DNA from: Thermosynechococcus vestitus BP-1
GTDB taxonomy: Bacteria > Cyanobacteriota > Cyanobacteriia > Thermosynechococcales > Thermosynechococcaceae
Assembly (NCBI RefSeq): GCF_000011345.1
Contig: NC_004113.1
Location: 2,046,001-2,110,000, forward strand
Direction of reading: 5' to 3'
DNA: 64,000 nt
The notes under the pieces are model-generated. The model saw only the letters and a list, made by a program, of their open reading frames with translations. It was not told the DNA's origin and ran no database searches. Position numbers and translations under genes: made by a program. Shown in pieces: positions 1-64,000 of this stretch (position 1 is the first letter of the stretch; each line of letters opens with the position of its first letter).

Positions 1-329
1 CTTTTAACCTCGTTAATCCCCGCTACAGCGACTACTGGCGCAACAAGGAAATCTCCCTGAGTGGCCGTTCTTACTATCAGGCGCGCTACTACGCCTCAGG
101 GCCCCTCGACAAGCAAATTGTCCGAGGCGCAATTCCAGCTAACTTCCTTTCTATGGCGCGCTCAATTGTGGTGCCCACCCTCGATACTCAACGCCATGTG
201 GCACGGGCAACCTCAAGTTTGGTGAAGGTTCCCAATACTGCCCAAGAACGGGATCTGCCGCCCACCCCTGTCAAACCGGTGCCTGTTGCCTTGCCCTACC
301 GTTATTTGCCCTCTCAACCAAAGGTGTAA
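1..329 (+). CDS. cpcG1: phycobilisome rod-core linker CpcG, C-terminal part
   Basis: This is the 3' end of a gene cut by the window edge; the frame is open from base 3 to TAA at 327-329 and gives about 108 residues. It begins FNLVNPRYSDYWRNK, which matches the conserved [15 protein letters not shown] stretch in the next gene, so it is another CpcG. CpcG linkers attach phycocyanin rods to the allophycocyanin core and have an N-terminal linker domain (missing here) and a variable tail. The tail is longer than that of the next paralogue. The next start codon lies 3 bases after this stop, so the genes are cotranscribed. The family is certain; the number 1 is inferred from the known order cpcG1-cpcG2-cpcG4 in Thermosynechococcus. 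Confidence 0.88.
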   Translation, partial: FNLVNPRYSDYWRNKEISLSGRSYYQARYYASGPLDKQIVRGAIPANFLSMARSIVVPTLDTQRHVARATSSLVKVPNTAQERDLPPTPVKPVPVALPYRYLPSQPKV

Positions 330-332
330 GCC

Positions 333-1073
333 ATGACGATTCCCTTGCTGAGCTATGCCCCCAGTTCCCAAAATCAGCGGGTAGCGGGCTATGAAGTGCC
401 CAATGAAGAAACCCCTTGGCGCTACTCCCTTGAGGATGCAGTGGATCAGTCGGATATTGATGAACTGATTTGGGCGGCCTATCGCCAAGTATTTAGTGAA
501 CACGTGGTCCTCAAGAGTACCCGCCAGCCCCATTTAGAATCACAATTGGCCAATCGCGCCATTTCGGTACGGGATTTTATTCGCGGCTTGGCCAAGTCAG
601 AGACATTCCGCCGCTTGGTGGTGGAGACGAACTCCAACTATCGCTTGGTGGAAATTGCTCTGAAGCGGCTCCTTGGGCGCGCTCCCTACAACAAACAGGA
701 AGAACTGGCGTGGTCTATTCGCATTGCCACCGATGGTTGGCAGAAATTTGTGGATACCCTTGTGGACAGTGATGAATACACACAAAACTTTGGCGATAAC
801 ACCGTGCCCTATCAGCGTCGTCGCTACAAAGATCGCCCCTTTAATCTGGTTACTCCTCGCTATAGTGACTACTGGCGCGATAAGTTAGAGAACAGTCGCT
901 ACAAGTGGGGCGACATCCGCAACTTCCTGGAGATGGCACGATCGGTCAAGGTGACGCCCGTGCAATTCAAGCCGGTCTCCACGGCCAATGTGCAAATCCC
1001 CGATACCACGCGGCGCGATCGCCCGACTGTACCGGCCTCGATCAACCCAACGGCGAGCTTTCCGCTGCGCTAG
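333..1073 (+). CDS. cpcG2: phycobilisome rod-core linker polypeptide CpcG
   Basis: This 246-residue protein carries a complete phycobilisome linker domain. Residues about 20-150 include [19 protein letters not shown] and the RRLLGR-like stretch RLLGRAPYN, followed by the [15 protein letters not shown] motif near residues 170-185. It links phycocyanin rods to the core on the cytoplasmic face of thylakoids. It starts 3 bases after the previous cpcG stop and is followed 33 bases later by a third paralogue, so it belongs to the distal end of the cpc operon. Length and motifs agree with full-length CpcG proteins. Confidence 0.93.
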   Translation: MTIPLLSYAPSSQNQRVAGYEVPNEETPWRYSLEDAVDQSDIDELIWAAYRQVFSEHVVLKSTRQPHLESQLANRAISVRDFIRGLAKSETFRRLVVETNSNYRLVEIALKRLLGRAPYNKQEELAWSIRIATDGWQKFVDTLVDSDEYTQNFGDNTVPYQRRRYKDRPFNLVTPRYSDYWRDKLENSRYKWGDIRNFLEMARSVKVTPVQFKPVSTANVQIPDTTRRDRPTVPASINPTASFPLR

Positions 1074-1862
<789 letters not shown>

Positions 1863-1901
1863 AGTGCATTGATCATTTTCCAAATGTCCTCTAGCGGTCT
1901 A

Positions 1902-1930
1902 GCCGTCGGTCGTCCTACTGGCGGCTTTTT
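1902..1930 (+). terminator. rho-independent terminator of the cpc operon
   Basis: GCCGTCGGT (1902-1910) pairs along its full length with ACTGGCGGC (1917-1925), a 9-bp stem with two wobble pairs and a 6-base loop, followed by five T (1926-1930). It lies 40 bases after the cpcG4 stop. Confidence 0.85.
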
Positions 1931-1994
1931 CCATGGTTTTCCTTTTGAAAGCCAATCTATGGGTGTCTAGCATGGAGGTCAGTTATCCTTAACG

Positions 1995-2849
1995 ATGGGC
2001 CATCACCTTCTCCCGTGGCTGGTAAGTGCCATTGTCACTGCCACCGTTGTGCCCGCCAGTCATCAAGTGACGACTCCACTTACAGTCAGCGTCAGTCCGG
2101 ATCGCCCCGTTTTAGGAGATACGCTGGCTATTGTGATCAACGCTGCCGAAGAACCTGCGGTCGAAGTCGCGGGCAAAGCCCTGCCGGTGTTCGCCATTGG
2201 CCCACAACAATGGCGTGCTTTTGTGGCAACAACACCGCTCCAGAGACCCGGCCAACGTTCCTTAGTGGTTCGGGCAGGCAATCAAACCCGCAATCTGCTC
2301 CTTTGGGTGGGCGATCGCGCCTTTCCTGTGCAACGCATTTGGCTACCAGCGGGCAAGGACTCCCCAGGAACAGATTTTGAATTTGATCGCGTGGATGCCT
2401 TTAAGGCACTGGTCAGCCCCCAACGCCTCTGGCAAGGTGCCTTTCGCCGCCCCAATAGCGGCCCTATAACCACCCCCTACGGTGTGCGGCGGTATTACAA
2501 CGGCGTTTTTGCCAAGGACTATTTCCATCGCGGTTTGGACTATGCAGGCCCCAAGGGATCAGCGGTCGTGGCTGCTCAGCGGGGACGGGTTGCTCTTGTG
2601 GGGCGAGAATCTCAAGGGTTTTTGATCCATGGCAACACCGTCGGTATTGATCATGGGCAGGGGGTGCTGACGATTTACCTGCACCTTGATCAAATCCGTG
2701 TTCAAGAGGGACAAATGGTTGAGGCAGGGGAAGTCATTGGCACTGTTGGCAATACGGGTGCTGCCACAGGCCCCCATCTCCACTGGGGACTCTATGTCAA
2801 TGGCGAATGCGTCGATCCGCGATCGTGGCTGACTCAGGGGTGGCAGTAG
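1995..2849 (+). CDS. M23 (LytM-type) metallopeptidase, exported
   Basis: This 284-residue protein has a short hydrophobic N-terminus ending near PASHQ that can act as a signal peptide. An Ig-like beta region (residues 25-130) comes next, then a C-terminal M23 domain. Zinc-ligand motifs are visible: HRGLDYAGP near residue 179 (H and D) and HLHW near residue 263. The family cleaves peptidoglycan cross-bridges in the periplasm or, where a ligand is lost, regulates amidases; the ligands look intact here. It lies alone between the cpc operon terminator and psbZ. Confidence 0.85.
   Translation: MGHHLLPWLVSAIVTATVVPASHQVTTPLTVSVSPDRPVLGDTLAIVINAAEEPAVEVAGKALPVFAIGPQQWRAFVATTPLQRPGQRSLVVRAGNQTRNLLLWVGDRAFPVQRIWLPAGKDSPGTDFEFDRVDAFKALVSPQRLWQGAFRRPNSGPITTPYGVRRYYNGVFAKDYFHRGLDYAGPKGSAVVAAQRGRVALVGRESQGFLIHGNTVGIDHGQGVLTIYLHLDQIRVQEGQMVEAGEVIGTVGNTGAATGPHLHWGLYVNGECVDPRSWLTQGWQ
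2311..2318. repeat. HIP1 octamer GCGATCGC (example)
   Basis: One of many copies of the palindrome that cyanobacterial genomes over-represent; others include 1779-1786. They are spread through genes on both strands. They support the cyanobacterial assignment but no local function can be given. Confidence 0.8.
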
Positions 2850-2898
2850 TTGTTAGAGGAACTCAACTCCCTGCCTAGTTTAGGATCAAGAAATGGGG

Positions 2899-2904
2899 GA
2901 TAAT
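2899..2904 (+). promoter_or_regulatory. possible -10 box for psbZ
   Basis: GATAAT lies 62 bases before the psbZ start codon. No good -35 hexamer is present 17 bases upstream (TAGTTT), so this is only a plausible promoter element. Confidence 0.3.
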
Positions 2905-2965
2905 GCTACTTCAGAGGTAGTCACTGACTACCGTTGCCGCTGATAAGATTTGGGAGTTAGCAACA

Positions 2966-3154
2966 ATGACCATTTTGTTTCAACTGGCCTTGGCTGCCCT
3001 CGTCATCCTGTCTTTTGTGATGGTGATTGGTGTGCCCGTGGCCTATGCCTCTCCCCAGGATTGGGATCGCTCAAAGCAGTTAATTTTCCTCGGCTCCGGG
3101 CTATGGATTGCCCTAGTGCTGGTGGTGGGCGTTCTCAACTTTTTTGTGGTTTAG
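2966..3154 (+). CDS. psbZ: photosystem II reaction centre protein PsbZ (Ycf9)
   Basis: This 62-residue protein has two transmembrane helices (about residues 4-26 and 38-60) with the conserved loop [10 protein letters not shown] between them. The length and the start [17 protein letters not shown] are typical of PsbZ, a peripheral thylakoid subunit of photosystem II near CP43 that helps stabilise the complex. It is monocistronic and convergent with the methyltransferase gene, overlapping its stop by 4 bases. Confidence 0.95.
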
Positions 3155-3930
3155 TCCCGCCAGCGTTGGCGATAGACTTCATACAAGAGTACCGCCGTGG
3201 CGATCGCCACATTGAGGGATTCAACATTTGGCTCCTGAGGAATCCGCAGTGCAGTAAAGCTGGCATCCTGGTAGGCCGGGGGTAATCCTTGGCCTTCATT
3301 TCCCATGACCAGCAAAGTGGGTTGACAAAAATCCGCTTGCCAGTAAATCAGTGGCGCAGTCGGTCGTGTAACAACAATTTGCCATCCTTGGGCTTGATAG
3401 GTCTTGAGGGTTGCCAAACCATCGGTAACCGTTTGCATGGGTAGGCGAAACCATTGACCGGCACTAGCGCGCAACACTTTTGGATGGGTCATGTCGACGC
3501 AATCGGCACTCAGCAATAGACCCTCAACCCCCACTGCGGCAGCGGTGCGAATAATCGTTCCCAAATTGCCCGGATCCTGAAGTGTCACTAAACACAGGCC
3601 CAAAGACTGGAGTGGCAAGGTCGGCAGGGGGGTATAGTCGGCAACGGCGACGACGCCATCGGGGGTGGTTGTTGTACAAAGGGCAGCGAGGACCTCTTCG
3701 CTAACTTCAACGGCGCGATCGCTCCTGTGGAGAAGCCGCTGCCAAAATGTTGGCGATTGTTTTGCTTGCCAAGCGCTGGTATAGCAAACCACAGATAAGT
3801 GATAACCACTTGCCAGGGCCTCTTGGATCAAATGCGTCCCCTCTAAAAGCAAGTGCCCTTGGCGATATTTGCGGTGGTGCAGCTTACGAATGGAGCGCAC
3901 CAATTGATTCTGGCGACTGGTAATGATCAC
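3151..3930 (-). CDS. TrmH/SpoU-family RNA 2'-O-methyltransferase
   Basis: The 259-residue protein has the three SPOUT motifs: an N-R-containing motif 1 ([16 protein letters not shown], around residue 120), motif 2 ([10 protein letters not shown], around residue 208) and motif 3 ([18 protein letters not shown] near the C-terminus). The N-terminal part ([19 protein letters not shown]...[11 protein letters not shown]) is the substrate-binding domain found in RlmB/TsnR relatives. It probably methylates a ribose in rRNA or tRNA with S-adenosylmethionine; the target base cannot be told. Its start overlaps the stop of the upstream amidotransferase gene by 4 bases, indicating translational coupling. 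Confidence 0.88.
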
Positions 3931-4619
3931 TGCTGAATCCAGCGCTCAAGAAAACGTTCCAGATAGGGAGCCAAGAGTGCTGTTTGGGCCGCTTGAGCCT
4001 GAATTTCTGTGGCCGATTGAATGTAGCGATCGGGAACCAGCTCGTGCTGACAGTGGTGAATCAACTCCCCAAGACTGGCAGGCGTTACTTCTAGGTGAAA
4101 CTGAAAACCAACAACGCGATCGCCCCACAGGAATCCCTGCTGCGGACAGGCGGCACTTTTGGCAAGGGGAATCGCGCCTGGAGGTAGGCTAAACATATCC
4201 CCATGCCAATGGAGCACCGTCAGTTGGGATGGCCAATCCTGAAACCAAGGATGGGCTTGGGCGGCGGCTGTGAGTTCAATGGGAAACCAGCCGATTTCCT
4301 TCATGGGGGCTGCGGTAACCGTTGCCCCTAAAACCTCTGCCAACAGTTGAGCACCAAGGCAAATCCCTAAAATGGGTAACCCGTTGGCGATCGCCTGCCG
4401 CAAAAAGGCTTTTTCAGCCCCTAACCACCGATAGAGCGCCTCATCGTGTACCCCCATGGGGCCACCCATGACGATCAGAGCATCCACCTCCGTCAATGCG
4501 GGTAGCGGCTCGCCCGCATAGAGATGACTGCCTTGCCAATCAAAACCACGGGCAATTGCCCACTGCGCAATATGTGCGGGGGTCTCAAAGGGCACATGTT
4601 GGAGGTAGTGGAGCCGCAT
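3927..4619 (-). CDS. class I glutamine amidotransferase (GMP synthase-like)
   Basis: The 230-residue protein is a stand-alone GATase1 domain. The nucleophile elbow GICLGAQL (Cys near residue 87) and the histidine motif FQFHLEVTP (near residue 174) are present, and MGGPMGVHDE forms the oxyanion strand. Homologues hydrolyse glutamine or related gamma-glutamyl compounds; the substrate is unknown. It starts 8 bases after the CAAD gene on the same strand and overlaps the methyltransferase gene, so the three form one operon. Confidence 0.86.
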   Translation of the reverse strand: MRLHYLQHVPFETPAHIAQWAIARGFDWQGSHLYAGEPLPALTEVDALIVMGGPMGVHDEALYRWLGAEKAFLRQAIANGLPILGICLGAQLLAEVLGATVTAAPMKEIGWFPIELTAAAQAHPWFQDWPSQLTVLHWHGDMFSLPPGAIPLAKSAACPQQGFLWGDRVVGFQFHLEVTPASLGELIHHCQHELVPDRYIQSATEIQAQAAQTALLAPYLERFLERWIQQ

Positions 4620-4627
4620 GCATCCCC

Positions 4628-5098
4628 TTAAGAAGAACGACCGCCTTCATTGCCAAAGATACGGGATTTATACTCGTTCACCTTTTGACCCAATTCACGG
4701 CGACCCGATTCAAAGAGGACATAGCGATAGAGAAACCAACAGGTGTAGCCAAAGCCCACGAGTTCACAGGTCGGTCCCAGTAGGGGAATGGCATCCACCA
4801 CTTCCAAAATGGCAACTGCTAGTGCCACAAAAGGAACAGTGGCGAGCATGATTAGCAGCGTGCGCAGAGGCTGCCGATACTCACCAACAAAGGTGCTGAC
4901 CTGATCGGGGAAGACGGTGAGGAGCCAATAGAGTGTTTCGCGAGCCCGTTGCCACTGCTCATCCGTGAGACCGCCCACCTTCGGCGGTGCTGACTGAGGC
5001 TCGACTTCCGCTAGGGGTGCTGGGGCTGGCGTTGGTTCAAAAATAGGCTTTTCTGTATGGGTGGTTTCTGTGGTTGGGGATGTCTCAAATTCATTCAT
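4628..5098 (-). CDS. CAAD-domain thylakoid membrane protein
   Basis: The 156-residue protein has a proline- and glutamate-rich N-terminal half (residues 1-50), an amphipathic segment, two transmembrane helices (about residues 78-98 and 106-128) and a charged tail (SGRRELGQKVNEYKSRI). This is the CAAD layout first seen as an insertion in cyanobacterial aminoacyl-tRNA synthetases and related to CURT1 thylakoid-curvature proteins. The likely role is membrane anchoring or thylakoid bending. It is the first gene of the minus-strand operon with the amidotransferase and methyltransferase. Confidence 0.8.
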   Translation of the reverse strand: MNEFETSPTTETTHTEKPIFEPTPAPAPLAEVEPQSAPPKVGGLTDEQWQRARETLYWLLTVFPDQVSTFVGEYRQPLRTLLIMLATVPFVALAVAILEVVDAIPLLGPTCELVGFGYTCWFLYRYVLFESGRRELGQKVNEYKSRIFGNEGGRSS

Positions 5099-5227
5099 GC
5101 GCTTAAATTCCTTCAGTACCTCAGCAAGTTTAGGTTAAGTTCGCCGATCAGCGTTGGCCAATAGCTAATAATTGTTTAACATAGGCGGTGCCTTACCGCT
5201 AGCATCCCCTGTTCGCAAAAGCGGGCG

Positions 5228-6664
5228 CTACTGGTTGAGCACCCAAGTATCCTTGCTCCCTCCCCCTTGGGATGAATTCACCACCAATGAGCCGCGCTTC
5301 ATCGCCACCCGCGTCAGGCCACCGGGATGGACGTAAATTTGCTTGCCGTACAGAATATAAGGGCGTAAGTCCACATGGCAGCCAACAATTTCATCCCCCA
5401 GAAGGGTGGGTACGCGCGACAGGGACAGGGTGGGCTGAGCAATGTAGTTGCGGGGATTGGCTTTGATGCGTTCTGCAAATTCTGCCCGCTGTTCAGCCGT
5501 GGCTTGACAACCAATGAGCATGCCATAGCCGCCGGACTCGTTGGCAGATTTCACCACGAGGGAATCGAGGTTCTTAAGCACATGATCCAACTGTTGCGGT
5601 TCCCAGCACAGGTAGGTGGGTACATTGGGCAGTAGGGGCTCCTCACCGAGGTAATAGCGAATCATTTGCGGCACATAGGCATAAATTACTTTGTCATCGG
5701 CCACCCCTGTGCCGAGGGCATTGGCGATCGCGACCCGCCCTTGGCGATAAACCTCCATCAGCCCCCTGACCCCTAGCAGCGAATCCGGACGAAATACCGC
5801 CGGATCAATAAAGTCATCATCAATGCGGCGATAGACCACATCCACCCGCTCAAGCCCCTTGGTTGTGCGCATTTGAAGGTAACCATCGGCGACTACCAGA
5901 TCCCGCCCTTCCACGAGCGTTACCCCCATTTGCTGCGCAAGGAAAGAATGCTCAAAATAAGCGGAGTTGTAGATTCCTGGCGTCAGTACCACCACTGTCG
6001 CATCCGGTAGGCCGGGGGACGCAAGGTTCAACAGGGTTTCCAGTAGATGGCTGGGGTACTCGTCCACAGGTTGAATGTGCAGTTCTTTGAAAAGAAGGGG
6101 AAACGTGCTTTTCATCACTCGCCAGTTTTCCAGCACATAGGAAATCCCCGAAGGACAGCGTAAGTTATCCTCTAGGACATAGAATGTGCCATCGCGATCG
6201 CGCACTAAATCGGTACCCGTAATATGGCACCAAATCCCCCCCGGGGGCTTCAGGTCATGGCAGGGACGCAAATAGCCCTTGGCTGACTCAATCAACTCCC
6301 GGGGAATGACCCCATCCTCAATAATTTTTTGATCGCCATAGACATCAGCAATAAATGTATTGAGTGCTACAATTCGCTGCTTTAGACCCCGTTCAAGGGC
6401 TTGCCACTCTTGGGCTGGAATGACCCGCGGCAGAATATCAAAGGGCATGATCCGCTCGGTGCCCTCAGCAGCACCATAGACGGTGAAGGTGGCGCCAATA
6501 TTAAACATGACCTGTTGGGCTGTTTTTTGGCGCTGTTGGAGCTGTCCCGCTGGCAGCGATCGCACCCGTTGTAGGAGGGGTTCAATAAAGGGTCGTGGCT
6601 GTTCCTTAGCCAGAAACCACTCGTCGTAAAAGTCTCCCGGATCGTAGCTGTCAAATTCTTGCAT
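5228..6664 (-). CDS. circularly permuted type 2 ATP-grasp protein (COG2308)
   Basis: This 478-residue protein begins [11 protein letters not shown] and contains the family hallmarks [32 protein letters not shown]-like sequence (around residues 150-180) and [14 protein letters not shown] (around residue 375). An AAGGA ribosome site precedes the ATG at 6664. Family members are predicted peptide or amide ligases, often encoded with an alpha-E (COG2307) protein and a transglutaminase. Neither is beside it here; a small cysteine-rich protein gene lies 25 bases upstream instead. The substrate is unknown. Confidence 0.88.
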   Translation of the reverse strand: [478 protein letters not shown]

Positions 6665-6689
6665 TGATATTCCTTTGTAGCCATTTCCC

Positions 6690-6917
6690 TCAAGGGTCTT
6701 GCTCTAGAGGCGTGGGCAAATCAGAAACCGCCACTAGATGAAACCCCATTTGACAACGAAAGTGTTGGCATCCCACGGCAGCGGTACTCCCTAAGGGCGC
6801 CCCACAACGGAGCTGCCCCCCCTGCCAGCGGGGTTGACCTTGGCGATCCGCAAACAAGCAGGATGGACACACAGACTGTGACGGCAAAATCTGATTTTGG
6901 GTGAGGATCACCAGCAT
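6690..6917 (-). CDS. small cysteine-rich hypothetical protein
   Basis: This 75-residue reading frame starts at the ATG at 6917 (MLVILTQNQILPSQSV). It contains CPSC near residue 17 and further cysteines at RCG, GCQHFRC, spaced like a small metal-binding or zinc-ribbon protein. It ends 25 bases before the ATP-grasp gene on the same strand, so it may be the first gene of a two-gene operon. I do not recognise a named family. An in-frame start 30 bases upstream is also possible. Confidence 0.5.
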   Translation of the reverse strand: MLVILTQNQILPSQSVCPSCLFADRQGQPRWQGGQLRCGAPLGSTAAVGCQHFRCQMGFHLVAVSDLPTPLEQDP

Positions 6918-7183
6918 CGGACACCTCCCATGGATTAGAGCCTTCAATAGAGAGTCTTTATAGAACCTTGCCGAAAAAAGACTCCAACCCTAGTCCTTTC
7001 ATTTTATCGTGTTATCGTGAAAGCCTAGCGGATACGATTGACGGCAACTGCTAACTTTGCTACAAATTGCAGTTCACAGCCCCTTGCTGCAATCGGAAGC
7101 AAAGACGGTATGGGGAAGACGGTTTGCTAGGATAGATACTCTAAGACTCAATAGAATGATTGTCGCCCCTTGAGCTGTAATCC

Positions 7184-8593
7184 ATGTTTGACGCCCTTGC
7201 CGAACGCCTTGAATCTGCTTGGAAAACCCTACGGGGTCAAGACAAAATTACGGAAAACAATATCCAAGAAGCTCTTAGGGAGGTGCGCCGCGCCCTATTA
7301 GAGGCCGATGTCAATCTACAGGTCGCCAAAGACTTTATTGAAAACGTCCGTCAGCGGGCGATCGGTGCCGAGGTCATTGCCGGGGTTCGCCCCGATCAGC
7401 AATTTATCAAAATTGTTTACGATGCCCTGGTGGAGGTCATGGGGGAATCCCACAGTCCCCTTGCTCACGTGGAACCACCGCCCACGATCATTCTCATGGC
7501 GGGTTTACAGGGAACGGGGAAAACGACCGCCACCGCAAAGTTAGCTCTGCACCTGCGCAAAGAAGGCCGCAGTACGCTCTTGGTGGCTACCGATGTCTAT
7601 CGTCCCGCCGCCATTGACCAGTTGATGACCCTTGGCAAACAAATTGGTGTGCCCGTGTTTGAAATGGGTACAGAGGTTAGCCCTGTGGAAATTGCTCGCC
7701 AAGGGGTGGCCAAAGCCAAGGAACTCGGTGTGGATACCGTGATTATTGACACAGCGGGGCGCCTACAAATTGATGCCGAGATGATGGCAGAACTGGCGGC
7801 CATTAAGGAAGGGGTACAACCCCACGAAACCCTCTTGGTGGTGGATGCCATGACCGGGCAAGAGGCAGCCAACCTCACCCGTGCTTTCCATGAGCAGGTG
7901 GGGATTACGGGGGCCATTCTCACCAAGCTAGATGGCGATACCCGGGGCGGCGCAGCTCTCTCGGTGCGTCAGGTCTCTGGACAGCCGATTAAGTTTATTG
8001 GCGTGGGTGAAAAAGTCGAAGCTCTCCAGCCGTTCTATCCCGATCGCTTGGCTTCCCGCATCTTGGGGATGGGGGATGTCCTCACCCTTGTGGAAAAAGC
8101 CCAAGAGGAAGTGGACTTGGCTGACGCCGAAAAAATGTCCCGCAAAATCCTTGAAGCCCAGTTTGACTTTGATGACTTCCTCAAGCAACTGCGCCTGCTA
8201 AAAAATATGGGTTCCCTTGCGGGAATTATCAAGCTCATCCCCGGCATGAATAAAATTTCAACGGAGCAACTCCAGCAGGGGGAACAGCAACTCAAACGGG
8301 CAGAAGCAATGATTAACTCCATGACCCGCGAAGAGCGCCGCAATCCTGAACTTCTTGCCAGTTCCCCCAGTCGCCGTGAGCGGGTGGCCAAAGGTTCCGG
8401 TTATCAAGTGGCCGATGTGACAAAGTTGGTCAGCGATTTCCAACGGATGCGATCGCTGATGCAGCAGATGGGTCAAGGGGGCTTTCCGGGAATGGGTATG
8501 CCGGGTATGAACGCCATGGGTCGGCGGGGACATCCTCAGACTGCCAAAAAGCCCAAGAAGCAAAAGAAACGCAAAGGCTTTGGCGTTCTCTAA
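7184..8593 (+). CDS. ffh: signal recognition particle protein Ffh (SRP54)
   Basis: The 469-residue GTPase has an N-domain helical bundle (residues 1-90), a G domain with GLQGTGKTT (about residues 107-115), DTAGRLQ and TKLDGD, and a methionine-rich M domain ending in a basic lysine tail. Ffh binds SRP RNA and signal sequences and delivers ribosomes to FtsY at the membrane; cyanobacteria also use it for thylakoid proteins. About 235 bases of non-coding DNA precede it, presumably with its promoter. No SRP RNA gene was found nearby. Confidence 0.96.
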   Translation: MFDALAERLESAWKTLRGQDKITENNIQEALREVRRALLEADVNLQVAKDFIENVRQRAIGAEVIAGVRPDQQFIKIVYDALVEVMGESHSPLAHVEPPPTIILMAGLQGTGKTTATAKLALHLRKEGRSTLLVATDVYRPAAIDQLMTLGKQIGVPVFEMGTEVSPVEIARQGVAKAKELGVDTVIIDTAGRLQIDAEMMAELAAIKEGVQPHETLLVVDAMTGQEAANLTRAFHEQVGITGAILTKLDGDTRGGAALSVRQVSGQPIKFIGVGEKVEALQPFYPDRLASRILGMGDVLTLVEKAQEEVDLADAEKMSRKILEAQFDFDDFLKQLRLLKNMGSLAGIIKLIPGMNKISTEQLQQGEQQLKRAEAMINSMTREERRNPELLASSPSRRERVAKGSGYQVADVTKLVSDFQRMRSLMQQMGQGGFPGMGMPGMNAMGRRGHPQTAKKPKKQKKRKGFGVL

Positions 8594-8605
8594 GGACTGC
8601 CCTGG

Positions 8606-10195
8606 CTACAGGGGGCGATAGACCCGATAGTTAATGTGGGGGAAGATATTGTCAATGGCTTCCACCTTTTCCAGCCAGCCGGCATCAATTTTTTGTGACT
8701 TGATGTCATCGTAGAGCTTGTGGAAGCGCATCAGGTGGCTACGGGTGCGGCGAACCGCATAGGGCACCATTGTTCCCGTCCGCATAATAAAGGCCCAGTC
8801 TGAGGATTGGGCAAGGAGCAATTCCCGTGCCGCTTGGTTGAGGGCGCGCCAACTCAGCTCATCCCACGGCTCCCCCTTGGCCAGTTCGATCATCCGTTCA
8901 GCAGCCTTATGGAGGTGAGGGTAAATCCAAGCATTGGTGTCATTCAGCCAATATTCATGAAAGCCCTTGTACCCCCAACTGGACTGGGAAGGACGGCACA
9001 CCTGCTGGGTGGGATGGGCGCGCAGATAGTCTGCCAAGTGGGTCATGGCAAAGGTGTCTTGGTCAAACCAGACCTTGCGGAAGAGAAAGTCAAGGAACCA
9101 AGGCCCTTCATACCACCAGTGGCCATAGAGTTCAGCATCGTAGGGAGAGACGACAATCGGCGGACGCTGCATCAGGTGGTGGAGGTAGCGAATTTGGTTT
9201 TCGCGGTTAAACATGAAATTGGCAGCGTGTTCGGCAGCTTTTTCCCGTGCCCAGTAGGGGTCATAGAGTTGCTTATCCCCTAGACCAAGGCCACGCCCCG
9301 TAATTTTGTGGTACTTAATTCCGGTATTTTTGCGTTGGCCATTGGGCATGATATAGGGCTTGATGTATTCGTAGTCCGCTTCCCAACCCAAGTCCTTGTA
9401 AAACTCACGGTATTCCGGTGCCCCGGGATAGCCCACTTCCGATGACCACACCTGCTGGGAGGATTCGTGATCACGGCCAAAGGCAGCCACCCCAGTTTCG
9501 GTAAAAACGGGCGCATAGGTGCCAAAGCGAGGGCGGGGACGAGCATAGAGAATACCGTGGCCATCGGTAATGAAATAGCGCAAACCCGCATCGGCTAGCA
9601 TTCGCTCTAGGCCTTCGTAGTAGGCGCACTCTGGCAGCCAGATGCCCTTGGGTGGACGCCCAAAGGTTTGCTCATAGTGCTCACAGGCCACCTGTAGTTG
9701 TGCCCACACCGCTTGGGGATACATTTTCATGAGGGGCAGGTAGCCGTGGGTGGCACCACAGGTAATGATTTCCAGGTTATTGGTGTCTTGAAACTGCTTA
9801 AAGGCCTTGACGAGGTCGCGATCGTAGTTTTCCCATGTCTGCCGGACGCGGTTGAATTCTTGGGCGTAGTGCTCGGCTAGATAGCGGATATGGCCATTGT
9901 AGGTATTGTGCTCTACCTCTAGTTCCGCCAGTTCCTCTAGTTTTGCCAAGTGCTGATCGTAGCGTTCCTGCAACAGCGGATCCCGCAGCATTGAAATTAA
10001 TGGCGGCGTCATACTCATGGTGATTTTGAAGTCGACGCCGTCACGCTTTAGCCCCTCAAACATTTGGATGAGGGGCACATAGGTTTCGGTAATCGCCTCA
10101 AAGAGCCACTCTTCTTCTAAAACGTAGTCACTCTCGGGGTGGCGAACGAAGGGGAGGTGAGCATGCAAAACCAGGGCTAAATAACCAATTGCCAT
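8606..10195 (-). CDS. GH57 1,4-alpha-glucan branching enzyme-like protein
   Basis: This 529-residue protein has the GH57 catalytic motifs: HAHLPFVRHPE at residues 11-21, the nucleophile motif GIWLPECAYYEG near residue 190, and the acid motif SPYDAELYGHWWYEGP near residue 350. The C-terminal half (GFHEYWLNDTNAWIYPHL) is the DUF1957 helical domain typical of GH57 branching enzymes. It probably makes alpha-1,6 branches in glycogen. It is convergent with ffh and separated from the BtuF-like gene by 123 bases. Confidence 0.85.
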   Translation of the reverse strand: MAIGYLALVLHAHLPFVRHPESDYVLEEEWLFEAITETYVPLIQMFEGLKRDGVDFKITMSMTPPLISMLRDPLLQERYDQHLAKLEELAELEVEHNTYNGHIRYLAEHYAQEFNRVRQTWENYDRDLVKAFKQFQDTNNLEIITCGATHGYLPLMKMYPQAVWAQLQVACEHYEQTFGRPPKGIWLPECAYYEGLERMLADAGLRYFITDGHGILYARPRPRFGTYAPVFTETGVAAFGRDHESSQQVWSSEVGYPGAPEYREFYKDLGWEADYEYIKPYIMPNGQRKNTGIKYHKITGRGLGLGDKQLYDPYWAREKAAEHAANFMFNRENQIRYLHHLMQRPPIVVSPYDAELYGHWWYEGPWFLDFLFRKVWFDQDTFAMTHLADYLRAHPTQQVCRPSQSSWGYKGFHEYWLNDTNAWIYPHLHKAAERMIELAKGEPWDELSWRALNQAARELLLAQSSDWAFIMRTGTMVPYAVRRTRSHLMRFHKLYDDIKSQKIDAGWLEKVEAIDNIFPHINYRVYRPL

Positions 10196-10318
10196 AGGAA
10201 GTTTCCCTATTGATGTATTGGGGACAACGGCAGGGGATCAATGAGATCAGTTGAGTTTCCCCCATCTTAGGCGAAATAGCCCAATCTGCAACGGGTCATT
10301 TTTATCTTTTCTTCAGAT

Positions 10319-11257
10319 TTATCCTTCGTCTGACATTTTTGCCATGGAGGGTCCGACGTAGGGCCGCCAACCCACGCCGTGGAATTTCGGTTCTGGACAG
10401 GGGTGGAGAATCTCAACCAGAATTTCTAGGGAATCCACTAGGCGAGGACCCGGACGGTTGAAATAGGCATTGCCATCTAGAATGTACAATTGACCGGTTT
10501 GCAGGGCACGCAATTGCTGCCACTGGGGGTAGGTTTGCAATGCTTGGTCAAGCTCTTGCCGGGTGCGTTCCAGGTCAAAACCACAGGGCATGACAAGGAT
10601 CACTTCGGGGTCGATCGCCAGCAGGGTTGACCACTCAATGTAGGGGGAATGCTTTCCGGCGGTACCCAGCATATTTTCACCGCCCGCCAGTGCAATTAAT
10701 TCTGGGATCCAGTTGCCACTGGCCATGGGGGGATCAATCCATTCAATGGCTACCACCTGGCGGCGGGGGCGATCGCTCACCCGGCGTTGACAGGCGCGCA
10801 TCCTCTCTTTGAGGACAGTCAGCAGGGGGTCTGGAGCAACCCCAAGGGTCAGACCCACCCGTCGGATATCTTCCCAGATATCCTCAAGGCAATGGGGTTG
10901 GAGAGAAATTAACTGCGGTGGCGGCTCCAGAAGGTCGGCGATCGCCCGCTGGACATCTGGCAAGGTAACCGCACACACATCGCATTGATCTTGGGTAATA
11001 ATGTGGGTGGGTTTTAGCGCTTGCAGAGTCGCCAGTTCTAAGTCATAGATGCCCAAGGCCGCTCGCAACAGCTCCTGAACCACTCGATCAATGGCTAAAC
11101 TCGACTGTTGGGCATTTAACCTAGCCCGGGTACAGACAGGCAATGCCTTGACTTCGGGCGGATAGTCACACTCATGGCTGCGACCCACAAGAAAGGGCAG
11201 CAATCCTAGGGCAGCAATTATTTCTGTGGCACTGGGCAGGAGTGAAACAAGGCGCAT
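10319..11257 (-). CDS. BtuF-like cobalamin/metal-complex binding protein
   Basis: I chose the ATG at 11257 (MRLVSLLPSATEII), because longer in-frame starts run into tRNA-Phe. The 312-residue protein is a type III periplasmic-binding fold: an N-terminal lobe with PSATE and CDYPP, a DQCDVCA segment near residue 110, and a C-terminal lobe (GGENML, PEVILVMPCG). No clear signal peptide is visible, as in the cytosolic cobalamin-binding family proteins of cyanobacteria. Transporter partners are not adjacent. The function in corrinoid uptake or salvage is inferred from family. Confidence 0.75.
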   Translation of the reverse strand: MRLVSLLPSATEIIAALGLLPFLVGRSHECDYPPEVKALPVCTRARLNAQQSSLAIDRVVQELLRAALGIYDLELATLQALKPTHIITQDQCDVCAVTLPDVQRAIADLLEPPPQLISLQPHCLEDIWEDIRRVGLTLGVAPDPLLTVLKERMRACQRRVSDRPRRQVVAIEWIDPPMASGNWIPELIALAGGENMLGTAGKHSPYIEWSTLLAIDPEVILVMPCGFDLERTRQELDQALQTYPQWQQLRALQTGQLYILDGNAYFNRPGPRLVDSLEILVEILHPCPEPKFHGVGWRPYVGPSMAKMSDEG

Positions 11258-11268
11258 CTTAGGGCTAA

Positions 11269-11341
<73 letters not shown>

Positions 11342-11357
11342 TTGAAAGTGCTTTATG

Positions 11358-11387
11358 ATTGTAGCAAGCGTCTAGGTGCCATGACAA
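11358..11387 (-). promoter_or_regulatory. promoter of tRNA-Phe
   Basis: On the minus strand TTGTCA (11387-11382) and TACAAT (11363-11358) are spaced by 18 bases, a near-consensus sigma-70 promoter, with the tRNA 5' end 17 bases downstream. Confidence 0.75.
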
Positions 11388-11993
11388 GTCTCTTAGGGCA
11401 TCATTTCTGGGAATGCCACCCTACCTCGCCTGAACTGTCTACCCGTCTGCTGGATCGCTGCAACACCCCAGAAGACCCCTGTGCCGAACATCTGTTAGAG
11501 CATCCACGCCTTGACATTATTGGTCTGAATCATCTGTGCTGTCCTCTGGGGTGCAAGGACGTGGGTCAACATAGAGGAGTTATTGTGGGGCACTCCTACG
11601 AGGCAGGCGGATTCCCCTGGTCAGTACTTGGGAGCAGCACTGGGTGCCCCCTCCGGTAAAAAAGGCTGAAAAGTCCAATGCAATTTCCTCCCTTCCCCAC
11701 CTGCTGGAGATTTTAGACCGACACGGGGGTTGGTGCCGTGGGGATGCAAAGGCAGATTGGCCAGCGGAGGATTCAGGGAGTGAGCCTCAAGGGCAACTAA
11801 CCTCATCTGTATTCGGTTTCAGGACAAGCAGCGCCTAGGGAGCGGCGCTGCGACTTGAGGAGGATGCTGCTCAGATTCACAAAAACCATGTGCCTAAACG
11901 CTTTGGGTTGATTGTGGCTAAGCCCGAATCTCCTCCCTCAGGACACCCTTGTAGGGGGGCGGCAAGGCAAAGGTTTGAGGGTAGGGGAGGAGG
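11388..11993. other. 606-base intergenic stretch without a convincing gene
   Basis: Between the tRNA-Phe promoter and a short peptide frame upstream of pgm no frame on either strand looks like a conserved protein. The longest are a 105-codon plus-strand frame that overlaps the tRNA promoter and a 61-codon minus-strand frame. The DNA is rich in G and C runs, with several local inverted repeats (for example AGGCGCTGC/GCAGCGCCT-like sequence near 11828-11850). I found no signature of tmRNA, RNase P RNA or SRP RNA. It may hold an unrecognised RNA or a decayed gene. Confidence 0.4.
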
Positions 11994-13731
<1,738 letters not shown>

Positions 13732-13732
<1 letters not shown>

Positions 13733-15027
13733 TGGCCATGAAAATTCTCCATGTGTCTGATATCCACCTTGGCAGTGGCCTCAGTCATGGCCACATCAAC
13801 CCTGCCACGGGCTTGAATACGCGCCTTGAGGATTTTATTACTGCTTTGGCCACCTGTATTGACCGTGCTCTCAGGGAACCCGTTGATTTGGTGCTTTTTG
13901 GGGGTGATGCCTTTCCGGATGCGACGCCACCCCCCCTCGTCCATGAAGCCTTTGCCAGCCAATTTCGCCGCTTGGCGGATGCCCGCATTCCCACGGTTTT
14001 GCTGGTGGGCAACCACGATCAACACGCCCAAGGACAGGGGGGCGCCAGCCTCAGTCTCTATCGCACCCTGGGGGTGCCCGGCTTTATTGTTGGCGATCGC
14101 TTGGCCACCCATCGCATTGAAACTCGCCAGGGCAGTGTTCAAGTCATAACCCTCCCTTGGTTAACGCGATCGACACTCCTCACGCGACCGGAAACCAGTG
14201 GCCTTTCCCTTGCGGAGGTGCATCAACTGCTCCTAGAGCGGCTCCGCCTTGCCCTTGAGGGGGAAATTCGCCAACTCGATCCTGCCTTACCTACCGTCTT
14301 ACTTGCCCATGCCATGGTGGACACCGCCCAGTACGGCTCTGAACGCTATTTGAGTGCGGGCAAAGGCTTTACAATTCCCCTGAGTTTCTTGGCACGCCCC
14401 TGTTTTGATTACGTTGCCCTTGGTCATGTTCATCGCCATCAAGTCCTATGTCACGATCCACCGGTGGTCTATCCCGGCAGTATTGAGCGGGTGGATTTTG
14501 GCGAAGAGGGGGAAGAAAAGGGCTATGTCTTAGTGAACCTCGTTAAAGGGAAAACAGCATTTCAGTTTTGTCCCCTACCCACCCGCCCCTTCCGCACAAT
14601 TCGTGTCGACTTGACCGCGGTGGAACTCGATCCCCAAGCTGCCCTGTTGGCAGCGATCGCCAGCGTGGACATCACCGAAGCTGTGGTGCGGGTCATCTAT
14701 CAACTGCGCCCCGATCAAATTCCCCTAATTAACCTCCATGAATTGCAAAAGGCTCTTGAAAGCGCCCATAGCGTCAGCCTCCTGCCCCAACTGGCCAATA
14801 GTGAGCCCATTGCCCGCCTGCCAGAAGTTGCCCTCGAACAATGCCTTGACCCCAGCCATGCGCTGCAACTGTATCTAGATCATCGCCCTGATCTTGAACC
14901 CCTGCGGCAGGATCTGCTAGCGGCCCTCCAAACCCTTGAGGGCAATCCTGAACAGGAGAGTCAAGACACGCCCCAGAGACCGCGATCGCCCGAACCTGTG
15001 ATTCAGCAACTGAAATTGCTCTCCTAG
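13732..15027 (+). CDS. sbcD: DNA repair exonuclease, SbcD/Mre11 type
   Basis: The 431-residue protein is a calcineurin-like phosphoesterase. Metal motifs are in order: DIHLG (about residues 9-13), GGDAF, GNHDQH near residue 100, HAMVD near 200, and GHVHRHQ near residue 235. SbcD works with the SbcC ATPase to process DNA ends and hairpins; sbcC is not in this window. Initiation overlaps the pgm stop. A second ATG 6 bases downstream (MKILHVSDIHLG) is equally good. Confidence 0.88.
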
Positions 15028-15150
15028 GGGACTCCTAGGCTAAAGTCAACCCCTAAGGGCTCCCCTCAGCTTTAGCAACCTTTCCAATGGCTTGGCATCC
15101 GACGGCAGAAGAGTACTCGGGAGACGGGGCAAACTTTTTCTTCGAGCTTG

Positions 15151-15179
15151 TTGACATTTTTTCTCATTTGACTTAGGCT
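15151..15179 (+). promoter_or_regulatory. sigma-70-type promoter of candidate small RNA
   Basis: TTGACA at 15151-15156 and TAGGCT at 15174-15179 are separated by exactly 17 bases. No protein gene follows on this strand; a terminator follows within 70 bases. Confidence 0.6.
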
Positions 15180-15185
15180 AAGTCT

Positions 15186-15246
15186 TAGTGTTCTCCTCTC
15201 TGAGGAATCGGCAGGCGGGGTCAGTCATTGCGACGACCCCTTTTTT
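15186..15246 (+). ncRNA. candidate small RNA, about 60 nt
   Basis: A transcript starting near 15186 would carry a 5' hairpin, TCCTC (15194-15198) with GAGGA (15202-15206), a short linker, and the terminator hairpin at 15217-15240 plus T run. Size and layout resemble short cyanobacterial regulatory RNAs of the Yfr1 class, but the conserved Yfr1 unpaired motif is not present, so it is not assigned to a known family. No reading frame of note lies inside. Confidence 0.5.
15217..15246 (+). terminator. rho-independent terminator
   Basis: GGGGTC plus GTC pairs with GAC plus GACCCC around a single bulged A (15223), a 9-bp stem with loop ATTGC, followed by six T (15241-15246). Confidence 0.85.
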
Positions 15247-15306
15247 CTTGATGAGGACTGTTGATGCTGAGAAAGCCCCAAAACTCACCGCTCTAGGGGC
15301 CGTTAA

Positions 15307-17727
15307 CTATTGCCAAAGATTTGCAAATTCTTGGTAAGGAATATGGCGGCTACCGTACCACAGCACGGTATAGGGAGCCATCAAGTAAGGTTCCTCTTGG
15401 GCCTTGAGGACAGCAATTTTTTGGCAAACCCACGGGATGACTGTGGTTGAGATGTAGGGGGTTAGGGGCTGCTGCAATTCATCGAGAGCTGTTAGGCCAT
15501 AGTAGAAGCCGAGAATATCTTGGGTTTCCTGTGCTTTGAGCACCAGCGATCGCAGGGTCGTGAATACAAGGGGATGCTCAGGGGCAATTCGGTGAAGGGC
15601 ACGCACGGCCGCCATCAATGTTTCCAGATCGTAGGCCTGCTGCTCAATGATTAACTCAAGGGTATGAACGGCTTGGGGATGATTGGGACTGACAATGCCA
15701 AGGGCGCCGGCAAGGGCAATCTGGTGGGACTGCACCGTGGCTAAGCCCAAATACCGCTGTAGCCGATCAACAACCTCCCCCTGACCCACCCCTGCTTGGT
15801 GTAAACAGCGGCTGGCAAGGATGACATCCTCAAGGTATGAAGAGTCGTGAAAAATCTCTAGGGCAACCTTGCTACCTTCAACGGCCCAGTGACCTTTGGC
15901 AGTGATGAGAACAGCAGCGATCGCCAGTTTTAGGTGGTTAGACTGTTGGGGATAATGGAGCAGCCGCTGTAAAAACTGGTGTAGGTACTCCCCAGTAGTG
16001 CTGTTGCAAACGCTGCCCACAAGGTTGGCATCCAGCTCCCTAAGACATTGCTGACACTCCGCTAATAGCGCTTCGCGCACTTGGGGGTTGGTTGTCTGCC
16101 GTAAGACTTCCTCTAAAATTTGAAATGCTCTACTGAGGTGGCTAACACTGGGATATTGCTGAGCAATCAAAAAAGCGGCACGGCTGCGGGGGAGCCCCCG
16201 CTGCTCAACAACTAGGGATTCAAGGTAAGGCAGTAGCTCTCGACTAGAAACCCGGGGCAAAACTTGGCGAGCCTCCGCCCGCAGGGCAGGAAAGAAAAAG
16301 GCCAGCTCCGCTTGCTGAGGAAAGCCGCCGATAGTTTGTTGTAAACCACAGGCCCAATGGCTAATATTGGCAAGGGCGTGGGGGTAGTTTTGCTGGGACA
16401 TGGGGTGATTGATCCCCTTGGGCAGAGCTGTTACCCAGCGACCGGGATCGTCTTGTAGCACTTGGGGTCTCAGTTGTGCCAGTTTCAGTTGCCAGCGACA
16501 CCAGTAGAGGAAGTTGGGAAATTCAGAAACTCTTGACGAGGGGCGATCGCCCACAGAGACCGTCGCAGGACTAGTGTCAGATCGCCGCAGATGGTGCCAG
16601 TGTAGGCAGCGGGCTTGGGGATGGCGGCAAATTAAGGGCAGCGCTGACGTGCCTGGCAAGTGATCATCACAACGACTCAGTTCGCGCAATTGCGATCGCG
16701 CTTGCGCCACAGCAGCATAGAGATCTGCACCGCCCTGAAAGTTCTGTAAAAAGTACTTCAAAAACAACTCAGCGGCAATATTGGGAACCGCTTCCCGCAT
16801 CACGATCGCGTGGGGCAAACCCAACTGAATTAAAAACTGTCCTAGGGGAATACTGTCGCAGGAATTAAAGATCGCCAGTTGCAGCCCCTGTTTGACTGCG
16901 GTTTTAAGGGTCTCATAAAGCCTGTAAATTTCTAATGGTGGCTCTTCATTGTTGATCGTAATGCCCTTCCCCTGACTGTGGCCGGCAAAAAAGAGAATAT
17001 CCCAAGGCTGAGACCACAGGGAATACAGTTCACTTAATTGGGGCGATCGCAAACAGTGGAGTTCGCCATCGGGTAACGCCCTGAGGGCCTCAAGATCCCC
17101 CTCCAGATCGAGGTTGCCACTGGCCCCGAAAATCGCCAGAATCCGCACCCGCTCATGCTGTGCCGCTGGAGACTTCAGGGATTGATACACCATTGGTGAA
17201 AACACCACATCCAGATTGCTGTGTTGGCGAATCGGTGTCCAGTCGTGCCATGGATAGCGCCACAGTTGGACAAAGTCTGTCTGCACCGAAATGCGGTGAA
17301 TCTCGCTTATCGGTGGTGGCAAAATGAAGTTGCCTAGGCCAAAAAATGAAGCCTGCTCCCTGGAAAATGCAGACTGCTCATTGAGCTGTGCCTCGCTGAG
17401 AAAATTGATGCGCGTCCTATTCAACCATGTGCCGAGGCTGATCACTAGGTTTTCGTAGGTGTGCCGCACTTCTTTCAGGAGATTGGGTTGCTGAGTACCA
17501 ATGTTCGTAATTTGGTTACCGCTAGCCCCCAGACGAGTATGCTTCGCATAGCTGTGATAGGCAGAGCGCCACTGCTCATACTGGCGAGGAAGCTGAGGCA
17601 TTGCTGGAAACTCCACAGGGTACACCCCATAGGCATCGAGTTGGCTCTCTGTCCCCAGCAGTAGGCGCCCCCTGAGGGAATGGTGCTCAAGGCAGCCCCC
17701 GGAGATTTCGAGGCAGACGTGTTTCAT
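15307..17727 (-). CDS. CHAT-domain (caspase-like) protease with helical-repeat tail
   Basis: This 806-residue protein has a CHAT peptidase domain in residues about 170-370. The catalytic dyad is visible as H250 in FFAGHSQG and C290 in IFNSCDS, spaced as in caspase-like proteins. The rest to the C-terminus is alpha-helical and HEAT/ARM-like (repeats of the type ALGIVSPNHPQAVHTLELI). CHAT proteases are activated by partner domains and cut specific proteins in several bacterial defence and death systems. The gene starts 30 bases after the DUF1822 gene and lies in a cluster with a sigma-70-like gene, so the three probably act together. The substrate is unknown. Confidence 0.8.
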   Translation of the reverse strand: MKHVCLEISGGCLEHHSLRGRLLLGTESQLDAYGVYPVEFPAMPQLPRQYEQWRSAYHSYAKHTRLGASGNQITNIGTQQPNLLKEVRHTYENLVISLGTWLNRTRINFLSEAQLNEQSAFSREQASFFGLGNFILPPPISEIHRISVQTDFVQLWRYPWHDWTPIRQHSNLDVVFSPMVYQSLKSPAAQHERVRILAIFGASGNLDLEGDLEALRALPDGELHCLRSPQLSELYSLWSQPWDILFFAGHSQGKGITINNEEPPLEIYRLYETLKTAVKQGLQLAIFNSCDSIPLGQFLIQLGLPHAIVMREAVPNIAAELFLKYFLQNFQGGADLYAAVAQARSQLRELSRCDDHLPGTSALPLICRHPQARCLHWHHLRRSDTSPATVSVGDRPSSRVSEFPNFLYWCRWQLKLAQLRPQVLQDDPGRWVTALPKGINHPMSQQNYPHALANISHWACGLQQTIGGFPQQAELAFFFPALRAEARQVLPRVSSRELLPYLESLVVEQRGLPRSRAAFLIAQQYPSVSHLSRAFQILEEVLRQTTNPQVREALLAECQQCLRELDANLVGSVCNSTTGEYLHQFLQRLLHYPQQSNHLKLAIAAVLITAKGHWAVEGSKVALEIFHDSSYLEDVILASRCLHQAGVGQGEVVDRLQRYLGLATVQSHQIALAGALGIVSPNHPQAVHTLELIIEQQAYDLETLMAAVRALHRIAPEHPLVFTTLRSLVLKAQETQDILGFYYGLTALDELQQPLTPYISTTVIPWVCQKIAVLKAQEEPYLMAPYTVLWYGSRHIPYQEFANLWQ

Positions 17728-17757
17728 GACAGCGGCAGCTCAACAGAGCCAATGCAG

Positions 17758-19140
17758 CTAGACAACAAAAGTTTCCGTGATCTTAGCATCCCGATAGGCG
17801 AGTGTAATGCCAAAAGTTTCACCCATTTGTCCCCAAAACTTGTACTGCACCGCTTGATCCTGCTGCCGACTGGTGACTTGGGCAAAGGTATTGCCATTGG
17901 CCTCAGTAATCATCAAAACTAAGTCTGGGGGCAACGTTTCACCCACCTTGAGGGCGGTGACACGCACCAGAATATTGGCAGACATCGCATCTCGTGGCAG
18001 TACAGCCATCACCAAGGCCAAGGACTGTCCCCCCAGGGCCAGACCCAAGTCCACGGTACGAGTTTTCCAGACCCCTGCTTCTGGGGCAGTGGCATCTTTA
18101 GCGTGGAGATATTCCGCTGCCATCCAGCGCAATCCTTCATCGGCAGTGGTGGCAATCAGATTTTTGAGCAGGGCAAGCGCTTGGCAACAATCTTCGGTTT
18201 CCAAGGCTTGGCGTAATTGAGCTTGAGCTTGCATGGCTTCTAGGGTGTCATTGGAGCGCAGTGCCCACGCTGGGGATGTCCAGCCCAGTTGCCAACTGAG
18301 ATAGGGATTGATCAGGGGGACCTCTTCAAGTCGCTCCTGTAGGTCTTGCCACCCTTGACCCAACAGGTTGCCAATCCCCTTGGTTTTGGCGTAAAGCCAT
18401 AGACTCAGCCGCTGCGGATGACAAGCCAAAAAGAGATCAAGGCGATGGCAGGGTTGGCCAATGATTTGCAGCCATTCTTCTAGGGGCAATACCAAACGGG
18501 GCAAGAGAATCTCGCCACTAGCAATTTTCTGAAGCGTGGCTGTGGGAATGGCAGTTGCAGCAGAGGATGGCACAGGAATGGGAGGGCATTCCAGCAAGGC
18601 GGTAAGGAGGGGCACATCTTCAATCATGTCCTCGCGATCGAGGCTATAGGTACGGCTCACGGCATCAAGGGCGGCAGGATTCACACTGCTACTCGGTGCA
18701 TAGCCCCAGAGCCTGATCTGGGCCGTTTCGGTAAAGACTTGCACCCCCAAGATGTAATTAGGTTTCCAAGGGGCAATGTGCAACCATTCCTGAGGAATGC
18801 GGCATTCGTCAAGCTCTATAGCCGTATCAGGCACAATCAACACCTTGCCGATCGCTGTTTGCAGCAGCGTGCCGTTCACAAATTCCCAAAAGATCGGTAG
18901 TTCGACTATTGGCAGGAAGGGCTCTGCCCCCATGCCCATCTCGGCAAACCAGTGGCGCACGGCTGTATAGGCCATGGCATTGATTTGAACGCTGCTGCGA
19001 CGATAGGGGCGAGCTGCCGCTGTGATCTGCGCAATCCACTGGCGATCGCCCCCATCTGCTAAATCAATGTGAACGTGTTCAGTGTGCGCCATCGGTGGCG
19101 CATCTATGGCAGTGAGAAACGAAAAGGATAGCGATGTCAT
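17758..19140 (-). CDS. DUF1822 family protein
   Basis: This 460-residue protein matches the cyanobacterial DUF1822 family by its layout: an N-terminal region with RRSSVQINAMAYTAVRHWF, a LPIVELPIFWEFVNGTLLQ stretch, and tryptophan motifs such as PQEWLHIAPWKPNYILGVQV. The middle third (MIEDVPLLTALLE to PCHRLDLFLACHP) is helical, and the C-terminus is a beta-rich domain (LGLALGGQSLALVMAVLPRD). No membrane helix is evident. Function is unknown; it is commonly seen next to CHAT and sigma-factor genes in cyanobacteria, to my knowledge. The start ATG 19140 gives the full family N-terminus. Confidence 0.75.
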   Translation of the reverse strand: MTSLSFSFLTAIDAPPMAHTEHVHIDLADGGDRQWIAQITAAARPYRRSSVQINAMAYTAVRHWFAEMGMGAEPFLPIVELPIFWEFVNGTLLQTAIGKVLIVPDTAIELDECRIPQEWLHIAPWKPNYILGVQVFTETAQIRLWGYAPSSSVNPAALDAVSRTYSLDREDMIEDVPLLTALLECPPIPVPSSAATAIPTATLQKIASGEILLPRLVLPLEEWLQIIGQPCHRLDLFLACHPQRLSLWLYAKTKGIGNLLGQGWQDLQERLEEVPLINPYLSWQLGWTSPAWALRSNDTLEAMQAQAQLRQALETEDCCQALALLKNLIATTADEGLRWMAAEYLHAKDATAPEAGVWKTRTVDLGLALGGQSLALVMAVLPRDAMSANILVRVTALKVGETLPPDLVLMITEANGNTFAQVTSRQQDQAVQYKFWGQMGETFGITLAYRDAKITETFVV

Positions 19141-19230
19141 AATTCCTTACCTACCTTACCTAAGTCCAACAACTCCCAAAAGTTCATACCCTTTGCAAAA
19201 CCGTCAAGAGGCTCCCCCATAACGACCGTG

Positions 19231-20361
19231 TTATGCCCTAGCCACCGGACTACACCGCTGACAACCTGCTGCTAACACTTGATAGCCCTCGTTTAACCAC
19301 AGATTAATAGCCAGCGTGAGCTCCCGGAGGCGTTGAGGATGCGTGGGTTGGTCAAGGGCTGCGAGTACCGCTTTCGCCAAATGACTACGAATCCGCTCCA
19401 GTGCGCGAGACACTTTATATTGTTTTTCAAAGCCCAAATCCTGGGCAATTTGTTGTTGGCTGAGTTGCTCGCAATAGTATAGACAAAACACCTGACGACT
19501 TGCGTCATCCAGCGTCTCAACCGCATTTTTCAAAATTTCAAATACCCGTTTGAGGGTTTCCTGTTCTTCCTGCTTCAGGATGGCTTCCCAAGGCATATTT
19601 TCCCTTCCTTCTAGGATGTCCCAAAACCTTTCCTCAGCGGTATTGACCACCTGTGGTTGGCCATGGGCTCGCAAGGCGGAGATCGCTGTACGCAGCAGGG
19701 TGCCAACTTCCCTAGAAGTCACACAGGGGAGATCAGGACGACATTGATGATAGATTTTAACCACCTGCTCCAGAAGTGCCTGATCGGGAGCAGTGGGTTG
19801 ATCTGCCAACTCTTGCCAGAGATGAACCAGCTGTTGGATGTGAACGATTTTGTCTTCGCTGTATCCTTGATTCTTTAAGGCGGAGGAAAGACGACGGCGA
19901 CCGGTGTCTCTGAGTAAGCCCCAATCAGATTGCCGGACCCCCACCAGCGCAGCATACACCTGGTCATAGATGCGGCGATAGGCATAGGTGGACAGCCGCG
20001 TACCTCGCTGGGGATCAAAGCCCTGCAATAGTCTGAGGGGATCATTACTCAGACAGCAGGCCTGCTGAAAGCAGTCAGTAACCTGATGGCCCCGAACTTT
20101 CTCCCGCAGGGCTATGGCTACAAACCAATTCGTTTCTTGGAGATAGCAAAACAGACCCCGTCGCCAGTAGTCGGCATCAGGATGGTTCGGCTGACTCTGT
20201 AATTGTTGGAGGAGGAGGTTAGCCGTCCAATCGGGCTCCTCGAGATTGTAGCCCGCTGCTGTGAAGTAGCCCTGTAGTTGGCGATCGCAAGACCAGCGGG
20301 GGCGATCGGAATCGTCAAATTGGAGCAAAGCAATCAATTTATCGCAGCGTTGGCGTGTCAT
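19231..20361 (-). CDS. sigma-70-like RNA polymerase sigma factor
   Basis: The 376-residue protein has a sigma region 2-like motif near residues 130-155 (GFDPQRGTRLSTYAYRRI, compare FDPxRGxxFSTYA of sigma-70) and a region 4-like helix-turn-helix near residues 280-330 (DDASRQVFCLYY, LSQQQIAQDLGFE). I chose ATG 20361, preceded by GGGAG; an upstream TTG at 20391 is in frame. The spacing between regions is unusually long and the tail (residues 334-376) is extra, so it is a divergent group. It heads the cluster with DUF1822 and CHAT genes and may direct their expression. Confidence 0.72.
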   Translation of the reverse strand: MTRQRCDKLIALLQFDDSDRPRWSCDRQLQGYFTAAGYNLEEPDWTANLLLQQLQSQPNHPDADYWRRGLFCYLQETNWFVAIALREKVRGHQVTDCFQQACCLSNDPLRLLQGFDPQRGTRLSTYAYRRIYDQVYAALVGVRQSDWGLLRDTGRRRLSSALKNQGYSEDKIVHIQQLVHLWQELADQPTAPDQALLEQVVKIYHQCRPDLPCVTSREVGTLLRTAISALRAHGQPQVVNTAEERFWDILEGRENMPWEAILKQEEQETLKRVFEILKNAVETLDDASRQVFCLYYCEQLSQQQIAQDLGFEKQYKVSRALERIRSHLAKAVLAALDQPTHPQRLRELTLAINLWLNEGYQVLAAGCQRCSPVARA

Positions 20362-20651
20362 CAATGGCTCCCACTCAATATCAAAGCGCAACTGTACGGA
20401 GAAACGTGACCGCCTGCTTTATTCACTGGGCATGTTCATTCATCCTCCCGACACAATCCTCCATTCATTTATCCAGTGATGTTTTTGCAAATATGCACTC
20501 GGGAGATTTTAGAAAAGATTTTTTGCCAAGCTTGGGGGCACCTAGGCCCTCCTCTATCAACTCCTAGGGTCACAGCAGGAGGATGATCCATATCACAAGT
20601 CAAGCGTGTTTTCTGTGGCACACTACGATCAACAAGATTTGCAATAGGCCC

Positions 20652-21533
20652 ATGTTTAACCCACTTACCATTCGGTTTTGGGGCGTGCGCGGCAGTATTC
20701 CCTGTCCTGGTTCCCACACGGTTCGCTATGGCGGTAACACTCCCTGCGTGGAAATTCAAGCCAATGGTCAACGGATCATCCTTGATGGCGGTACAGGTTT
20801 GCGGGTTCTTGGGGAGCACTTAATGGGTCAACAGCCGGTGACGGCACACTTATTCTTTACCCATACCCACTGGGACCATATTCAGGGGTTTCCCTTCTTT
20901 CAACCCGCCTTTGTACCGGGAAATCAGTTCCATATCTACGCAGTGCCGGGGAAAAATGGTCAGGGCATTGAACGACGACTGAATGATCAAATGCTGCACC
21001 CCAACTTTCCCGTTCCGTTGCAGATTATGGGGGGAGATTTACGTTTTTATGACTTGGAGGTGGGCGAGCGAGTGCACCTAGGCGATGGGGTGGTGGTGAG
21101 TAATGAGGCTCTGAATCATCCGGGCGGGGGGGTGGGCTACCGCGTCAGTTGGCAGGGCATTCATGTGGCCTATATTACAGACACGGAGCATTTGCCGGAT
21201 CGGTTACATCCGGGGGCGTTTGCTTTGGCGGATCACGCTGATGTGATGATTTACGATGCCACCTATACCGATGAAGAATACTATCATCCGCAGCAGAGCA
21301 AGGTGGGGTGGGGACATTCCACATGGCAGGAGGCGGTTAAGCTTGCCCAAGCAGCCCAGGTCAAGCAACTGATTTTGTTTCACCACGATCCCAGCCATGA
21401 TGATGACTGTTTAGATCGCATTGGCGAGTTGGCACGGGCACAATTTCCCCAGACGCTGCTCGCTCGCGAGGGACTGATTATTTCCGTCTATCCAAATGTG
21501 ATACACTTCCCGGCAACGCCTCAAGCAAGTTAG
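20652..21533 (+). CDS. metallo-beta-lactamase fold hydrolase
   Basis: The 293-residue protein starts MFNPLTIRFWGVRGSIPCPG, with the zinc motif THTHWDHIQG near residue 76, a distal aspartate in YITDTEHL and a histidine in LFHHDPSHDD near the C-terminus. GVRGSIP followed by RYGGNTPC is typical of the cyclic-nucleotide phosphodiesterase-like or PhnP-like MBL group often fused to or encoded near signalling proteins. The ATG at 20652 is used because an upstream in-frame ATG adds a non-conserved stretch. The substrate is not known. The lipase-like gene follows after 5 bases. Confidence 0.82.
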   Translation: MFNPLTIRFWGVRGSIPCPGSHTVRYGGNTPCVEIQANGQRIILDGGTGLRVLGEHLMGQQPVTAHLFFTHTHWDHIQGFPFFQPAFVPGNQFHIYAVPGKNGQGIERRLNDQMLHPNFPVPLQIMGGDLRFYDLEVGERVHLGDGVVVSNEALNHPGGGVGYRVSWQGIHVAYITDTEHLPDRLHPGAFALADHADVMIYDATYTDEEYYHPQQSKVGWGHSTWQEAVKLAQAAQVKQLILFHHDPSHDDDCLDRIGELARAQFPQTLLAREGLIISVYPNVIHFPATPQAS

Positions 21534-21538
21534 CGCCT

Positions 21539-22243
21539 GTGTTGCCTGTCGTTGTTTTACCGGGATATTTAGCGGCTGCCCCTGACTACTACCCATTGCG
21601 GGATTATCTGCGGCAGTTGGGGTTTGTGGTGGAGGTGGTCCCCCTCAGGGTACGCTCGTGGTTTCCCACATTGGGAGGGCGATCGGTGGCGCCAATTCTC
21701 GAGGCTCTGGATACCACCATTCAGAGTGTTCTCAATGAAACAGGGGCCTCTGCCGTGCATCTCATTGGTCATTCAGCGGGGGGCTGGATTAGCCGCATTT
21801 ACCTAGGGGATCAACCCTATGATGGCCAAGTTTGGGCGGGGCACCAATGGGTGCAGACGCTAATTACGTTGGGTACTCCCCATCGGAGTCAGGAGCGTTG
21901 GACGCGCCGCAATCTGGACTTTGTTAACACGACGTACCCTGGTGCCTATTACGGCCAAATTCGCTATGTGTGTCTTGCGGGCAAAGCCATCTATGGCACA
22001 TCACGGGGCTCGTTTGCCAATTGGTTTACGTATCAAAGCTATAAACTCACCTGTGGCGAGGGTGCCTGTTGGGGGGATGGGGTGACACCAGTGGCAGCAG
22101 CCCACCTCGAAGGGGCAGAGAATCTGGTCTATGAAGATGTACTCCATGCGCCTCGCAGCCGCTTGCGCGATCGCCCCGATGCCCCTTGGTACGGCTCCCC
22201 AGAGATTGTTGCTCATTGGCAGCAGTATCTCAAGGCCAGTTAG
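21539..22243 (+). CDS. alpha/beta hydrolase (lipase-like)
   Basis: The 234-residue protein has the nucleophile elbow GHSAGGW near residue 78 and begins LPVVVLPGYLAA, a classical first beta strand plus oxyanion region. The catalytic His is probably in DVLHAPRSR near the C-terminus. It starts with GTG at 21539, 5 bases after the preceding stop, so it is cotranscribed. Plant plastid and cyanobacterial relatives are acyl hydrolases; the substrate here is unknown. Confidence 0.8.
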   Translation: MLPVVVLPGYLAAAPDYYPLRDYLRQLGFVVEVVPLRVRSWFPTLGGRSVAPILEALDTTIQSVLNETGASAVHLIGHSAGGWISRIYLGDQPYDGQVWAGHQWVQTLITLGTPHRSQERWTRRNLDFVNTTYPGAYYGQIRYVCLAGKAIYGTSRGSFANWFTYQSYKLTCGEGACWGDGVTPVAAAHLEGAENLVYEDVLHAPRSRLRDRPDAPWYGSPEIVAHWQQYLKAS

Positions 22244-22881
22244 ACAGCACACCGCTCAAATTGCCAGCGGTAAACGGCCAATCCTTTATTGAGGACACAT
22301 TTTTCCCGTTCCGTCGCGACGGGCCAAGGACTCTGGGGTAACCAATCTGTACAGGTGGAGCGGAAGGCGCCATGGGCACGAAACTGTTGCACCATTGATT
22401 CAGCCACTTCAAAAACATCTGACTGAAGGACAACACGTCCACCAGCGGGCAGGAGTTCAGCAAGAGTGGCCACCAGTTCAGGGGTGACAACGCGGCGTTT
22501 ATGGTGACGGCGCTTGAACCACGGATCTGGAAACTGGATCGTGACGGTGTGCAGGGGGAGGCCACCGAGAATTTTGCTCAAGTGGACATTGGCATTGCCC
22601 CAAAGATAGTGGAGGTTCCGCAGTTGCTGGCGATCGCGCCGCTCATTGGCCGCAACAACTAACGGGTAGCGAATTTCCAGACCCAGAAAATTTTGCTCTG
22701 GGTAAAGTGCTGCCATTTCTAGCAAGAATGTCCCCCTTGCACAGCCAATATCCAGATGTAAAGGCTGCGAGGGTTGCTCGTAAATCCTTGACCAATCGGG
22801 AACAGGAATGTCTTGCTGGAATTTTTGACTGAGAGGGTTAACGTGTTGTCGCACCCGTACGACCATGGCGCGATCGCTCAT
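22240..22881 (-). CDS. trmB: tRNA (guanine-N7-)-methyltransferase
   Basis: The 213-residue protein shows the SAM-binding motif LDIGCARGTFLLEMA (around residue 42), the FLGLEIR strand and the conserved VTIQFPDPWFKRRHHKRRVV segment near residue 115. TrmB makes m7G46 in the variable loop of tRNAs. It is convergent with the hydrolase gene and overlaps its stop by 4 bases. Confidence 0.93.
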   Translation of the reverse strand: MSDRAMVVRVRQHVNPLSQKFQQDIPVPDWSRIYEQPSQPLHLDIGCARGTFLLEMAALYPEQNFLGLEIRYPLVVAANERRDRQQLRNLHYLWGNANVHLSKILGGLPLHTVTIQFPDPWFKRRHHKRRVVTPELVATLAELLPAGGRVVLQSDVFEVAESMVQQFRAHGAFRSTCTDWLPQSPWPVATEREKCVLNKGLAVYRWQFERCAV

Positions 22882-22939
22882 CCAAAACTCCCTAATGTAC
22901 TGCTGCTATAGGGTAGCTTATCTCAAGCCACCGACACCC

Positions 22940-23040
22940 CTGGTCACTGGGGTGGCTTTCATGCTTGCTGCTCATGAGTCCAGTGAGATCACTGGCGCAG
23001 AAATCAATTGTGACGGCGGTCTTCTGGCAGCACCCGCAGG
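22940..23040 (+). pseudogene. remnant of a short-chain dehydrogenase C-terminus
   Basis: The plus strand encodes VAFMLAAHESSEITGAEI followed by NCDGGLLA. This is the classical SDR C-terminal motif (VAFLAS..SSYITGxxIxVDGG). No Rossmann domain or catalytic YxxxK lies upstream, because trmB begins 60 bases away. It is therefore a decayed gene fragment. The rest of the 312-base gap between trmB and amt holds the amt terminator. Confidence 0.65.
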
Positions 23041-23094
23041 GATCCCCTGCCAGTCGATTGCGCGCCACTCTGTTGATGGTCAAAACCGGAGATT

Positions 23095-23125
23095 AAAAAA
23101 AACTGCCCTCAAACACTGAGGACAG
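23095..23125 (-). terminator. rho-independent terminator of amt
   Basis: On the minus strand CTGTCCTCA pairs with TGAGGGCAG (one mismatch, 5-base loop), followed by a run of eight T, 69 bases after the amt stop. Confidence 0.85.
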
Positions 23126-23193
23126 TAAAAACCACCTAGGGCAATGGGATCGTCCAGCGGCGGGGTACGACCCCAAACTTATTGGCGGGCGAG

Positions 23194-24639
23194 TTACTCC
23201 TTCAAGAAACCGCTGTAGGCTTCCATGCCATGCTCGCCGATGTCCAAGCCCTTGATTTCCTCTTCTTCGGAAACACGAATGCCAAGGGTTTGTTTTAAGG
23301 CCAGCCAAAAGATACTTGTGAGCAGTACAGTAAAGCCACCGATGGTCAAGATACCGATGATCTGGGCAATCAATTGAGTCACCCCGTAGCCGCTGAACAA
23401 GCCTAACTCTTTGTCAAACAAGCCAACGGCTAAGGTACCCCAAGTGCCACAGACTAAGTGGACAGAGGTGGCACCGACAGGGTCATCAATTTTGATGCGG
23501 TCAAAGAAGAGAACTGAATAGACGACAATCACGCCGCCAATGGTACCAATAATCACGGCACTCCAGTAGGACACACCTGCACAGCCTGCTGTAATGGACA
23601 CCAGGCCCGCCAGAATACCGTTGATAATCATGGAGAGGTCAGGTTTACCAATGGCTAGCCAAGCGGTAATTGTTGCCGCAACACCACCCGCTGCTGCTGC
23701 CAGGTTTGTTGTCACTGCGATGTAGGGTACAGCTTCATCCGCGGCCAGTTGAGAACCAGGGTTAAAACCAAACCAGCCGATCCACAGGATCAAACAGCCC
23801 AGCATGGCAAAGCCCATGTTATGACCGGGCAAGGCTTGGGGAGTACCGTCAGCAGCATACTTACCTATCCGTGGCCCCAGGAAAGCAGCTCCCATCAGAG
23901 CTGACCAACCGCCCACTGCGTGCACCACCGTTGAACCAGCAAAATCCTTAAAGGCAACATTTTCACCAAGGAAACCAATGCTGCTGAGGAGACCACCCCC
24001 CCAAACCCAGTGACCCGTAATCGGGTAAGAGATACCAGTGAGCAGCAGGCTGAAAATCAAAAAGTCAACAAACTTGATCCGCTCGGCCACTGCCCCAGAA
24101 ACAATGGTGGCTGCCGTTCCTGCAAAGGCAGCTTGGAACAGAAATGCGACAGAGATGGGTAAACCCTTCGGAAAGGGATTAAGGCCGTAGGTTGCAGGGT
24201 CTTCACTACTGAGGAAAAAGCCCCCCCAGCCGATAAAAGCATTACCCTCAGTACCAAACATGAAGGAGTACCCGATCGCCCAGTAGGCAAGGGTGGCCAA
24301 GGCAAAAACAATTAAGTTTTTAGCAAGAATGTTGACAGCATTTTTCTGGCGGCAGAAGCCAGTTTCCAACATGCCAAAGCCGGCATTCATGAAAATCACG
24401 AGAATTGCTGCCACCAATACCCAAATCGTATTGAGCACGCCTTGAACATCTTCAGGGGTGAGGGGTTTATCCTGGGCCTGAGCAGCCACTCCCCAAACAG
24501 CCACAATGATTAAAGCTAGGGGAATGCAGGCGACAAGAGCAGGCGATCGCCAACGGAAATTGGGCTGCCAGTCGAGGTTGAGTAACGGGCGCTTTTGCCG
24601 TCTAGCACGTTTCAGTTTTAACTTGGACATCGCTTTCAT
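23194..24639 (-). CDS. amt1: ammonium transporter (Amt family)
   Basis: The 481-residue protein has a basic N-terminus, a first hydrophobic segment ([21 protein letters not shown]) that reads as a signal peptide, then about 11 transmembrane helices. Family motifs seen are [39 protein letters not shown] and [13 protein letters not shown]. It moves ammonium into the cell across the plasma membrane. ATG 24639 was chosen over an upstream TTG. An NtcA box at 24815-24828 suggests nitrogen control, and a terminator follows the gene. Confidence 0.93.
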
Positions 24640-24814
24640 TCTCAACGGTTATAACGGTTATGGACTAGAGTTGCGCATGAGTTCAGCGGAGGAGAAATCG
24701 CAGTTGGGGCACCATTGCGCCAGAACGTCATCTGGCTGCTGTTGGGCTTGAGCTAAGGGAAGCATTGACCCACGGTTAGTTTTTGATTGCACCAGTTCTC
24801 AGATTGGAAAATCT

Positions 24815-24828
24815 GTATCACGTTATAC
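24815..24828. promoter_or_regulatory. NtcA-binding site (GTA-N8-TAC)
   Basis: GTATCACGTTATAC matches the NtcA consensus GTAN8TAC exactly. It sits between the divergent amt (start 24639) and tab2 (start 24912). NtcA activates amt1 in other cyanobacteria, so amt is the likely target. No good -10 box lies at the ideal 22 bases on the amt side, so the precise promoter is unclear. Confidence 0.7.
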
Positions 24829-24911
24829 ATTTACCTTGATGACCAAAACCGCCTATCCTTAGGAAAGGCAAATCCCACGAAGTTTGCAGCTAACGTTCCT
24901 GATAGGTGTGA

Positions 24912-25775
24912 ATGGATACGATCTGGGAGTTGGATTTTTATTCCCGTCCCCTTGTGGATGAAAACAACAAGAAAATCTGGGAGCTGCTGGTTTGCGATCG
25001 CCAGCAACAATTTCAGTTCAGCAAAACCTGTGCAGGCGCTGAAGCCAATGCCCGCTGGTTAGCGGCGGCGCTTGAGGAAGCCATGGATCAATGGCGACAG
25101 CAACTGGGCCTGGCAGAGGGGGTTCAACCCCAGCGAGTGCGTTTTTTTCGCCGAGCCATGAGCAGCATTATTACGCGGGGGGGAGAAGCCGCAGGATTAG
25201 TGATGGTGCCGAGTCGGCGCACGTTTGCCCTCTATGATTGGCTGCGCGATCGTGCCACAAACTTCTATCCAACCCTACCCAACTACCAAGCCGATCTGGC
25301 AACGCCACCGCAGTTACCTCCCCCTGCACCTCAGCCTTTACCACCGGCTCTGCAGGGCGATCGCTGGCAATTGAGTGGTCTCCCTCTTGGGGAAATTAAA
25401 ACCGCTGCTGAATGGGAACTGCCCTTTGGTGAGGTACCACCACTGCCCTTTTTGACCCTCAACGACGATACGCTTCTGCCGGGGTTAATTATCTATTCGC
25501 AGCGGGCACTGCCCTTGGCGGGTTGGCTATCGGGGCTAGAGCCCGCCTCTCTCAGTTTTGAGGAGACACCGCAGCCCTTGCTGATTTTGGAAACGGGGGC
25601 CAGCGATCGCTGGATTCTCATTAGAGGCCGCAATCCTCAGATTCAGAAGGAACTGGCGGCCTTTAAGGACGCCTGCACCCAAAGCCAAGGGCTGCACTTT
25701 ATCGCAGTGAAGGAACAACCGACACAGGAGACCCTGCAGGGCTTTTGGTTGCTGCAGCAAACCCCTGAACTTTGA
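24912..25775 (+). CDS. Tab2/Atab2-like RNA-binding protein
   Basis: This 287-residue protein begins IWELDFYSRPLVDENNKKIWELLVCD and contains RVRFFRRAMSSIITRG near residue 80 and PSRRTFALYDWLRDR near residue 105, which mark the Tab2 family (DUF1092). Algal Tab2 and plant ATAB2 are needed for translation of photosystem mRNAs; cyanobacterial homologues are thought to support photosystem synthesis. It is convergent with dapB, with which it abuts. Confidence 0.85.
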   Translation: MDTIWELDFYSRPLVDENNKKIWELLVCDRQQQFQFSKTCAGAEANARWLAAALEEAMDQWRQQLGLAEGVQPQRVRFFRRAMSSIITRGGEAAGLVMVPSRRTFALYDWLRDRATNFYPTLPNYQADLATPPQLPPPAPQPLPPALQGDRWQLSGLPLGEIKTAAEWELPFGEVPPLPFLTLNDDTLLPGLIIYSQRALPLAGWLSGLEPASLSFEETPQPLLILETGASDRWILIRGRNPQIQKELAAFKDACTQSQGLHFIAVKEQPTQETLQGFWLLQQTPEL

Positions 25776-26591
25776 CTAGAGGAGCTTCTCGAGGCCATAG
25801 ATCAAACGTTTGAGTTGCCTGACCTTGCGAATGGCAAGCAGTACCCCCGGCATATAGCACTGGCGATCGCTCGTGTCATGGCGTAGGGTATAAATTTGCC
25901 CCGGTGCCCCAAAAATCACCTCCTGATGGGCAATTAATCCCGGCAGGCGAACACTGTGGATGCGAATCTCAGCCGCAGCAAAGGCGCCCCGCGCCCCCCT
26001 AAGATGTTCCGATTCCTGCACTTGGGGCGGGTTAAAGGTTTTGCCCAATTCAGCTAAACGCTGTGCGGTTTGCAGGGCAGTACCACTGGGGGCATCGGCT
26101 TTTTGATTGTGGTGGAGTTCAATGATCTCGACATGGTCAAAGTATTGGCTGGCGCGGATGGCCGCCTCCTGAAGCAGCACCATGCCAATGGAAAAGTTGG
26201 GAGCAATCACAGCTCCCATATCGGCTTTATCGGCAAACTCGGCCAGTTCCTCAATTTGTTCAGGACTCAGACCGGTTGTGCCCACCACCGGATACACCCC
26301 GTAGGCGATCGCCATGCGCACATTCTCATACACTGCTTGGGGATGGGTGAAGTCCACCATGACCACGGGTTGTTTTTCTTGGGCAGCCGCCACACACACC
26401 TCTTGCAAGCTGCCACTAATGGGAATTTCTAATGTCCCTAGCCCCAAAGCTTCGCCAATATCTTCTCCCACCTGCTTGCGATCAACGGCGGCATAAAGCG
26501 CTGTGTCGGGTGCCTGGTGTACAGCCTTAACGACTTCACGCCCCATCTTACCGAGGGCACCAACAACAATCACTGAGATAGGTGTACTCAT
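25776..26591 (-). CDS. dapB: 4-hydroxy-tetrahydrodipicolinate reductase
   Basis: The 271-residue protein starts [21 protein letters not shown], with the nucleotide-binding GxxGxMG motif at residues 10-17 and the catalytic [15 protein letters not shown] segment near residue 155. DapB reduces HTPA to tetrahydrodipicolinate in lysine and diaminopimelate synthesis. I chose ATG 26591 because the frame upstream is not conserved. Confidence 0.95.
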
Positions 26592-26680
26592 GCACAACTC
26601 CGACACAGACCACAGGCTAGGATAGCGCGATCGCTTAGCGATACAATAACCCAGAGGTGAAGATTTGTCCTGAAAAGCCA

Positions 26681-27112
26681 ATGTTAGTTTTTTCTTTTCC
26701 TGAGTTGGTTGAGCGCTGTCAAACTTGGACACCCAAGCGGCCTGGCTATGCCGTTTGTCCCTTGGATCACCATAACCCTGAACTGGCCTCTAGCCTCTAC
26801 CGTATCGAACCAGGACAAGCCAATTATCCCCACTATCACCATCGGGGCGATGATATTTTCCTGATTGTCTCGGGTGTGGGTGAGCTCATTACCTGCCCCA
26901 TGACGCCGCCTGCTAACTCGGTGGCTGCAACAGCGCTAAGACGCACTCCCGTAGAAACTGGCTCCTATGTCCATGTGGATGCCCAATGTCTGCATTGGCT
27001 GCGGAATTTATCCCCTGATCAGCCCTTGTATTACCTAAACATTGCACCACTGTCCCACGAGAGCGATCGTGTCGATGTAACCATTGAGGGCTGGAACGAA
27101 AAAAGTACTTAG
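26681..27112 (+). CDS. cupin-domain protein
   Basis: The 143-residue protein has the cupin metal motifs: [10 protein letters not shown] and a following glutamate-poor strand near residues 50-60, then [14 protein letters not shown] near residue 105. The conserved histidines can bind one metal. ATG 26681 ([13 protein letters not shown]) is preferred to a GTG at 26657. Function unknown; possibly a small dioxygenase or sugar-binding protein. Confidence 0.7.
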
Positions 27113-27132
27113 GTCGTGGTACTCACGAGTGC

Positions 27133-27333
27133 TTATTCCTTCCTAAACTTACTGGCTGCTTCCTCAAAGGCTTTGCTCAACTCCCCCCGCGCGCTCTGAA
27201 ACCCTGCTTTGATGGACTCCCAGGCATCATCTACCGTTGCTTTGAGGGCAGCCAATGGTTGAGTGACGTCATCGCCTCTGGCCTTCAGGGCTTGAATTTT
27301 GGCTTCAATATCTGCCTTGATATCTTCACCAGC
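27133..27333 (-). pseudogene. 5'-truncated amphipathic-helix protein gene
   Basis: A 66-codon frame (AGEDIKADIEAKIQALKARG ... EEAASKFRKE stop) has an in-frame TAA at 27334-27336 immediately upstream and no ATG or GTG inside. The sequence is a typical alanine/lysine/glutamate amphipathic helix of the cyanobacterial helical stress-protein type. The 5' part is missing and AT-rich foreign-looking DNA begins there, so the gene was probably truncated by rearrangement. TTG initiation cannot be excluded. Confidence 0.6.
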
Positions 27334-27336
27334 TTA

Positions 27337-28026
27337 ATCTGTCCTTGCCTTGAGTTGGTCAAGCGATCGAACATACAACTATCCTGCCGTTTTCAAGATA
27401 AATACCTATCATTGCCCAAGAATTGCCAGATGAATGACAATCCAAGGAGGTCATATTTCGTAGAATGGGGTCAAGGGAATGGAGAGATTTTGTAAAAGTT
27501 GCTTTCATTTCTACACAAAAATAAACTAAAAATCGAAGTAATAATTAAGAAACATATCCAATCATTTTATTGTGTTTAGTGTGTCCAGGGATACAGTCAA
27601 AGAACTAAAGAGAAATCTATATTTTTGATTGGAGATTCAGGGGGATAGTCTGTATGAACAGCCCGTTTCTACCCTAGAGGGTTATCAGTGAGCCAGTTTC
27701 ACACTTCCTGGCTTCATTAACAGCTTTGACTCCCGTATTGAAGTAATGCGAAATAGGGTATACGTGAGCCAGGATTTCAGGAGTGTGGCGTGGGGAAAAG
27801 TATTTTAAGTATCTAAGGCAGAGCCCTAGGTCAGCAGCACTTGTATTTTTCAGGGGGGAATCTTTAATCATTTCTGAAATTCTGAGCTTTTTGGGGATTT
27901 TTTTTGTTAGCTTGTAGGAGCAAGCGCCTGACTGAATTCTCATCAATAAATCAAATGATCAGTCAATTCACCTGATCTACTCACTCAATTCATTCAGTGG
28001 TCATTCAGTCTTTCGAGGTAAAGAAG
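27337..28026. other. AT-rich intergenic region of about 690 bases
   Basis: Base composition is clearly more AT-rich than the surroundings (runs such as TTTTTTTTGTTAG near 27900). A minus-strand frame at 27674-27946 (90 codons, ending NEARKCETGSLITL) is the only sizeable one and I do not recognise it. GTGAGCCAG occurs at 27689 and again near 27764, and AGCCAG/CTGGCT form an inverted repeat at 27692-27714. Short ATTCA-containing repeats lie before the globin gene (27975-28012). It may be mobile-element debris and also carries the globin operon promoter. Confidence 0.4.
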
Positions 28027-28581
28027 ATGACAATTGAGCCAATCAATTTTATGGCAACAATGGTACGACGAGTCCAGTTGACCGATGAAGACAAATCGCT
28101 GTTAGCTGAAGCCGCCCCTTGGGGGAAAGAAATTGCTCCGCAAATGGCGGATACTTTTTATGACTATCTAGGCCGTGATGAAGAAATGAACGCTATCCTC
28201 AATGCCACGGAGGGGCGAATCCATCGTCTGCATCAAACCTTTGTCGACTGGTTTTATGAAATGTTCACAGGAATGGATAGTTGGGGCAAAGCCTATGCTG
28301 AGCGACGCTGGAAAATTGGTCTTGTCCATGTGCGCATTGGAATTGGCCCGCAGCACGTCGTGCCTGCAATGGCAGTTGTCGTGAATGCCGTACGCCAAAA
28401 ATTAAGGGAAGCCAACAAATCCGAAGCCCTCAGTGACGCCCTTGGCAAAATTTGCATGATTGATCTTGCCTTTATTGAGCAGGCCTACTTTGAAGTTTCT
28501 TCCCAAGCAGTCCTCAAAGAAACCGGTTGGACACAGGCACTGTTTCAGCGTCTGATTGCCACGGGTGCTGCTGCTATGTAG
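28027..28581 (+). CDS. protoglobin-like single-domain globin
   Basis: The 184-residue protein matches the sensor-globin/protoglobin fold with an N-terminal pre-helix (EPINFMATMVRRVQLTDEDKSLL). The proximal histidine is H101 in KIGLVHVRIGI, the motif specific to globin-coupled sensors. No output domain follows, so it must act through partners or bind O2/NO itself. ATG 28027 has a GAGG ribosome site. It heads a same-strand cluster with Roadblock, MglA-like, DUF4388 and hemerythrin genes. Confidence 0.85.
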   Translation: MTIEPINFMATMVRRVQLTDEDKSLLAEAAPWGKEIAPQMADTFYDYLGRDEEMNAILNATEGRIHRLHQTFVDWFYEMFTGMDSWGKAYAERRWKIGLVHVRIGIGPQHVVPAMAVVVNAVRQKLREANKSEALSDALGKICMIDLAFIEQAYFEVSSQAVLKETGWTQALFQRLIATGAAAM

Positions 28582-28582
28582 G

Positions 28583-28600
28583 TCTCCCATCAAGGGGAGC
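28583..28600 (+). other. intercistronic hairpin
   Basis: CTCCC-ATCAA-GGGGAG forms a short stem just after the globin stop. There is no T run, so it is more likely an mRNA processing or stability element than a terminator. Confidence 0.35.
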
Positions 28601-28653
28601 TAAGTGTTCAAAAGTCTGCACGAGTATTTAAAGAATTTAAAGAGGATTCAACC

Positions 28654-29049
28654 ATGCCGATTAACGCTGCAAAACTGGAAGCCACACTGCAACACTTTGT
28701 TGCCAATGCCAGTAATGTCCAAGGGGCAGCCCTTGTATCTCCTGATGGTCTGACGCTGGCCGCAACTCTGCCGGGGGGAATGGACGATGAACGGGTGGCT
28801 GCAATGTCAGCCGCAATGCTGTCCTTAGGGGAGCGGATTGGCCGAGAACTGAGTCGTGGCCAAGTGGAACGAATTTTGGTTGAGGGAAGCAATGGCTATG
28901 GCATTCTCACTAGTTGTACTGAAGATGCAGTCTTTCTGGTGCTAGCGGATGCCTCTGCCAAGTTAGGAATTATCAACCTTGAAATTAAAAATGTGTTGGC
29001 CGACCTGCAAAGCCAACTCACCGGTGTGAGTCAGCCCCTAAATGTTTAA
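28654..29049 (+). CDS. Roadblock/LC7-domain protein (MglB-like)
   Basis: The 131-residue protein has the Roadblock fold: an N-terminal helix (MPINAAKLEATLQHFVANAS), then VQGAALVSPDGLTLAATLPGG and a long helix DDERVAAMSAAMLSLGERIG. MglB-type Roadblock dimers act as GTPase-activating partners of MglA-type small GTPases, one of which is encoded 34 bases downstream. A GAGG ribosome site precedes the ATG. Probably cytosolic. Confidence 0.85.
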   Translation: MPINAAKLEATLQHFVANASNVQGAALVSPDGLTLAATLPGGMDDERVAAMSAAMLSLGERIGRELSRGQVERILVEGSNGYGILTSCTEDAVFLVLADASAKLGIINLEIKNVLADLQSQLTGVSQPLNV

Positions 29050-29083
29050 CCCCTAAAGATTCCCTAAACTCAGGTGCTCACCC

Positions 29084-29650
29084 ATGGAAATTATGCGTAT
29101 TGTCATCACAGGACCAGTGGGAGCAGGGAAATCTACCTTCATCCGCACCATTAGCGAAATTGAACCAGTGGATACGGACCGCAAGGCAACGGATGAAACT
29201 GCTGCTTTCAAAGAAAGGACAACGGTGGCGATGGATTTTGGGCGGCTTCAGTTTGGCCCCAATGTTGCCCTGCATCTGTATGGCACCCCCGGCCAAGAAC
29301 GCTTTGACTTTATGTGGGATATTCTCATTCGCAAAGCCCATGCTTTCATCCTGCTGGTGAGTTCTCACCGCCCTCAAGATTTTCGAGCAGCACGGCGGAT
29401 TTTGGCCTTTATGCGCCATCGCACAAAGATTCCCATGCTAGTGGGTCTGAGCCATGCGGATAACCCGAATGCTTGGCCTGCTGAAGAGATCGCGATCGCC
29501 CTTGGCTACCTAAGTCCCCACGGTCGCCCACCGATGCTGCCGGTCAACGCCTTGGATCGGTCTTCCGTTGCTGCTGCCATGATGGCACTCATTCAAGCCT
29601 ATGCCAGTGCCCAGTCCTCGCAATCAAACCACAGGGCACTTACCACTTAG
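29084..29650 (+). CDS. MglA-like small Ras-type GTPase
   Basis: The 188-residue protein has a P-loop GPVGAGKST near residue 10, a G3 motif YGTPGQERFDFMW near residue 65 (TPGQ is the prokaryotic MglA-type variant of DxxGQ), and LLVSSHRPQDF. The G4 motif is not a clear NKxD: SHADNPN near residue 124 stands in its place. MglA switches set polarity and control type IV pili and gliding in Myxococcus. The adjacent Roadblock gene is its expected partner. Start 29084 or the ATG 9 bases later. Confidence 0.85.
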   Translation: MEIMRIVITGPVGAGKSTFIRTISEIEPVDTDRKATDETAAFKERTTVAMDFGRLQFGPNVALHLYGTPGQERFDFMWDILIRKAHAFILLVSSHRPQDFRAARRILAFMRHRTKIPMLVGLSHADNPNAWPAEEIAIALGYLSPHGRPPMLPVNALDRSSVAAAMMALIQAYASAQSSQSNHRALTT

Positions 29651-29674
29651 AAAATCACTCATTAGGGGGAATGT

Positions 29675-30529
29675 ATGAAAATTACAGGTTATCTATCGGA
29701 ATTTTCCTTGGGGGAAATTTTCCGTTTTCTGGAGCAAGGGCAAAAAACAGGCTGCCTCTCGATTAAGCCAGTGGAAATGGCAGGGATGATGCCACTCATC
29801 CCCCTGGCGCAGGAGTACTATATTTTCTTTCGCTTAGGTCAGATTGTGGCAGCAACAACAAGCTTAGATCATCAAGGACTGCAACGGCTGATTGAGCAGC
29901 GGGGATGGCTCCGCCCCACCACGATCCAACGCCTCCTGCCCTTTTGCTCCCTCACGGGTTCCCTTGGCCTCTGCCTAAAAACACAGGGTGCCCTTGACCC
30001 CGAACAGCTTCAATTATTGTTTAAGCAGCAGGTCCTGACACCAATTCCTCACCTCTTTAGTCTCAATGAGGGCTGGTTCAAGTTTGATGCCAACCATCCG
30101 CTGCCCTTTCACGAAATGACGGGACTCAGTGCCTCACCGATGGACATTTCCTTAGCGGGTCTACGACTCCTGCGGGATTGGACAGCCTTGATGGACAAGC
30201 TGCCCTTGCCCAGTTCAGCGATCGCCAGCACAATTGAGGGTCAGCCCCCCTACCGTCTAAATCGCCATGAGTGGCAAGTGTGGGAGTACGCCAATGGCAC
30301 AATGACACTTCAGGAAATTAGCGATGCTTTGAGCTTGCCAATTCTGGAGATCCAGAAAATCTGCTTCCGCTTGATGGTGGTGGGCATTGCCGAGGAGATT
30401 GCGGGCATTAGTGTCCCTTCTGCTAGTGCTACTGAGCCTGAACCCATTGAAACAGCAGAAATCAGCACCTCCTTTTTGGAGGGACTCTTTACATTCCTAA
30501 AAACGAAAACCCAAGCGAACGCTTCCTAG
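29675..30529 (+). CDS. DUF4388 (PatA N-terminal-like) protein
   Basis: The 284-residue protein starts MKITGYLSEFSLGEIFRFLE, the hallmark of DUF4388, followed by GQKTGCLSI. Residues 60-130 resemble the second DUF4388 half (GWLRPTTIQRLLPFC). The region 185-245 (EGQPPYRLNRHEWQVWEYAN, TLQEISDAL) reads as a winged-helix-like element. DUF4388 domains are found at the N-terminus of PatA/PixG-type response regulators that control pattern and motility; no receiver domain is present here. It follows the GTPase gene by 24 bases. Confidence 0.8.
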   Translation: MKITGYLSEFSLGEIFRFLEQGQKTGCLSIKPVEMAGMMPLIPLAQEYYIFFRLGQIVAATTSLDHQGLQRLIEQRGWLRPTTIQRLLPFCSLTGSLGLCLKTQGALDPEQLQLLFKQQVLTPIPHLFSLNEGWFKFDANHPLPFHEMTGLSASPMDISLAGLRLLRDWTALMDKLPLPSSAIASTIEGQPPYRLNRHEWQVWEYANGTMTLQEISDALSLPILEIQKICFRLMVVGIAEEIAGISVPSASATEPEPIETAEISTSFLEGLFTFLKTKTQANAS

Positions 30530-30542
30530 GGAGGCAAAGGGA

Positions 30543-30953
30543 ATGCTACAGCGCTTTGAATGGACGGATCGCCTGAGTACTGGCGTGCCGATGGTTGACA
30601 TTCAGCACAAGGAGCTAGTGACCGCAATTAATGATCTTGCCGATGCCATTGAACAGGGGCGGGGTGCTTCTCGTATTAAACAGCTCATTGTGTTTATGAA
30701 ATACTACGCTGAGTGGCACTTTGAGAACGAGGAAAGCTGTGCCAACAAATATCGGTGTCCTCTCGCAGAGGTCAACCATCGTGCCCATCAACAATTCATC
30801 CAGCTTTTTGAGGAGCTTCAGCAGCAGTATCGCCACAGTCAAGCGGATGAGTCGGTTGCCGTGATGATCCATGGTAAATTAGCGGATTGGTTGGTCAACC
30901 ACATCATGAAAATCGATAAGGAGATTGGCCAGCACATTTGTGCCCACCGCTAG
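30543..30953 (+). CDS. bacteriohemerythrin
   Basis: The 136-residue protein has the four-helix hemerythrin fold. Di-iron ligands are visible as H22 (DIQHKEL), H59 and E63 (EWHFENEE), and a C-terminal HIMKID motif. The third-helix site reads NHRAHQQF (H79, H82), an HxxH spacing rather than the usual HxxxH, so one ligand may be shifted. It binds O2 or other diatomic ligands at a di-iron centre. It starts 13 bases after the DUF4388 gene. Confidence 0.85.
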   Translation: MLQRFEWTDRLSTGVPMVDIQHKELVTAINDLADAIEQGRGASRIKQLIVFMKYYAEWHFENEESCANKYRCPLAEVNHRAHQQFIQLFEELQQQYRHSQADESVAVMIHGKLADWLVNHIMKIDKEIGQHICAHR

Positions 30954-30964
30954 TCCAAGAATCA

Positions 30965-31189
30965 ATGGGTAAAAAGCACGTCATTGTCAAACCCAATGCA
31001 CGGCAGGCTTCTGTCTCTATCACCCCTGCAGGTCAACTTCTGGTTACAGTCCGTGCCCCTGCCAGTGATGGTCAAGCCAATCAGGAACTTATTGCTCTCT
31101 TGGCAGCGTATTTTGGGGTACCCAAGTCGCGTATTCAGTTGGTTAAGGGTCACACGAGTCGCCATAAGGTGATTGAACTGCTGGATTAA
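30965..31189 (+). CDS. DUF167 (YggU) family protein
   Basis: The 74-residue protein starts MGKKHVIVKPNARQASVS and contains VRAPASDGQANQELIALLAAYF and SRIQLVKGHTSRHKVIEL, the complete DUF167 fold. Function is unknown. It starts 11 bases after hemerythrin; this broadly distributed family may simply ride at the end of the operon. Confidence 0.85.
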   Translation: MGKKHVIVKPNARQASVSITPAGQLLVTVRAPASDGQANQELIALLAAYFGVPKSRIQLVKGHTSRHKVIELLD

Positions 31190-31232
31190 GGCCATCTAGA
31201 CTAATAACAACCTGTGATCCAATGGTTGTTTT

Positions 31233-33824
31233 ATGCCGTCTGATGTCACTCCTGCAAAATCCTTTGTTCTCAGGGGTGCCCGCCCCCATTACAGTCCCGA
31301 TCGCCCCGGACAGGTGGAACACATTTTTCTGGATTTGACGCTGGATTTAGAGGCTCAAACCTGCTGGGGACAGTGCCATATTCACCTGCGCCCGCTGCAC
31401 TCCCAACTGCGACACTTGCGTCTCAATGCGGTCGGGCAACAGATCAAGGGCGTGACCGTGCAGCACCAAGCGCAACCCTTCCACTACGACGGCGAATTCC
31501 TTGAGATTTCCCTCGATGAGAGCCTAGGGATTAGCCCAGAGCAGGTGCTGCTGATTGCCATTGACTATCGCCTTGACAAGCCTCAGCGAGGGTTATACTT
31601 TGTCTCCACCCACCCACCCCAAGCCTGGACCCAAGGAGAAGATGAGGACTCCCGCTATTGGTTTCCCTGTTTTGACTATCCCGGTCAACTGGCGACGTCA
31701 GAGATCAGAGCCCGAGTGCGCCAGCCCCTCCAGGCCATTTCCAATGGTGAATTGCGTGCCTGTTATAGCGAGGGAGAGTGGCAAGTCTTTCACTGGCACC
31801 AGCCCCAAGTTCACCCCACCTACCTGATGACCTTGGCTGTGGGGGATTTTGCCGTTTTTGATGATCAGTGGCAGGGCAAGCCCGTCACCTACTACGTTGC
31901 TAAAGATCGGGCGGCCGATGCCCTACGCACCTTGGGCAAAACGCCAAAGATGATTGACTTTTTTAGCCGCATCTATGGCTATCCCTACCCCTACCCAAAA
32001 TATGCCCAGGTGTGTGTGGCCGATTTTATTTTTGGTGGCATGGAAAACACCTCGACAACGCTGCTCACCGATCGCTGTCTTTTGGATGAGCGGGCGGCGA
32101 CGGAAGATTTTCGCAGTGAAAGTCTTGTGGCCCATGAGCTGGCACACCAGTGGTTTGGGGATCTGGTGGTGATCAAGCACTGGTCCCATGCCTGGATTAA
32201 GGAGGGCATGGCCTCCTATGCCGAGGTGTTGTGGTTTGAAGAGGAATATGGCGCTGATTTTGCCGCCTACTACCGTCTTGGGGAGTTGCGCAGCTACCTC
32301 AGTGAGGATAGCGATCGCTACCGCCGCCCGATTGTCACCCACGTCTATCGCGACGCCATTGAACTCTACGATCGCCACCTCTACGAAAAAGGCGCCTGTG
32401 TCTATCACATGATCCGCCAAGAACTCGGCGAAGAACTCTTCTGGAAAGCCATTCAAACCTTTGTCCAGACCTACGCCCATCAAACCGTTGAAACGGTGGA
32501 TCTCCTGCGGGCCATTGAAAGTGCCACCGGACGCAACTTGCTTCCCCTCTTTGACCAATACGTGTTTCGCGGCGGGCATCCCGACTTCCATGTCAGCTAT
32601 CGCTGGGAGGCTACCGAGCAATTAGCTGTGATTACCGTCAAGCAACAGCAGGTAACCGAAGGCGTTACCCCCCTAGAGCGCAATCTTTTTGACCTGCGGA
32701 TTCCCATTGGTATCGGTACCGTAGATGAACAGGGCCAGGTTTCAGTGAAGATCATGCCGCTGCGCATTCATGAACCAGAGCACACCTTCTATCTACCGCT
32801 GCCAAAGCAACCCAGGTTTGTGAGTTTTGATGCCGGCAACCATACGCTCAAAACCGTTACCCTAGAGTACCCGCTGCCGGAGCTCAAGGCGCAGCTTCAG
32901 TACGATCCCGACGTACTTGGACGCATTCAAGCCGCCATTGCCCTTGGCAAGAAAGGCAACCTAGAGGTGGTTCAAACCCTGGCAGAGGCATTCAAAGGCG
33001 AACCCTTCTGGGGGGTACGGCGCGAAATTGCCAAAGTCCTAGGCACAATTCAACTGGATCAAAGTTTAGATGCCCTGAAACTGGCGCTTGCGGATCACCA
33101 TCCCCATGTGCGCGCAGCAGCAGTGGAGGCCATTGCCGGGTTTAAGTCCGCGAAAGCCTACGAACTCCTCAAGCCCATTGCCAAGCATGGCGACCCCAGT
33201 TATAGCGTTGAAGCAGCTGCCCTGAAGGGAATTGGTGTCATTGCCGCTGCCAAACCACAACCGAAACCCAAGCCCGAAAAAGTGCTAAAACGGCTGCGCA
33301 AAGCCTTGGAAACGCGGCAGGGTTGGAATGAGGTGGTGCGCTGTGGGGCGATCGCCGGCGTGGGCCAACTCAAGGATCTGCCAGAGGCGGTGAATTTGGT
33401 TCTCGACTATACTGCGATGGATGTCCCGCAACCCCTGCGTTTGGCAGCCATTCGTACCCTTGGCACCATTGGCGATCGCCACCATCCCCAACTGTCGCAA
33501 ATTCTGGAACGGCTAGAGCAACTGAGCCACGAGACCTTTTTCTTTACCCAGATGGCCGTTGTCCAAGCCCTGAGTCAAATTGACCATCCACGGGTTTTGG
33601 GCCTCCTGCAACAGGTGGGCGATCGCACCACCGATGGCCGCATCAAGCGATTCGTGGATGAAAGCATTGCCAAAGTGCAAAAAGCCATTGGCAGTGATGA
33701 CCGTCTCAAGACTCTAGAGACCACCCTCAGCGAGTTGCAAAAGGAAAACCAAACCCTGAAAAGCCGCCTTGAAGAATTGGCGGCACGCACTCAGGCGACC
33801 AATCAGGAATCAGCCCCCAGTTAG
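31233..33824 (+). CDS. M1-family aminopeptidase with HEAT-repeat C-terminus
   Basis: The 863-residue protein has an N-terminal beta domain, then a thermolysin-like domain with zinc site H301-E-L-A-H305 and E324 (18 residues on, in IKEGMASY where most relatives have NEG). FGGMENT, the substrate amino-terminus motif, lies near residue 270. Residues 555-830 are HEAT repeats (for example LALADHHPHVRAAAVEAI), followed by a coiled coil. It removes N-terminal amino acids from peptides or trims them in the cytosol. Confidence 0.9.
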   Translation: MPSDVTPAKSFVLRGARPHYSPDRPGQVEHIFLDLTLDLEAQTCWGQCHIHLRPLHSQLRHLRLNAVGQQIKGVTVQHQAQPFHYDGEFLEISLDESLGISPEQVLLIAIDYRLDKPQRGLYFVSTHPPQAWTQGEDEDSRYWFPCFDYPGQLATSEIRARVRQPLQAISNGELRACYSEGEWQVFHWHQPQVHPTYLMTLAVGDFAVFDDQWQGKPVTYYVAKDRAADALRTLGKTPKMIDFFSRIYGYPYPYPKYAQVCVADFIFGGMENTSTTLLTDRCLLDERAATEDFRSESLVAHELAHQWFGDLVVIKHWSHAWIKEGMASYAEVLWFEEEYGADFAAYYRLGELRSYLSEDSDRYRRPIVTHVYRDAIELYDRHLYEKGACVYHMIRQELGEELFWKAIQTFVQTYAHQTVETVDLLRAIESATGRNLLPLFDQYVFRGGHPDFHVSYRWEATEQLAVITVKQQQVTEGVTPLERNLFDLRIPIGIGTVDEQGQVSVKIMPLRIHEPEHTFYLPLPKQPRFVSFDAGNHTLKTVTLEYPLPELKAQLQYDPDVLGRIQAAIALGKKGNLEVVQTLAEAFKGEPFWGVRREIAKVLGTIQLDQSLDALKLALADHHPHVRAAAVEAIAGFKSAKAYELLKPIAKHGDPSYSVEAAALKGIGVIAAAKPQPKPKPEKVLKRLRKALETRQGWNEVVRCGAIAGVGQLKDLPEAVNLVLDYTAMDVPQPLRLAAIRTLGTIGDRHHPQLSQILERLEQLSHETFFFTQMAVVQALSQIDHPRVLGLLQQVGDRTTDGRIKRFVDESIAKVQKAIGSDDRLKTLETTLSELQKENQTLKSRLEELAARTQATNQESAPS

Positions 33825-33864
33825 GGCTGTAGCATAGATAGAGCAGCAACTAAAGGAGGTTTGG

Positions 33865-34872
33865 GTGACCAAAAAACGGGTGCTTTCGGGAGTACAGCCC
33901 ACAGGTAGCCTGCATTTAGGCAATTACCTCGGCGCCATTCGCAACTGGGTGGCCGGTCAAGCAGAGTATGAAAACTACTTCTGCGTGGTGGATTTACACG
34001 CGATTACGGTACCCCACGATCCAGCGGAACTCGCTGCCAATACCTACACAGTGGCTGCTCTGTATTTGGCCTGTGGTATTGATCCTGCCCACGCCACTAT
34101 TTTTGTGCAATCCCACGTCAGCGCCCATGCCGAACTCACCTGGTTACTCAACTGCATTACCCCCCTCAACTGGCTGGAGGACATGATCCAATTCAAGGAA
34201 AAAGCCGTCAAGCAAGGGGAAAATGTGGCAGCAGGACTGCTGGACTATCCTGTGCTCATGGCAGCAGATATTTTGCTCTATGATGCCGATCTCGTGCCCG
34301 TGGGCGAAGATCAAAAACAGCACTTGGAGCTGACCCGCGATATTGCTGCCCGTGTGAATTACCTCTTTGCCCGCAATCAGCCGCCAATTTTGAAGCTGCC
34401 GGAACCCTTGATTCCTAAGGCAGGGGCACGGGTGATGAGTCTCACCGACGGCACAAAAAAAATGTCGAAGTCCGATCCATCGGAGTTGAGTCGGATTAAC
34501 CTTTTGGACTCCCCTGATGAGATTCGCAAAAAGATCAAGCGCTGCAAAACAGATCCGATTCGTGGCTTGGCATTTGACGATCCCGATCGCCCCGAAGCCA
34601 ATAACCTGCTGAGCCTCTATCAAGTGCTCACGGGAAAAACTAAGGAGGCAGTGGCGGCAGAGTGTGCCGATATGGGCTGGGGACAGTTTAAGCCCCTGCT
34701 CACGGATGCGGTGATTGCTACCCTTGAACCCATTCAGCAGCGCTACAACGAGATTATGGCAGATCCAAGCTACCTGAAGGATTTGCTCAAAAAAGGCCAA
34801 GAGCAGGCAGCGACTGTGGCAAATGCCACGTTAGAGCGGGTGAAACTTGCCTTTGGGTTTACACTCCCATGA
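33865..34872 (+). CDS. trpS: tryptophan-tRNA ligase
   Basis: The 335-residue class I synthetase has GVQPTGSLHLGNYLGAI at residues 7-23 (HIGH equivalent HLGN) and KKMSKSD near residue 197. It uses a GTG start at 33865 with an ideal ribosome site AAGGAGGT (33853-33860). It charges tRNA-Trp with tryptophan. Its stop overlaps the start of the next gene by 4 bases (ATGA). Confidence 0.96.
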   Translation: MTKKRVLSGVQPTGSLHLGNYLGAIRNWVAGQAEYENYFCVVDLHAITVPHDPAELAANTYTVAALYLACGIDPAHATIFVQSHVSAHAELTWLLNCITPLNWLEDMIQFKEKAVKQGENVAAGLLDYPVLMAADILLYDADLVPVGEDQKQHLELTRDIAARVNYLFARNQPPILKLPEPLIPKAGARVMSLTDGTKKMSKSDPSELSRINLLDSPDEIRKKIKRCKTDPIRGLAFDDPDRPEANNLLSLYQVLTGKTKEAVAAECADMGWGQFKPLLTDAVIATLEPIQQRYNEIMADPSYLKDLLKKGQEQAATVANATLERVKLAFGFTLP

Positions 34873-36110
34873 GCATAGGCCACAAGCTCAGACAGACTTG
34901 GGGGGTATTTTGGCGGCGATCGCGCCTTGTCAATGGCGAGCCCCTCAACTGGGTCAGTCTCACTGTCATTATATTGGTGGATATTTTTATCCTCATTAAT
35001 GTCTTTAGCGGTCTCAGCGAAATTGGGAATTGGCCCTTAAGTCCCACTGCAGCTCAGCCCTGCTATGAGCCTTGGCAAAGCTATCGTCAGGATAGAGGGA
35101 GCGATCGCGCGATTCGTTTTCTCAAGCAGCAGATTACCTTAGAGCCATCGCCCCAGGGCTACCTAGAGCAGCTAGAAGAGAGCACCAAAGGAAAACTGGG
35201 GCCCCTCTCATCCATTTGCTTGACCTACGCAAAATATCAGGACGCTGTCAACCGTCCCCCAAATCAGGCCCGACTCAGGCAACAACAGGAAAAACAGGCG
35301 CAAATCCAAGCCCTCGAGGCCACCAATGCCCGCATTCGCCAAGAGTATGGCTCAACGCTATTGGAGCAGCTTGCGGGACAACCCCCGGAGCAATCGATCA
35401 ACTTCGTAGAAGCTGCCAAGGCCAAAGCCACTCTTGAAGCCAACAATCGCCAGATTGCCGCTCTCAAAAATGAGATTGCTGCCCTTGAACAGGCGATTCT
35501 CCAGGAACCCAGTAGCCAAGCGTTCCTGAACTTTTTAGAGGACACCACCCAATTTGCCCAGCTTGAGGGCGAGTATCGGCGCTCTCAATTTTGGTACCCC
35601 AGCCGGCAATTGCTCCTCCAGGTTCTCTTTTTATTGCCACTGATGGGCATTGCCCTCTGGCTGTATCGCTTTGGCGATCGCCACCACTATGACCTCCTTG
35701 CCCTCATGAGCTGGCACCTCCTGGTGATCCTGTTGATTCCCTTGGTGCTGAAGATTCTGGAGTGGTTGCAAATCGGCACCCTCTTTACATGGCTGGCCAA
35801 TGGGATTGTTGCCCTCTTTGGTGGCCTGCTCTTTTTGGTGAGATATGTCTATATCCTCCTGGTGCCGGCGATTGGGTTGGGTATGATTAAAGTTGCCCAA
35901 GTCCTTTTCCTGAACCCGCAGCGACAGGCGGCAGGGCGCATTCAAAAACAACGCTGTGTGCGCTGTGGCAAACGATTGCGGGATTTGGATCAACACTGTC
36001 CCCACTGTGGTTATTTGCAGTGGATGCCCTGTCCCAGTTGTGGGCAGCCCACCTACCGCCACTTGCCCTATTGCCGCCACTGTGGTGCCTTGATACCCCC
36101 CAAGAGTTAG
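34869..36110 (+). CDS. membrane protein with coiled coil and C-terminal zinc ribbons
   Basis: The 413-residue protein has one N-terminal transmembrane helix (WVSLTVIILVDIFILINVFSG), a periplasmic or lumenal coiled-coil region (residues 60-235), three more membrane segments (residues 245-350) and a cytosolic C-terminus with two zinc-ribbon pairs (CVRCGKRLRDLDQHCPHCG and CPSCGQP...CRHCG). It overlaps trpS by 4 bases and is cotranslated. I do not recognise the function. Confidence 0.75.
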   Translation: MSIGHKLRQTWGVFWRRSRLVNGEPLNWVSLTVIILVDIFILINVFSGLSEIGNWPLSPTAAQPCYEPWQSYRQDRGSDRAIRFLKQQITLEPSPQGYLEQLEESTKGKLGPLSSICLTYAKYQDAVNRPPNQARLRQQQEKQAQIQALEATNARIRQEYGSTLLEQLAGQPPEQSINFVEAAKAKATLEANNRQIAALKNEIAALEQAILQEPSSQAFLNFLEDTTQFAQLEGEYRRSQFWYPSRQLLLQVLFLLPLMGIALWLYRFGDRHHYDLLALMSWHLLVILLIPLVLKILEWLQIGTLFTWLANGIVALFGGLLFLVRYVYILLVPAIGLGMIKVAQVLFLNPQRQAAGRIQKQRCVRCGKRLRDLDQHCPHCGYLQWMPCPSCGQPTYRHLPYCRHCGALIPPKS

Positions 36111-36179
36111 TCGTCCCTGCAACGGTGGAGCCAGTCGGCACACTGCCGCTATAACCCCTGCAGTATCATATTGGGTCAG

Positions 36180-36316
36180 CCCTCAGCAGCAAAGGCCTCG
36201 GCTTCAATGGGAATCTCTTCAGGGTCATGGCCACTCTTGCGGTAGAGAACCGCCACGATACCGGCGCTGACGCGGATGCCCACGGGCACGCGGGAAGCCA
36301 ACTCCCCTTGGGCGGC
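36180..36316 (-). pseudogene. C-terminal gene fragment
   Basis: The minus strand encodes CAAQGELASRVPVGIRVSAG and on to PEEIPIEAEAFAAEG, then a stop. An in-frame TGA lies directly upstream and no start codon is available. The coding-like composition suggests the tail of a lost gene; the parent family is not recognised. Confidence 0.4.
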
Positions 36317-36337
36317 ACATCAGGTCTGCACAACATG

Positions 36338-36706
36338 TCAGTTCTTGGGGCGCAGCGTTTCGCGAAAAATCCGCCAATGGGCAAGGCCATAGGGACGCAT
36401 CACTGAGCGATCGCGACTCAAACTATAGGAGCCATAGTTATCCTCTTGGCGCTGAGGAATATCGATGGTTGTGCCAGTCTGCAAAATTGTACGCAGCAAC
36501 TCATAGGCTTCCCGCTCAGCACTGTTTTGTAGCCGAAAAGGGGCAAGATCGCGGTACGGATAATCAACGAGATCAAACAGAGGCTGAATATCCTCGCCAG
36601 AACCAGCCATGGGGATCAAATCCCGCTGTGACAGACTGACGGATGGCGAAATCAAAAGGGCGATCGCCAGGGTCAATGTAGATAAAGCAGTGCGACGCGA
36701 AAGCTA
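36338..36706 (-). pseudogene. secreted hypothetical protein, 5' end broken near a group II intron
   Basis: The frame reads LSRRTALSTLTLAIALLISP and continues about 100 residues to RIFRETLRPKN. The start is a clear signal-peptide sequence with a twin-arginine-like SRRTA, but an in-frame TAG sits immediately before LSRR and the only start inside is a TTG at 36676. The intron-like sequence begins about here, so its insertion probably removed the original start. The mature part has no family I recognise. Confidence 0.5.
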
Positions 36707-36714
36707 GCCAGATG

Positions 36715-37530
36715 ATTGTCCCACTAGCCCAACAAGCTAGAACGGGACCGGTTGTTCCCCCAACCGTAGCCTAAGGAGGCATGCGTGACTGGTAACGGTC
36801 AGGTATGAAGCCCTCCCGACAATGAAGCCCGAACCGGAAGGTTGGAGCCGAATCCGTGAGGAGGAAGCAACTTCACCAGCGTCAGGTGATAGGGAGCTAG
36901 GCTTGAGGGTATGGTGAACGCAAGTGAAGTGACGCTAGAAGCCTCGTTACTCCAAGCAGGCCAAAGATGCTGATAGGCCTGAGCCAAAATGGCAAAGCGG
37001 ATTGGATTCACTGCTTGCTTTTCAGTGAACGGGGACAGCAACTCCGCCGGGGTATAGTCACCACCTAACCCCTCGTGTCATCTGGTTGGAACGCGGTAAG
37101 CCCGTATCTTCGCCTTGAACATTCAAGGCAGGCAAACCGTAAGGAATGCTGATGGGGGTGCGGGTAGAGGAGGTGGGAAAAAGCGAATGCTAGCCTGTAA
37201 TGGGCTAGATAGGGATTGAGAATGCTGGCAGGACATTCAACATCATCCCACTCGAAAGAGGGCAGACTTCCCGCCGGTCCCCCCTTACGAGAAAGTCTAT
37301 AGAACCTTCCTAATGGTGACAATGCAAATGGCGGTGATCTTGAGTCACTGGTGCGGTCACCAACCTGCTCAAAAGGTAGAGAGGCTGTAGATGAGTATCG
37401 TAAAGGTTGCATGCACAACCGGTTCCTCTTAAATGAGGGGTCCTGGGGGGCTCGAGCCGGATGCGGGGAAACTTGCACGTCCGGTTCCTAGGGGGCTAGG
37501 GGGCAGCGATGCCCCCCTGCTACCCGACAC
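36715..37530 (+). mobile_element. ORF-less group II intron
   Basis: The plus strand shows a group II ribozyme 3' half: domain V at 37454-37487 (34 bases, GAGCCGGATGC...GCACGTCCGGTTC, with the AGC triad and a GAAA loop), then a domain VI hairpin with a candidate branch A near 37522 and a 3' end AC around 37528-37530. Upstream there are many paired segments, including CTAAGGAGGCATGCGTGACT near 36772. No reverse transcriptase frame is present. The 5' consensus GUGYG is not obvious, so the left edge is uncertain or degenerate. Such introns are many-copy in Thermosynechococcus and are moved by proteins encoded elsewhere. Confidence 0.75.
37454..37487 (+). ncRNA. group II intron domain V
   Basis: The 34-base hairpin matches the domain V consensus in length, in its 5' GAGCC and 3' GGTTC strands, in the ATGCG bulge region and in the GAAA tetraloop. 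Domain V forms the catalytic metal site. Confidence 0.85.
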
Positions 37531-37854
37531 CCGAAACCAGGTTCGAATTTGTTTTTTTTAACACAACGATCAGACCCCTACCTTGGGGCAATGCTGCTTC
37601 TAAACGAGCAATTTCGATAGCAGTCTAAACGTGTTCTCTATCGCGATTTCGCAGCGATCCCCACCCCTTTTCAAAAGGATGGGATCACAGTCAGAAAACC
37701 CCCAAAGCAGCTCCTTGGGAACATGAAGCACCACCGCTGCCCCAGTAGTTTAGAAAAGGTGTGTATAATGAATTTAGAAAAAGCAATAAATAACATTATT
37801 TGATAAACTTTTGTAAAGCCTGTTATTTTGAATGTCTTAGGCAATGCTTCACCA
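37531..37854. other. intergenic region between intron and photoreceptor gene
   Basis: The minus strand at 37531-37624 reads TAIEIARLEAALPQGRGLIV and so on up to the intron edge; it looks like a coding fragment that the intron interrupts, but I cannot name it. The rest is AT-rich (37755-37830), with TATAAT at 37765-37770 that could be the -10 of the downstream gene. No complete gene is seen. Confidence 0.4.
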
Positions 37855-40227
37855 ATGATTGAGAAACTCCTTGTTTTGTCCGCTGTTGATGACTGCCCTT
37901 CAGAATCCCTATCGCCCCTTGAAGTAGTCACAGAAGAGTCTGTGCCAAAATATCCTCAAAAAAAATGCTTATCCCCACTTACCAACCTATTAGTGATCGA
38001 AAACATCCCCCAATCGGGTGAAATTTTATATCCACATCTTGCAGAGATTGATTACATTCGCTATCAAGTTCACACCTGTCTGTATTCCCATTTAACCCCC
38101 GGTGTCGTTGCTCAGGCTAAACCCAATCTCCTTGTCCTCATTGCCCAGGGGGATGACGTTCTTAAAGCAGTGCAAACCCTCCAGCAACGCTATCCACACT
38201 TGCCCCTAATTGTGATTGATCCTAGCGATCGCCCTGATCTAGCTACCCAAGTCCTCCACAGTGGCGCTCAGGATTATTTAACTATTGAAGAACTCACTCC
38301 TAACCTGCTGGCGCGCAGCATTCGTCATGCCATCGATCGCCATCAGGTGGAGCAGCAACTGCTGCGGCAAGCCCAATACGATCGGCTACTGGTGCAAATT
38401 ACTCAGCACATTCACCAATCCCTTGAGCTTTCGACGATTCTCGAAACCACGGTCAAGGATGTGCGAGAACTCCTAGGGTGCGATCGCGTGCTCATTTATC
38501 GTTTCCTTGATGATTGGCGCGGCATCATGGATGTTGAAGCGGTCGTTCCTCCTTGGTTGTCGGCTCTTGGGGATGTCGTGGGAGATTCCTGCTTTACGGA
38601 ACAGTATGTGGAAGCCTACAAGCGAGGTCGCATCCATGTAGTGAACAGCCTAGAGAAAGCCTCAGTTGCCCCCTGCTATCGCGATTTGCTAGCCCACTAT
38701 CAGGTCAAAGCCAATTTGGTGGTACCCATCGTAGTAGAAGGACGGCTCTGGGGGTTACTCATCTGTCATCAATGTGCCCATCCCCGCAATTGGCAAGACA
38801 GTGAAATTGAACTGATTAAGCAAATTTCAACCCAGTTGGCGATCGCCATCCTGCAAGCGGAACTCTATCAAAAAGCTCAAAGGGAAATTCAAGAGCGCAA
38901 AGAAGTTGAAGCCCAGCTCCTTTACCAAGCCCGCCACGACCACCTTACCCATTTACCCAATCGCTGGCTCTTTGAGGATCAGGTACGTCTCAGCCTCAAC
39001 CATGCCGCCGCGCACTCCGACTTTCACTACGCCGTTCTTTGTTTGGATCTGGACCGCTTCAAGACCCTCAATGATAGCCTAGGGCACGCCATTGGCGATT
39101 TGTTGTTGCAAGCATTTGCCAAGCGCCTAACTCGTTGTGTCAGTCCTCAAGATGTCGTAGCCCGCTTAGGCAGCGATGAATTTGCCGTGTTGCTCAACGA
39201 CATTCAGGGCATAGAACAGGCTCAAGCTATTGCCCAAAGACTGCGGGAGCGCCTCAATCACCCCTTTGAAATAGATCACTACACCCTCTACACCACTGTC
39301 AGTATTGGCCTAGTGATGGGGGATGCCCACTACAAGAGCACTGAAGAACTGCTGCGGGATGCCGATATGGCCATGTACTACGCCAAAAGCAAAGGGCACA
39401 ATCGCATTGATATCTTTGACCCCATGATGCTGCAACAGGTGCGCGATCGCCTGCATTTGGAAGTGGAACTGCGGCAAGCCATTGACCAGGGTGACTTTGC
39501 CCTATACTACCAGCCGATTATCAATCTCCGTAGCCAATCCCCTAGAGGTTTTGAAGCACTGGTCCGCTGGCAAAAGGAGGATACCCTCATTTCTCCCACA
39601 GTGTTTATTCCTGTTGCCGAAGAAACTGGTCTCATTTTTGAACTCTCCCGCTGGGTGCTGCGCAGTGCCTGTGAACAGTTACAACAGTGGCAGAAGCGCT
39701 ACCCTAAACTGCGCTCCCTTGGCTTTACGGTCAGCATTAATCTATCAGCTAATCAATTTTCTTTGCCTACTCTTGTGGCTGAGATTGAGCAAGCCCTTGA
39801 GCACCACCATTTAGCTGGCCAATTTCTAAAGATTGAAATTACTGAGAGTACATTGATGCACCACTTGGACTCGGCCTGCGAAATTCTCACCAAGCTGAAG
39901 GCCATGGGGGTGCGTATTAACATTGATGACTTTGGCACTGGCTATTCCTCCCTGAGCTATTTGCGCAATCTTCCCCTCGATGGCATTAAAATTGATCGCT
40001 CTTTCATTTCCCAAATGGATCGCAGCCAAGAGGACCTTGAACTGGTGCGCACGATTTTGGTGTTGGCTCGCAATCTCCACCTCGACTGCATTGCCGAAGG
40101 CATTGAAAGCACAACTCAACTGCAACTCCTGCGATCGCTGCGCTGTCCCTTTGGGCAAGGCTACCTTTTTGCGCCGCCGCTGACGGCGGACAAAGCCGAG
40201 GTGTACCTCCAAAAGCACATCCTCTAA
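37855..40227 (+). CDS. sesB: cyanobacteriochrome GAF-GGDEF-EAL protein (SesB-like)
   Basis: This 790-residue protein has a degenerate receiver-like N-terminus (residues 42-165), a bilin-binding GAF domain (about 180-345), a diguanylate cyclase domain with G439-S-D-E-F443, and an EAL phosphodiesterase domain (E567-A-L569 in FEALVRW). The GAF has the DXCF motif D244-S-C246-F and a second cysteine C274, followed by tyrosine where most have histidine. This fits the SesB group (teal/blue light, c-di-GMP hydrolysis, cell aggregation) described in Thermosynechococcus. I chose ATG 37855; a TTG at 37828 is also in frame. Confidence 0.85.
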   Translation: MIEKLLVLSAVDDCPSESLSPLEVVTEESVPKYPQKKCLSPLTNLLVIENIPQSGEILYPHLAEIDYIRYQVHTCLYSHLTPGVVAQAKPNLLVLIAQGDDVLKAVQTLQQRYPHLPLIVIDPSDRPDLATQVLHSGAQDYLTIEELTPNLLARSIRHAIDRHQVEQQLLRQAQYDRLLVQITQHIHQSLELSTILETTVKDVRELLGCDRVLIYRFLDDWRGIMDVEAVVPPWLSALGDVVGDSCFTEQYVEAYKRGRIHVVNSLEKASVAPCYRDLLAHYQVKANLVVPIVVEGRLWGLLICHQCAHPRNWQDSEIELIKQISTQLAIAILQAELYQKAQREIQERKEVEAQLLYQARHDHLTHLPNRWLFEDQVRLSLNHAAAHSDFHYAVLCLDLDRFKTLNDSLGHAIGDLLLQAFAKRLTRCVSPQDVVARLGSDEFAVLLNDIQGIEQAQAIAQRLRERLNHPFEIDHYTLYTTVSIGLVMGDAHYKSTEELLRDADMAMYYAKSKGHNRIDIFDPMMLQQVRDRLHLEVELRQAIDQGDFALYYQPIINLRSQSPRGFEALVRWQKEDTLISPTVFIPVAEETGLIFELSRWVLRSACEQLQQWQKRYPKLRSLGFTVSINLSANQFSLPTLVAEIEQALEHHHLAGQFLKIEITESTLMHHLDSACEILTKLKAMGVRINIDDFGTGYSSLSYLRNLPLDGIKIDRSFISQMDRSQEDLELVRTILVLARNLHLDCIAEGIESTTQLQLLRSLRCPFGQGYLFAPPLTADKAEVYLQKHIL

Positions 40228-40543
40228 AGTGCTGCCAATCAAACCCCAGCCTACAGATTGGCAACAAATTCACTTGCCATTATTCCCAACACCCCTTAAT
40301 CAAGTGGGCAAATGATGCCCATAGAGAGGCTTAATTACATTAGCTCAGGTTATAACTTTAATAAAAAACATTGTCTCAGTTTATAGTATAGACCCGTATC
40401 TTTTTGATGGGCTGTGATGATAGATTGTTTGCAATCCAAATTTCGGTCTTTCATCACCGCTAATTGGAAAACCTGTCCCAACCTGTCGGTTTGGGGATCC
40501 CTTTTTTTGTCAACTATTTACTGTTCTCGATATAGGTCACACT
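40228..40543. promoter_or_regulatory. cmp operon upstream region
   Basis: This 316-base AT-rich gap has no gene. TATAGT at 40382-40387 can serve as a -10 box with no good -35, as expected for a promoter that needs an activator. TTA and TAA triplets cluster at 40331-40364 but none has the exact TTA-N7/8-TAA spacing of CmpR sites. Confidence 0.4.
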
Positions 40544-41878
40544 ATGTCTCAATTGTCGCGTCGTCGCTTTTTAATGACCGCTACTGCTACCGCTGTGGGG
40601 GCGATCGCCCTCAAGGGATGTGCTCCCGCAGAAACTCCCCAAGGACAACAGCAGGGAGGGACAACAACAGGTGGACTAGAAACAGACACAATCAAATTAG
40701 GGTTTATTCCCATTGTGGAATCCGCTCCCCTGATTATTGCCAAAGAAAAAGGCTTCTTTGCCAAGCATGGCCTCACCAATGCTGAACTGTCGAAACAGGC
40801 CAACTGGGCCAGTGCCCGGGACAATGTGGTGATTGGTTCTGCAGGCGGTGGCATTGATGGCGGTCAGTGGCAGATGCCCATGCCCTACCTGATCAGCGAA
40901 GGCATCATCACCCTCAACAATCAAAAATTGCCAATGTACGTTTTGGCACAGTTAAATACCCAAGGGAACGGCATTGCCATTTCCGGTGCCAACAAGGGCA
41001 AAGGCTTACACCTAAAAATCGCCGACCCCGATTACATTAAAGGCTTTGCCGCTAAGAATGGCCGCAAGTTCAAAGCCGCTCACACCTTTCCCCACGTCAA
41101 CCAAGACCTATGGATTCGCTACTGGTTTGCCGCCAATGGCATTGATCCCGATCGCGATATTGAACTCTTAGCCGTTCCCCCCGCTGAAACCGTTGCCGGG
41201 ATGCGCAATGGCACAATGGATGCCTTTAGTACCGGTGATCCTTGGCCATTCCGCATTGTCAGCGATGATATTGGCTATATGGCCACATTGACCGCCCAGA
41301 TATGGCCCTACCACCCTGAAGAGTACCTAGCCGTGCGAGCTGACTGGGTCGACAAACACCCCAAAGCCACTAAAGCACTTCTGAAAGCAGTCATGGAAGC
41401 TCAGCAGTGGTGCGATGACAAAGCCAACCGCCCGGAACTCATTCAAATTTGTAGTCGCCGCGAGTATTTCAACATTCCCGGCAATATTCTCACTCCCCCC
41501 TACGAAGGCACCTACACCATGGGGGATGGTCAACCCAATTTCAACGACTTTAACATCGGACCCCTCTACTGGCGGGATCCCAATGGCAATAGCATTTCCT
41601 ACCCCTACAAGAGCCATGACCTCTGGTTCCTGACCGAAAACCTGCGCTGGGGCTTCAACGCTGATAAACTCAAGGATTTCGACAACATCAAGCAAATGAT
41701 TGGTCGCGTCAACCGCAGCGATCTCTGGCAAGAGGCCGCCAAGGAGTTAGGGATACCGGCGGCTGAAATTCCCACCACCGAATCGCGAGGTGTTGAAACC
41801 TTCTTTGACGGCATCAAGTTTGATCCTGATAACCCCCAAGCCTATCTGGACAGCCTCAAAATCAAGGTCAAGTCCTAG
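40544..41878 (+). CDS. cmpA: bicarbonate ABC transporter substrate-binding lipoprotein
   Basis: The 444-residue protein has a twin-arginine lipoprotein signal ([23 protein letters not shown]6-R8, lipidated C26). The binding domain opens [24 protein letters not shown] and contains [18 protein letters not shown] and [10 protein letters not shown], shared by CmpA and NrtA. It binds the anion in the periplasm and passes it to the permease. CmpA and NrtA are close; I favour bicarbonate because no nitrate-reduction gene lies nearby and the gene follows sesB as expected from the Thermosynechococcus map I recall. Confidence 0.8.
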
Positions 41879-41927
41879 TCGTTTTGTTGCTACTCAAGGT
41901 TGTGTTGCTACTCAAGAGGAGACTTCC

Positions 41928-42764
41928 ATGGCTATTGCATCTGCGCGCCGTAATGGCAATGCCAATCCCCTCATCAAGTTTCTGCGCCAGCAGGGGGCGG
42001 ATTTTTACCTACCGATTATGGGTGTGATTGGGTTTCTAGTGGTTTGGCAGATTCTCTCTTCAACTAAAATTCTCTCGCTTCCTGGCCCAATTCAGGTGTT
42101 TGCTGATGAGCGCAGTCGCTATCTTATCCTCCATCCCTTTTACTACAGGAGCCCACTGGATCAGGGGTTGGCACGGCAGACGCTGATTAGTTTGACCCGT
42201 GTTGCCCAAGGCTATGGGCTAGCCGCCGTTGTTGGAATTACGCTGGGGATTTTGGTGGGCACCAGTAAAACACTCAACAAAGCTCTCGACCCCATCTTTC
42301 AATTTCTGCGCATGGTGGCTCCCTTGGCGTGGGTCCCCATCTCCCTTGCGGCGTTGCGCCAAAATGAACCCGCCGCAATTTTTGTAATCTTCATTACCTC
42401 CATTTGGCCGATTCTCATCAATACTGCTGTGGGCGTGCGGGAAATCCCCCAAGACTATAAAAATGTGTCGCGGGTACTGCGACTTTCCAAGCAAACCTTC
42501 TTTTTGAAAATTCTCCTGCCCTCGGCGCTGCCCTATATTTTCACTGGCCTACGGATTGCCATTGGTTTGGCATGGCTGGCGATTATTGCTGCTGAAATTG
42601 TGATGTCGGGGGTAGCGGGCATTGGCTTCTTTATTTGGGATGCCTACCAGCAAAACTACGTCACGGAAATTATTGTGGCGGTGGTCTATATCGGTGCCAT
42701 TGGCCTGATTTTGGATCGCTTGGTGGGCTTCCTGCAAAGCAAAATTGCACCAGCAAATCACTAG
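41928..42764 (+). CDS. cmpB: bicarbonate ABC transporter permease
   Basis: The 278-residue protein has about 6 transmembrane helices and the EAA-type loop near residue 190 (WPILINTAVGVREIPQDYKNVSRVL), the cytosolic dock for the ATPases. ATG 41928 has a GAGGAGA ribosome site; longer in-frame starts run back into cmpA. It is the second gene of the operon, 49 bases after cmpA. Confidence 0.88.
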   Translation: MAIASARRNGNANPLIKFLRQQGADFYLPIMGVIGFLVVWQILSSTKILSLPGPIQVFADERSRYLILHPFYYRSPLDQGLARQTLISLTRVAQGYGLAAVVGITLGILVGTSKTLNKALDPIFQFLRMVAPLAWVPISLAALRQNEPAAIFVIFITSIWPILINTAVGVREIPQDYKNVSRVLRLSKQTFFLKILLPSALPYIFTGLRIAIGLAWLAIIAAEIVMSGVAGIGFFIWDAYQQNYVTEIIVAVVYIGAIGLILDRLVGFLQSKIAPANH

Positions 42765-42773
42765 GAGGGAATC

Positions 42774-44750
42774 ATGGGCGTTTTTGTGGCCGTGGAACAG
42801 GTGGAGAAGGTCTTTGACCTCACCAATGGGGGGCAGTATCTTGCCCTGAAGGGAATTGATCTGACCATTCAAAAGGGGGAGTTTGTCTCCCTAATTGGTC
42901 ACTCCGGCTGTGGCAAGTCCACGTTACTGAATATGATCGCCGGTTTAGACCTGCCCACTTCAGGGATTGTGACACTGGAAGGACAGCGGGTGCGCCAACC
43001 GGGTCCGGATCGCATGGTAGTCTTTCAAAACTACTCGCTGTTGCCGTGGCTTTCGGTACGCGAGAACATTGCCCTAGCAGTGGATGAAGTGCTTGCTCAC
43101 CTGACTCCGGCGCAACGGCGGCAAATTGTCGAGTCCCATATTGACCTGGTGGGGCTGCGTCCCCATGCCCACAAGTCACCGACAATGCTCTCGGGGGGTC
43201 AAAAACAACGGGTGGCGATCGCCCGCGCCCTTGCAATTCAGCCGAAGCTACTGCTGTTGGACGAACCCTTTGGTGCCTTGGATGCCCTGACACGGGGCAA
43301 TTTGCAGGAACAATTGATGAAGATCTGCGAAGCCCAGCAGGTAACGGCGGTGATGGTGACCCACGATGTCGATGAGGCGGTGCTCCTCTCAGATCGGATT
43401 GTCATGCTCACCAATGGTCCCGGCTCCAAAATTGGCGGCATTCTTGAGGTAGATATTCCCCGTCCGCGGCAACGGATGGCCGTTGTCGAACACCCTAGTT
43501 ACTACAGTCTGCGCAGTGAGATCATCTATTTCCTCAACCAGCAAAAACGGATAAAACAGTTGCAGGCACGTCGCAAACCGGCGATCGCCCGCCATGGTCT
43601 CGAAAAAACAAATTTGGAAATTGGCTTTGTGCCCCTGACCGCCTGTGCTCCAATCGCCATTGCCTATGAAAAGGGGTTCTTTGCCCACCATGGCCTTGAG
43701 GAAGTGTCCCTTGTACGCGAGAGCAGTTGGCGGGGCATTGTGGATGGAATTGCCGCAGGCTACCTCGATGCCGCTCAGATGCCAGCGGGGATGCCCGTGT
43801 GGTTTACCTGTGGTGGGCATGAAGAGCAGCCGCTGCCTGTGGTCAGCGCCCTCACCCTTAGCCGCAATGGCAACGGCATCACCCTGAAAAAGGAATTTGC
43901 CGAGCAGGGGGTTCGTACCCTGAGTGACTTTCACCGCTACTTGCTGCAGACGCGCGATCGCCCCCACCGTTTGGGAATGGTGCATCCCTCTTCAATGCAC
44001 AATCTCCTATTGCGCTATTGGCTAGCAGCAGGGGGCATTCACCCCGATCACGATGTCCACCTGCAAACAATTCCACCGGCGCAAATGGTGGCGGATCTGC
44101 GCTCCGGCAGTATTGATGGCTATTGTGTAGGCGATCCTTGGAACCTACGGGCAGCGAAAGAGGGGCTAGGCTTTACCATTGCCAGTGACATAGACATTTG
44201 GGCTGGGCATCCAGGGAAAGTACTGGGGGTGCGGGAAGATTGGGCGATGACCTACCCCAATACCCACATTGCCTTGGTCAAGGCCCTCCTGGATGCCTGT
44301 CGCTACTGTGCCGATCCTGCCCACAGTGAGGAGATTAAGCAAATCCTGAGCCGCAAAGCCTATGTGGCCACCAACCCCGAGTATTTGGAGCTAGGGCTAA
44401 ATGAACAAGGTGGGCCAGTGCACCATCTCTTTTTTGGCGATGGTGTCAATCGTCCCAGTCGCACCGAACACCTGTGGATGATGACGCAGATGGCTCGCTG
44501 GGGCACGATTCCCTTCCCGCGCAATTGGGTAGAGATTCTGGAACGGGTATGTCGCGTGAGTGTCTTTAGTACAGCCGCTCGCGAGTTGGGACTCTTGGAT
44601 ATTAAATATCGCACCGGGCCTATCCAACTGTTTGATGGCACCACCTTCAATGCCGATGACCCCATTAGCTACCTCAATAGCCTCACCATCAAACATGAGA
44701 TCTATATGGCCGAGATTCCCCTGAATTTACCTGTGGCACGGGCAGCCTAA
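42774..44750 (+). CDS. cmpC: bicarbonate ABC transporter ATPase fused to a CmpA-like domain
   Basis: The 658-residue protein is a fusion. Residues 1-265 are an ABC ATPase with Walker A GHSGCGKST, signature LSGGQKQR and Walker B LLLLDEPFGALD. Residues 280-640 are a CmpA-like solute-binding domain (LEIGFVPLTACAPIAIAYEKGFF, GDPWNLRA), without a signal peptide and so cytosolic. This layout is that of CmpC/NrtC, where the extra domain is thought to sense the substrate inside and regulate uptake. Confidence 0.9.
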   Translation: MGVFVAVEQVEKVFDLTNGGQYLALKGIDLTIQKGEFVSLIGHSGCGKSTLLNMIAGLDLPTSGIVTLEGQRVRQPGPDRMVVFQNYSLLPWLSVRENIALAVDEVLAHLTPAQRRQIVESHIDLVGLRPHAHKSPTMLSGGQKQRVAIARALAIQPKLLLLDEPFGALDALTRGNLQEQLMKICEAQQVTAVMVTHDVDEAVLLSDRIVMLTNGPGSKIGGILEVDIPRPRQRMAVVEHPSYYSLRSEIIYFLNQQKRIKQLQARRKPAIARHGLEKTNLEIGFVPLTACAPIAIAYEKGFFAHHGLEEVSLVRESSWRGIVDGIAAGYLDAAQMPAGMPVWFTCGGHEEQPLPVVSALTLSRNGNGITLKKEFAEQGVRTLSDFHRYLLQTRDRPHRLGMVHPSSMHNLLLRYWLAAGGIHPDHDVHLQTIPPAQMVADLRSGSIDGYCVGDPWNLRAAKEGLGFTIASDIDIWAGHPGKVLGVREDWAMTYPNTHIALVKALLDACRYCADPAHSEEIKQILSRKAYVATNPEYLELGLNEQGGPVHHLFFGDGVNRPSRTEHLWMMTQMARWGTIPFPRNWVEILERVCRVSVFSTAARELGLLDIKYRTGPIQLFDGTTFNADDPISYLNSLTIKHEIYMAEIPLNLPVARAA

Positions 44751-44767
44751 GTCCACAATCCACCCTG

Positions 44768-45646
44768 ATGTCAGACCCCCTGGAGTTATTGGAGTTATCC
44801 ATGATTAGCAACGGCAACCAAACCACGACTACCGCTGTGGCCGTAGGCTCTACGGAATCCTTTTTGCGCCTAGAACAGGTGAGCAAAGTCTATCCCACCC
44901 GTAATGGACCGTTCACTGTGCTCACGGATATTACCCTCGACGTTCAGGCGGGGGAGTTTATCTGCGTCATTGGCCACTCTGGCTGCGGCAAAACCACCTT
45001 ACTCAATATGATCTCGGGCTTTGTGCGTCCCACAACGGGGGAAGTACGCCTCAAGGGTCAGCCAATCAAGGAACCGGGGCCCGATCGCATGGTGGTGTTT
45101 CAAAACTATGCCCTCTTGCCGTGGTTAACTGCGGCTGAGAATGTCTATCTGGCAGTGGATGCTGTCTGGCCAGAAAAATCCCGTCCACAAAAAATGGCGA
45201 TCGTCCGCGAACACTTGGCAATGGTGGGCTTGGCGGAAGCAGCTAACAAATATCCGGCTCAATTGTCAGGAGGAATGAAACAACGGGTGGCGATCGCCCG
45301 TGCCCTTGCGATTCGGCCAGAAATCCTCATTCTCGATGAACCCTTCGGTGCCCTCGATGCCATCACCAAAGAGGAACTGCAAGAGGAGTTGTTGAATATT
45401 TGGCAAGAACACCGCTGCACCGTGCTAATGATTACTCACGATATTGACGAGGCCCTCTTTTTGGCGGATCGCATCCTGATGATGACCAATGGCCCCGCTG
45501 CCAAAATTGGCGAGATCATGACCATTCCCTTTCCACGTCCGCGCGATCGCGAGCGCATCCTTGAAGATCCCACCTACTATCAACTGCGCAACGATGCCCT
45601 TGACTTTCTCTATCGTCGTTATCATCTCAACGAAGATGGAGAGTAG
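44768..45646 (+). CDS. cmpD: bicarbonate ABC transporter ATPase
   Basis: This 292-residue single-domain ABC ATPase has Walker A GHSGCGKTT near residue 72, signature LSGGMKQR and Walker B ILILDEPFGALD. It pairs with CmpC to form a heteromeric motor. It starts 17 bases after cmpC; a second start at 44801 (MISNGNQ) is possible. The transporter operon ends here; an IS element follows 125 bases later. Confidence 0.88.
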   Translation: MSDPLELLELSMISNGNQTTTTAVAVGSTESFLRLEQVSKVYPTRNGPFTVLTDITLDVQAGEFICVIGHSGCGKTTLLNMISGFVRPTTGEVRLKGQPIKEPGPDRMVVFQNYALLPWLTAAENVYLAVDAVWPEKSRPQKMAIVREHLAMVGLAEAANKYPAQLSGGMKQRVAIARALAIRPEILILDEPFGALDAITKEELQEELLNIWQEHRCTVLMITHDIDEALFLADRILMMTNGPAAKIGEIMTIPFPRPRDRERILEDPTYYQLRNDALDFLYRRYHLNEDGE

Positions 45647-45781
45647 CTGGTTCATCCTTTTTTCCACCTACATGGCACAAAATTAACATTTCTGCCCTGG
45701 GGCTCGGGCAATCCCTAAGCTGCCACAGCCACACAGGTAACGTCTAACCCCCCAGGAGATAACAACTGCCTTTGACATCCT

Positions 45782-45900
45782 CCCCCCGCTAAAGCAGGGG
45801 GATTCCCAAAATCACTTTTGAGACTTTCTGCTTCTTCGCAGTTGCCCTCCAGACGTATGTCTATCAGGTCTTACACCCGCTCCACAGACTGTAACCGTGT
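45782..45900 (-). ncRNA. predicted omega RNA (reRNA) at the tnpB 3' end
   Basis: In this family a guide RNA overlaps the tnpB 3' end and the right-end hairpin, and reads its guide from the DNA just past the element (here below 45772 on the minus strand). The hairpin is present; the RNA itself is inferred and its ends are estimates. Confidence 0.4.
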
Positions 45901-46984
45901 GTCCCACGGCCAAAATGTTTTGAGCGGCATTCACATCCCGGTCATGGTGCGCCCCACACTTAGGACAGTCCCATTCTCGGACGCTCAATGGCAGCCGCTC
46001 AACAATGTGACCACACTGTCCACAGCGTTTAGAACTGGGAAACCATTGGTCAATCTTCACCAGTGTCCGACCATACCACTGGGCTTTGTATTCCAATTGC
46101 CGTACCAGTTCGCCCCATCCAGCATCACTGATGGATCGGGCAAGCTGACGGTTCTTGACCATGTTTTTCACAGCCAACGACTCGATTATGATCGTTTGGT
46201 TTTCACGTATCAATCGAGTCGTCAACTGGTGCAAATGGTCTTTTCTGGAATCAGAGATTTTCTGGTGAATCTTGGCAACTTTCAACCGCGCCTTATCCCA
46301 ATTGCGAGAGCCTTTTTGTTTGCGACTCAAAGACCGCTGCGCCTTACGGAGTCGTTTGTAGTAGCGGTTAAAGTGCTTGGGGTTGGCAATCTTTTCCCCT
46401 GTACTCAGGGTAATGAGGCTGCTCATCCCTACGTCCAAACCAACCGACGGGTCGACGGGCTGCAGTGTCAAATCTCTGGGGTCATCAAACCTCAGACTGA
46501 TGTACCACTGTCCAGCAGGGTTAAGCCTGATGGTCACGGTGGATGGTTCAACACCATCTGGAAGCCGTCTCGACCAGAGAATATTCGGCGGTTCGTTGCA
46601 CTTTGCCAAGAATACTTTTCCGTCTTTCCACCTAAAAGCAGACTTGGTGAATTCTGCGCTACCGCCATTGCGTTTCTTTTTGAAGTTGGGATATTTCGCC
46701 CGACCTGCAAAGAAGTTACTGAAAGCAGATTGCAGATGTCTCAATGCCTGCTGCAAGGGGACAGAGCTAACCTCATTCAAAAACTGAAGGTCATCTTGCT
46801 TCTTCCACTTAGTAAGCAAGGCAGAGGTTTGAACGTAGTCAAGTCTCTCTTTTCGTTCATACCAGGCTTCTGTTCTGGCTGCCAGTGCTCGGTTATAAAC
46901 CAACCGAACACAGCCCAATGTTCTCCGAAGCAGGGATTCCTGCTCGGTCGTTGGGTAGAAGCGGTAACTGAAAGCCTTTTCCAT
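45812..46984 (-). CDS. tnpB: RNA-guided endonuclease TnpB
   Basis: The 390-residue protein starts MEKAFSYRFYPTTEQESLLRR (residues 1-20 typical HTH). The split RuvC nuclease has D in GLDVGMSSL near residue 183, E in IIIESLAVKNM near 268 and D in HDRDVNAAQNIL near 350. A zinc finger CGQCG...CPKCG lies between. All catalytic residues look intact. It cuts DNA next to a short motif, guided by the omega RNA, which helps the element persist. ATG 46984 was preferred to an upstream frame extension. Confidence 0.88.
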   Translation of the reverse strand: MEKAFSYRFYPTTEQESLLRRTLGCVRLVYNRALAARTEAWYERKERLDYVQTSALLTKWKKQDDLQFLNEVSSVPLQQALRHLQSAFSNFFAGRAKYPNFKKKRNGGSAEFTKSAFRWKDGKVFLAKCNEPPNILWSRRLPDGVEPSTVTIRLNPAGQWYISLRFDDPRDLTLQPVDPSVGLDVGMSSLITLSTGEKIANPKHFNRYYKRLRKAQRSLSRKQKGSRNWDKARLKVAKIHQKISDSRKDHLHQLTTRLIRENQTIIIESLAVKNMVKNRQLARSISDAGWGELVRQLEYKAQWYGRTLVKIDQWFPSSKRCGQCGHIVERLPLSVREWDCPKCGAHHDRDVNAAQNILAVGHTVTVCGAGVRPDRHTSGGQLRRSRKSQK

Positions 46985-47093
46985 GCCTATATTATATTTG
47001 TTATTTTGTAAGTAGCACAACTATACTTGGCAGTCATAGACTGCCGCTCCTATCCCTCCCCTCCCTAAAGGAAGGGGTCTCTCGGAGGTAAAG

Positions 47094-47336
47094 ATGATGG
47101 CCAGCCTATTTGACCAAAACTTTCGCTATACCGATCGCGCCCGCGCCATCTTCGAAGAACTGCAACGCAATCTCCACCCTATCTATAGGGAGCTATTGGA
47201 AGAAGGGTTCTCTCCTCGAGAAATTACCGCCCTCGTCACCAGTGCTGCTGCCCAAACCGAAAATGCCGCTATTGCTGAATGGGAAGAGGCAAGGGGGAGC
47301 TCCCAAAACAGGACAGAATCACAGACCACGGCCTAG
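47094..47336 (+). CDS. small hypothetical protein
   Basis: This 80-residue protein (start MMASLFDQNFRYTDRARAIF) is mainly alpha-helical and ends in a polar tail. Its GGAGG ribosome site sits just outside or within the left end of the IS element. It stops 3 bases before the ABC ATPase gene and so is cotranscribed with it. The composition is coding-like, but I know no family; the ATG 3 bases on is an alternative. Confidence 0.6.
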   Translation: MMASLFDQNFRYTDRARAIFEELQRNLHPIYRELLEEGFSPREITALVTSAAAQTENAAIAEWEEARGSSQNRTESQTTA

Positions 47337-47339
47337 GGG

Positions 47340-48056
47340 ATGAGTTGTCAAGCTCGCATTTTGGAAATTGAGTCCCTAAGTGTCCGCTACGGTGGCATTT
47401 ATGCTCTGCGAGGGGTGAGTCTGTCTATTGCAGCCGGGGAGTGCATTACCCTTGTGGGTGCCAATGGTGCTGGCAAAACCACCCTCCTGCGTGCCATCTC
47501 TAAACTCGTTCCCAGTAAGGGTATCATTCGCTTTGCTGGTCAATCGATTGCAGGGCGATCGCCCCATGAATTAGTGAGGTTGGGCATTGCCCATTGTCCA
47601 GAGGGGCGGCAGGTTCTAGCACGCCAAACCGTACGGGACAATCTCCTTCTCGGTGCCTACTGCCGTCGAGATGAAGCGCAGATTGCCCAAGACCTCGAAG
47701 AGCAACTCAAGCGGTTTCCCAGACTACGGGAGCGGCAACACCAACTAGCAGGGACCCTCAGTGGGGGTGAACAGCAAATGCTGGCGATCGCCCGTGCCCT
47801 GATGAGTCGTCCTCGCTTACTGCTCCTGGATGAACCCAGTTTGGGCTTAGCACCGAATTTAGTGCGGGAAATTTTTGCCATTTTGGCGCAACTGCGGCAA
47901 CAGGGGATGACCATGCTCCTGGTGGAGCAAAATGCTCACTTGGCCTTGCAGTTGGGCGATCGCGGCTATGTCCTGGAGGCAGGCCAAATGACCCTTAGTG
48001 GTCAGGCCTCAGATCTCTTGAATGATCCAAGGGTTCAGCAAGCTTACCTGGGTTAA
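47340..48056 (+). CDS. LivF/UrtE-type ABC transporter ATPase
   Basis: The 238-residue ATPase has Walker A VGANGAGKTT near residue 40, signature LSGGEQQM and Walker B LLLLDEPSLGLAPN; the last is characteristic of LivF and UrtE, ATPases for branched-chain amino acids or urea. No LivG, permease or binding protein is beside it, so its partners are encoded elsewhere. tRNA-Arg follows 18 bases after the stop. Confidence 0.85.
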   Translation: MSCQARILEIESLSVRYGGIYALRGVSLSIAAGECITLVGANGAGKTTLLRAISKLVPSKGIIRFAGQSIAGRSPHELVRLGIAHCPEGRQVLARQTVRDNLLLGAYCRRDEAQIAQDLEEQLKRFPRLRERQHQLAGTLSGGEQQMLAIARALMSRPRLLLLDEPSLGLAPNLVREIFAILAQLRQQGMTMLLVEQNAHLALQLGDRGYVLEAGQMTLSGQASDLLNDPRVQQAYLG

Positions 48057-48074
48057 TGCTATGATCAGAGAGCT

Positions 48075-48148
48075 GGACGTGTGGCTCAGTGGATTAGAGC
48101 ATCGGATTCCGGTTCCGAGGGTCGGGGGTTCGAATCCCTCCACGTCCG
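48075..48148 (+). tRNA. tRNA-Arg (CCG)
   Basis: GGACGTG and CACGTCC form a perfect 7-bp acceptor stem, with G as discriminator. The anticodon loop TTCCGGT gives CCG. GTTCGAATCCC is the T arm. It is 74 bases long with no CCA and no intron. Confidence 0.97.
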
Positions 48149-48167
48149 TTAGTGAAGTGTCAGAATC

Positions 48168-48775
48168 ATGACTGAACCCGCTACCCGTTCCGAATTGAGC
48201 CAAGTCTTGGATGCCATCCAAGGGATGCAAGGGAATTTGCAGGCAATGGAGGCTGCCCTCCAAGCCATAGACAAAAAGCTGGATATTCACATTGCCACGA
48301 GCAACGAGAAATTCCAAAGGCTTGAAGACAAAATTGATGCCGTAGAGGCCAAGCTCGAGCAGCGTATCAACACCATCGAAGCCAAACTACAACAAAGATT
48401 AATGCTGTGGAGGCCAAGCTCGAGCAGCGTATCAACACCATCGAAGCCAAACTACAACAACAGATTAATGCTGTGGAGGCCAAGCTCGAGCAGCGTATCA
48501 ATGCCGTCGAAGTCAAACTGCAACAACAGATTAATGCTGTGGAAGCCAAGCTCGAGCAGCGTATCAATGCTGTCGAAGCCAAACTGGAACAACAGATTAA
48601 TGCTGTGGAGGCCAAGTTAGGGCAGCGGATTGATACGTTAGAATCTACGTTAGAGGATATTTCTAAACGACAAGCAGGCACGGATGCGCGCTTATGGGGA
48701 TTCCTAGTGACCCTGTTAGTTGCTACTGTTGGATTACTGACAAAAGTGCTGTTCTTTGATTTACCTCGCCCCTAG
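48168..48775 (+). pseudogene. hendecad-repeat coiled-coil membrane protein, frameshifted
   Basis: The N-terminal frame (MTEPATRSELSQVLDAIQGM) runs into an out-of-frame repeat at about 48395, while the next frame continues the repeats to a C-terminal membrane helix (LWGFLVTLLVATVGLLTKVLFF). The repeat copy reads CAACAAAGATT where later copies read CAACAACAGATT, so one base is missing. Adding it restores a single 202-residue frame: helical head, 11-residue repeats (NAVEAKLEQRI), tail anchor. Slippage in the repeat or a sequencing error would explain it. ATG lies 19 bases after tRNA-Arg without a clear ribosome site. Confidence 0.75.
48336..48635 (+). repeat. 33/66-bp in-gene tandem repeats
   Basis: About nine near-identical 33-base units encode 11-residue coiled-coil repeats; alternating copies make a 66-base super-repeat starting AATGCTGTGGAGGCCAAGCT. 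The near identity suggests recent expansion. Confidence 0.85.
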
Positions 48776-48815
48776 ATTCCTTAGCTTAAAACCGGACTCA
48801 TTCTTCTTAACCAGT

Positions 48816-49532
48816 ATGTTTCTCAACCTCAAAGATATTATTTTGCTGTTGCATCCCATCCTGGCCTGCACATTTGTTTTTCCCGTGATTGGCATGACGA
48901 CGTTCTTTGCCCTGCAAACGCGGCAGCGTCGCCTCAAAAACACCCCCTCAATTCCTGCCACAGTCGGCAGTTTGCACGTGAAATTGGGCAATCTCCTAGC
49001 CGCTGGCGTCATTGGTATCACATTGGTGGCCTTGGCCTATTCAGTCGTGTTTGGATTTCAGGGCTTCCTGATGCAGGCGGAGAAGAACACGCTGCAGCCC
49101 CTCTCTGTTGTCCTTGTGGCACTAATGTTTATTGTCACTATTGCGGCAACAGTACTCCTGTATCACGCTCAATCGAAGCTATGGCGTGCTGTCTTTGCCA
49201 CGCTCTCAGGAATGGGGGTGATCATCCTAGCCTTTCAGCCGGGGGTCTTTCGCCGCGATGACGAGTGGTGGGTTTCCCACTTTTACTTTGGTCTGGCGGC
49301 GGTGATGCTGATGATTTTTTCTGTGGCCATTGTGAAAGAAATTTACCAAGATCGATCGCTCACGTGGCGACGGATTCACATTGGCTTAAATTCCCTTGCT
49401 TTGATTCTCTTTTTATTGCAGGGAATTACAGGTACCCGTGACCTCTTGGAAATTCCCTTGAGTTGGCAAGCCCCCGTGGTCTATCAGTGCAACTTTGATC
49501 CGCGATCGCCCCAGTTCAAGACCTGTCCCTAA
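48816..49532 (+). CDS. DUF4079 family integral membrane protein
   Basis: The 238-residue protein has about six transmembrane helices; the start MFLNLKDIILLLHPILACTF and the motif TVGSLHVKLGNLLAAGV fit the cyanobacterial/plastid DUF4079 family. Histidines in helices (LHPILA, LHVKLGN, IHIGLN) suggest a haem-binding or cytochrome-like protein. ATG 48816 was chosen over earlier frames. It is convergent with ctaE, overlapping its stop by 4 bases. Confidence 0.75.
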   Translation: MFLNLKDIILLLHPILACTFVFPVIGMTTFFALQTRQRRLKNTPSIPATVGSLHVKLGNLLAAGVIGITLVALAYSVVFGFQGFLMQAEKNTLQPLSVVLVALMFIVTIAATVLLYHAQSKLWRAVFATLSGMGVIILAFQPGVFRRDDEWWVSHFYFGLAAVMLMIFSVAIVKEIYQDRSLTWRRIHIGLNSLALILFLLQGITGTRDLLEIPLSWQAPVVYQCNFDPRSPQFKTCP

Positions 49533-50134
49533 AAACGAGTCAGGATATATAGCAATGTGAAGAGGATAATCCAGATCACATCCACAAAGTGCCAGTAGAT
49601 CTCTGCCATAGCCACTCCCGTATGCTTTTGGGCGTTGTAATGCCCAGGGCGGCGCGATCGCCAGATCACCCCCAAAATTAACAAAATGCCAATGAAGACA
49701 TGGAGACCGTGGAAGCCCGTCATCACATAGAAGCAGTTGGCAAAGACATTCGTGCGCAGACCATAGCCGAGGGTGAGGTACTCATACACTTGCCCCCCAA
49801 GGAACACCGCCCCCATCGCCGCCGTGATCCAATACCATTTGCGCATGCCGCGAACATCATCCTTTTTGATGGCAACATCGCCGTAGTGGATAACAAAGCT
49901 ACTGGAGATGAGAATGAGGGTGTTGATGGTGGGCACAAGAAGTTCCACTTCGGTACCTTCCGGTGGCCATTGCTCATGCATGCCCCGCAGGAGTAAATAG
50001 GCCGCAAAGAGGCCACCAAACATCAGGGATTCAGAAATGAGAAAGACCAGCAACCCTAAAACCCGAAAATCAGGGTGCTCATGGGCATGATCAACCGCTA
50101 TGGCCGTCCCTTGAGACTCAACAGTACCTTGCAT
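49529..50134 (-). CDS. ctaE: cytochrome c oxidase subunit III
   Basis: The 201-residue protein has five transmembrane helices and the motifs VMTGFHGLHVFIGILL and VAMAEIYWHFVDVIWIILF of COX3. It is the last gene of the aa3-type oxidase operon and supports proton uptake to subunit I. Confidence 0.93.
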   Translation of the reverse strand: MQGTVESQGTAIAVDHAHEHPDFRVLGLLVFLISESLMFGGLFAAYLLLRGMHEQWPPEGTEVELLVPTINTLILISSSFVIHYGDVAIKKDDVRGMRKWYWITAAMGAVFLGGQVYEYLTLGYGLRTNVFANCFYVMTGFHGLHVFIGILLILGVIWRSRRPGHYNAQKHTGVAMAEIYWHFVDVIWIILFTLLYILTRF

Positions 50135-50160
50135 AGCTTGCTCCTAAAGTGTCCTACTCT

Positions 50161-51819
50161 TCACTCTTCCTCGTCATGATCCTCATCAGTGCTTTCCTGG
50201 CGCCGCTCAATGCCATAGTCGTAGGGACCCTTGGTAACCACGGGCAGCACTTCCCAGTTTTCAATCAGGGGCGGTGAACTGGTCGTCCACTCTAGGGTGA
50301 GACCGCCCCAAGGGTTATCGCCAGCAATTTTGCCCTTATTCCAGCTCCAAATGATGTTAATCAGGAAGGGAATTATCGAGAAGGCCAAGACAAAAGCACC
50401 TATCGTACAAATCAGGTTAACTGGCTCAAATTGGGGATCGTACATAGCAACGCGGCGGGGCATCCCCTTTAGCCCCAACTCATGCATGGGTAAAAAGGTC
50501 AAGTTCGTGCCAATCAACGTCAGCACAAAGTGGAGAATCCCTAGGCGCTCATCAAGAAGCCGTCCGGTCATTTTGGGGAACCAGTGGTAAATGCCTGCAT
50601 AGAGACCAAACACCGAACCGCCAAAAAGCACATAGTGGAAGTGTGCCACCACATAGTAGGTATCATGGACGTGAATATCCACGGGGGCAGTCCCCAAGGT
50701 CACACCGCTGAGACCACCCAGGACAAACATTGACATTAGGCCAATGGCAAAGAGCATGGCACTGTTGAGACGAATTTTACCGCCCCAGAGGGTGGCCACC
50801 CAGCTGAAGATTTTCACCCCCGTCGGCACCGCCACAATCAGGGTTGAAATCGTAAAGAACATCCGCATCCAAGGGGGCGTACCGCTGGTGAACATGTGGT
50901 GCACCCAGACAAAGAGACCCACACAGCAGATGGCCAAACTCGAGTAGGCGATCGCCTGATAGCCAAAGATGGGCTTACGGGCATGCACGGGAATTACCTC
51001 GGACATAATGCCAAAGATCGGCAAAATCATCAGGTACACCGCTGGATGAGAGTAAAACCAGAAGAGGTGCTGGTAAATCACCACATTGCCACCGGCATCC
51101 GGTTTGTAAAACGAGGTGCCAAAGTTAATATCAAACAGCAGCAAAATCAGTCCTGCTGCCAGCACAGGGGTTGAGACTAGAGCCAGCAGAGAGGTCGCTA
51201 GCATTGCCCAGCAAAAGAGGGGCAATTGATTCCAGCGCATACTGGGCACTTTCATTTTCCAGATGGTGACAATGAAATTCACCGATCCCAGAATCGAAGA
51301 GGTGCCCACAAGGATGATCGCCAGAATCCACATACTCTGGGCAGTGGTGGCTGTCATCGTACTCAAGGGCGGATAGGAGGTCCAGCCCGCTTGGGCACCC
51401 CCAAACAGGAAACTGGCTAACAGTAGGGCCCCCGCCGGCGGGTTCAGCCAAAAGGCCAGGGCATTCAAACGGGGGAAGGCCATATCCCGTGCCCCAATCA
51501 TCAAGGGCACCAAGTAGTTGCCAAAGCCCCCGATCGCCGCCGGCACCACCCACAGGAAAATCATGATCGTGCCGTGGTTGGTGAGAAAGGCGTTGTACAG
51601 ATTGGGATCGAGGAAGTCGGAATCTGCCGTAGCCAGCTCCGTGCGCATAGCCACCGCCATCAGGCCGCCAATCAGGTAAAAGATAAAGGCGGTAACCAAG
51701 TATTGAATGCCAATCACCTTGTGATCAACATTGAAGGTGAAATAGTCGTACCACTTCCATGCCTTAGGATGCTCAGGGAGGGACAAGGGGGTATCTAGGG
51801 GCAGTTGTGCTTGCGCCAT
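50161..51819 (-). CDS. ctaD: cytochrome c oxidase subunit I
   Basis: The 552-residue protein has 12 transmembrane helices and the haem and copper ligands: H in LTNHGTIMIFLW, H-P-E-V-type WFYSHPAVYLMILP (V for E in that position), HHMFTSG, and HDTYYVVAHFHYVL. In this protein the conserved Glu of the D channel motif reads A (SHPAVYL), as in A-type family variants of some cyanobacteria. It reduces O2 to water and pumps protons. Confidence 0.95.
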   Translation of the reverse strand: MAQAQLPLDTPLSLPEHPKAWKWYDYFTFNVDHKVIGIQYLVTAFIFYLIGGLMAVAMRTELATADSDFLDPNLYNAFLTNHGTIMIFLWVVPAAIGGFGNYLVPLMIGARDMAFPRLNALAFWLNPPAGALLLASFLFGGAQAGWTSYPPLSTMTATTAQSMWILAIILVGTSSILGSVNFIVTIWKMKVPSMRWNQLPLFCWAMLATSLLALVSTPVLAAGLILLLFDINFGTSFYKPDAGGNVVIYQHLFWFYSHPAVYLMILPIFGIMSEVIPVHARKPIFGYQAIAYSSLAICCVGLFVWVHHMFTSGTPPWMRMFFTISTLIVAVPTGVKIFSWVATLWGGKIRLNSAMLFAIGLMSMFVLGGLSGVTLGTAPVDIHVHDTYYVVAHFHYVLFGGSVFGLYAGIYHWFPKMTGRLLDERLGILHFVLTLIGTNLTFLPMHELGLKGMPRRVAMYDPQFEPVNLICTIGAFVLAFSIIPFLINIIWSWNKGKIAGDNPWGGLTLEWTTSSPPLIENWEVLPVVTKGPYDYGIERRQESTDEDHDEEE

Positions 51820-51854
51820 AACGCTCTCAAAGAATGCAACAGTTAGGAAGACAG

Positions 51855-52841
51855 CTAAAGCTTTTCGGGAGAAGGGTCGTGGGCGATTGCTTCTACTTGC
51901 GCCACCAATTCCGCGGTTACGCCCATCTCATGGATATGGCGATCCCTCAGAGAAGGGATCACTGGTGCCGTTGCTATCCCTTGGTTTTGCCTGCGCCACG
52001 TTTCAAAATCCTCTGGGGTATGCACGATCACCTGGGTGCGCATGGCACCGTGGTAGCCACCACACAGCTCCGCACAGACCACAGGGTATGTCCCAACTTT
52101 AGTGGCCTTAAAGCGCAGCTCAGTGGGCACACCGGGAATCGCATCCTGCTTCAAGCGGAACTGGGGCACCCAAAAGGAATGGATGACATCCCGCGCCGAG
52201 AGATTTAACTGCACATCCTTGCCAACTGGGATATGCAATTCGCCGGAGACAATGCCACTGTCGGGGTAGGTGAAAATCCACGCATACTGCATACCCGCCA
52301 CATCCACCACTAGGTCTGGGGCTTTGCCTTGAACATCAGGGCTAGCCCCAATGCCAATTTCCGGGGGTTGCGCCGCTGCTAAGAGGGCAGTTGCATCACT
52401 GGTGGTTTTCGAGGGGGCTTGGGCAACAACCGCCATCCCTGACTTGGGTGCATGCATCGAGTGCATGGCATGATCCCCCGGATTCAGTCCCCCCATGCGC
52501 TGGAAAATATCGACGCTGTAAATACCAAGGAAGATCACAATCAAAGCCGGAATCGCTGTCCAGAAGGCCTCTAGGGGTAGGTTGCCCTCCACGGGTAGTC
52601 CATCACCTTCCTCACCGGCACGGCGGCGATAGCGAATCACAAAAAGGATGATGGCACCCTGTACCACCAGAAAGAGGGCGGTACCAATGGTGAGCATAAT
52701 GTCAAAGAAGTTATCCACCAAGGGAGCTTGCTCAGAGGCCTGCTCCGGCAAGAGGCCATGGTGATGCCCTACCCAAAAACTAATCAGGGTCACCACAACA
52801 CCAGCGGTCAGTGTCCAAATTGAAGCGGGTATTTGTTCCAT
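51855..52841 (-). CDS. ctaC: cytochrome c oxidase subunit II
   Basis: The 328-residue protein has two N-terminal transmembrane helices and a cupredoxin domain with the binuclear CuA motif CAELCGGYHGAM near the C-terminus (C, C, H and M). It accepts electrons from cytochrome c6 or plastocyanin. ATG 52841 (MEQIPASIWTLTAG) is chosen. It is the first gene of the ctaCDE operon, with ctaD 35 bases downstream. Confidence 0.94.
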   Translation of the reverse strand: MEQIPASIWTLTAGVVVTLISFWVGHHHGLLPEQASEQAPLVDNFFDIMLTIGTALFLVVQGAIILFVIRYRRRAGEEGDGLPVEGNLPLEAFWTAIPALIVIFLGIYSVDIFQRMGGLNPGDHAMHSMHAPKSGMAVVAQAPSKTTSDATALLAAAQPPEIGIGASPDVQGKAPDLVVDVAGMQYAWIFTYPDSGIVSGELHIPVGKDVQLNLSARDVIHSFWVPQFRLKQDAIPGVPTELRFKATKVGTYPVVCAELCGGYHGAMRTQVIVHTPEDFETWRRQNQGIATAPVIPSLRDRHIHEMGVTAELVAQVEAIAHDPSPEKL

Positions 52842-53028
52842 GGTGCCAAAGCGTCCAGAAAATCCCACCCTGATCCTAGGCAGATTCCCCAAGGATGTGG
52901 GTTAAAAGAACCTAAAGATTTATGTTGATTGATTGATGATGCTTGAGGCAGACTGGGCACAGATTAAGACCTTCCCGATGTCATTGAGGACTAGAAGACT
53001 CAAGCAATTGTTTAGCGGAGGATGACGA

Positions 53029-54027
53029 ATGCTCAGTGTCTTTCCCTTAGCTGGGATGTCTTTGGCAAGCCTCCACTACTCGACCCATAGAGTGGATCAA
53101 ACGCAGGTGTATATGGTGGCTGCGCCGATGGCGGACTATCGGGTGGTCATGACAGAACCGGCAGCCAGTGGCCAAGATACCTATTTAGAAACAACAGCAG
53201 CTTTTGCGCGGCGTACAGGCGCTGTGGCAGCCATGAATACCAATTTTTTCCGCTGGCTAAATGCTCAATCCCTGCGTTCTTTTCAGGACTATCAAAAATG
53301 GATCATGGGGGAGTCCAATCCTGAGGGCATTAGTTACCGAGCCCTGCGGCAAACCTGCTTGAGCGGTCGAGGTACGATTCCAGCGGGGGTTGCCGGAGCT
53401 TACATTGTCAATGGTCGGGTTGTGCGTCCCTATGAGGGGGGCTATTCAGGAATTGTCAATTTTCCTGCCCAAGGAGGCATTGAGTTTTATCGCGGCAGGT
53501 TGCCAGAGCAGCCTTTTAATGTGGTCAGTGGCTCGCAGCAGCTTTTAGACGGTGGCAGAAAGCTACCCGTTGATGGTAGCGATCGCACCTCCCCAAAGGC
53601 AATTCTTGGCAGACGCGGGAACGAGTATGTCTTTGTTGTCAGCGATGGGCGAGGGAATGGTGGCTCACCAGGGCTTTCTTTTTTGCAACTTCAAGACTTC
53701 CTACTGCAGCAGGGAGTAACGGAGGCAACGGCAATGGATGGGGGTGAGTCGGCCACCTTGGTCGTGGAGGGGCAGGTGAAAAATCATCCCCGCGATCGCT
53801 ATTGTGAACTGGCGCGTTGGCTACCCGCTCCTGCGCTGACGTTGATTAATCTTGAGGAAGAGGCGCAGGAAACAGCGATGGCCATGGGGCGATCCCTCAG
53901 ACCTGTTGGCGCCAACATTGGCTTAGTACCGCGACATCGTCCCCCAGCCTTCCTTTCCTTTGCGTTTTGGGAGTTCTTGCAGCAACGACTACTTGCCCGA
54001 CTACGGGCTTGGCGAGACGCCGTCTAA
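53029..54027 (+). CDS. phosphodiester glycosidase-family (NAGPA-like) protein
   Basis: The 332-residue protein has the NAGPA/DUF2233 features: AAMNTNFFRW near residue 68, SDGRGNGGSPGLSFLQLQDF near residue 205 and the catalytic-region EATAMDGGESATLVVEG near residue 235. A short hydrophobic N-terminus may be a signal. Family members cleave sugar phosphodiesters, perhaps of exopolysaccharide or wall components. It is followed by psbX after 67 bases. Confidence 0.82.
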   Translation: MLSVFPLAGMSLASLHYSTHRVDQTQVYMVAAPMADYRVVMTEPAASGQDTYLETTAAFARRTGAVAAMNTNFFRWLNAQSLRSFQDYQKWIMGESNPEGISYRALRQTCLSGRGTIPAGVAGAYIVNGRVVRPYEGGYSGIVNFPAQGGIEFYRGRLPEQPFNVVSGSQQLLDGGRKLPVDGSDRTSPKAILGRRGNEYVFVVSDGRGNGGSPGLSFLQLQDFLLQQGVTEATAMDGGESATLVVEGQVKNHPRDRYCELARWLPAPALTLINLEEEAQETAMAMGRSLRPVGANIGLVPRHRPPAFLSFAFWEFLQQRLLARLRAWRDAV

Positions 54028-54031
54028 TTCC

Positions 54032-54060
54032 TGAAAACCAAGGCCAGATTTTGTTAAAAT
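54032..54060 (+). promoter_or_regulatory. possible psbX promoter
   Basis: TAAAAT at 54055-54060 with a weak TGAAAA 17 bases upstream; the psbX ATG is 34 bases downstream. Confidence 0.35.
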
Positions 54061-54094
54061 CCTAGTGTTCACTTTGACCGGCACACGCAAAGCT

Positions 54095-54247
54095 ATGATT
54101 CAGTCTGCATCCTCCCTCCTGTTGACCATTACCCCTTCCCTGAAAGGTTTCTTTATTGGCCTATTGTCCGGCGCCGTGGTTTTGGGTTTAACCTTTGCGG
54201 TTCTGATCGCCATTAGTCAGATTGATAAGGTACAGCGTTCTTTATAG
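54095..54247 (+). CDS. psbX: photosystem II protein PsbX
   Basis: The 50-residue precursor starts MIQSASSLLLTITPSLKGFF and has a single membrane helix (about residues 20-42) followed by DKVQRSL. It matches PsbX of Thermosynechococcus photosystem II, located near cytochrome b559. The first dozen residues are likely removed. A longer frame from 54065 is not needed. Confidence 0.95.
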   Translation: MIQSASSLLLTITPSLKGFFIGLLSGAVVLGLTFAVLIAISQIDKVQRSL

Positions 54248-54350
54248 TCAGCAGACCTGGTAGTGGGCTTTGCAATCTCCCTAAAATAGGGTCATGGCCA
54301 TAAAGCCGTGACTCTCGTTCTCTATTTTGCCCCTTTAGTCAATGGGTTAA

Positions 54351-55202
54351 ATGACTTATCTTTCCTTCTCCCCTCTCCTTGGTCAAATTGTTAATGTTGG
54401 GCTTGGGCCTGCTGGTCTTTTGGGGATTGGCCTCGCGGTTGCTGGGGCCCTCCTCTATTTCCTGCGCTCGATTCAGCCGGAGTTAGCGCGAGATCATGAT
54501 ATTTTCTTTGCCGCAGTGGCACTCCTATGTGGTGGGATTCTCTTTTTCCAAGGATGGCGCCTCGACCCCATTTTGCTGTTTGGCCAGTTTCTGCTGACGG
54601 GCACCGCTGCCTTTTTTGCCTACGAAAGTATTCGTTTGCGGCGAGTGGCCACAGAGCAGGCGCGGCGGAATACCCCCATTGTGGATGAGGAGCGGCCCGT
54701 CAGCCGCAGCTACACCTACCGGGCCGAAATAGAGGAGCTGGAGCCCTATGACGATGAGGAGGAAGAGGAGGAGTACCCACCCTTACGGCGAATTCGGGGT
54801 AGCCGCGATGTGTCGCGATCGCGCTACGAAGACGAGGAGGTAGAGGATACCCCGCCGGTAGGACGTTTACCCTCGCGGCGCAGTAGCCCGCCTCGTCCTG
54901 ACCCCCCCAGCCGTTCCAGCGTACGTCGTCCCCCTTCACGGCGTCCTCGACCGACAGCACCACCCTCAGATGAGATTGTGGATGAACCCTATCGTCCACT
55001 GACGCCAACGCGCCAGCCCACCCGCCGTCCCCCGCCACCTACCACAGAAACAGCAACAGTGGGCGATCGCCCCACGCGCCGCCGCCCTCCCCGTCCCCGT
55101 CCTGAAGTCACGACCGATGGCAGTGAGTATGTGCCCTATCAACCCCTGGATCGTCCTCCCAGTGATGAGCAGGATAACTCCGCCAATTTTGACGATGAAT
55201 AA
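54351..55202 (+). CDS. ycf66: Ycf66 family membrane protein
   Basis: The 283-residue protein has an N-terminal membrane part (residues 1-95) with three helices and the conserved LDPILLFGQFLLTGTAAFFAYESIRLR segment of Ycf66. The tail (residues 110-283) is low-complexity, rich in Pro, Arg, Asp and Glu, and likely disordered. The function is unknown in cyanobacteria and plastids. The following gene starts 25 bases later on the same strand. Confidence 0.88.
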   Translation: MTYLSFSPLLGQIVNVGLGPAGLLGIGLAVAGALLYFLRSIQPELARDHDIFFAAVALLCGGILFFQGWRLDPILLFGQFLLTGTAAFFAYESIRLRRVATEQARRNTPIVDEERPVSRSYTYRAEIEELEPYDDEEEEEEYPPLRRIRGSRDVSRSRYEDEEVEDTPPVGRLPSRRSSPPRPDPPSRSSVRRPPSRRPRPTAPPSDEIVDEPYRPLTPTRQPTRRPPPPTTETATVGDRPTRRRPPRPRPEVTTDGSEYVPYQPLDRPPSDEQDNSANFDDE

Positions 55203-55227
55203 ACCCTAGGAGCAAAGGCGGTTGACC

Positions 55228-56013
55228 ATGCGTCACTATTTTTTAGTTTCAGTGCTTGGCTTGGCAGCAATTTGTGGGGGTGTTTCAGGACGGACTTGGG
55301 CAGCTCCCCCAGGGCCAGTCACTTCGGCGTCCCTGCCGCAATCGGTGCAAGCGGTGGTGAATGGCTTGGATGCCGCCGCCAGTCAAAAGAATTTAGACAG
55401 CGTCTTGGCTTTCTATGACCCTGAGTTCAAAACAGGGGATGGTCTCACCCTGGAGATGTTGCGCAAACAACTGCCCACCTTTTGGCAACCCTATCGCGAT
55501 ATCCGCTACCGTACCACAGTCAATCGTTGGCAACAGCAGGGCAGTGACTGGATTCTAGACATCAGTACCACCATTGAAGGCACGGGCGGCACCAGCGATC
55601 GCCCCCAAACCCTGCTGGGAACTCTCCAAGCCACCCAAGTTATCCGCAACGGCAAAATTATTCACCAAGACATTACCAACGAGAAAACCACCATCACCGT
55701 TGGTGCAACACCGCCCACGGTTCAATTTTCGCTCCCCCAAACAGTGCGTACGGGCGAGGAATTTAGCCTTGATGCCATTGTCCAAGAACCCATTGGCAAT
55801 GGGATTCTCCTTGGCGCGGCCAGCGATCAGCCCATCAATGCCCAAACCTACGCCAATCCCAGCCCGGTGAAATTGGAGCTTCTCTCTGCCGGCGGCATTT
55901 TTAAGGTGGGACGTGCCCCCCAAGAACCCGGTAGCCGTTGGGTCTCTGTGGCCTTAATTCGGGATACGGGCATGGTCTTGATTACACAGCGACTGCGGGT
56001 GGAAAAACCATGA
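55228..56013 (+). CDS. secreted NTF2-like protein
   Basis: The 261-residue protein has a signal peptide (MRHYFLVSVLGLAAICGGVSGRTWA) and a nuclear-transport-factor-2-like fold in residues 30-155 (SVQAVVNGLDAAASQKNLDS ... FYDPEF, GLTLEMLRKQLPTFW). The second half is beta-rich. The stop overlaps minC by 4 bases (ATGA). Binding partner unknown; its place in the min operon suggests an envelope role, which is inference only. Confidence 0.7.
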   Translation: MRHYFLVSVLGLAAICGGVSGRTWAAPPGPVTSASLPQSVQAVVNGLDAAASQKNLDSVLAFYDPEFKTGDGLTLEMLRKQLPTFWQPYRDIRYRTTVNRWQQQGSDWILDISTTIEGTGGTSDRPQTLLGTLQATQVIRNGKIIHQDITNEKTTITVGATPPTVQFSLPQTVRTGEEFSLDAIVQEPIGNGILLGAASDQPINAQTYANPSPVKLELLSAGGIFKVGRAPQEPGSRWVSVALIRDTGMVLITQRLRVEKP

Positions 56014-56810
56014 GTGAGGCGGAGTCAACCCCTGTAGAGGAACCGGTCGTAGAAAGCACTGAAGGCAGCGAGGCGATTCCAGAGGTTGAGCAAAGTACAC
56101 CGCTGGTCAGTGGCCTGACGTTAGAACACTGTGGAGGACGCTACCGACTCACGTTGCCTAGCGATTTAGACTGGATTGATCTGTGGCCACAATTGCAACT
56201 ATACCTTGTCGGTCAAGAACACCTCTGGTCAGAGACCTTACCAGTTGATTGTGCCTGTGGGCAGCGGCTCTTAGATCAGTCACAGCTGCAACAGTTGGCC
56301 GAGGCCCTCAGCGAGCATCAGTTGCGACTGGACAGAATTATTACGGGACGCCGCCAGACGGCGATCGCCGCTGCGACCCTTGGCTACAGTGTTCAACAGG
56401 AGGAACTGCCCCCCCTACTGGTTAAGGAGGCCGATGGCCCCTCACAAGCCACTGCCAATCCCCTCTATTTGAAAACAACCCTGCGATCAGGAATAGAAAT
56501 TCACCATGATGCCAGTGTGATCATTGTTGGTGATGTGAATGCCGGTGCCAGCATTATTGCCGCCGGCGATATTATCGTTTGGGGCCGCTTACGGGGCGTT
56601 GCCCACGCCGGCGCTAAGGGTAATCTAGGGGCACGGATTATGACCCTCGAAATGGCAGCAACACAGTTACGGATTGCCGATCTATTGGCCCGCACACCGG
56701 ACCCCCCTCGTCCTCCCTATCCAGAGGTGGCCTACGCCACAGACCAAGGGATTCAGATTGCCCCCGCCTATACTTGGGGGCGAGTCTTCGCCGTATCCGC
56801 AGCACCTTGA
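56010..56810 (+). CDS. minC: septum site-determining protein MinC
   Basis: The 266-residue protein has an acidic N-terminus, a middle domain resembling the MinC N domain (residues 35-150) and a beta-helical C domain (HHDASVIIVGDVNAGASIIA, GDIIVWGRLRGVAHAGAKGN). MinC blocks FtsZ assembly except at midcell. It overlaps the upstream gene and is followed by minD. Confidence 0.92.
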   Translation: MSEAESTPVEEPVVESTEGSEAIPEVEQSTPLVSGLTLEHCGGRYRLTLPSDLDWIDLWPQLQLYLVGQEHLWSETLPVDCACGQRLLDQSQLQQLAEALSEHQLRLDRIITGRRQTAIAAATLGYSVQQEELPPLLVKEADGPSQATANPLYLKTTLRSGIEIHHDASVIIVGDVNAGASIIAAGDIIVWGRLRGVAHAGAKGNLGARIMTLEMAATQLRIADLLARTPDPPRPPYPEVAYATDQGIQIAPAYTWGRVFAVSAAP

Positions 56811-56848
56811 GCTAATCTATTCTAGTAAGCCAATTCCTAGGGAGTTCA

Positions 56849-57652
56849 ATGGGGCGCACGATTGTCATTACCTCGGGCAAAGGAGGTGTAGGGAAAACAA
56901 CCGCTAGTGCCAATATTGGTGTTGCTTTGGCCAAATTGGGGCGATCGGTGGTGCTCATTGATGCAGACTTCGGCTTGCGCAACCTCGACCTACTGCTCGG
57001 TTTGGAAAATCGGATAGTTTACACCGCCATTGATGTGCTGACGGGGCAGTGTCGCCTAGATCAAGCCCTTGTGCGCGATAAGCGCCTCAATAAATTGGTC
57101 TTGCTGCCCGCCGCCCAAAGCCGCAATAAGGATGCCATTACCCCAGAGCAAATGCGACAGTTGGCATCCGCCCTAAGCAAGCACTATGACTACGTGCTCA
57201 TTGATTGTCCAGCAGGGATTGAGGCGGGATTTCGGAATGCCATTGCCCCCGCCCAGGAAGCCTTGGTGGTGACCACCCCAGAAATCGCCGCCGTACGGGA
57301 TGCTGATCGCGTGATTGGCCTGCTGGAGGCCTACCGCATTCGCAATAGCCATCTCATTTTGAATCGGTTGCGCCCGGCAATGGTGGCAGCCAACGATATG
57401 ATGTCCGTTGAAGATGTCCAAGAAATTCTTTCTATTCCCCTGATTGGCATTGTTCCTGAGGATGAGAAGGTGATTGTTTCCACCAATAAGGGGGAACCTT
57501 TGGTCTTGGCAGAGTCGCCGTCGCTGGCGGGACAGGCTTTTATGAATATTGCCCGCCGCCTGGAGGGGGAAAAAGTTGAGTTTCTCGATCTCGAGGCGGC
57601 AAGCGGGGGATTATTTAGTCGGATTCGACGCTTGTTTGGGGCAAAGGGATGA
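56849..57652 (+). CDS. minD: septum site-determining ATPase MinD
   Basis: The 267-residue ParA/MinD ATPase has the deviant Walker [16 protein letters not shown] at residues 10-24, [10 protein letters not shown] and the C-terminal amphipathic membrane helix ([13 protein letters not shown]). It recruits MinC to the membrane and oscillates with MinE. The stop overlaps minE by 4 bases. Confidence 0.95.
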
Positions 57653-57969
57653 TTAGTGAACTTCTGGAGCGGCTGTTTACCCGCACTCCCCCCAGTCGCA
57701 CCACCGCTAAAGAGCGCCTGAAGCTGGTGTTGGCCCACGATCGCACGGCGCTGACGCCGGAAATTCTAGACAATCTGCGGCGAGATATTCTAGAGGTTGT
57801 CTCGCGGTATGTGGAGCTAGAAACAGAGGGGCTAGCGGTTTCCCTAGAGTCGGATCAGCGGACAACGGCTCTGATTGCCAATTTACCCATTAAACGGCTG
57901 AAGCTGTCCCCAGAGGATGCCCCGCTGCCAGAGAATTTCCCACCAGAAAACGAGGCAAAAGAGCGTTGA
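57649..57969 (+). CDS. minE: cell division topological specificity factor MinE
   Basis: The 106-residue protein starts [32 protein letters not shown], the anti-MinCD helix region, and continues with a topological domain. It stimulates MinD ATPase and shapes MinD oscillation. It starts inside minD and overlaps the glycosyltransferase start. Confidence 0.93.
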
Positions 57970-59162
57970 GTACTGTTGCAGTTGGACTAGCAGCGATCGC
58001 CAGTGGCGCGATCGTGGCACAGGCACCTTGGGCAGCTGTTTTAATCGCCCGTTTAGGGTCGGGTTGGCGACGCCCTTCCCCCTTAACCCCTCAGCCTTCT
58101 CGCCCAGAAAACTTGGCCAAGGTGTCAATTATTGTACCGACCCTCAATGAGGCGCAGCGATTGCAACCCTGTTTGGCGGGTCTCATGCGCCAGGGCTACG
58201 AAGTGCGGGAAATTCTCATTGTCGATAGTCATTCCCAAGATGGCACAGTTGAGATTGTACAGGCGGCGCAACACGGGGATCCCCGTCTGCGAGTGGAGTT
58301 TGATCCTCCCCTACCGCCGGGGTGGGTGGGACGGCCCTGGGCGTTGCATACGGGCTTTTGTCGTGCCCATCCTGACAGCGAATGGATTTTGGGGATTGAT
58401 GCGGATACGCAACCACAGCCCGGCCTTGTGGCCAGTCTTTTGGAAACCGCACAGCGGGAGCAATTAGATCTCATTTCCCTCTCCCCCTGCTTTATCCTCA
58501 AGAGGGGGGGTGAATGGTGGCTGCAACCGGCATTGCTGTTAACCTTGATCTATCGCTTTGGTGCAGCTCCGCCTGTGGCAAGGCAACCGGAGCGGCTTTT
58601 GGCCAATGGTCAGTGCCTGTTGGTGCGGCGATCCTGCCTTGAAGCGATCGGGGGGTACCAGGTTGCCGCTTCCTCCTTTTGTGATGATGTGACGTTGGTG
58701 CGAGCCATAGCAGCTACGGGGGCGCGGGTGGCCTTTCGCGATGGATCAAGGGTACTCAAGGTGCGCATGTATGAAGGAATGGCAGAAACTTGGCGAGAAT
58801 GGGGGCGATCGCTGGACCTGAAGGATGCCACCCCAGTTGCCCAAGTGTGGGGCGATGCCTATTTCCTCTGGGCAGTCCAGGGATTACCGTTGCCCCTGTT
58901 CGTTTTGGGGTTAGTTGCCCTGGCAGTGACGACTCCCACCCTGCCTCTTGAGATGGCGACATTGCTCAATGGCCTACTGGTGCTGATTCGCTGGGGCATG
59001 ACTCTGGCGATCGCTCCTGTCTATGATTGGCAGACGGGTCAAGGGCGCTGGCTCTTTTGGCTATCACCGCTTGCGGATCCCCTAGCGGCACTGCGGATTA
59101 CCCTCTCCTCTTGGCAACGCCCCAAGCAGTGGCGAGGACGAACCTACAGTTCGCAAACTTAG
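57966..59162 (+). CDS. GT2 glycosyltransferase with membrane helices
   Basis: The 398-residue protein is a family 2 glycosyltransferase: [18 protein letters not shown] near residue 50, DADTQPQPG near 145, and several C-terminal hydrophobic segments (residues 305-375). [13 protein letters not shown] is typical of the carotenoid-type GT2 enzymes (CruG-like), which glycosylate carotenoids; the assignment is tentative. A TTG start overlaps the minE stop. It closes the ycf66-min operon. Confidence 0.75.
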
Positions 59163-59191
59163 AGCTTTTTGTTGATCAGTTAACCGGAGCG

Positions 59192-60424
59192 ATGACATTC
59201 ACGAGAACATCACTCTTAACTGCTGCCCAAGGGGCACTTGTAACCAGATTTGCGGAAATTGATGGCCGCGTCAAGAAAAATTTAGATCGAGTTCTGGCAG
59301 CCTTTCGTCAGCACCGACTGGGGGTACACCACTTCAGTAGCATGACCGGCTATGGCCACGGCGATTTGGGGCGAGAGGTGCTGGATCGGGTGTTTGCCCA
59401 GGTGATGGGAGCTGAGGCGGCTTTAGTGCGGGTGCAATTTGTCTCTGGTACCCACGCGATCGCCACCGCCCTCTTTGGGGTGTTACGTCCTGGGGATGAG
59501 CTCATTTCCCTTGCCGGTCCTCCCTACGACACCCTAGAAGAGGTGATTGGCCTGCGGGGTCAAGGACAGGGCTCCCTCAAGGATTTTGGTATTCACTATC
59601 GCGAGCTTCCTCTGCTGGCCAGTGGTGAGCCGGATTGGGGCGCGATCGCCACCTGTGTTCAACCCCAAACCCGCATGGTGCTCATTCAACGGTCCTGCGG
59701 CTACACATGGCGCCCTAGCCTCAGCCTCGAAGACATCGGCAAAATGATTCAGCTGATCAAGAGTCAGAATCCCGATGTGGTCTGTTTTGTGGATAACTGC
59801 TACGGTGAATTTGTCGAGACCCAAGAACCGCCCCATGTCGGTGCCGATTTGATTGCTGGCTCGCTGATTAAAAACCCTGGGGGTACCATCGCCACAGCGG
59901 GGGGCTATTTAGCAGGACGCGCTGATCTCATTGAGCAGGCCAGTTATCGCCTCACGGCACCGGGAATTGGCCACGAAGGGGGTGCCACGTTTGATCAACA
60001 TCGCCTGCTCTTTCAAGGGCTCTTCTTAGCACCACAAATGGTCGGTGAAGCCCTTAAGTGTGCCCACCTATTGGCCTATGTCTTTGATGAACTGGGCTAT
60101 CCAGTCAACCCTGCCCCCCTGTCTCGCCGCCGCGATGTCATTCAAGCTGTCCAATTGGGCAGTCCTGAAAAGCTGATTGCCTTTTGCCGCATCCTACAAC
60201 GCTACTCTCCCGTGGGTTCCTACTTGGATCCGGTACCGGCACCAATGCCCGGCTACGCCGATGATCTGGTCATGGCTGGTGGTACGTTTATTGATGGCAG
60301 CACCTCGGAACTGTCTGCCGATGGCCCTTTGCGTCCGCCCTATATTGTCTTTTGTCAGGGAGGGACCCACCACACCCACATGGCTTTGATTTTAGAAGCC
60401 CTCCTAGAGGCTCAAGTTTTTTGA
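59192..60424 (+). CDS. PLP-dependent methionine gamma-lyase / aluminium-resistance family protein
   Basis: The 410-residue protein belongs to the COG4100 family: HHFSSMTGYGHGDLGREVLDR near residue 50, FVSGTHAIATALFGVLRPGD near 90, and the PLP lysine in AGSLIKNPGGTIATAGGY near residue 230. ATG 59192 has CCGGAG upstream. It follows the GT2 gene by 29 bases and converges with the GT4 gene, overlapping its stop. It probably cleaves a sulphur amino acid; true substrate unknown. Confidence 0.85.
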   Translation: MTFTRTSLLTAAQGALVTRFAEIDGRVKKNLDRVLAAFRQHRLGVHHFSSMTGYGHGDLGREVLDRVFAQVMGAEAALVRVQFVSGTHAIATALFGVLRPGDELISLAGPPYDTLEEVIGLRGQGQGSLKDFGIHYRELPLLASGEPDWGAIATCVQPQTRMVLIQRSCGYTWRPSLSLEDIGKMIQLIKSQNPDVVCFVDNCYGEFVETQEPPHVGADLIAGSLIKNPGGTIATAGGYLAGRADLIEQASYRLTAPGIGHEGGATFDQHRLLFQGLFLAPQMVGEALKCAHLLAYVFDELGYPVNPAPLSRRRDVIQAVQLGSPEKLIAFCRILQRYSPVGSYLDPVPAPMPGYADDLVMAGGTFIDGSTSELSADGPLRPPYIVFCQGGTHHTHMALILEALLEAQVF

Positions 60425-61743
60425 GGCCAGCCGTAGGCTTGGGCAACTGCTTCCCATTGGCACAAAATACTCTGCTCAAAGGCTTCCCGCCAGGTGGGGC
60501 AGGTTGCTTGGGTAATCTGGTGTGCCTGTGCCCCCATCCGCTGGCGATAGTGGGTATCGTCTAACAGCGGGGCAATGGCGGCTGCCCAATCTTGGGGGTC
60601 GCGACTGTAAACCACTACTCCATCCTCCCCTGAAGCTTGGACATATTTGCGTCCACCATCAAAACCAGAAATAACGACCGGTAATCCCGCTGCCCTTGCT
60701 TCCACCACCACATTGGGTCCCGTTTCTGACTCTGAAGGAAAGACGAATAGATCGCTACTGGCATAAATTGCCCCCAGTTTTTCTTGGGGTATCTTGCCGG
60801 TGAGGGTGACGCGATCGCCCAAGAGGTCTTTGACCAGGACAGCCTGCGCCCCTTCGCCCACAATCAACACATGGAACACCTTTCCTTGGTTAGCTAATCT
60901 TTGAGCTGCCCGCGCTAACAGGAGCACATTTTTACTGGCATCCACCCGACCGACAAAAAGGATGATCGGCCCCTCTGGCAGGTGATACTCCTCCCGTAGC
61001 CATTGGGGATTGCGCAATCGCGGATGAAAGCGATCGCGATCAATGCCCCGCTGAAACCACGCCACCCGCTCAGGGGGCAAAAACGTGAGCAGCCAGTCGG
61101 CATCCTGCTGCCGCGAGACCAGTACGCGATCGCTGGCACGCATAAAGCCCGCTAGTTTGCGTTTGGCTTGGCAACCAAACCACTGATCCACCTGTAGTTG
61201 CTTCAGCCATAGCCACCGCCAAAATTTCTGCCCCCTACTGCGGCCACTCAAACGCCAAATAATTTCCCGGGAATAGGTGCGGGTCAGTAACGGCAAATCC
61301 GTGTGAATCGAACTGAGCAGAGGACGACGCTGCTGGCGGCAAAAGCGGCGCACTGTTTGCGCAAAGCTAAAGGTATCTGTAATGTGAAACACCTGATGTT
61401 GGGGTAAATAACGGCGCAATGCCCAGTGAAAGGGAGCGACATCGGTCATACCTGCCCCTTGGCGCATGATTTCTAGTGAGTGCGTGCTGAACTGGGGCGG
61501 CAACAATTGGTAGCGAACATTGGCCGCCACCTCCAGGGTTTGGTGTTTTGCACCAAGGAAATAGATCGTCAAGTCGATCCGCTCTGGGTAGTGGCTGGCA
61601 GCTTCAGCAAAACGTTCCCAGCATTTGACGTGTCCACCGGCATGGGGTTGCCATTCTAAACAAATGAAGACGGCAACAGATAGTGGTTGTGGCACTCTAG
61701 GCTTCTCAAGGTTGCATTTTGTTAAAGATTCACTGAATATCAC
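60412..61743 (-). CDS. GT4 family glycosyltransferase
   Basis: The 443-residue protein has a GT-B fold: N-terminal VAVFICLEWQPHAGGHVKCWER, a linker, then ILFVGRVDASKNVLLLARAA, SDLFVFPSESETGPNVVVEARAAGLPVV with the nucleotide-sugar E-x7-E element. It probably works on lipid or polysaccharide sugars. The start is uncertain: GTG 61743 or a later GTG at 61695 with a GAGAAG site; 61743 lies inside a 22-bp repeat pair. Confidence 0.8.
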   Translation of the reverse strand: MIFSESLTKCNLEKPRVPQPLSVAVFICLEWQPHAGGHVKCWERFAEAASHYPERIDLTIYFLGAKHQTLEVAANVRYQLLPPQFSTHSLEIMRQGAGMTDVAPFHWALRRYLPQHQVFHITDTFSFAQTVRRFCRQQRRPLLSSIHTDLPLLTRTYSREIIWRLSGRSRGQKFWRWLWLKQLQVDQWFGCQAKRKLAGFMRASDRVLVSRQQDADWLLTFLPPERVAWFQRGIDRDRFHPRLRNPQWLREEYHLPEGPIILFVGRVDASKNVLLLARAAQRLANQGKVFHVLIVGEGAQAVLVKDLLGDRVTLTGKIPQEKLGAIYASSDLFVFPSESETGPNVVVEARAAGLPVVISGFDGGRKYVQASGEDGVVVYSRDPQDWAAAIAPLLDDTHYRQRMGAQAHQITQATCPTWREAFEQSILCQWEAVAQAYGWPQKT

Positions 61744-61782
61744 ATTATGAGTATCGCATTATCACATTATGAATATCGCATT
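61739..61782. repeat. tandem 22-bp repeat between divergent genes
   Basis: ATCACATTATGARTATCGCATT occurs twice in direct tandem (61739-61760 and 61761-61782) with one difference. It sits between the GT4 gene and the TM2 gene, just upstream of TAGAAT (61784-61789), a possible -10. It could be an operator. Confidence 0.6.
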
Positions 61783-61804
61783 GTAGAATCATTCACAGTG
61801 AGTA

Positions 61805-62104
61805 ATGATGGGCTACCGTAATCGCGCGATCGCTATTCTCTTAGCATTAGTTGGCATCTTTCTTCCGGGACTTCATAAGTTTTATTTGCGCCAACCCCTA
61901 TGGGGAGGAATTTATCTGATGCTGGGGCTACTCTTTTCGACAGAGCCCCAGGGTTCTCTAGGGAGCATTGCCCGTATTGCCTGTGTCATTGAGGCCGTGT
62001 GGTATTTGTTTCAGGGGGCTGATGCCTTTGATGCCACCTTTAACCCCAACATTAGTGCGGTGGTTCCAAAGCTGCCGGCCCCTCCTCTTGAGAAATCAAC
62101 CTAG
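61805..62104 (+). CDS. TM2-domain small membrane protein
   Basis: The 99-residue protein has two to three membrane segments with the motif LVGIFLPGLHKFYLRQPLWGGIYL, which fits the TM2 domain (G...HRFYLG...GIL). The start is either of two adjacent ATGs (61805 or 61808). The function of TM2 proteins is unknown. It overlaps the next gene by 4 bases convergently. Confidence 0.65.
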   Translation: MMGYRNRAIAILLALVGIFLPGLHKFYLRQPLWGGIYLMLGLLFSTEPQGSLGSIARIACVIEAVWYLFQGADAFDATFNPNISAVVPKLPAPPLEKST

Positions 62105-62535
62105 TACCGCCAATAGCGACGACCTTGCCAGAAAATCCCCACGGCTGTGCCAATCAGGAACACGTCAGTGACAGGGAAAAATAGGGGCCGCAATCCCAAG
62201 GTACTGCCAAAAAAGCTGAAAAACAGACTGCCCACTAGGACACACAGAAATAACGCCCAAAGGGTGCCGCTATAGATAGGGGCTGGGTTAAACCACACCT
62301 CTAAGGAGATCACTGCCACCATCCCAAGGCCAATGCTCACACCCAGGCGGAGTAACAGAACCAAGGGAGGTTGAAGCAGGATGATCAGTGCCTCGCGCAC
62401 CGCTGTAACGGCACCCGCAATATAGTAAAGCCCTGTATCAAGCAGCGCTGCCAGCAAGGCAACCAGAAGACCTGTGGGCACTAGCGATCGCCACGGTAGT
62501 GCCTTAAACTGTTGCCAAGGATCGGACACAAGCAA
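62101..62535 (-). CDS. cyanobacterial hypothetical membrane protein
   Basis: The 144-residue protein has about four transmembrane helices (residues 17-37, 52-72, 88-110 and 117-136) and a short basic end. I do not recognise a named family. It is cotranscribed with the upstream DUF760 gene or driven separately (27-base gap). Confidence 0.6.
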   Translation of the reverse strand: MLVSDPWQQFKALPWRSLVPTGLLVALLAALLDTGLYYIAGAVTAVREALIILLQPPLVLLLRLGVSIGLGMVAVISLEVWFNPAPIYSGTLWALFLCVLVGSLFFSFFGSTLGLRPLFFPVTDVFLIGTAVGIFWQGRRYWRY

Positions 62536-62562
62536 GACTCACATTAAGAATGTTGGCAGGAC

Positions 62563-62895
62563 CTAGGGCATCGGTAGATCGCCGAGGCTCATTTCCAGCT
62601 CCATGCGCTGTTCCATCTGGCGCAGAAAATACCCCGTCATCATCGCTGAGGCCAATAACCCCGCCAGGTTATCGCGATCGGTGGCAATTTGGACATTAAA
62701 ATCCTCGGAGGGAAGGCCGCCCACGAGACCTTGGACGTTTTGGCTGATAATTTGGCGAATTTCTGGACTGACGGAACGGGCAATACGGGTCAAAACTTCT
62801 GGCGATTGGCTTTGCAGGTACTTTAGGAGCAGATTGGGCTGCCCATCGTCCGTAGAAGACTGGTAGAAATTAGCGTTTCCGGGATCAAAAACCAT
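62563..62895 (-). CDS. DUF760 family protein
   Basis: The 110-residue protein contains LLLKYLQSQSPEVLTRIARSVSPEIRQIISQNVQGLVGGLP and AGLLASAMMTGYFLRQMEQRMELE, the hallmarks of DUF760, a helical family shared by cyanobacteria and plastids. Plastid homologues have been linked to stress and degradation; the role here is unknown. Confidence 0.82.
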   Translation of the reverse strand: MVFDPGNANFYQSSTDDGQPNLLLKYLQSQSPEVLTRIARSVSPEIRQIISQNVQGLVGGLPSEDFNVQIATDRDNLAGLLASAMMTGYFLRQMEQRMELEMSLGDLPMP

Positions 62896-63033
62896 AGGCA
62901 GTGCTCGTTAGTGATGTTAAGTATATGTTACCAAAACGAAATACTCTCCTAAAGTCAAGGCTCCCATGCTCCCTACTCTAACTGTAGAATAGACCTCAGC
63001 AGTTGGTGAGATTGAATACACAAGGATTCTTGC

Positions 63034-63408
63034 ATGACCGCCCTCGATCGGCTTCAGCCTGCCAACCCTCGGGAAGTCAATATCTTTGCCCCCTATATGC
63101 GTGCTGAGAAGCGTCCGTTACTTCCCTTGGGCATCGCCCTCTACCGTCTGGGTAGGTTGGAGGGACAACGGGGAATTGAAGGCGGTAACAATGTTGATTT
63201 TGTTGCCACATGGACGATCGCCAACTTGCCGGCGGATTTATCCCGCTGTACGGTGACCTTTGATAACTCTCCTGATCTGCAGTACGAAATGTCTATCACC
63301 ACGTTTGAGCTAGTGGATTATCTCATTGATGTCATTATTAACTATAAAAAATATCGGATTGCTGATTTTTCCAAAGCGTTTTATCGTAAGCTGTTACGGC
63401 TTGAGTAA
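63034..63408 (+). CDS. ebsA: EbsA-like type IV pilus/biofilm regulator
   Basis: The 124-residue protein starts MTALDRLQPANPREVNIFAPY and contains GGNNVDFVATWTIANLPADLSRC and ADFSKAFYRKLLRLE. This pattern matches EbsA (essential for biofilm self-suppression), which helps type IV pilus assembly and suppresses biofilm in Synechococcus elongatus. It is near a phosphotransacetylase-like gene, as I recall in other cyanobacteria. Confidence 0.7.
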   Translation: MTALDRLQPANPREVNIFAPYMRAEKRPLLPLGIALYRLGRLEGQRGIEGGNNVDFVATWTIANLPADLSRCTVTFDNSPDLQYEMSITTFELVDYLIDVIINYKKYRIADFSKAFYRKLLRLE

Positions 63409-63456
63409 GGCTTGGGTGTTCAGTAGGGTTGGGGTCGCGGCAGGAGTAACTCAACG

Positions 63457-64000
63457 GTGGGAAAGCATTTATTGATTGGTTCAATTGTTCCCTATAGCGG
63501 CAAGTCTGCAACGATTATAGGCTTGGCCAAGCTCTGTCGCGATCGCCATCTGCGCATTGCCTATGGTAAGCCCCTGGGCACATACCAACCCACCACCGAT
63601 AGCGAAGAAACCGAAGCTGATGTCAGCTTTTTACAGAAAACCCTCAACCTAGAGAATGTGCGGCCCACTTTGCTCACCCTGACCCCAGAAGCCATCAAGG
63701 CGCGACTGACGGGCACAGATCAGCAGGATTATCGCCAAGCCCTAGCGGCCTATCACAGCATTAACAGCGAAGACTTGGTGCTTCTCGAAGGGCCAGCAAC
63801 ATTGGCAGAGGGGCGACTGTTTGATTTGGACTTGGCTCAGATGGCAGCGGTGTTGGAGGCACCGATTTTACTGGTGGTGCGCTATGAATCTCCCTTGGTG
63901 GTGGAATCGCTCCTTTTGGCCAAGTCGGAATTGGGCGATCGCCTATTGGGGGTGATCATCAACGATATTCCCGAAAGCGAGACCCAACCCTTGCCTGCTA
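63457..64000 (+). CDS. phosphotransacetylase family protein (BioD-like N domain), partial
   Basis: The frame is open from GTG 63457 (CAGGAG ribosome site at 63441-63446) to the window end, about 181 codons. The N-terminus KHLLIGSIVPYSGKSATIIG is a P-loop like that of BioD and the N-terminal domain of Pta; LLVVRYESPLVVES and GVIINDIPE follow the same family. Cyanobacterial homologues carry a DRTGG domain after this point, which would lie outside the window. Confidence 0.75.
   Translation, partial: MGKHLLIGSIVPYSGKSATIIGLAKLCRDRHLRIAYGKPLGTYQPTTDSEETEADVSFLQKTLNLENVRPTLLTLTPEAIKARLTGTDQQDYRQALAAYHSINSEDLVLLEGPATLAEGRLFDLDLAQMAAVLEAPILLVVRYESPLVVESLLLAKSELGDRLLGVIINDIPESETQPLPA

Follow-up and report, generated by a model that had tools for sequence, protein, structure and literature searches.

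A protoglobin-type sensor globin encoded with an MglA-type GTPase, a Roadblock partner and a PATAN protein in Thermosynechococcus vestitus

The window analyzed here is a 64,000-nucleotide stretch of the Thermosynechococcus vestitus BP-1 genome (NC_004113.1, positions 2,046,001 to 2,110,000). ORF calling reveals five genes on its + strand at 28027–30953, separated by gaps of 72, 34, 24, and 13 bases (Table 1), in exact agreement with the positions and the 13- to 72-base spacing given by a first-pass annotation of this DNA. The intergenic gaps contain no terminator-like site on the + strand; the sole + strand match inside the cluster sits within the globin gene.

Table 1. Features of the five-gene cluster (positions in the window)
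Feature	Position	Strand	Evidence
Protoglobin-type single-domain sensor globin, Tlr1989, 184 aa	28027..28581	+	PF11563 E 6e-24; identical to PDB 8h17; Y45 and H101 in 82/82
Codon of proximal heme ligand His101	28327..28329	+	sequence; conservation; aligned with sensor globin 2w31
Conserved C-terminal tail of globin (AVLKETGWTQALFQRLIATGA, residues 161-181), putative helix for docking to Roadblock/GTPase	28507..28569	+	conserved G167, L172, R175
Roadblock/LC7 (MglB-like) protein, 131 aa	28654..29049	+	PF03259 E 3e-18
Asp-Gly pair D31 G32 of Roadblock protein	28744..28749	+	invariant in 29-row alignment
MglA-type small GTPase, 188 aa	29084..29650	+	Pfam Ras/Roc-type small GTPase
G3 motif GTPGQ of GTPase	29282..29296	+	invariant 18/18
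PATAN (DUF4388) protein, 284 aa, lacking a receiver domain; putative partner or effector	29675..30529	+	PF14332 E 8e-28; model pLDDT 89
Winged-helix-like region of PATAN protein, residues 171-247	30185..30415	+	model and structure comparison
Conserved C-terminal helix of PATAN protein, residues 265-282, candidate docking motif	30467..30520	+	model; alignment
Bacteriohemerythrin, 136 aa, optional module	30543..30953	+	TIGR02481 and NF033749 over cut-off; Pfam Hemerythrin E 2e-14

The globin is 100% identical over 184 residues to the "Tlr1989 protein" of PDB entry 8h17. Protoglobin (PF11563; 85 bits, E = 6e-24) is its sole Pfam domain, and the scan of this 184-residue chain finds no transmitter domain, which sets the protein apart from the globin-coupled sensors; it may nonetheless act like one in trans. 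Tyr45 and His101 are invariant in all 82 globins of an alignment that excluded fused sensors and any Deinococcota row shorter than 150 residues; this and the domain match confirm the initial identification of a protoglobin with proximal His101.

The second product matches the Roadblock/LC7 family (PF03259; 65.8 bits against a cut-off of 23) and gives a single match in its own genome. Its Asp31–Gly32 pair, of a kind typical of the MglB partners of Groups 2–5 (PMC4316618), is invariant across a 29-row alignment. The GTPase, the sole match in its genome at E = 1e-10, carries GTPGQ as its G3 motif in all 18 of the aligned sequences, the motif that defines MglA Groups 2–5, of which cyanobacteria are reported to have Group 5 (PMC4316618). 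Thr46 and Thr47, likewise invariant (18/18), place threonine where Group 1 has arginine in G2, and the GTPase gene is coupled to an MglB/Roadblock gene in 58 of 60 well-flanked loci, both as in Groups 2–5. A Group 1 identity is excluded by the misfit of G3 and G2. A search of viral contigs with two query proteins returned no relatives of the GTPase.

The fourth protein belongs to the DUF4388/PATAN family (PF14332; 97 bits, E = 8e-28). Pfam finds no Response_reg match in it, so it is not of the PATAN-REC (PixG/PixE) type; the three other PATAN ORFs of the genome end in receiver-like sequence, as judged by eye. In the predicted structure (pLDDT 89), a low-confidence linker (residues 248–263) precedes the C-terminal helix, and in this C-terminal part Leu275 is invariant and Ser264, Phe267, and Leu271 are nearly so across 57 rows. 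PDB fold matches to the model span almost only residues 171–245, and most of the best matches to the winged helix are subunits of the GATOR1/SEA complexes (Z ~10 over 75 residues), with a putative peptidase next (Z 9.4). GATOR1/SEA-complex subunits are known as regulators of GTPases rather than as DNA-binding proteins.

Protoglobin, Roadblock protein, MglA-type GTPase, and PATAN protein form a conserved cyanobacterial cluster. Loci were picked by GTPase similarity, as the best 80 among the matches listed; removal of two duplicates (L063 and L072) and of three loci from outside the cyanobacteria (L118–L120) from a total of 97 leaves 92, including L084 (titled Tatlockia), which is too short for the count. 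The 59 of these with at least 2.5 kb on both sides of the cluster, plus the window, make up a set of 60, in which Roadblock is found in 58, PATAN in 53, globin in 41, and all four genes in 35. Core genes all lie on one strand in 58 of the 59 loci besides the window, and the globin-bearing loci display 19 distinct gene orders. In a 194-genome sample of the phylum, the GTPase occurs in 18, a protoglobin over the cut-off in 20, and both in 17 (Fisher p ~2e-20, ignoring relatedness). Within the class, a protoglobin over the cut-off occurs in 17 genomes, every one of which also has the GTPase; the three others lie outside the class, and the two of them inspected carry fusions to GGDEF or STAS. This co-occurrence and the 19 gene orders exclude a chance neighborhood. 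Conservation of the neighborhood in relatives, named beforehand in the first-pass annotation as a test that could refute its proposal, thus held. On a quick GTPase tree, globin presence changes at least 13 times, and the globin has therefore seemingly been lost or gained repeatedly. The check for a globin elsewhere in the genome covered L097 and 24 among the 44 loci that lack one nearby; 18 of the 24 (some assemblies partial) have no globin match anywhere, and therefore the GTPase module works without globin.

Among the 30 most widespread flank families viewed, few of them annotated, the highest recurrence is 13 of 95 loci. No pilus gene was recognized among the flank families inspected, most of these families being unannotated. 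Close to 10 of the 95 loci there is a gene pair for a histidine kinase and a NarL-type regulator (domains verified in L031). The cluster is present in several genera of cyanobacteria, and several of these are filamentous or colonial.

The bacteriohemerythrin scores 99 bits against NF033749 (cut-off 84) and also exceeds the TIGR02481 cut-off, and the di-iron ligand motif pattern is present in the window protein and in 9 of 9 relatives. Because it is found in only 6 of the 60 loci, it is excluded as a core part of the cluster. Half of the loci encode a V4R/TRAPPC3-fold protein, never in the same locus as the hemerythrin and missing from the window cluster. The AF2 model of this protein (pLDDT 90) has the V4R/Bet3 fold, with Z-scores of ~16 for MopR/PoxR, 13.5 for MJ1460, 13.3 for Asgard TRAPPC3, and 12.8 for Bet3; the cellulose-synthesis protein BcsD also scores 13.2. 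Pfam V4R gives no match at E 0.1 in the six of six such proteins scanned, and hhalign against cyanobacterial V4R proteins returns a probability of 49 (E = 1.7e-4). Elsewhere in the window genome no gene matched the A2 profile of the V4R-fold protein, an empty answer of little weight, and three ordinary V4R genes are present. The initial description of two gas binders flanking the switch is thus true of the window, but as one variant of the layout, since the hemerythrin is optional and never accompanies the V4R-fold protein.

The pairing of globin and Roadblock recurs in Deinococcota, where the two genes are near each other in at least 19 of 111 genomes, a lower bound because pairs were matched by eye among the matches listed. 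The pair was confirmed in all 19 loci fetched, with the GTPase too in 14; at L206, Roadblock and protoglobin are ~600 bases apart. Two genomes that we take to be Chloroflexota contain no protoglobins.

Linked globins of both phyla share a C-terminal tail. Gly167, Leu172, and Arg175 occur in 82 of 82 linked-type globins (23 from Deinococcota and 59 from cyanobacteria, the latter including the window, L038, and five stand-alone copies), a G..L..R pattern as invariant as the heme histidine. A motif scan, which omitted L188 and L189 (the same genes as L198 and L210), missed three linked sequences, two with a one-residue-shorter motif and one an 88-residue fragment; of the 60 sequences in the cyanobacterial set it picked up 57 and passed over L038, whose motif is shorter, and two fused sensors. 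The motif is present in none of 31 unlinked Deinococcota protoglobin rows, which are the best-scoring part of a longer list (28 best-scoring remaining loci, with lower-scoring protoglobins outside the set) and whose unlinked status was judged on ~1.5 kb of flank. As the motif was discovered by inspecting the linked sequences themselves, this contrast could be explained by relatedness instead of docking. Six cyanobacterial copies stand alone (L121–L125 and L131), and the five aligned ones retain the tail. The L038 globin is only 29% identical to that of the window and groups with two Deinococcota globins in a tree of 14 chosen cyanobacterial loci (two stand-alone copies counted as linked; Deinococcota rows shorter than 150 residues omitted), indicating that a different globin fills the same slot in L038. 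On this tree, the linked groups may have a single origin.

The gene identities, their conserved linkage, and the invariant heme ligand and tail are observed features, and the proposed tie between globin and MglAB switch is backed by co-occurrence, linkage kept through rearrangement, recurrence in Deinococcota, and the common tail. We think it reasonably probable that the cluster encodes a ligand-gated system in which an MglA/Roadblock switch is acted on in trans by a stand-alone sensor globin and has the PATAN protein as its partner or effector. The globin would sense as a globin-coupled sensor does, but with its transmitter encoded as a protein of its own. When a diatomic gas (O2, NO, or CO) binds or leaves, or when the heme redox state changes, the end of the G/H helices and the C-terminal tail would be altered. 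The tail would dock on the Roadblock dimer, the GTPase, or both, and shift the GTPase between its GTP and GDP states. That state would be handed on to the PATAN protein; relatives of this protein target the type IV pilus motor, and the pilus would be the output. A second ligand input may come from the bacteriohemerythrin here and from the V4R-fold protein in other loci. The ligand, the contact of globin with switch, the docking, the direction of regulation, the PATAN protein as effector, and the pilus as output are what we infer.

It is possible, if less expected, that the gas-gated switch controls gene expression, cell pattern, or polysaccharide/aggregation and not pilus-based movement. Such an output would suit the filamentous and colonial genera that carry the cluster, the histidine kinase and NarL-type pair near 10 loci, and the winged-helix-like region of the PATAN protein, although that region best resembles the GTPase-regulating GATOR1/SEA subunits. 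The PATAN domain takes its name from PatA, which acts in heterocyst patterning (PMC4316618), yet the PATAN-REC proteins known from cyanobacteria target the pilus motor, binding PilB1/PilC in Synechocystis according to the accessible parts of PMC9090330 and PMC12288463.

We consider it unlikely that this is an operon of convenience, in which globin, hemerythrin, and GTPase module are co-expressed, for example under low O2 or nitrosative stress, with no contact and with the globin as scavenger or detoxifier. An archaeal protoglobin does have nitrite-reductase and peroxynitrite-isomerizing activity (available portion of PMC4020757), and both GTPase clusters without globin and stand-alone globins occur, but the linkage survives many rearrangements and recurs in a second phylum, and a globin–Roadblock fusion is known (PMC4476040, in the part available). 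The presence of the GTPase in all 17 protoglobin genomes of the class and the invariant non-heme tail also argue against mere co-expression. That globin and hemerythrin together store or deliver O2 for a nearby enzyme, the GTPase being incidental, is highly improbable: both bind O2 in other systems and hemerythrin occurs only with globin where flanks suffice (6/6 loci), but it is absent from 35 of 41 globin-bearing loci, and Roadblock and GTPase are constant companions while no flank family is.

Returning to the globin acting in trans on the switch, a more elaborate version, in our estimate quite unlikely, is a bacterial TRAPP-like exchange machine gated by gas. A Roadblock dimer, a V4R/Bet3-fold subunit (hemerythrin in the Thermosynechococcus type), and the MglA-type GTPase would form one complex, into which sensor globins would plug by a conserved C-terminal helix, a substitute in trans for the MglB GEF helix that is missing here. 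The PATAN protein, equipped with a winged helix resembling Nprl2/3 and with a C-terminal helix on a tether, would read the GTPase and drive the pilus motor. If true, this would be a general wiring of interchangeable small-ligand sensors to a Ras-like switch, common to Cyanobacteria and Deinococcota.

To our knowledge, few bacterial MglA/Roadblock switches have an identified input. A conserved gene set with a heme sensor beside such a switch provides an input that can be tested, along with a putative docking motif, and the host offers a solved structure of the globin and a single gene each for Roadblock and for a GTPase of this kind. The trans-acting sensor, if correct, would tie gas or redox sensing to surface behavior in mat-forming phototrophs and exemplify a single-domain sensor globin that signals without a fused output.

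In terms of known systems, globin-coupled sensors such as HemAT share the protoglobin-type heme domain, the proximal His and conserved Tyr (which we take to be B10 in the window globin), and a proposed signaling role, whereas here there is no transmitter in cis and the partner is encoded next door. Actinobacterial conservons (Cvn) likewise unite a sensor, an MglB-like Roadblock protein, and a small GTPase, but their sensor is histidine kinase-like and accompanied by CvnC, in place of a heme globin and a PATAN protein; neither the five proteins of the cluster nor the core genes of its relatives include a counterpart of CvnA or CvnC, and the cluster is thus no conservon. MglA/MglB of Myxococcus xanthus and Thermus also pair a Ras-like GTPase with a Roadblock partner, in Myxococcus controlling type IV pili. 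The window GTPase differs in its GTPGQ motif and its lack of an intrinsic Arg finger (Group 2–5, not Group 1), and its cluster adds the globin and PATAN genes. Most cyanobacterial Roadblock proteins are ~123 residues long (the window protein has 131) and, set against the generally known length of M. xanthus MglB, apparently lack its extended C-terminal helix. This helix acts as a GEF (PMC11016934, available text).

The first-pass view that no system of this make-up is described holds only in part, as MglB/MglA–PATAN gene neighborhoods (PMC4316618) and a globin–Roadblock fusion (PMC4476040) are already in print. In that fusion, HGbRL of Methylacidiphilum, the ligand state of the globin is proposed to drive the Roadblock domain, as here, but the two are fused and the globin is not a protoglobin, belonging instead to a different family (bacterial type with Tyr B10/Gln E7); the accessible text of PMC4476040 reports HGbRL from one genus, with a methyltransferase gene as neighbor and the MglA/MglB pair elsewhere. 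The TRAPP and Asgard GTPase–Roadblock–TRAPPC3 sets (PMC10933270, accessible part) differ from the present system, which is bacterial, has an MglA-type GTPase and a globin, and lacks the V4R-fold gene in the window cluster. Related cyanobacterial clusters nonetheless combine equivalent parts with a V4R/TRAPPC3-fold protein, and this partner offers a bacterial comparison for those sets.

ORF calls in the window place the five genes on the same strand with the gaps described in the first-pass annotation, and Pfam and NCBIfam matches show its domain names to be correct for all five proteins. All 184 residues of the globin match PDB chain 8h17_A, "Tlr1989 protein", exactly; a biochemical study of this solved globin reportedly exists, and the name Tlr1989 occurs in none of the papers listed by a literature search on Thermosynechococcus and globins, a search that covered few subscription journals. 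The window's genome contains one Roadblock gene, one match to this GTPase at E 1e-10, and four genes for DUF4388, the PATAN (PatA N-terminal) domain. The three other PATAN proteins carry a receiver-like C-terminal domain, as read by eye from the sequence; a Pfam scan detects no receiver domain in the cluster protein. Downstream of the cluster, the window and locus L024 both continue with DUF167 and M1 peptidase genes on that strand; these are kept out of the cluster because they were not seen at the other 17 loci of the 18-locus fetched set. The roughly 900 bases upstream of the globin have no clear gene and are A+T-rich by eye, and a simple scan of their + strand returned no sigma-70-like promoter.

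Coordinates of the cluster and of related features (window positions unless a locus, L, or genome, G, is named; G000 is the window's genome)
Feature	Location	Strand
Region upstream of globin	27113-28026	
Protoglobin (Tlr1989)	28027..28581	+
Roadblock protein	28654..29049	+
MglA-type GTPase	29084..29650	+
PATAN (DUF4388) protein	29675..30529	+
PATAN winged-helix-like region, residues 171-247	30185-30415	
Bacteriohemerythrin	30543..30953	+
Three ordinary V4R-domain genes	G000:C1:2389093-2391061 and 874998-875180	
Globin remnant, genome of L062	G200:C17:3106343-3106498	
Distant protoglobin	L038:5966-6517	
Hyella protein with protoglobin	L136:5283-6374 (same as L097)	opposite to cluster
NB-ARC/TPR protein	L104:4401-6467	
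Broken second linked globin	L197:4728-5944	

The GTPase is present in 18 of 194 cyanobacterial genomes and protoglobin, above the Pfam cut-off, in 20. All 17 protoglobin genomes of the window's class fall within the 18 GTPase genomes, and a further weak match in that class (G119) lies under the cut-off and contains a stop; the remaining three protoglobin genomes come from outside that class, and both that were examined prove to have it fused to GGDEF or STAS domains. From 17 other genomes 18 loci were retrieved, and 16 of them have the globin within the cluster. The exceptions are L037, from a genome that has two loci and carries the globin at the first, and L039, from the GTPase genome having no protoglobin match. 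A scan of named genomes by GTPase similarity gave 79 further loci among the matches listed, three of them non-cyanobacterial, in Pseudanabaena, Leptolyngbya, Nodosilinea, Anabaena, Fischerella, Calothrix, Moorena, Pleurocapsa and other genera. One metagenome genome titled Tatlockia (L084) has a typical cyanobacterial-type cluster and looks like a misassigned contig.

With duplicates and short-flank loci left out, the window and 59 other loci carry Roadblock at 58, PATAN at 53, globin at 41, a sixth protein of V4R fold at 30 and hemerythrin at 6. The observed cluster is real and more general than a first reading of one sequence could show: globin, Roadblock, GTPase and PATAN occur together at 35 of the 60 loci, and it is the hemerythrin that falls outside the conserved neighbourhood. 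Of the 59 loci other than the window, 58 have all core genes on one strand. There are 19 gene orders containing globin, and a quick tree of the GTPase, in which many branches are weak, requires globin presence to change at least 13 times (minimum counts for the V4R-fold gene and hemerythrin, 16 and 3). This suggests that the globin is a module gained and lost repeatedly, though where present it mostly lies inside the cluster.

Among 24 genomes whose locus has no nearby globin, 18 give no globin match anywhere, five have one in a different Roadblock cluster, and in one the sole match is a 52-residue remnant with a stop. By its coordinates the remnant in the genome of L062 is close to the GTPase cluster, apparently a globin in the process of loss. 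Six globin copies stand alone (L121 to L125 and L131), that of L121 between a kinase gene and TPP-enzyme/aldehyde dehydrogenase genes. Such genomes and copies argue against a strict dependence between globin and cluster. L038 has, in place of the usual globin, a distant Deinococcota-like protoglobin that is 29% identical to it and keeps the C-terminal tail motif described below in a version one residue shorter. A 363-residue Hyella protein has a C-terminal protoglobin.

A distant GTPase match (L119) led to a Thermaceae genome, in which a second locus, L166, has a Roadblock gene directly followed by a protoglobin gene, and a DUF4388 gene, assigned by Pfam, further down. Across 111 Deinococcota genomes protoglobin is above the cut-off in 77 and a Roadblock gene is present in 102; the two are neighbours in at least 19, with the tables matched by eye, and the pair was confirmed at 19/19 loci. 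A GTPase of the same family accompanies 14 of these 19 pairs, a PATAN match seven (plus L166) and a V4R-fold gene one (L198). In one Deinococcota genome (L197), a second linked globin is broken into two short reading frames.

A tail, ETGWsEALFrRLI, follows the Pfam domain in the cyanobacterial globins, and its conservation almost equals that of the heme pocket. Among the 82 aligned globins, 59 of them cyanobacterial (including five stand-alone copies, all of which keep the tail) and 23 Roadblock-linked from Deinococcota, Y45, H101, G167, L172 and R175 are each invariant (82/82). G-x4-L-x2-R occurs in 22 of 25 linked Deinococcota globins versus none of 31 unlinked ones, against a chance of about 3% in shuffled tails. 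The motif is a strong lead rather than an independent test, since it emerged from looking at the sequences, and the unlinked globins compared are the top-scoring portion of a longer list. On a quick tree of the globin body alone, linked globins form three groups and the cyanobacterial one joins an unlinked Deinococcota group, where many branches are weak and long branches meet; a single origin of linked globins is possible.

The sixth protein, about 155 residues and present at half of the loci, has no convincing Pfam family among six proteins scanned. Its AlphaFold model (pLDDT 90) adopts a V4R/TRAPPC3 fold and matches the phenol-sensor domains of MopR and PoxR (Z about 16), the archaeal V4R protein MJ1460 (13.5), Asgard TRAPPC3 (13.3), the cellulose-synthesis protein BcsD (13.2) and Bet3 (12.8); ordinary cyanobacterial V4R proteins match it weakly at the profile level (probability 49, E 1.7e-4). 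Because this gene and hemerythrin never co-occur (0/60 loci) and V4R domains are thought, in the available part of PMC2253512, to bind hydrophobic ligands, the two may be alternative second sensors. Three ordinary V4R-domain genes lie far from the cluster in the window's genome; two form a pair separated by about 1.8 kb, an arrangement seen in other cyanobacteria as well. Two Thermosynechococcus metagenome loci (L042, L043), on contigs ending before the globin position would be visible, have two adjacent bacteriohemerythrin genes after PATAN.

In the PATAN model a body is followed by a linker of low confidence (248-263) and then by a last helix (265-282) that is conserved. Top structural matches to its winged-helix region are mostly GATOR1/SEA-complex subunits (Z 8.9-10.4 over 72-76 residues), with a putative peptidase among them (9.4); ordinary winged helices score 5-6. 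GATOR1 regulates Rag GTPases. We infer that two elements could dock and act in trans on the GTPase or Roadblock protein: the tail of the globin and the last helix of PATAN. The state of the GTPase would then be set by that of the heme, with PATAN conveying the output. Pilus control would most likely be that output, because Synechocystis PATAN-REC proteins bind the pilus motor PilB1/PilC (PMC12288463, PMC9090330) and type IV pili at the cell poles drive the movement of T. vulcanus (PMC9090330), as the available portions of these papers describe.

Ten loci, including L026 and L031, have a HisKA_3 histidine kinase and NarL/LuxR-type response regulator pair near the cluster (domains checked at L031). 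At L104 two globin-Roadblock pairs flank an NB-ARC/TPR (STAND-type) protein, relatives of which occur near three other clusters (L107, L108, L114).

The earlier proposal of a gas-reading switch that adjusts motility is well supported as a functional link of globin with switch, moderately supported as putative direct docking and weakly supported as putative motility control. In literature searches with most subscription journals outside coverage, no paper named both protoglobin and roadblock, and "V4R" with "MglA" returned an Asgard paper only. Wuichet and Sogaard-Andersen (PMC4316618), in the portion available, describe Group 5 MglA in cyanobacteria and the proximity of PATAN genes to certain mglA genes of Groups 1 and 5; the words "globin" and "hemerythrin" are absent from its main text. 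The accessible text of PMC11016934 presents M. xanthus MglB as both a GAP and an allosteric GEF for MglA, with the C-terminal helix of MglB responsible for the GEF activity, and also notes a report of MglB as a GAP only. By comparison, the GEF helix seems to be missing from the cyanobacterial Roadblock proteins, because most of them are about 123 residues long (131 in the window). In HGbRL, as the available part of PMC4476040 describes it, a Roadblock domain is fused to a globin of another family than protoglobin.
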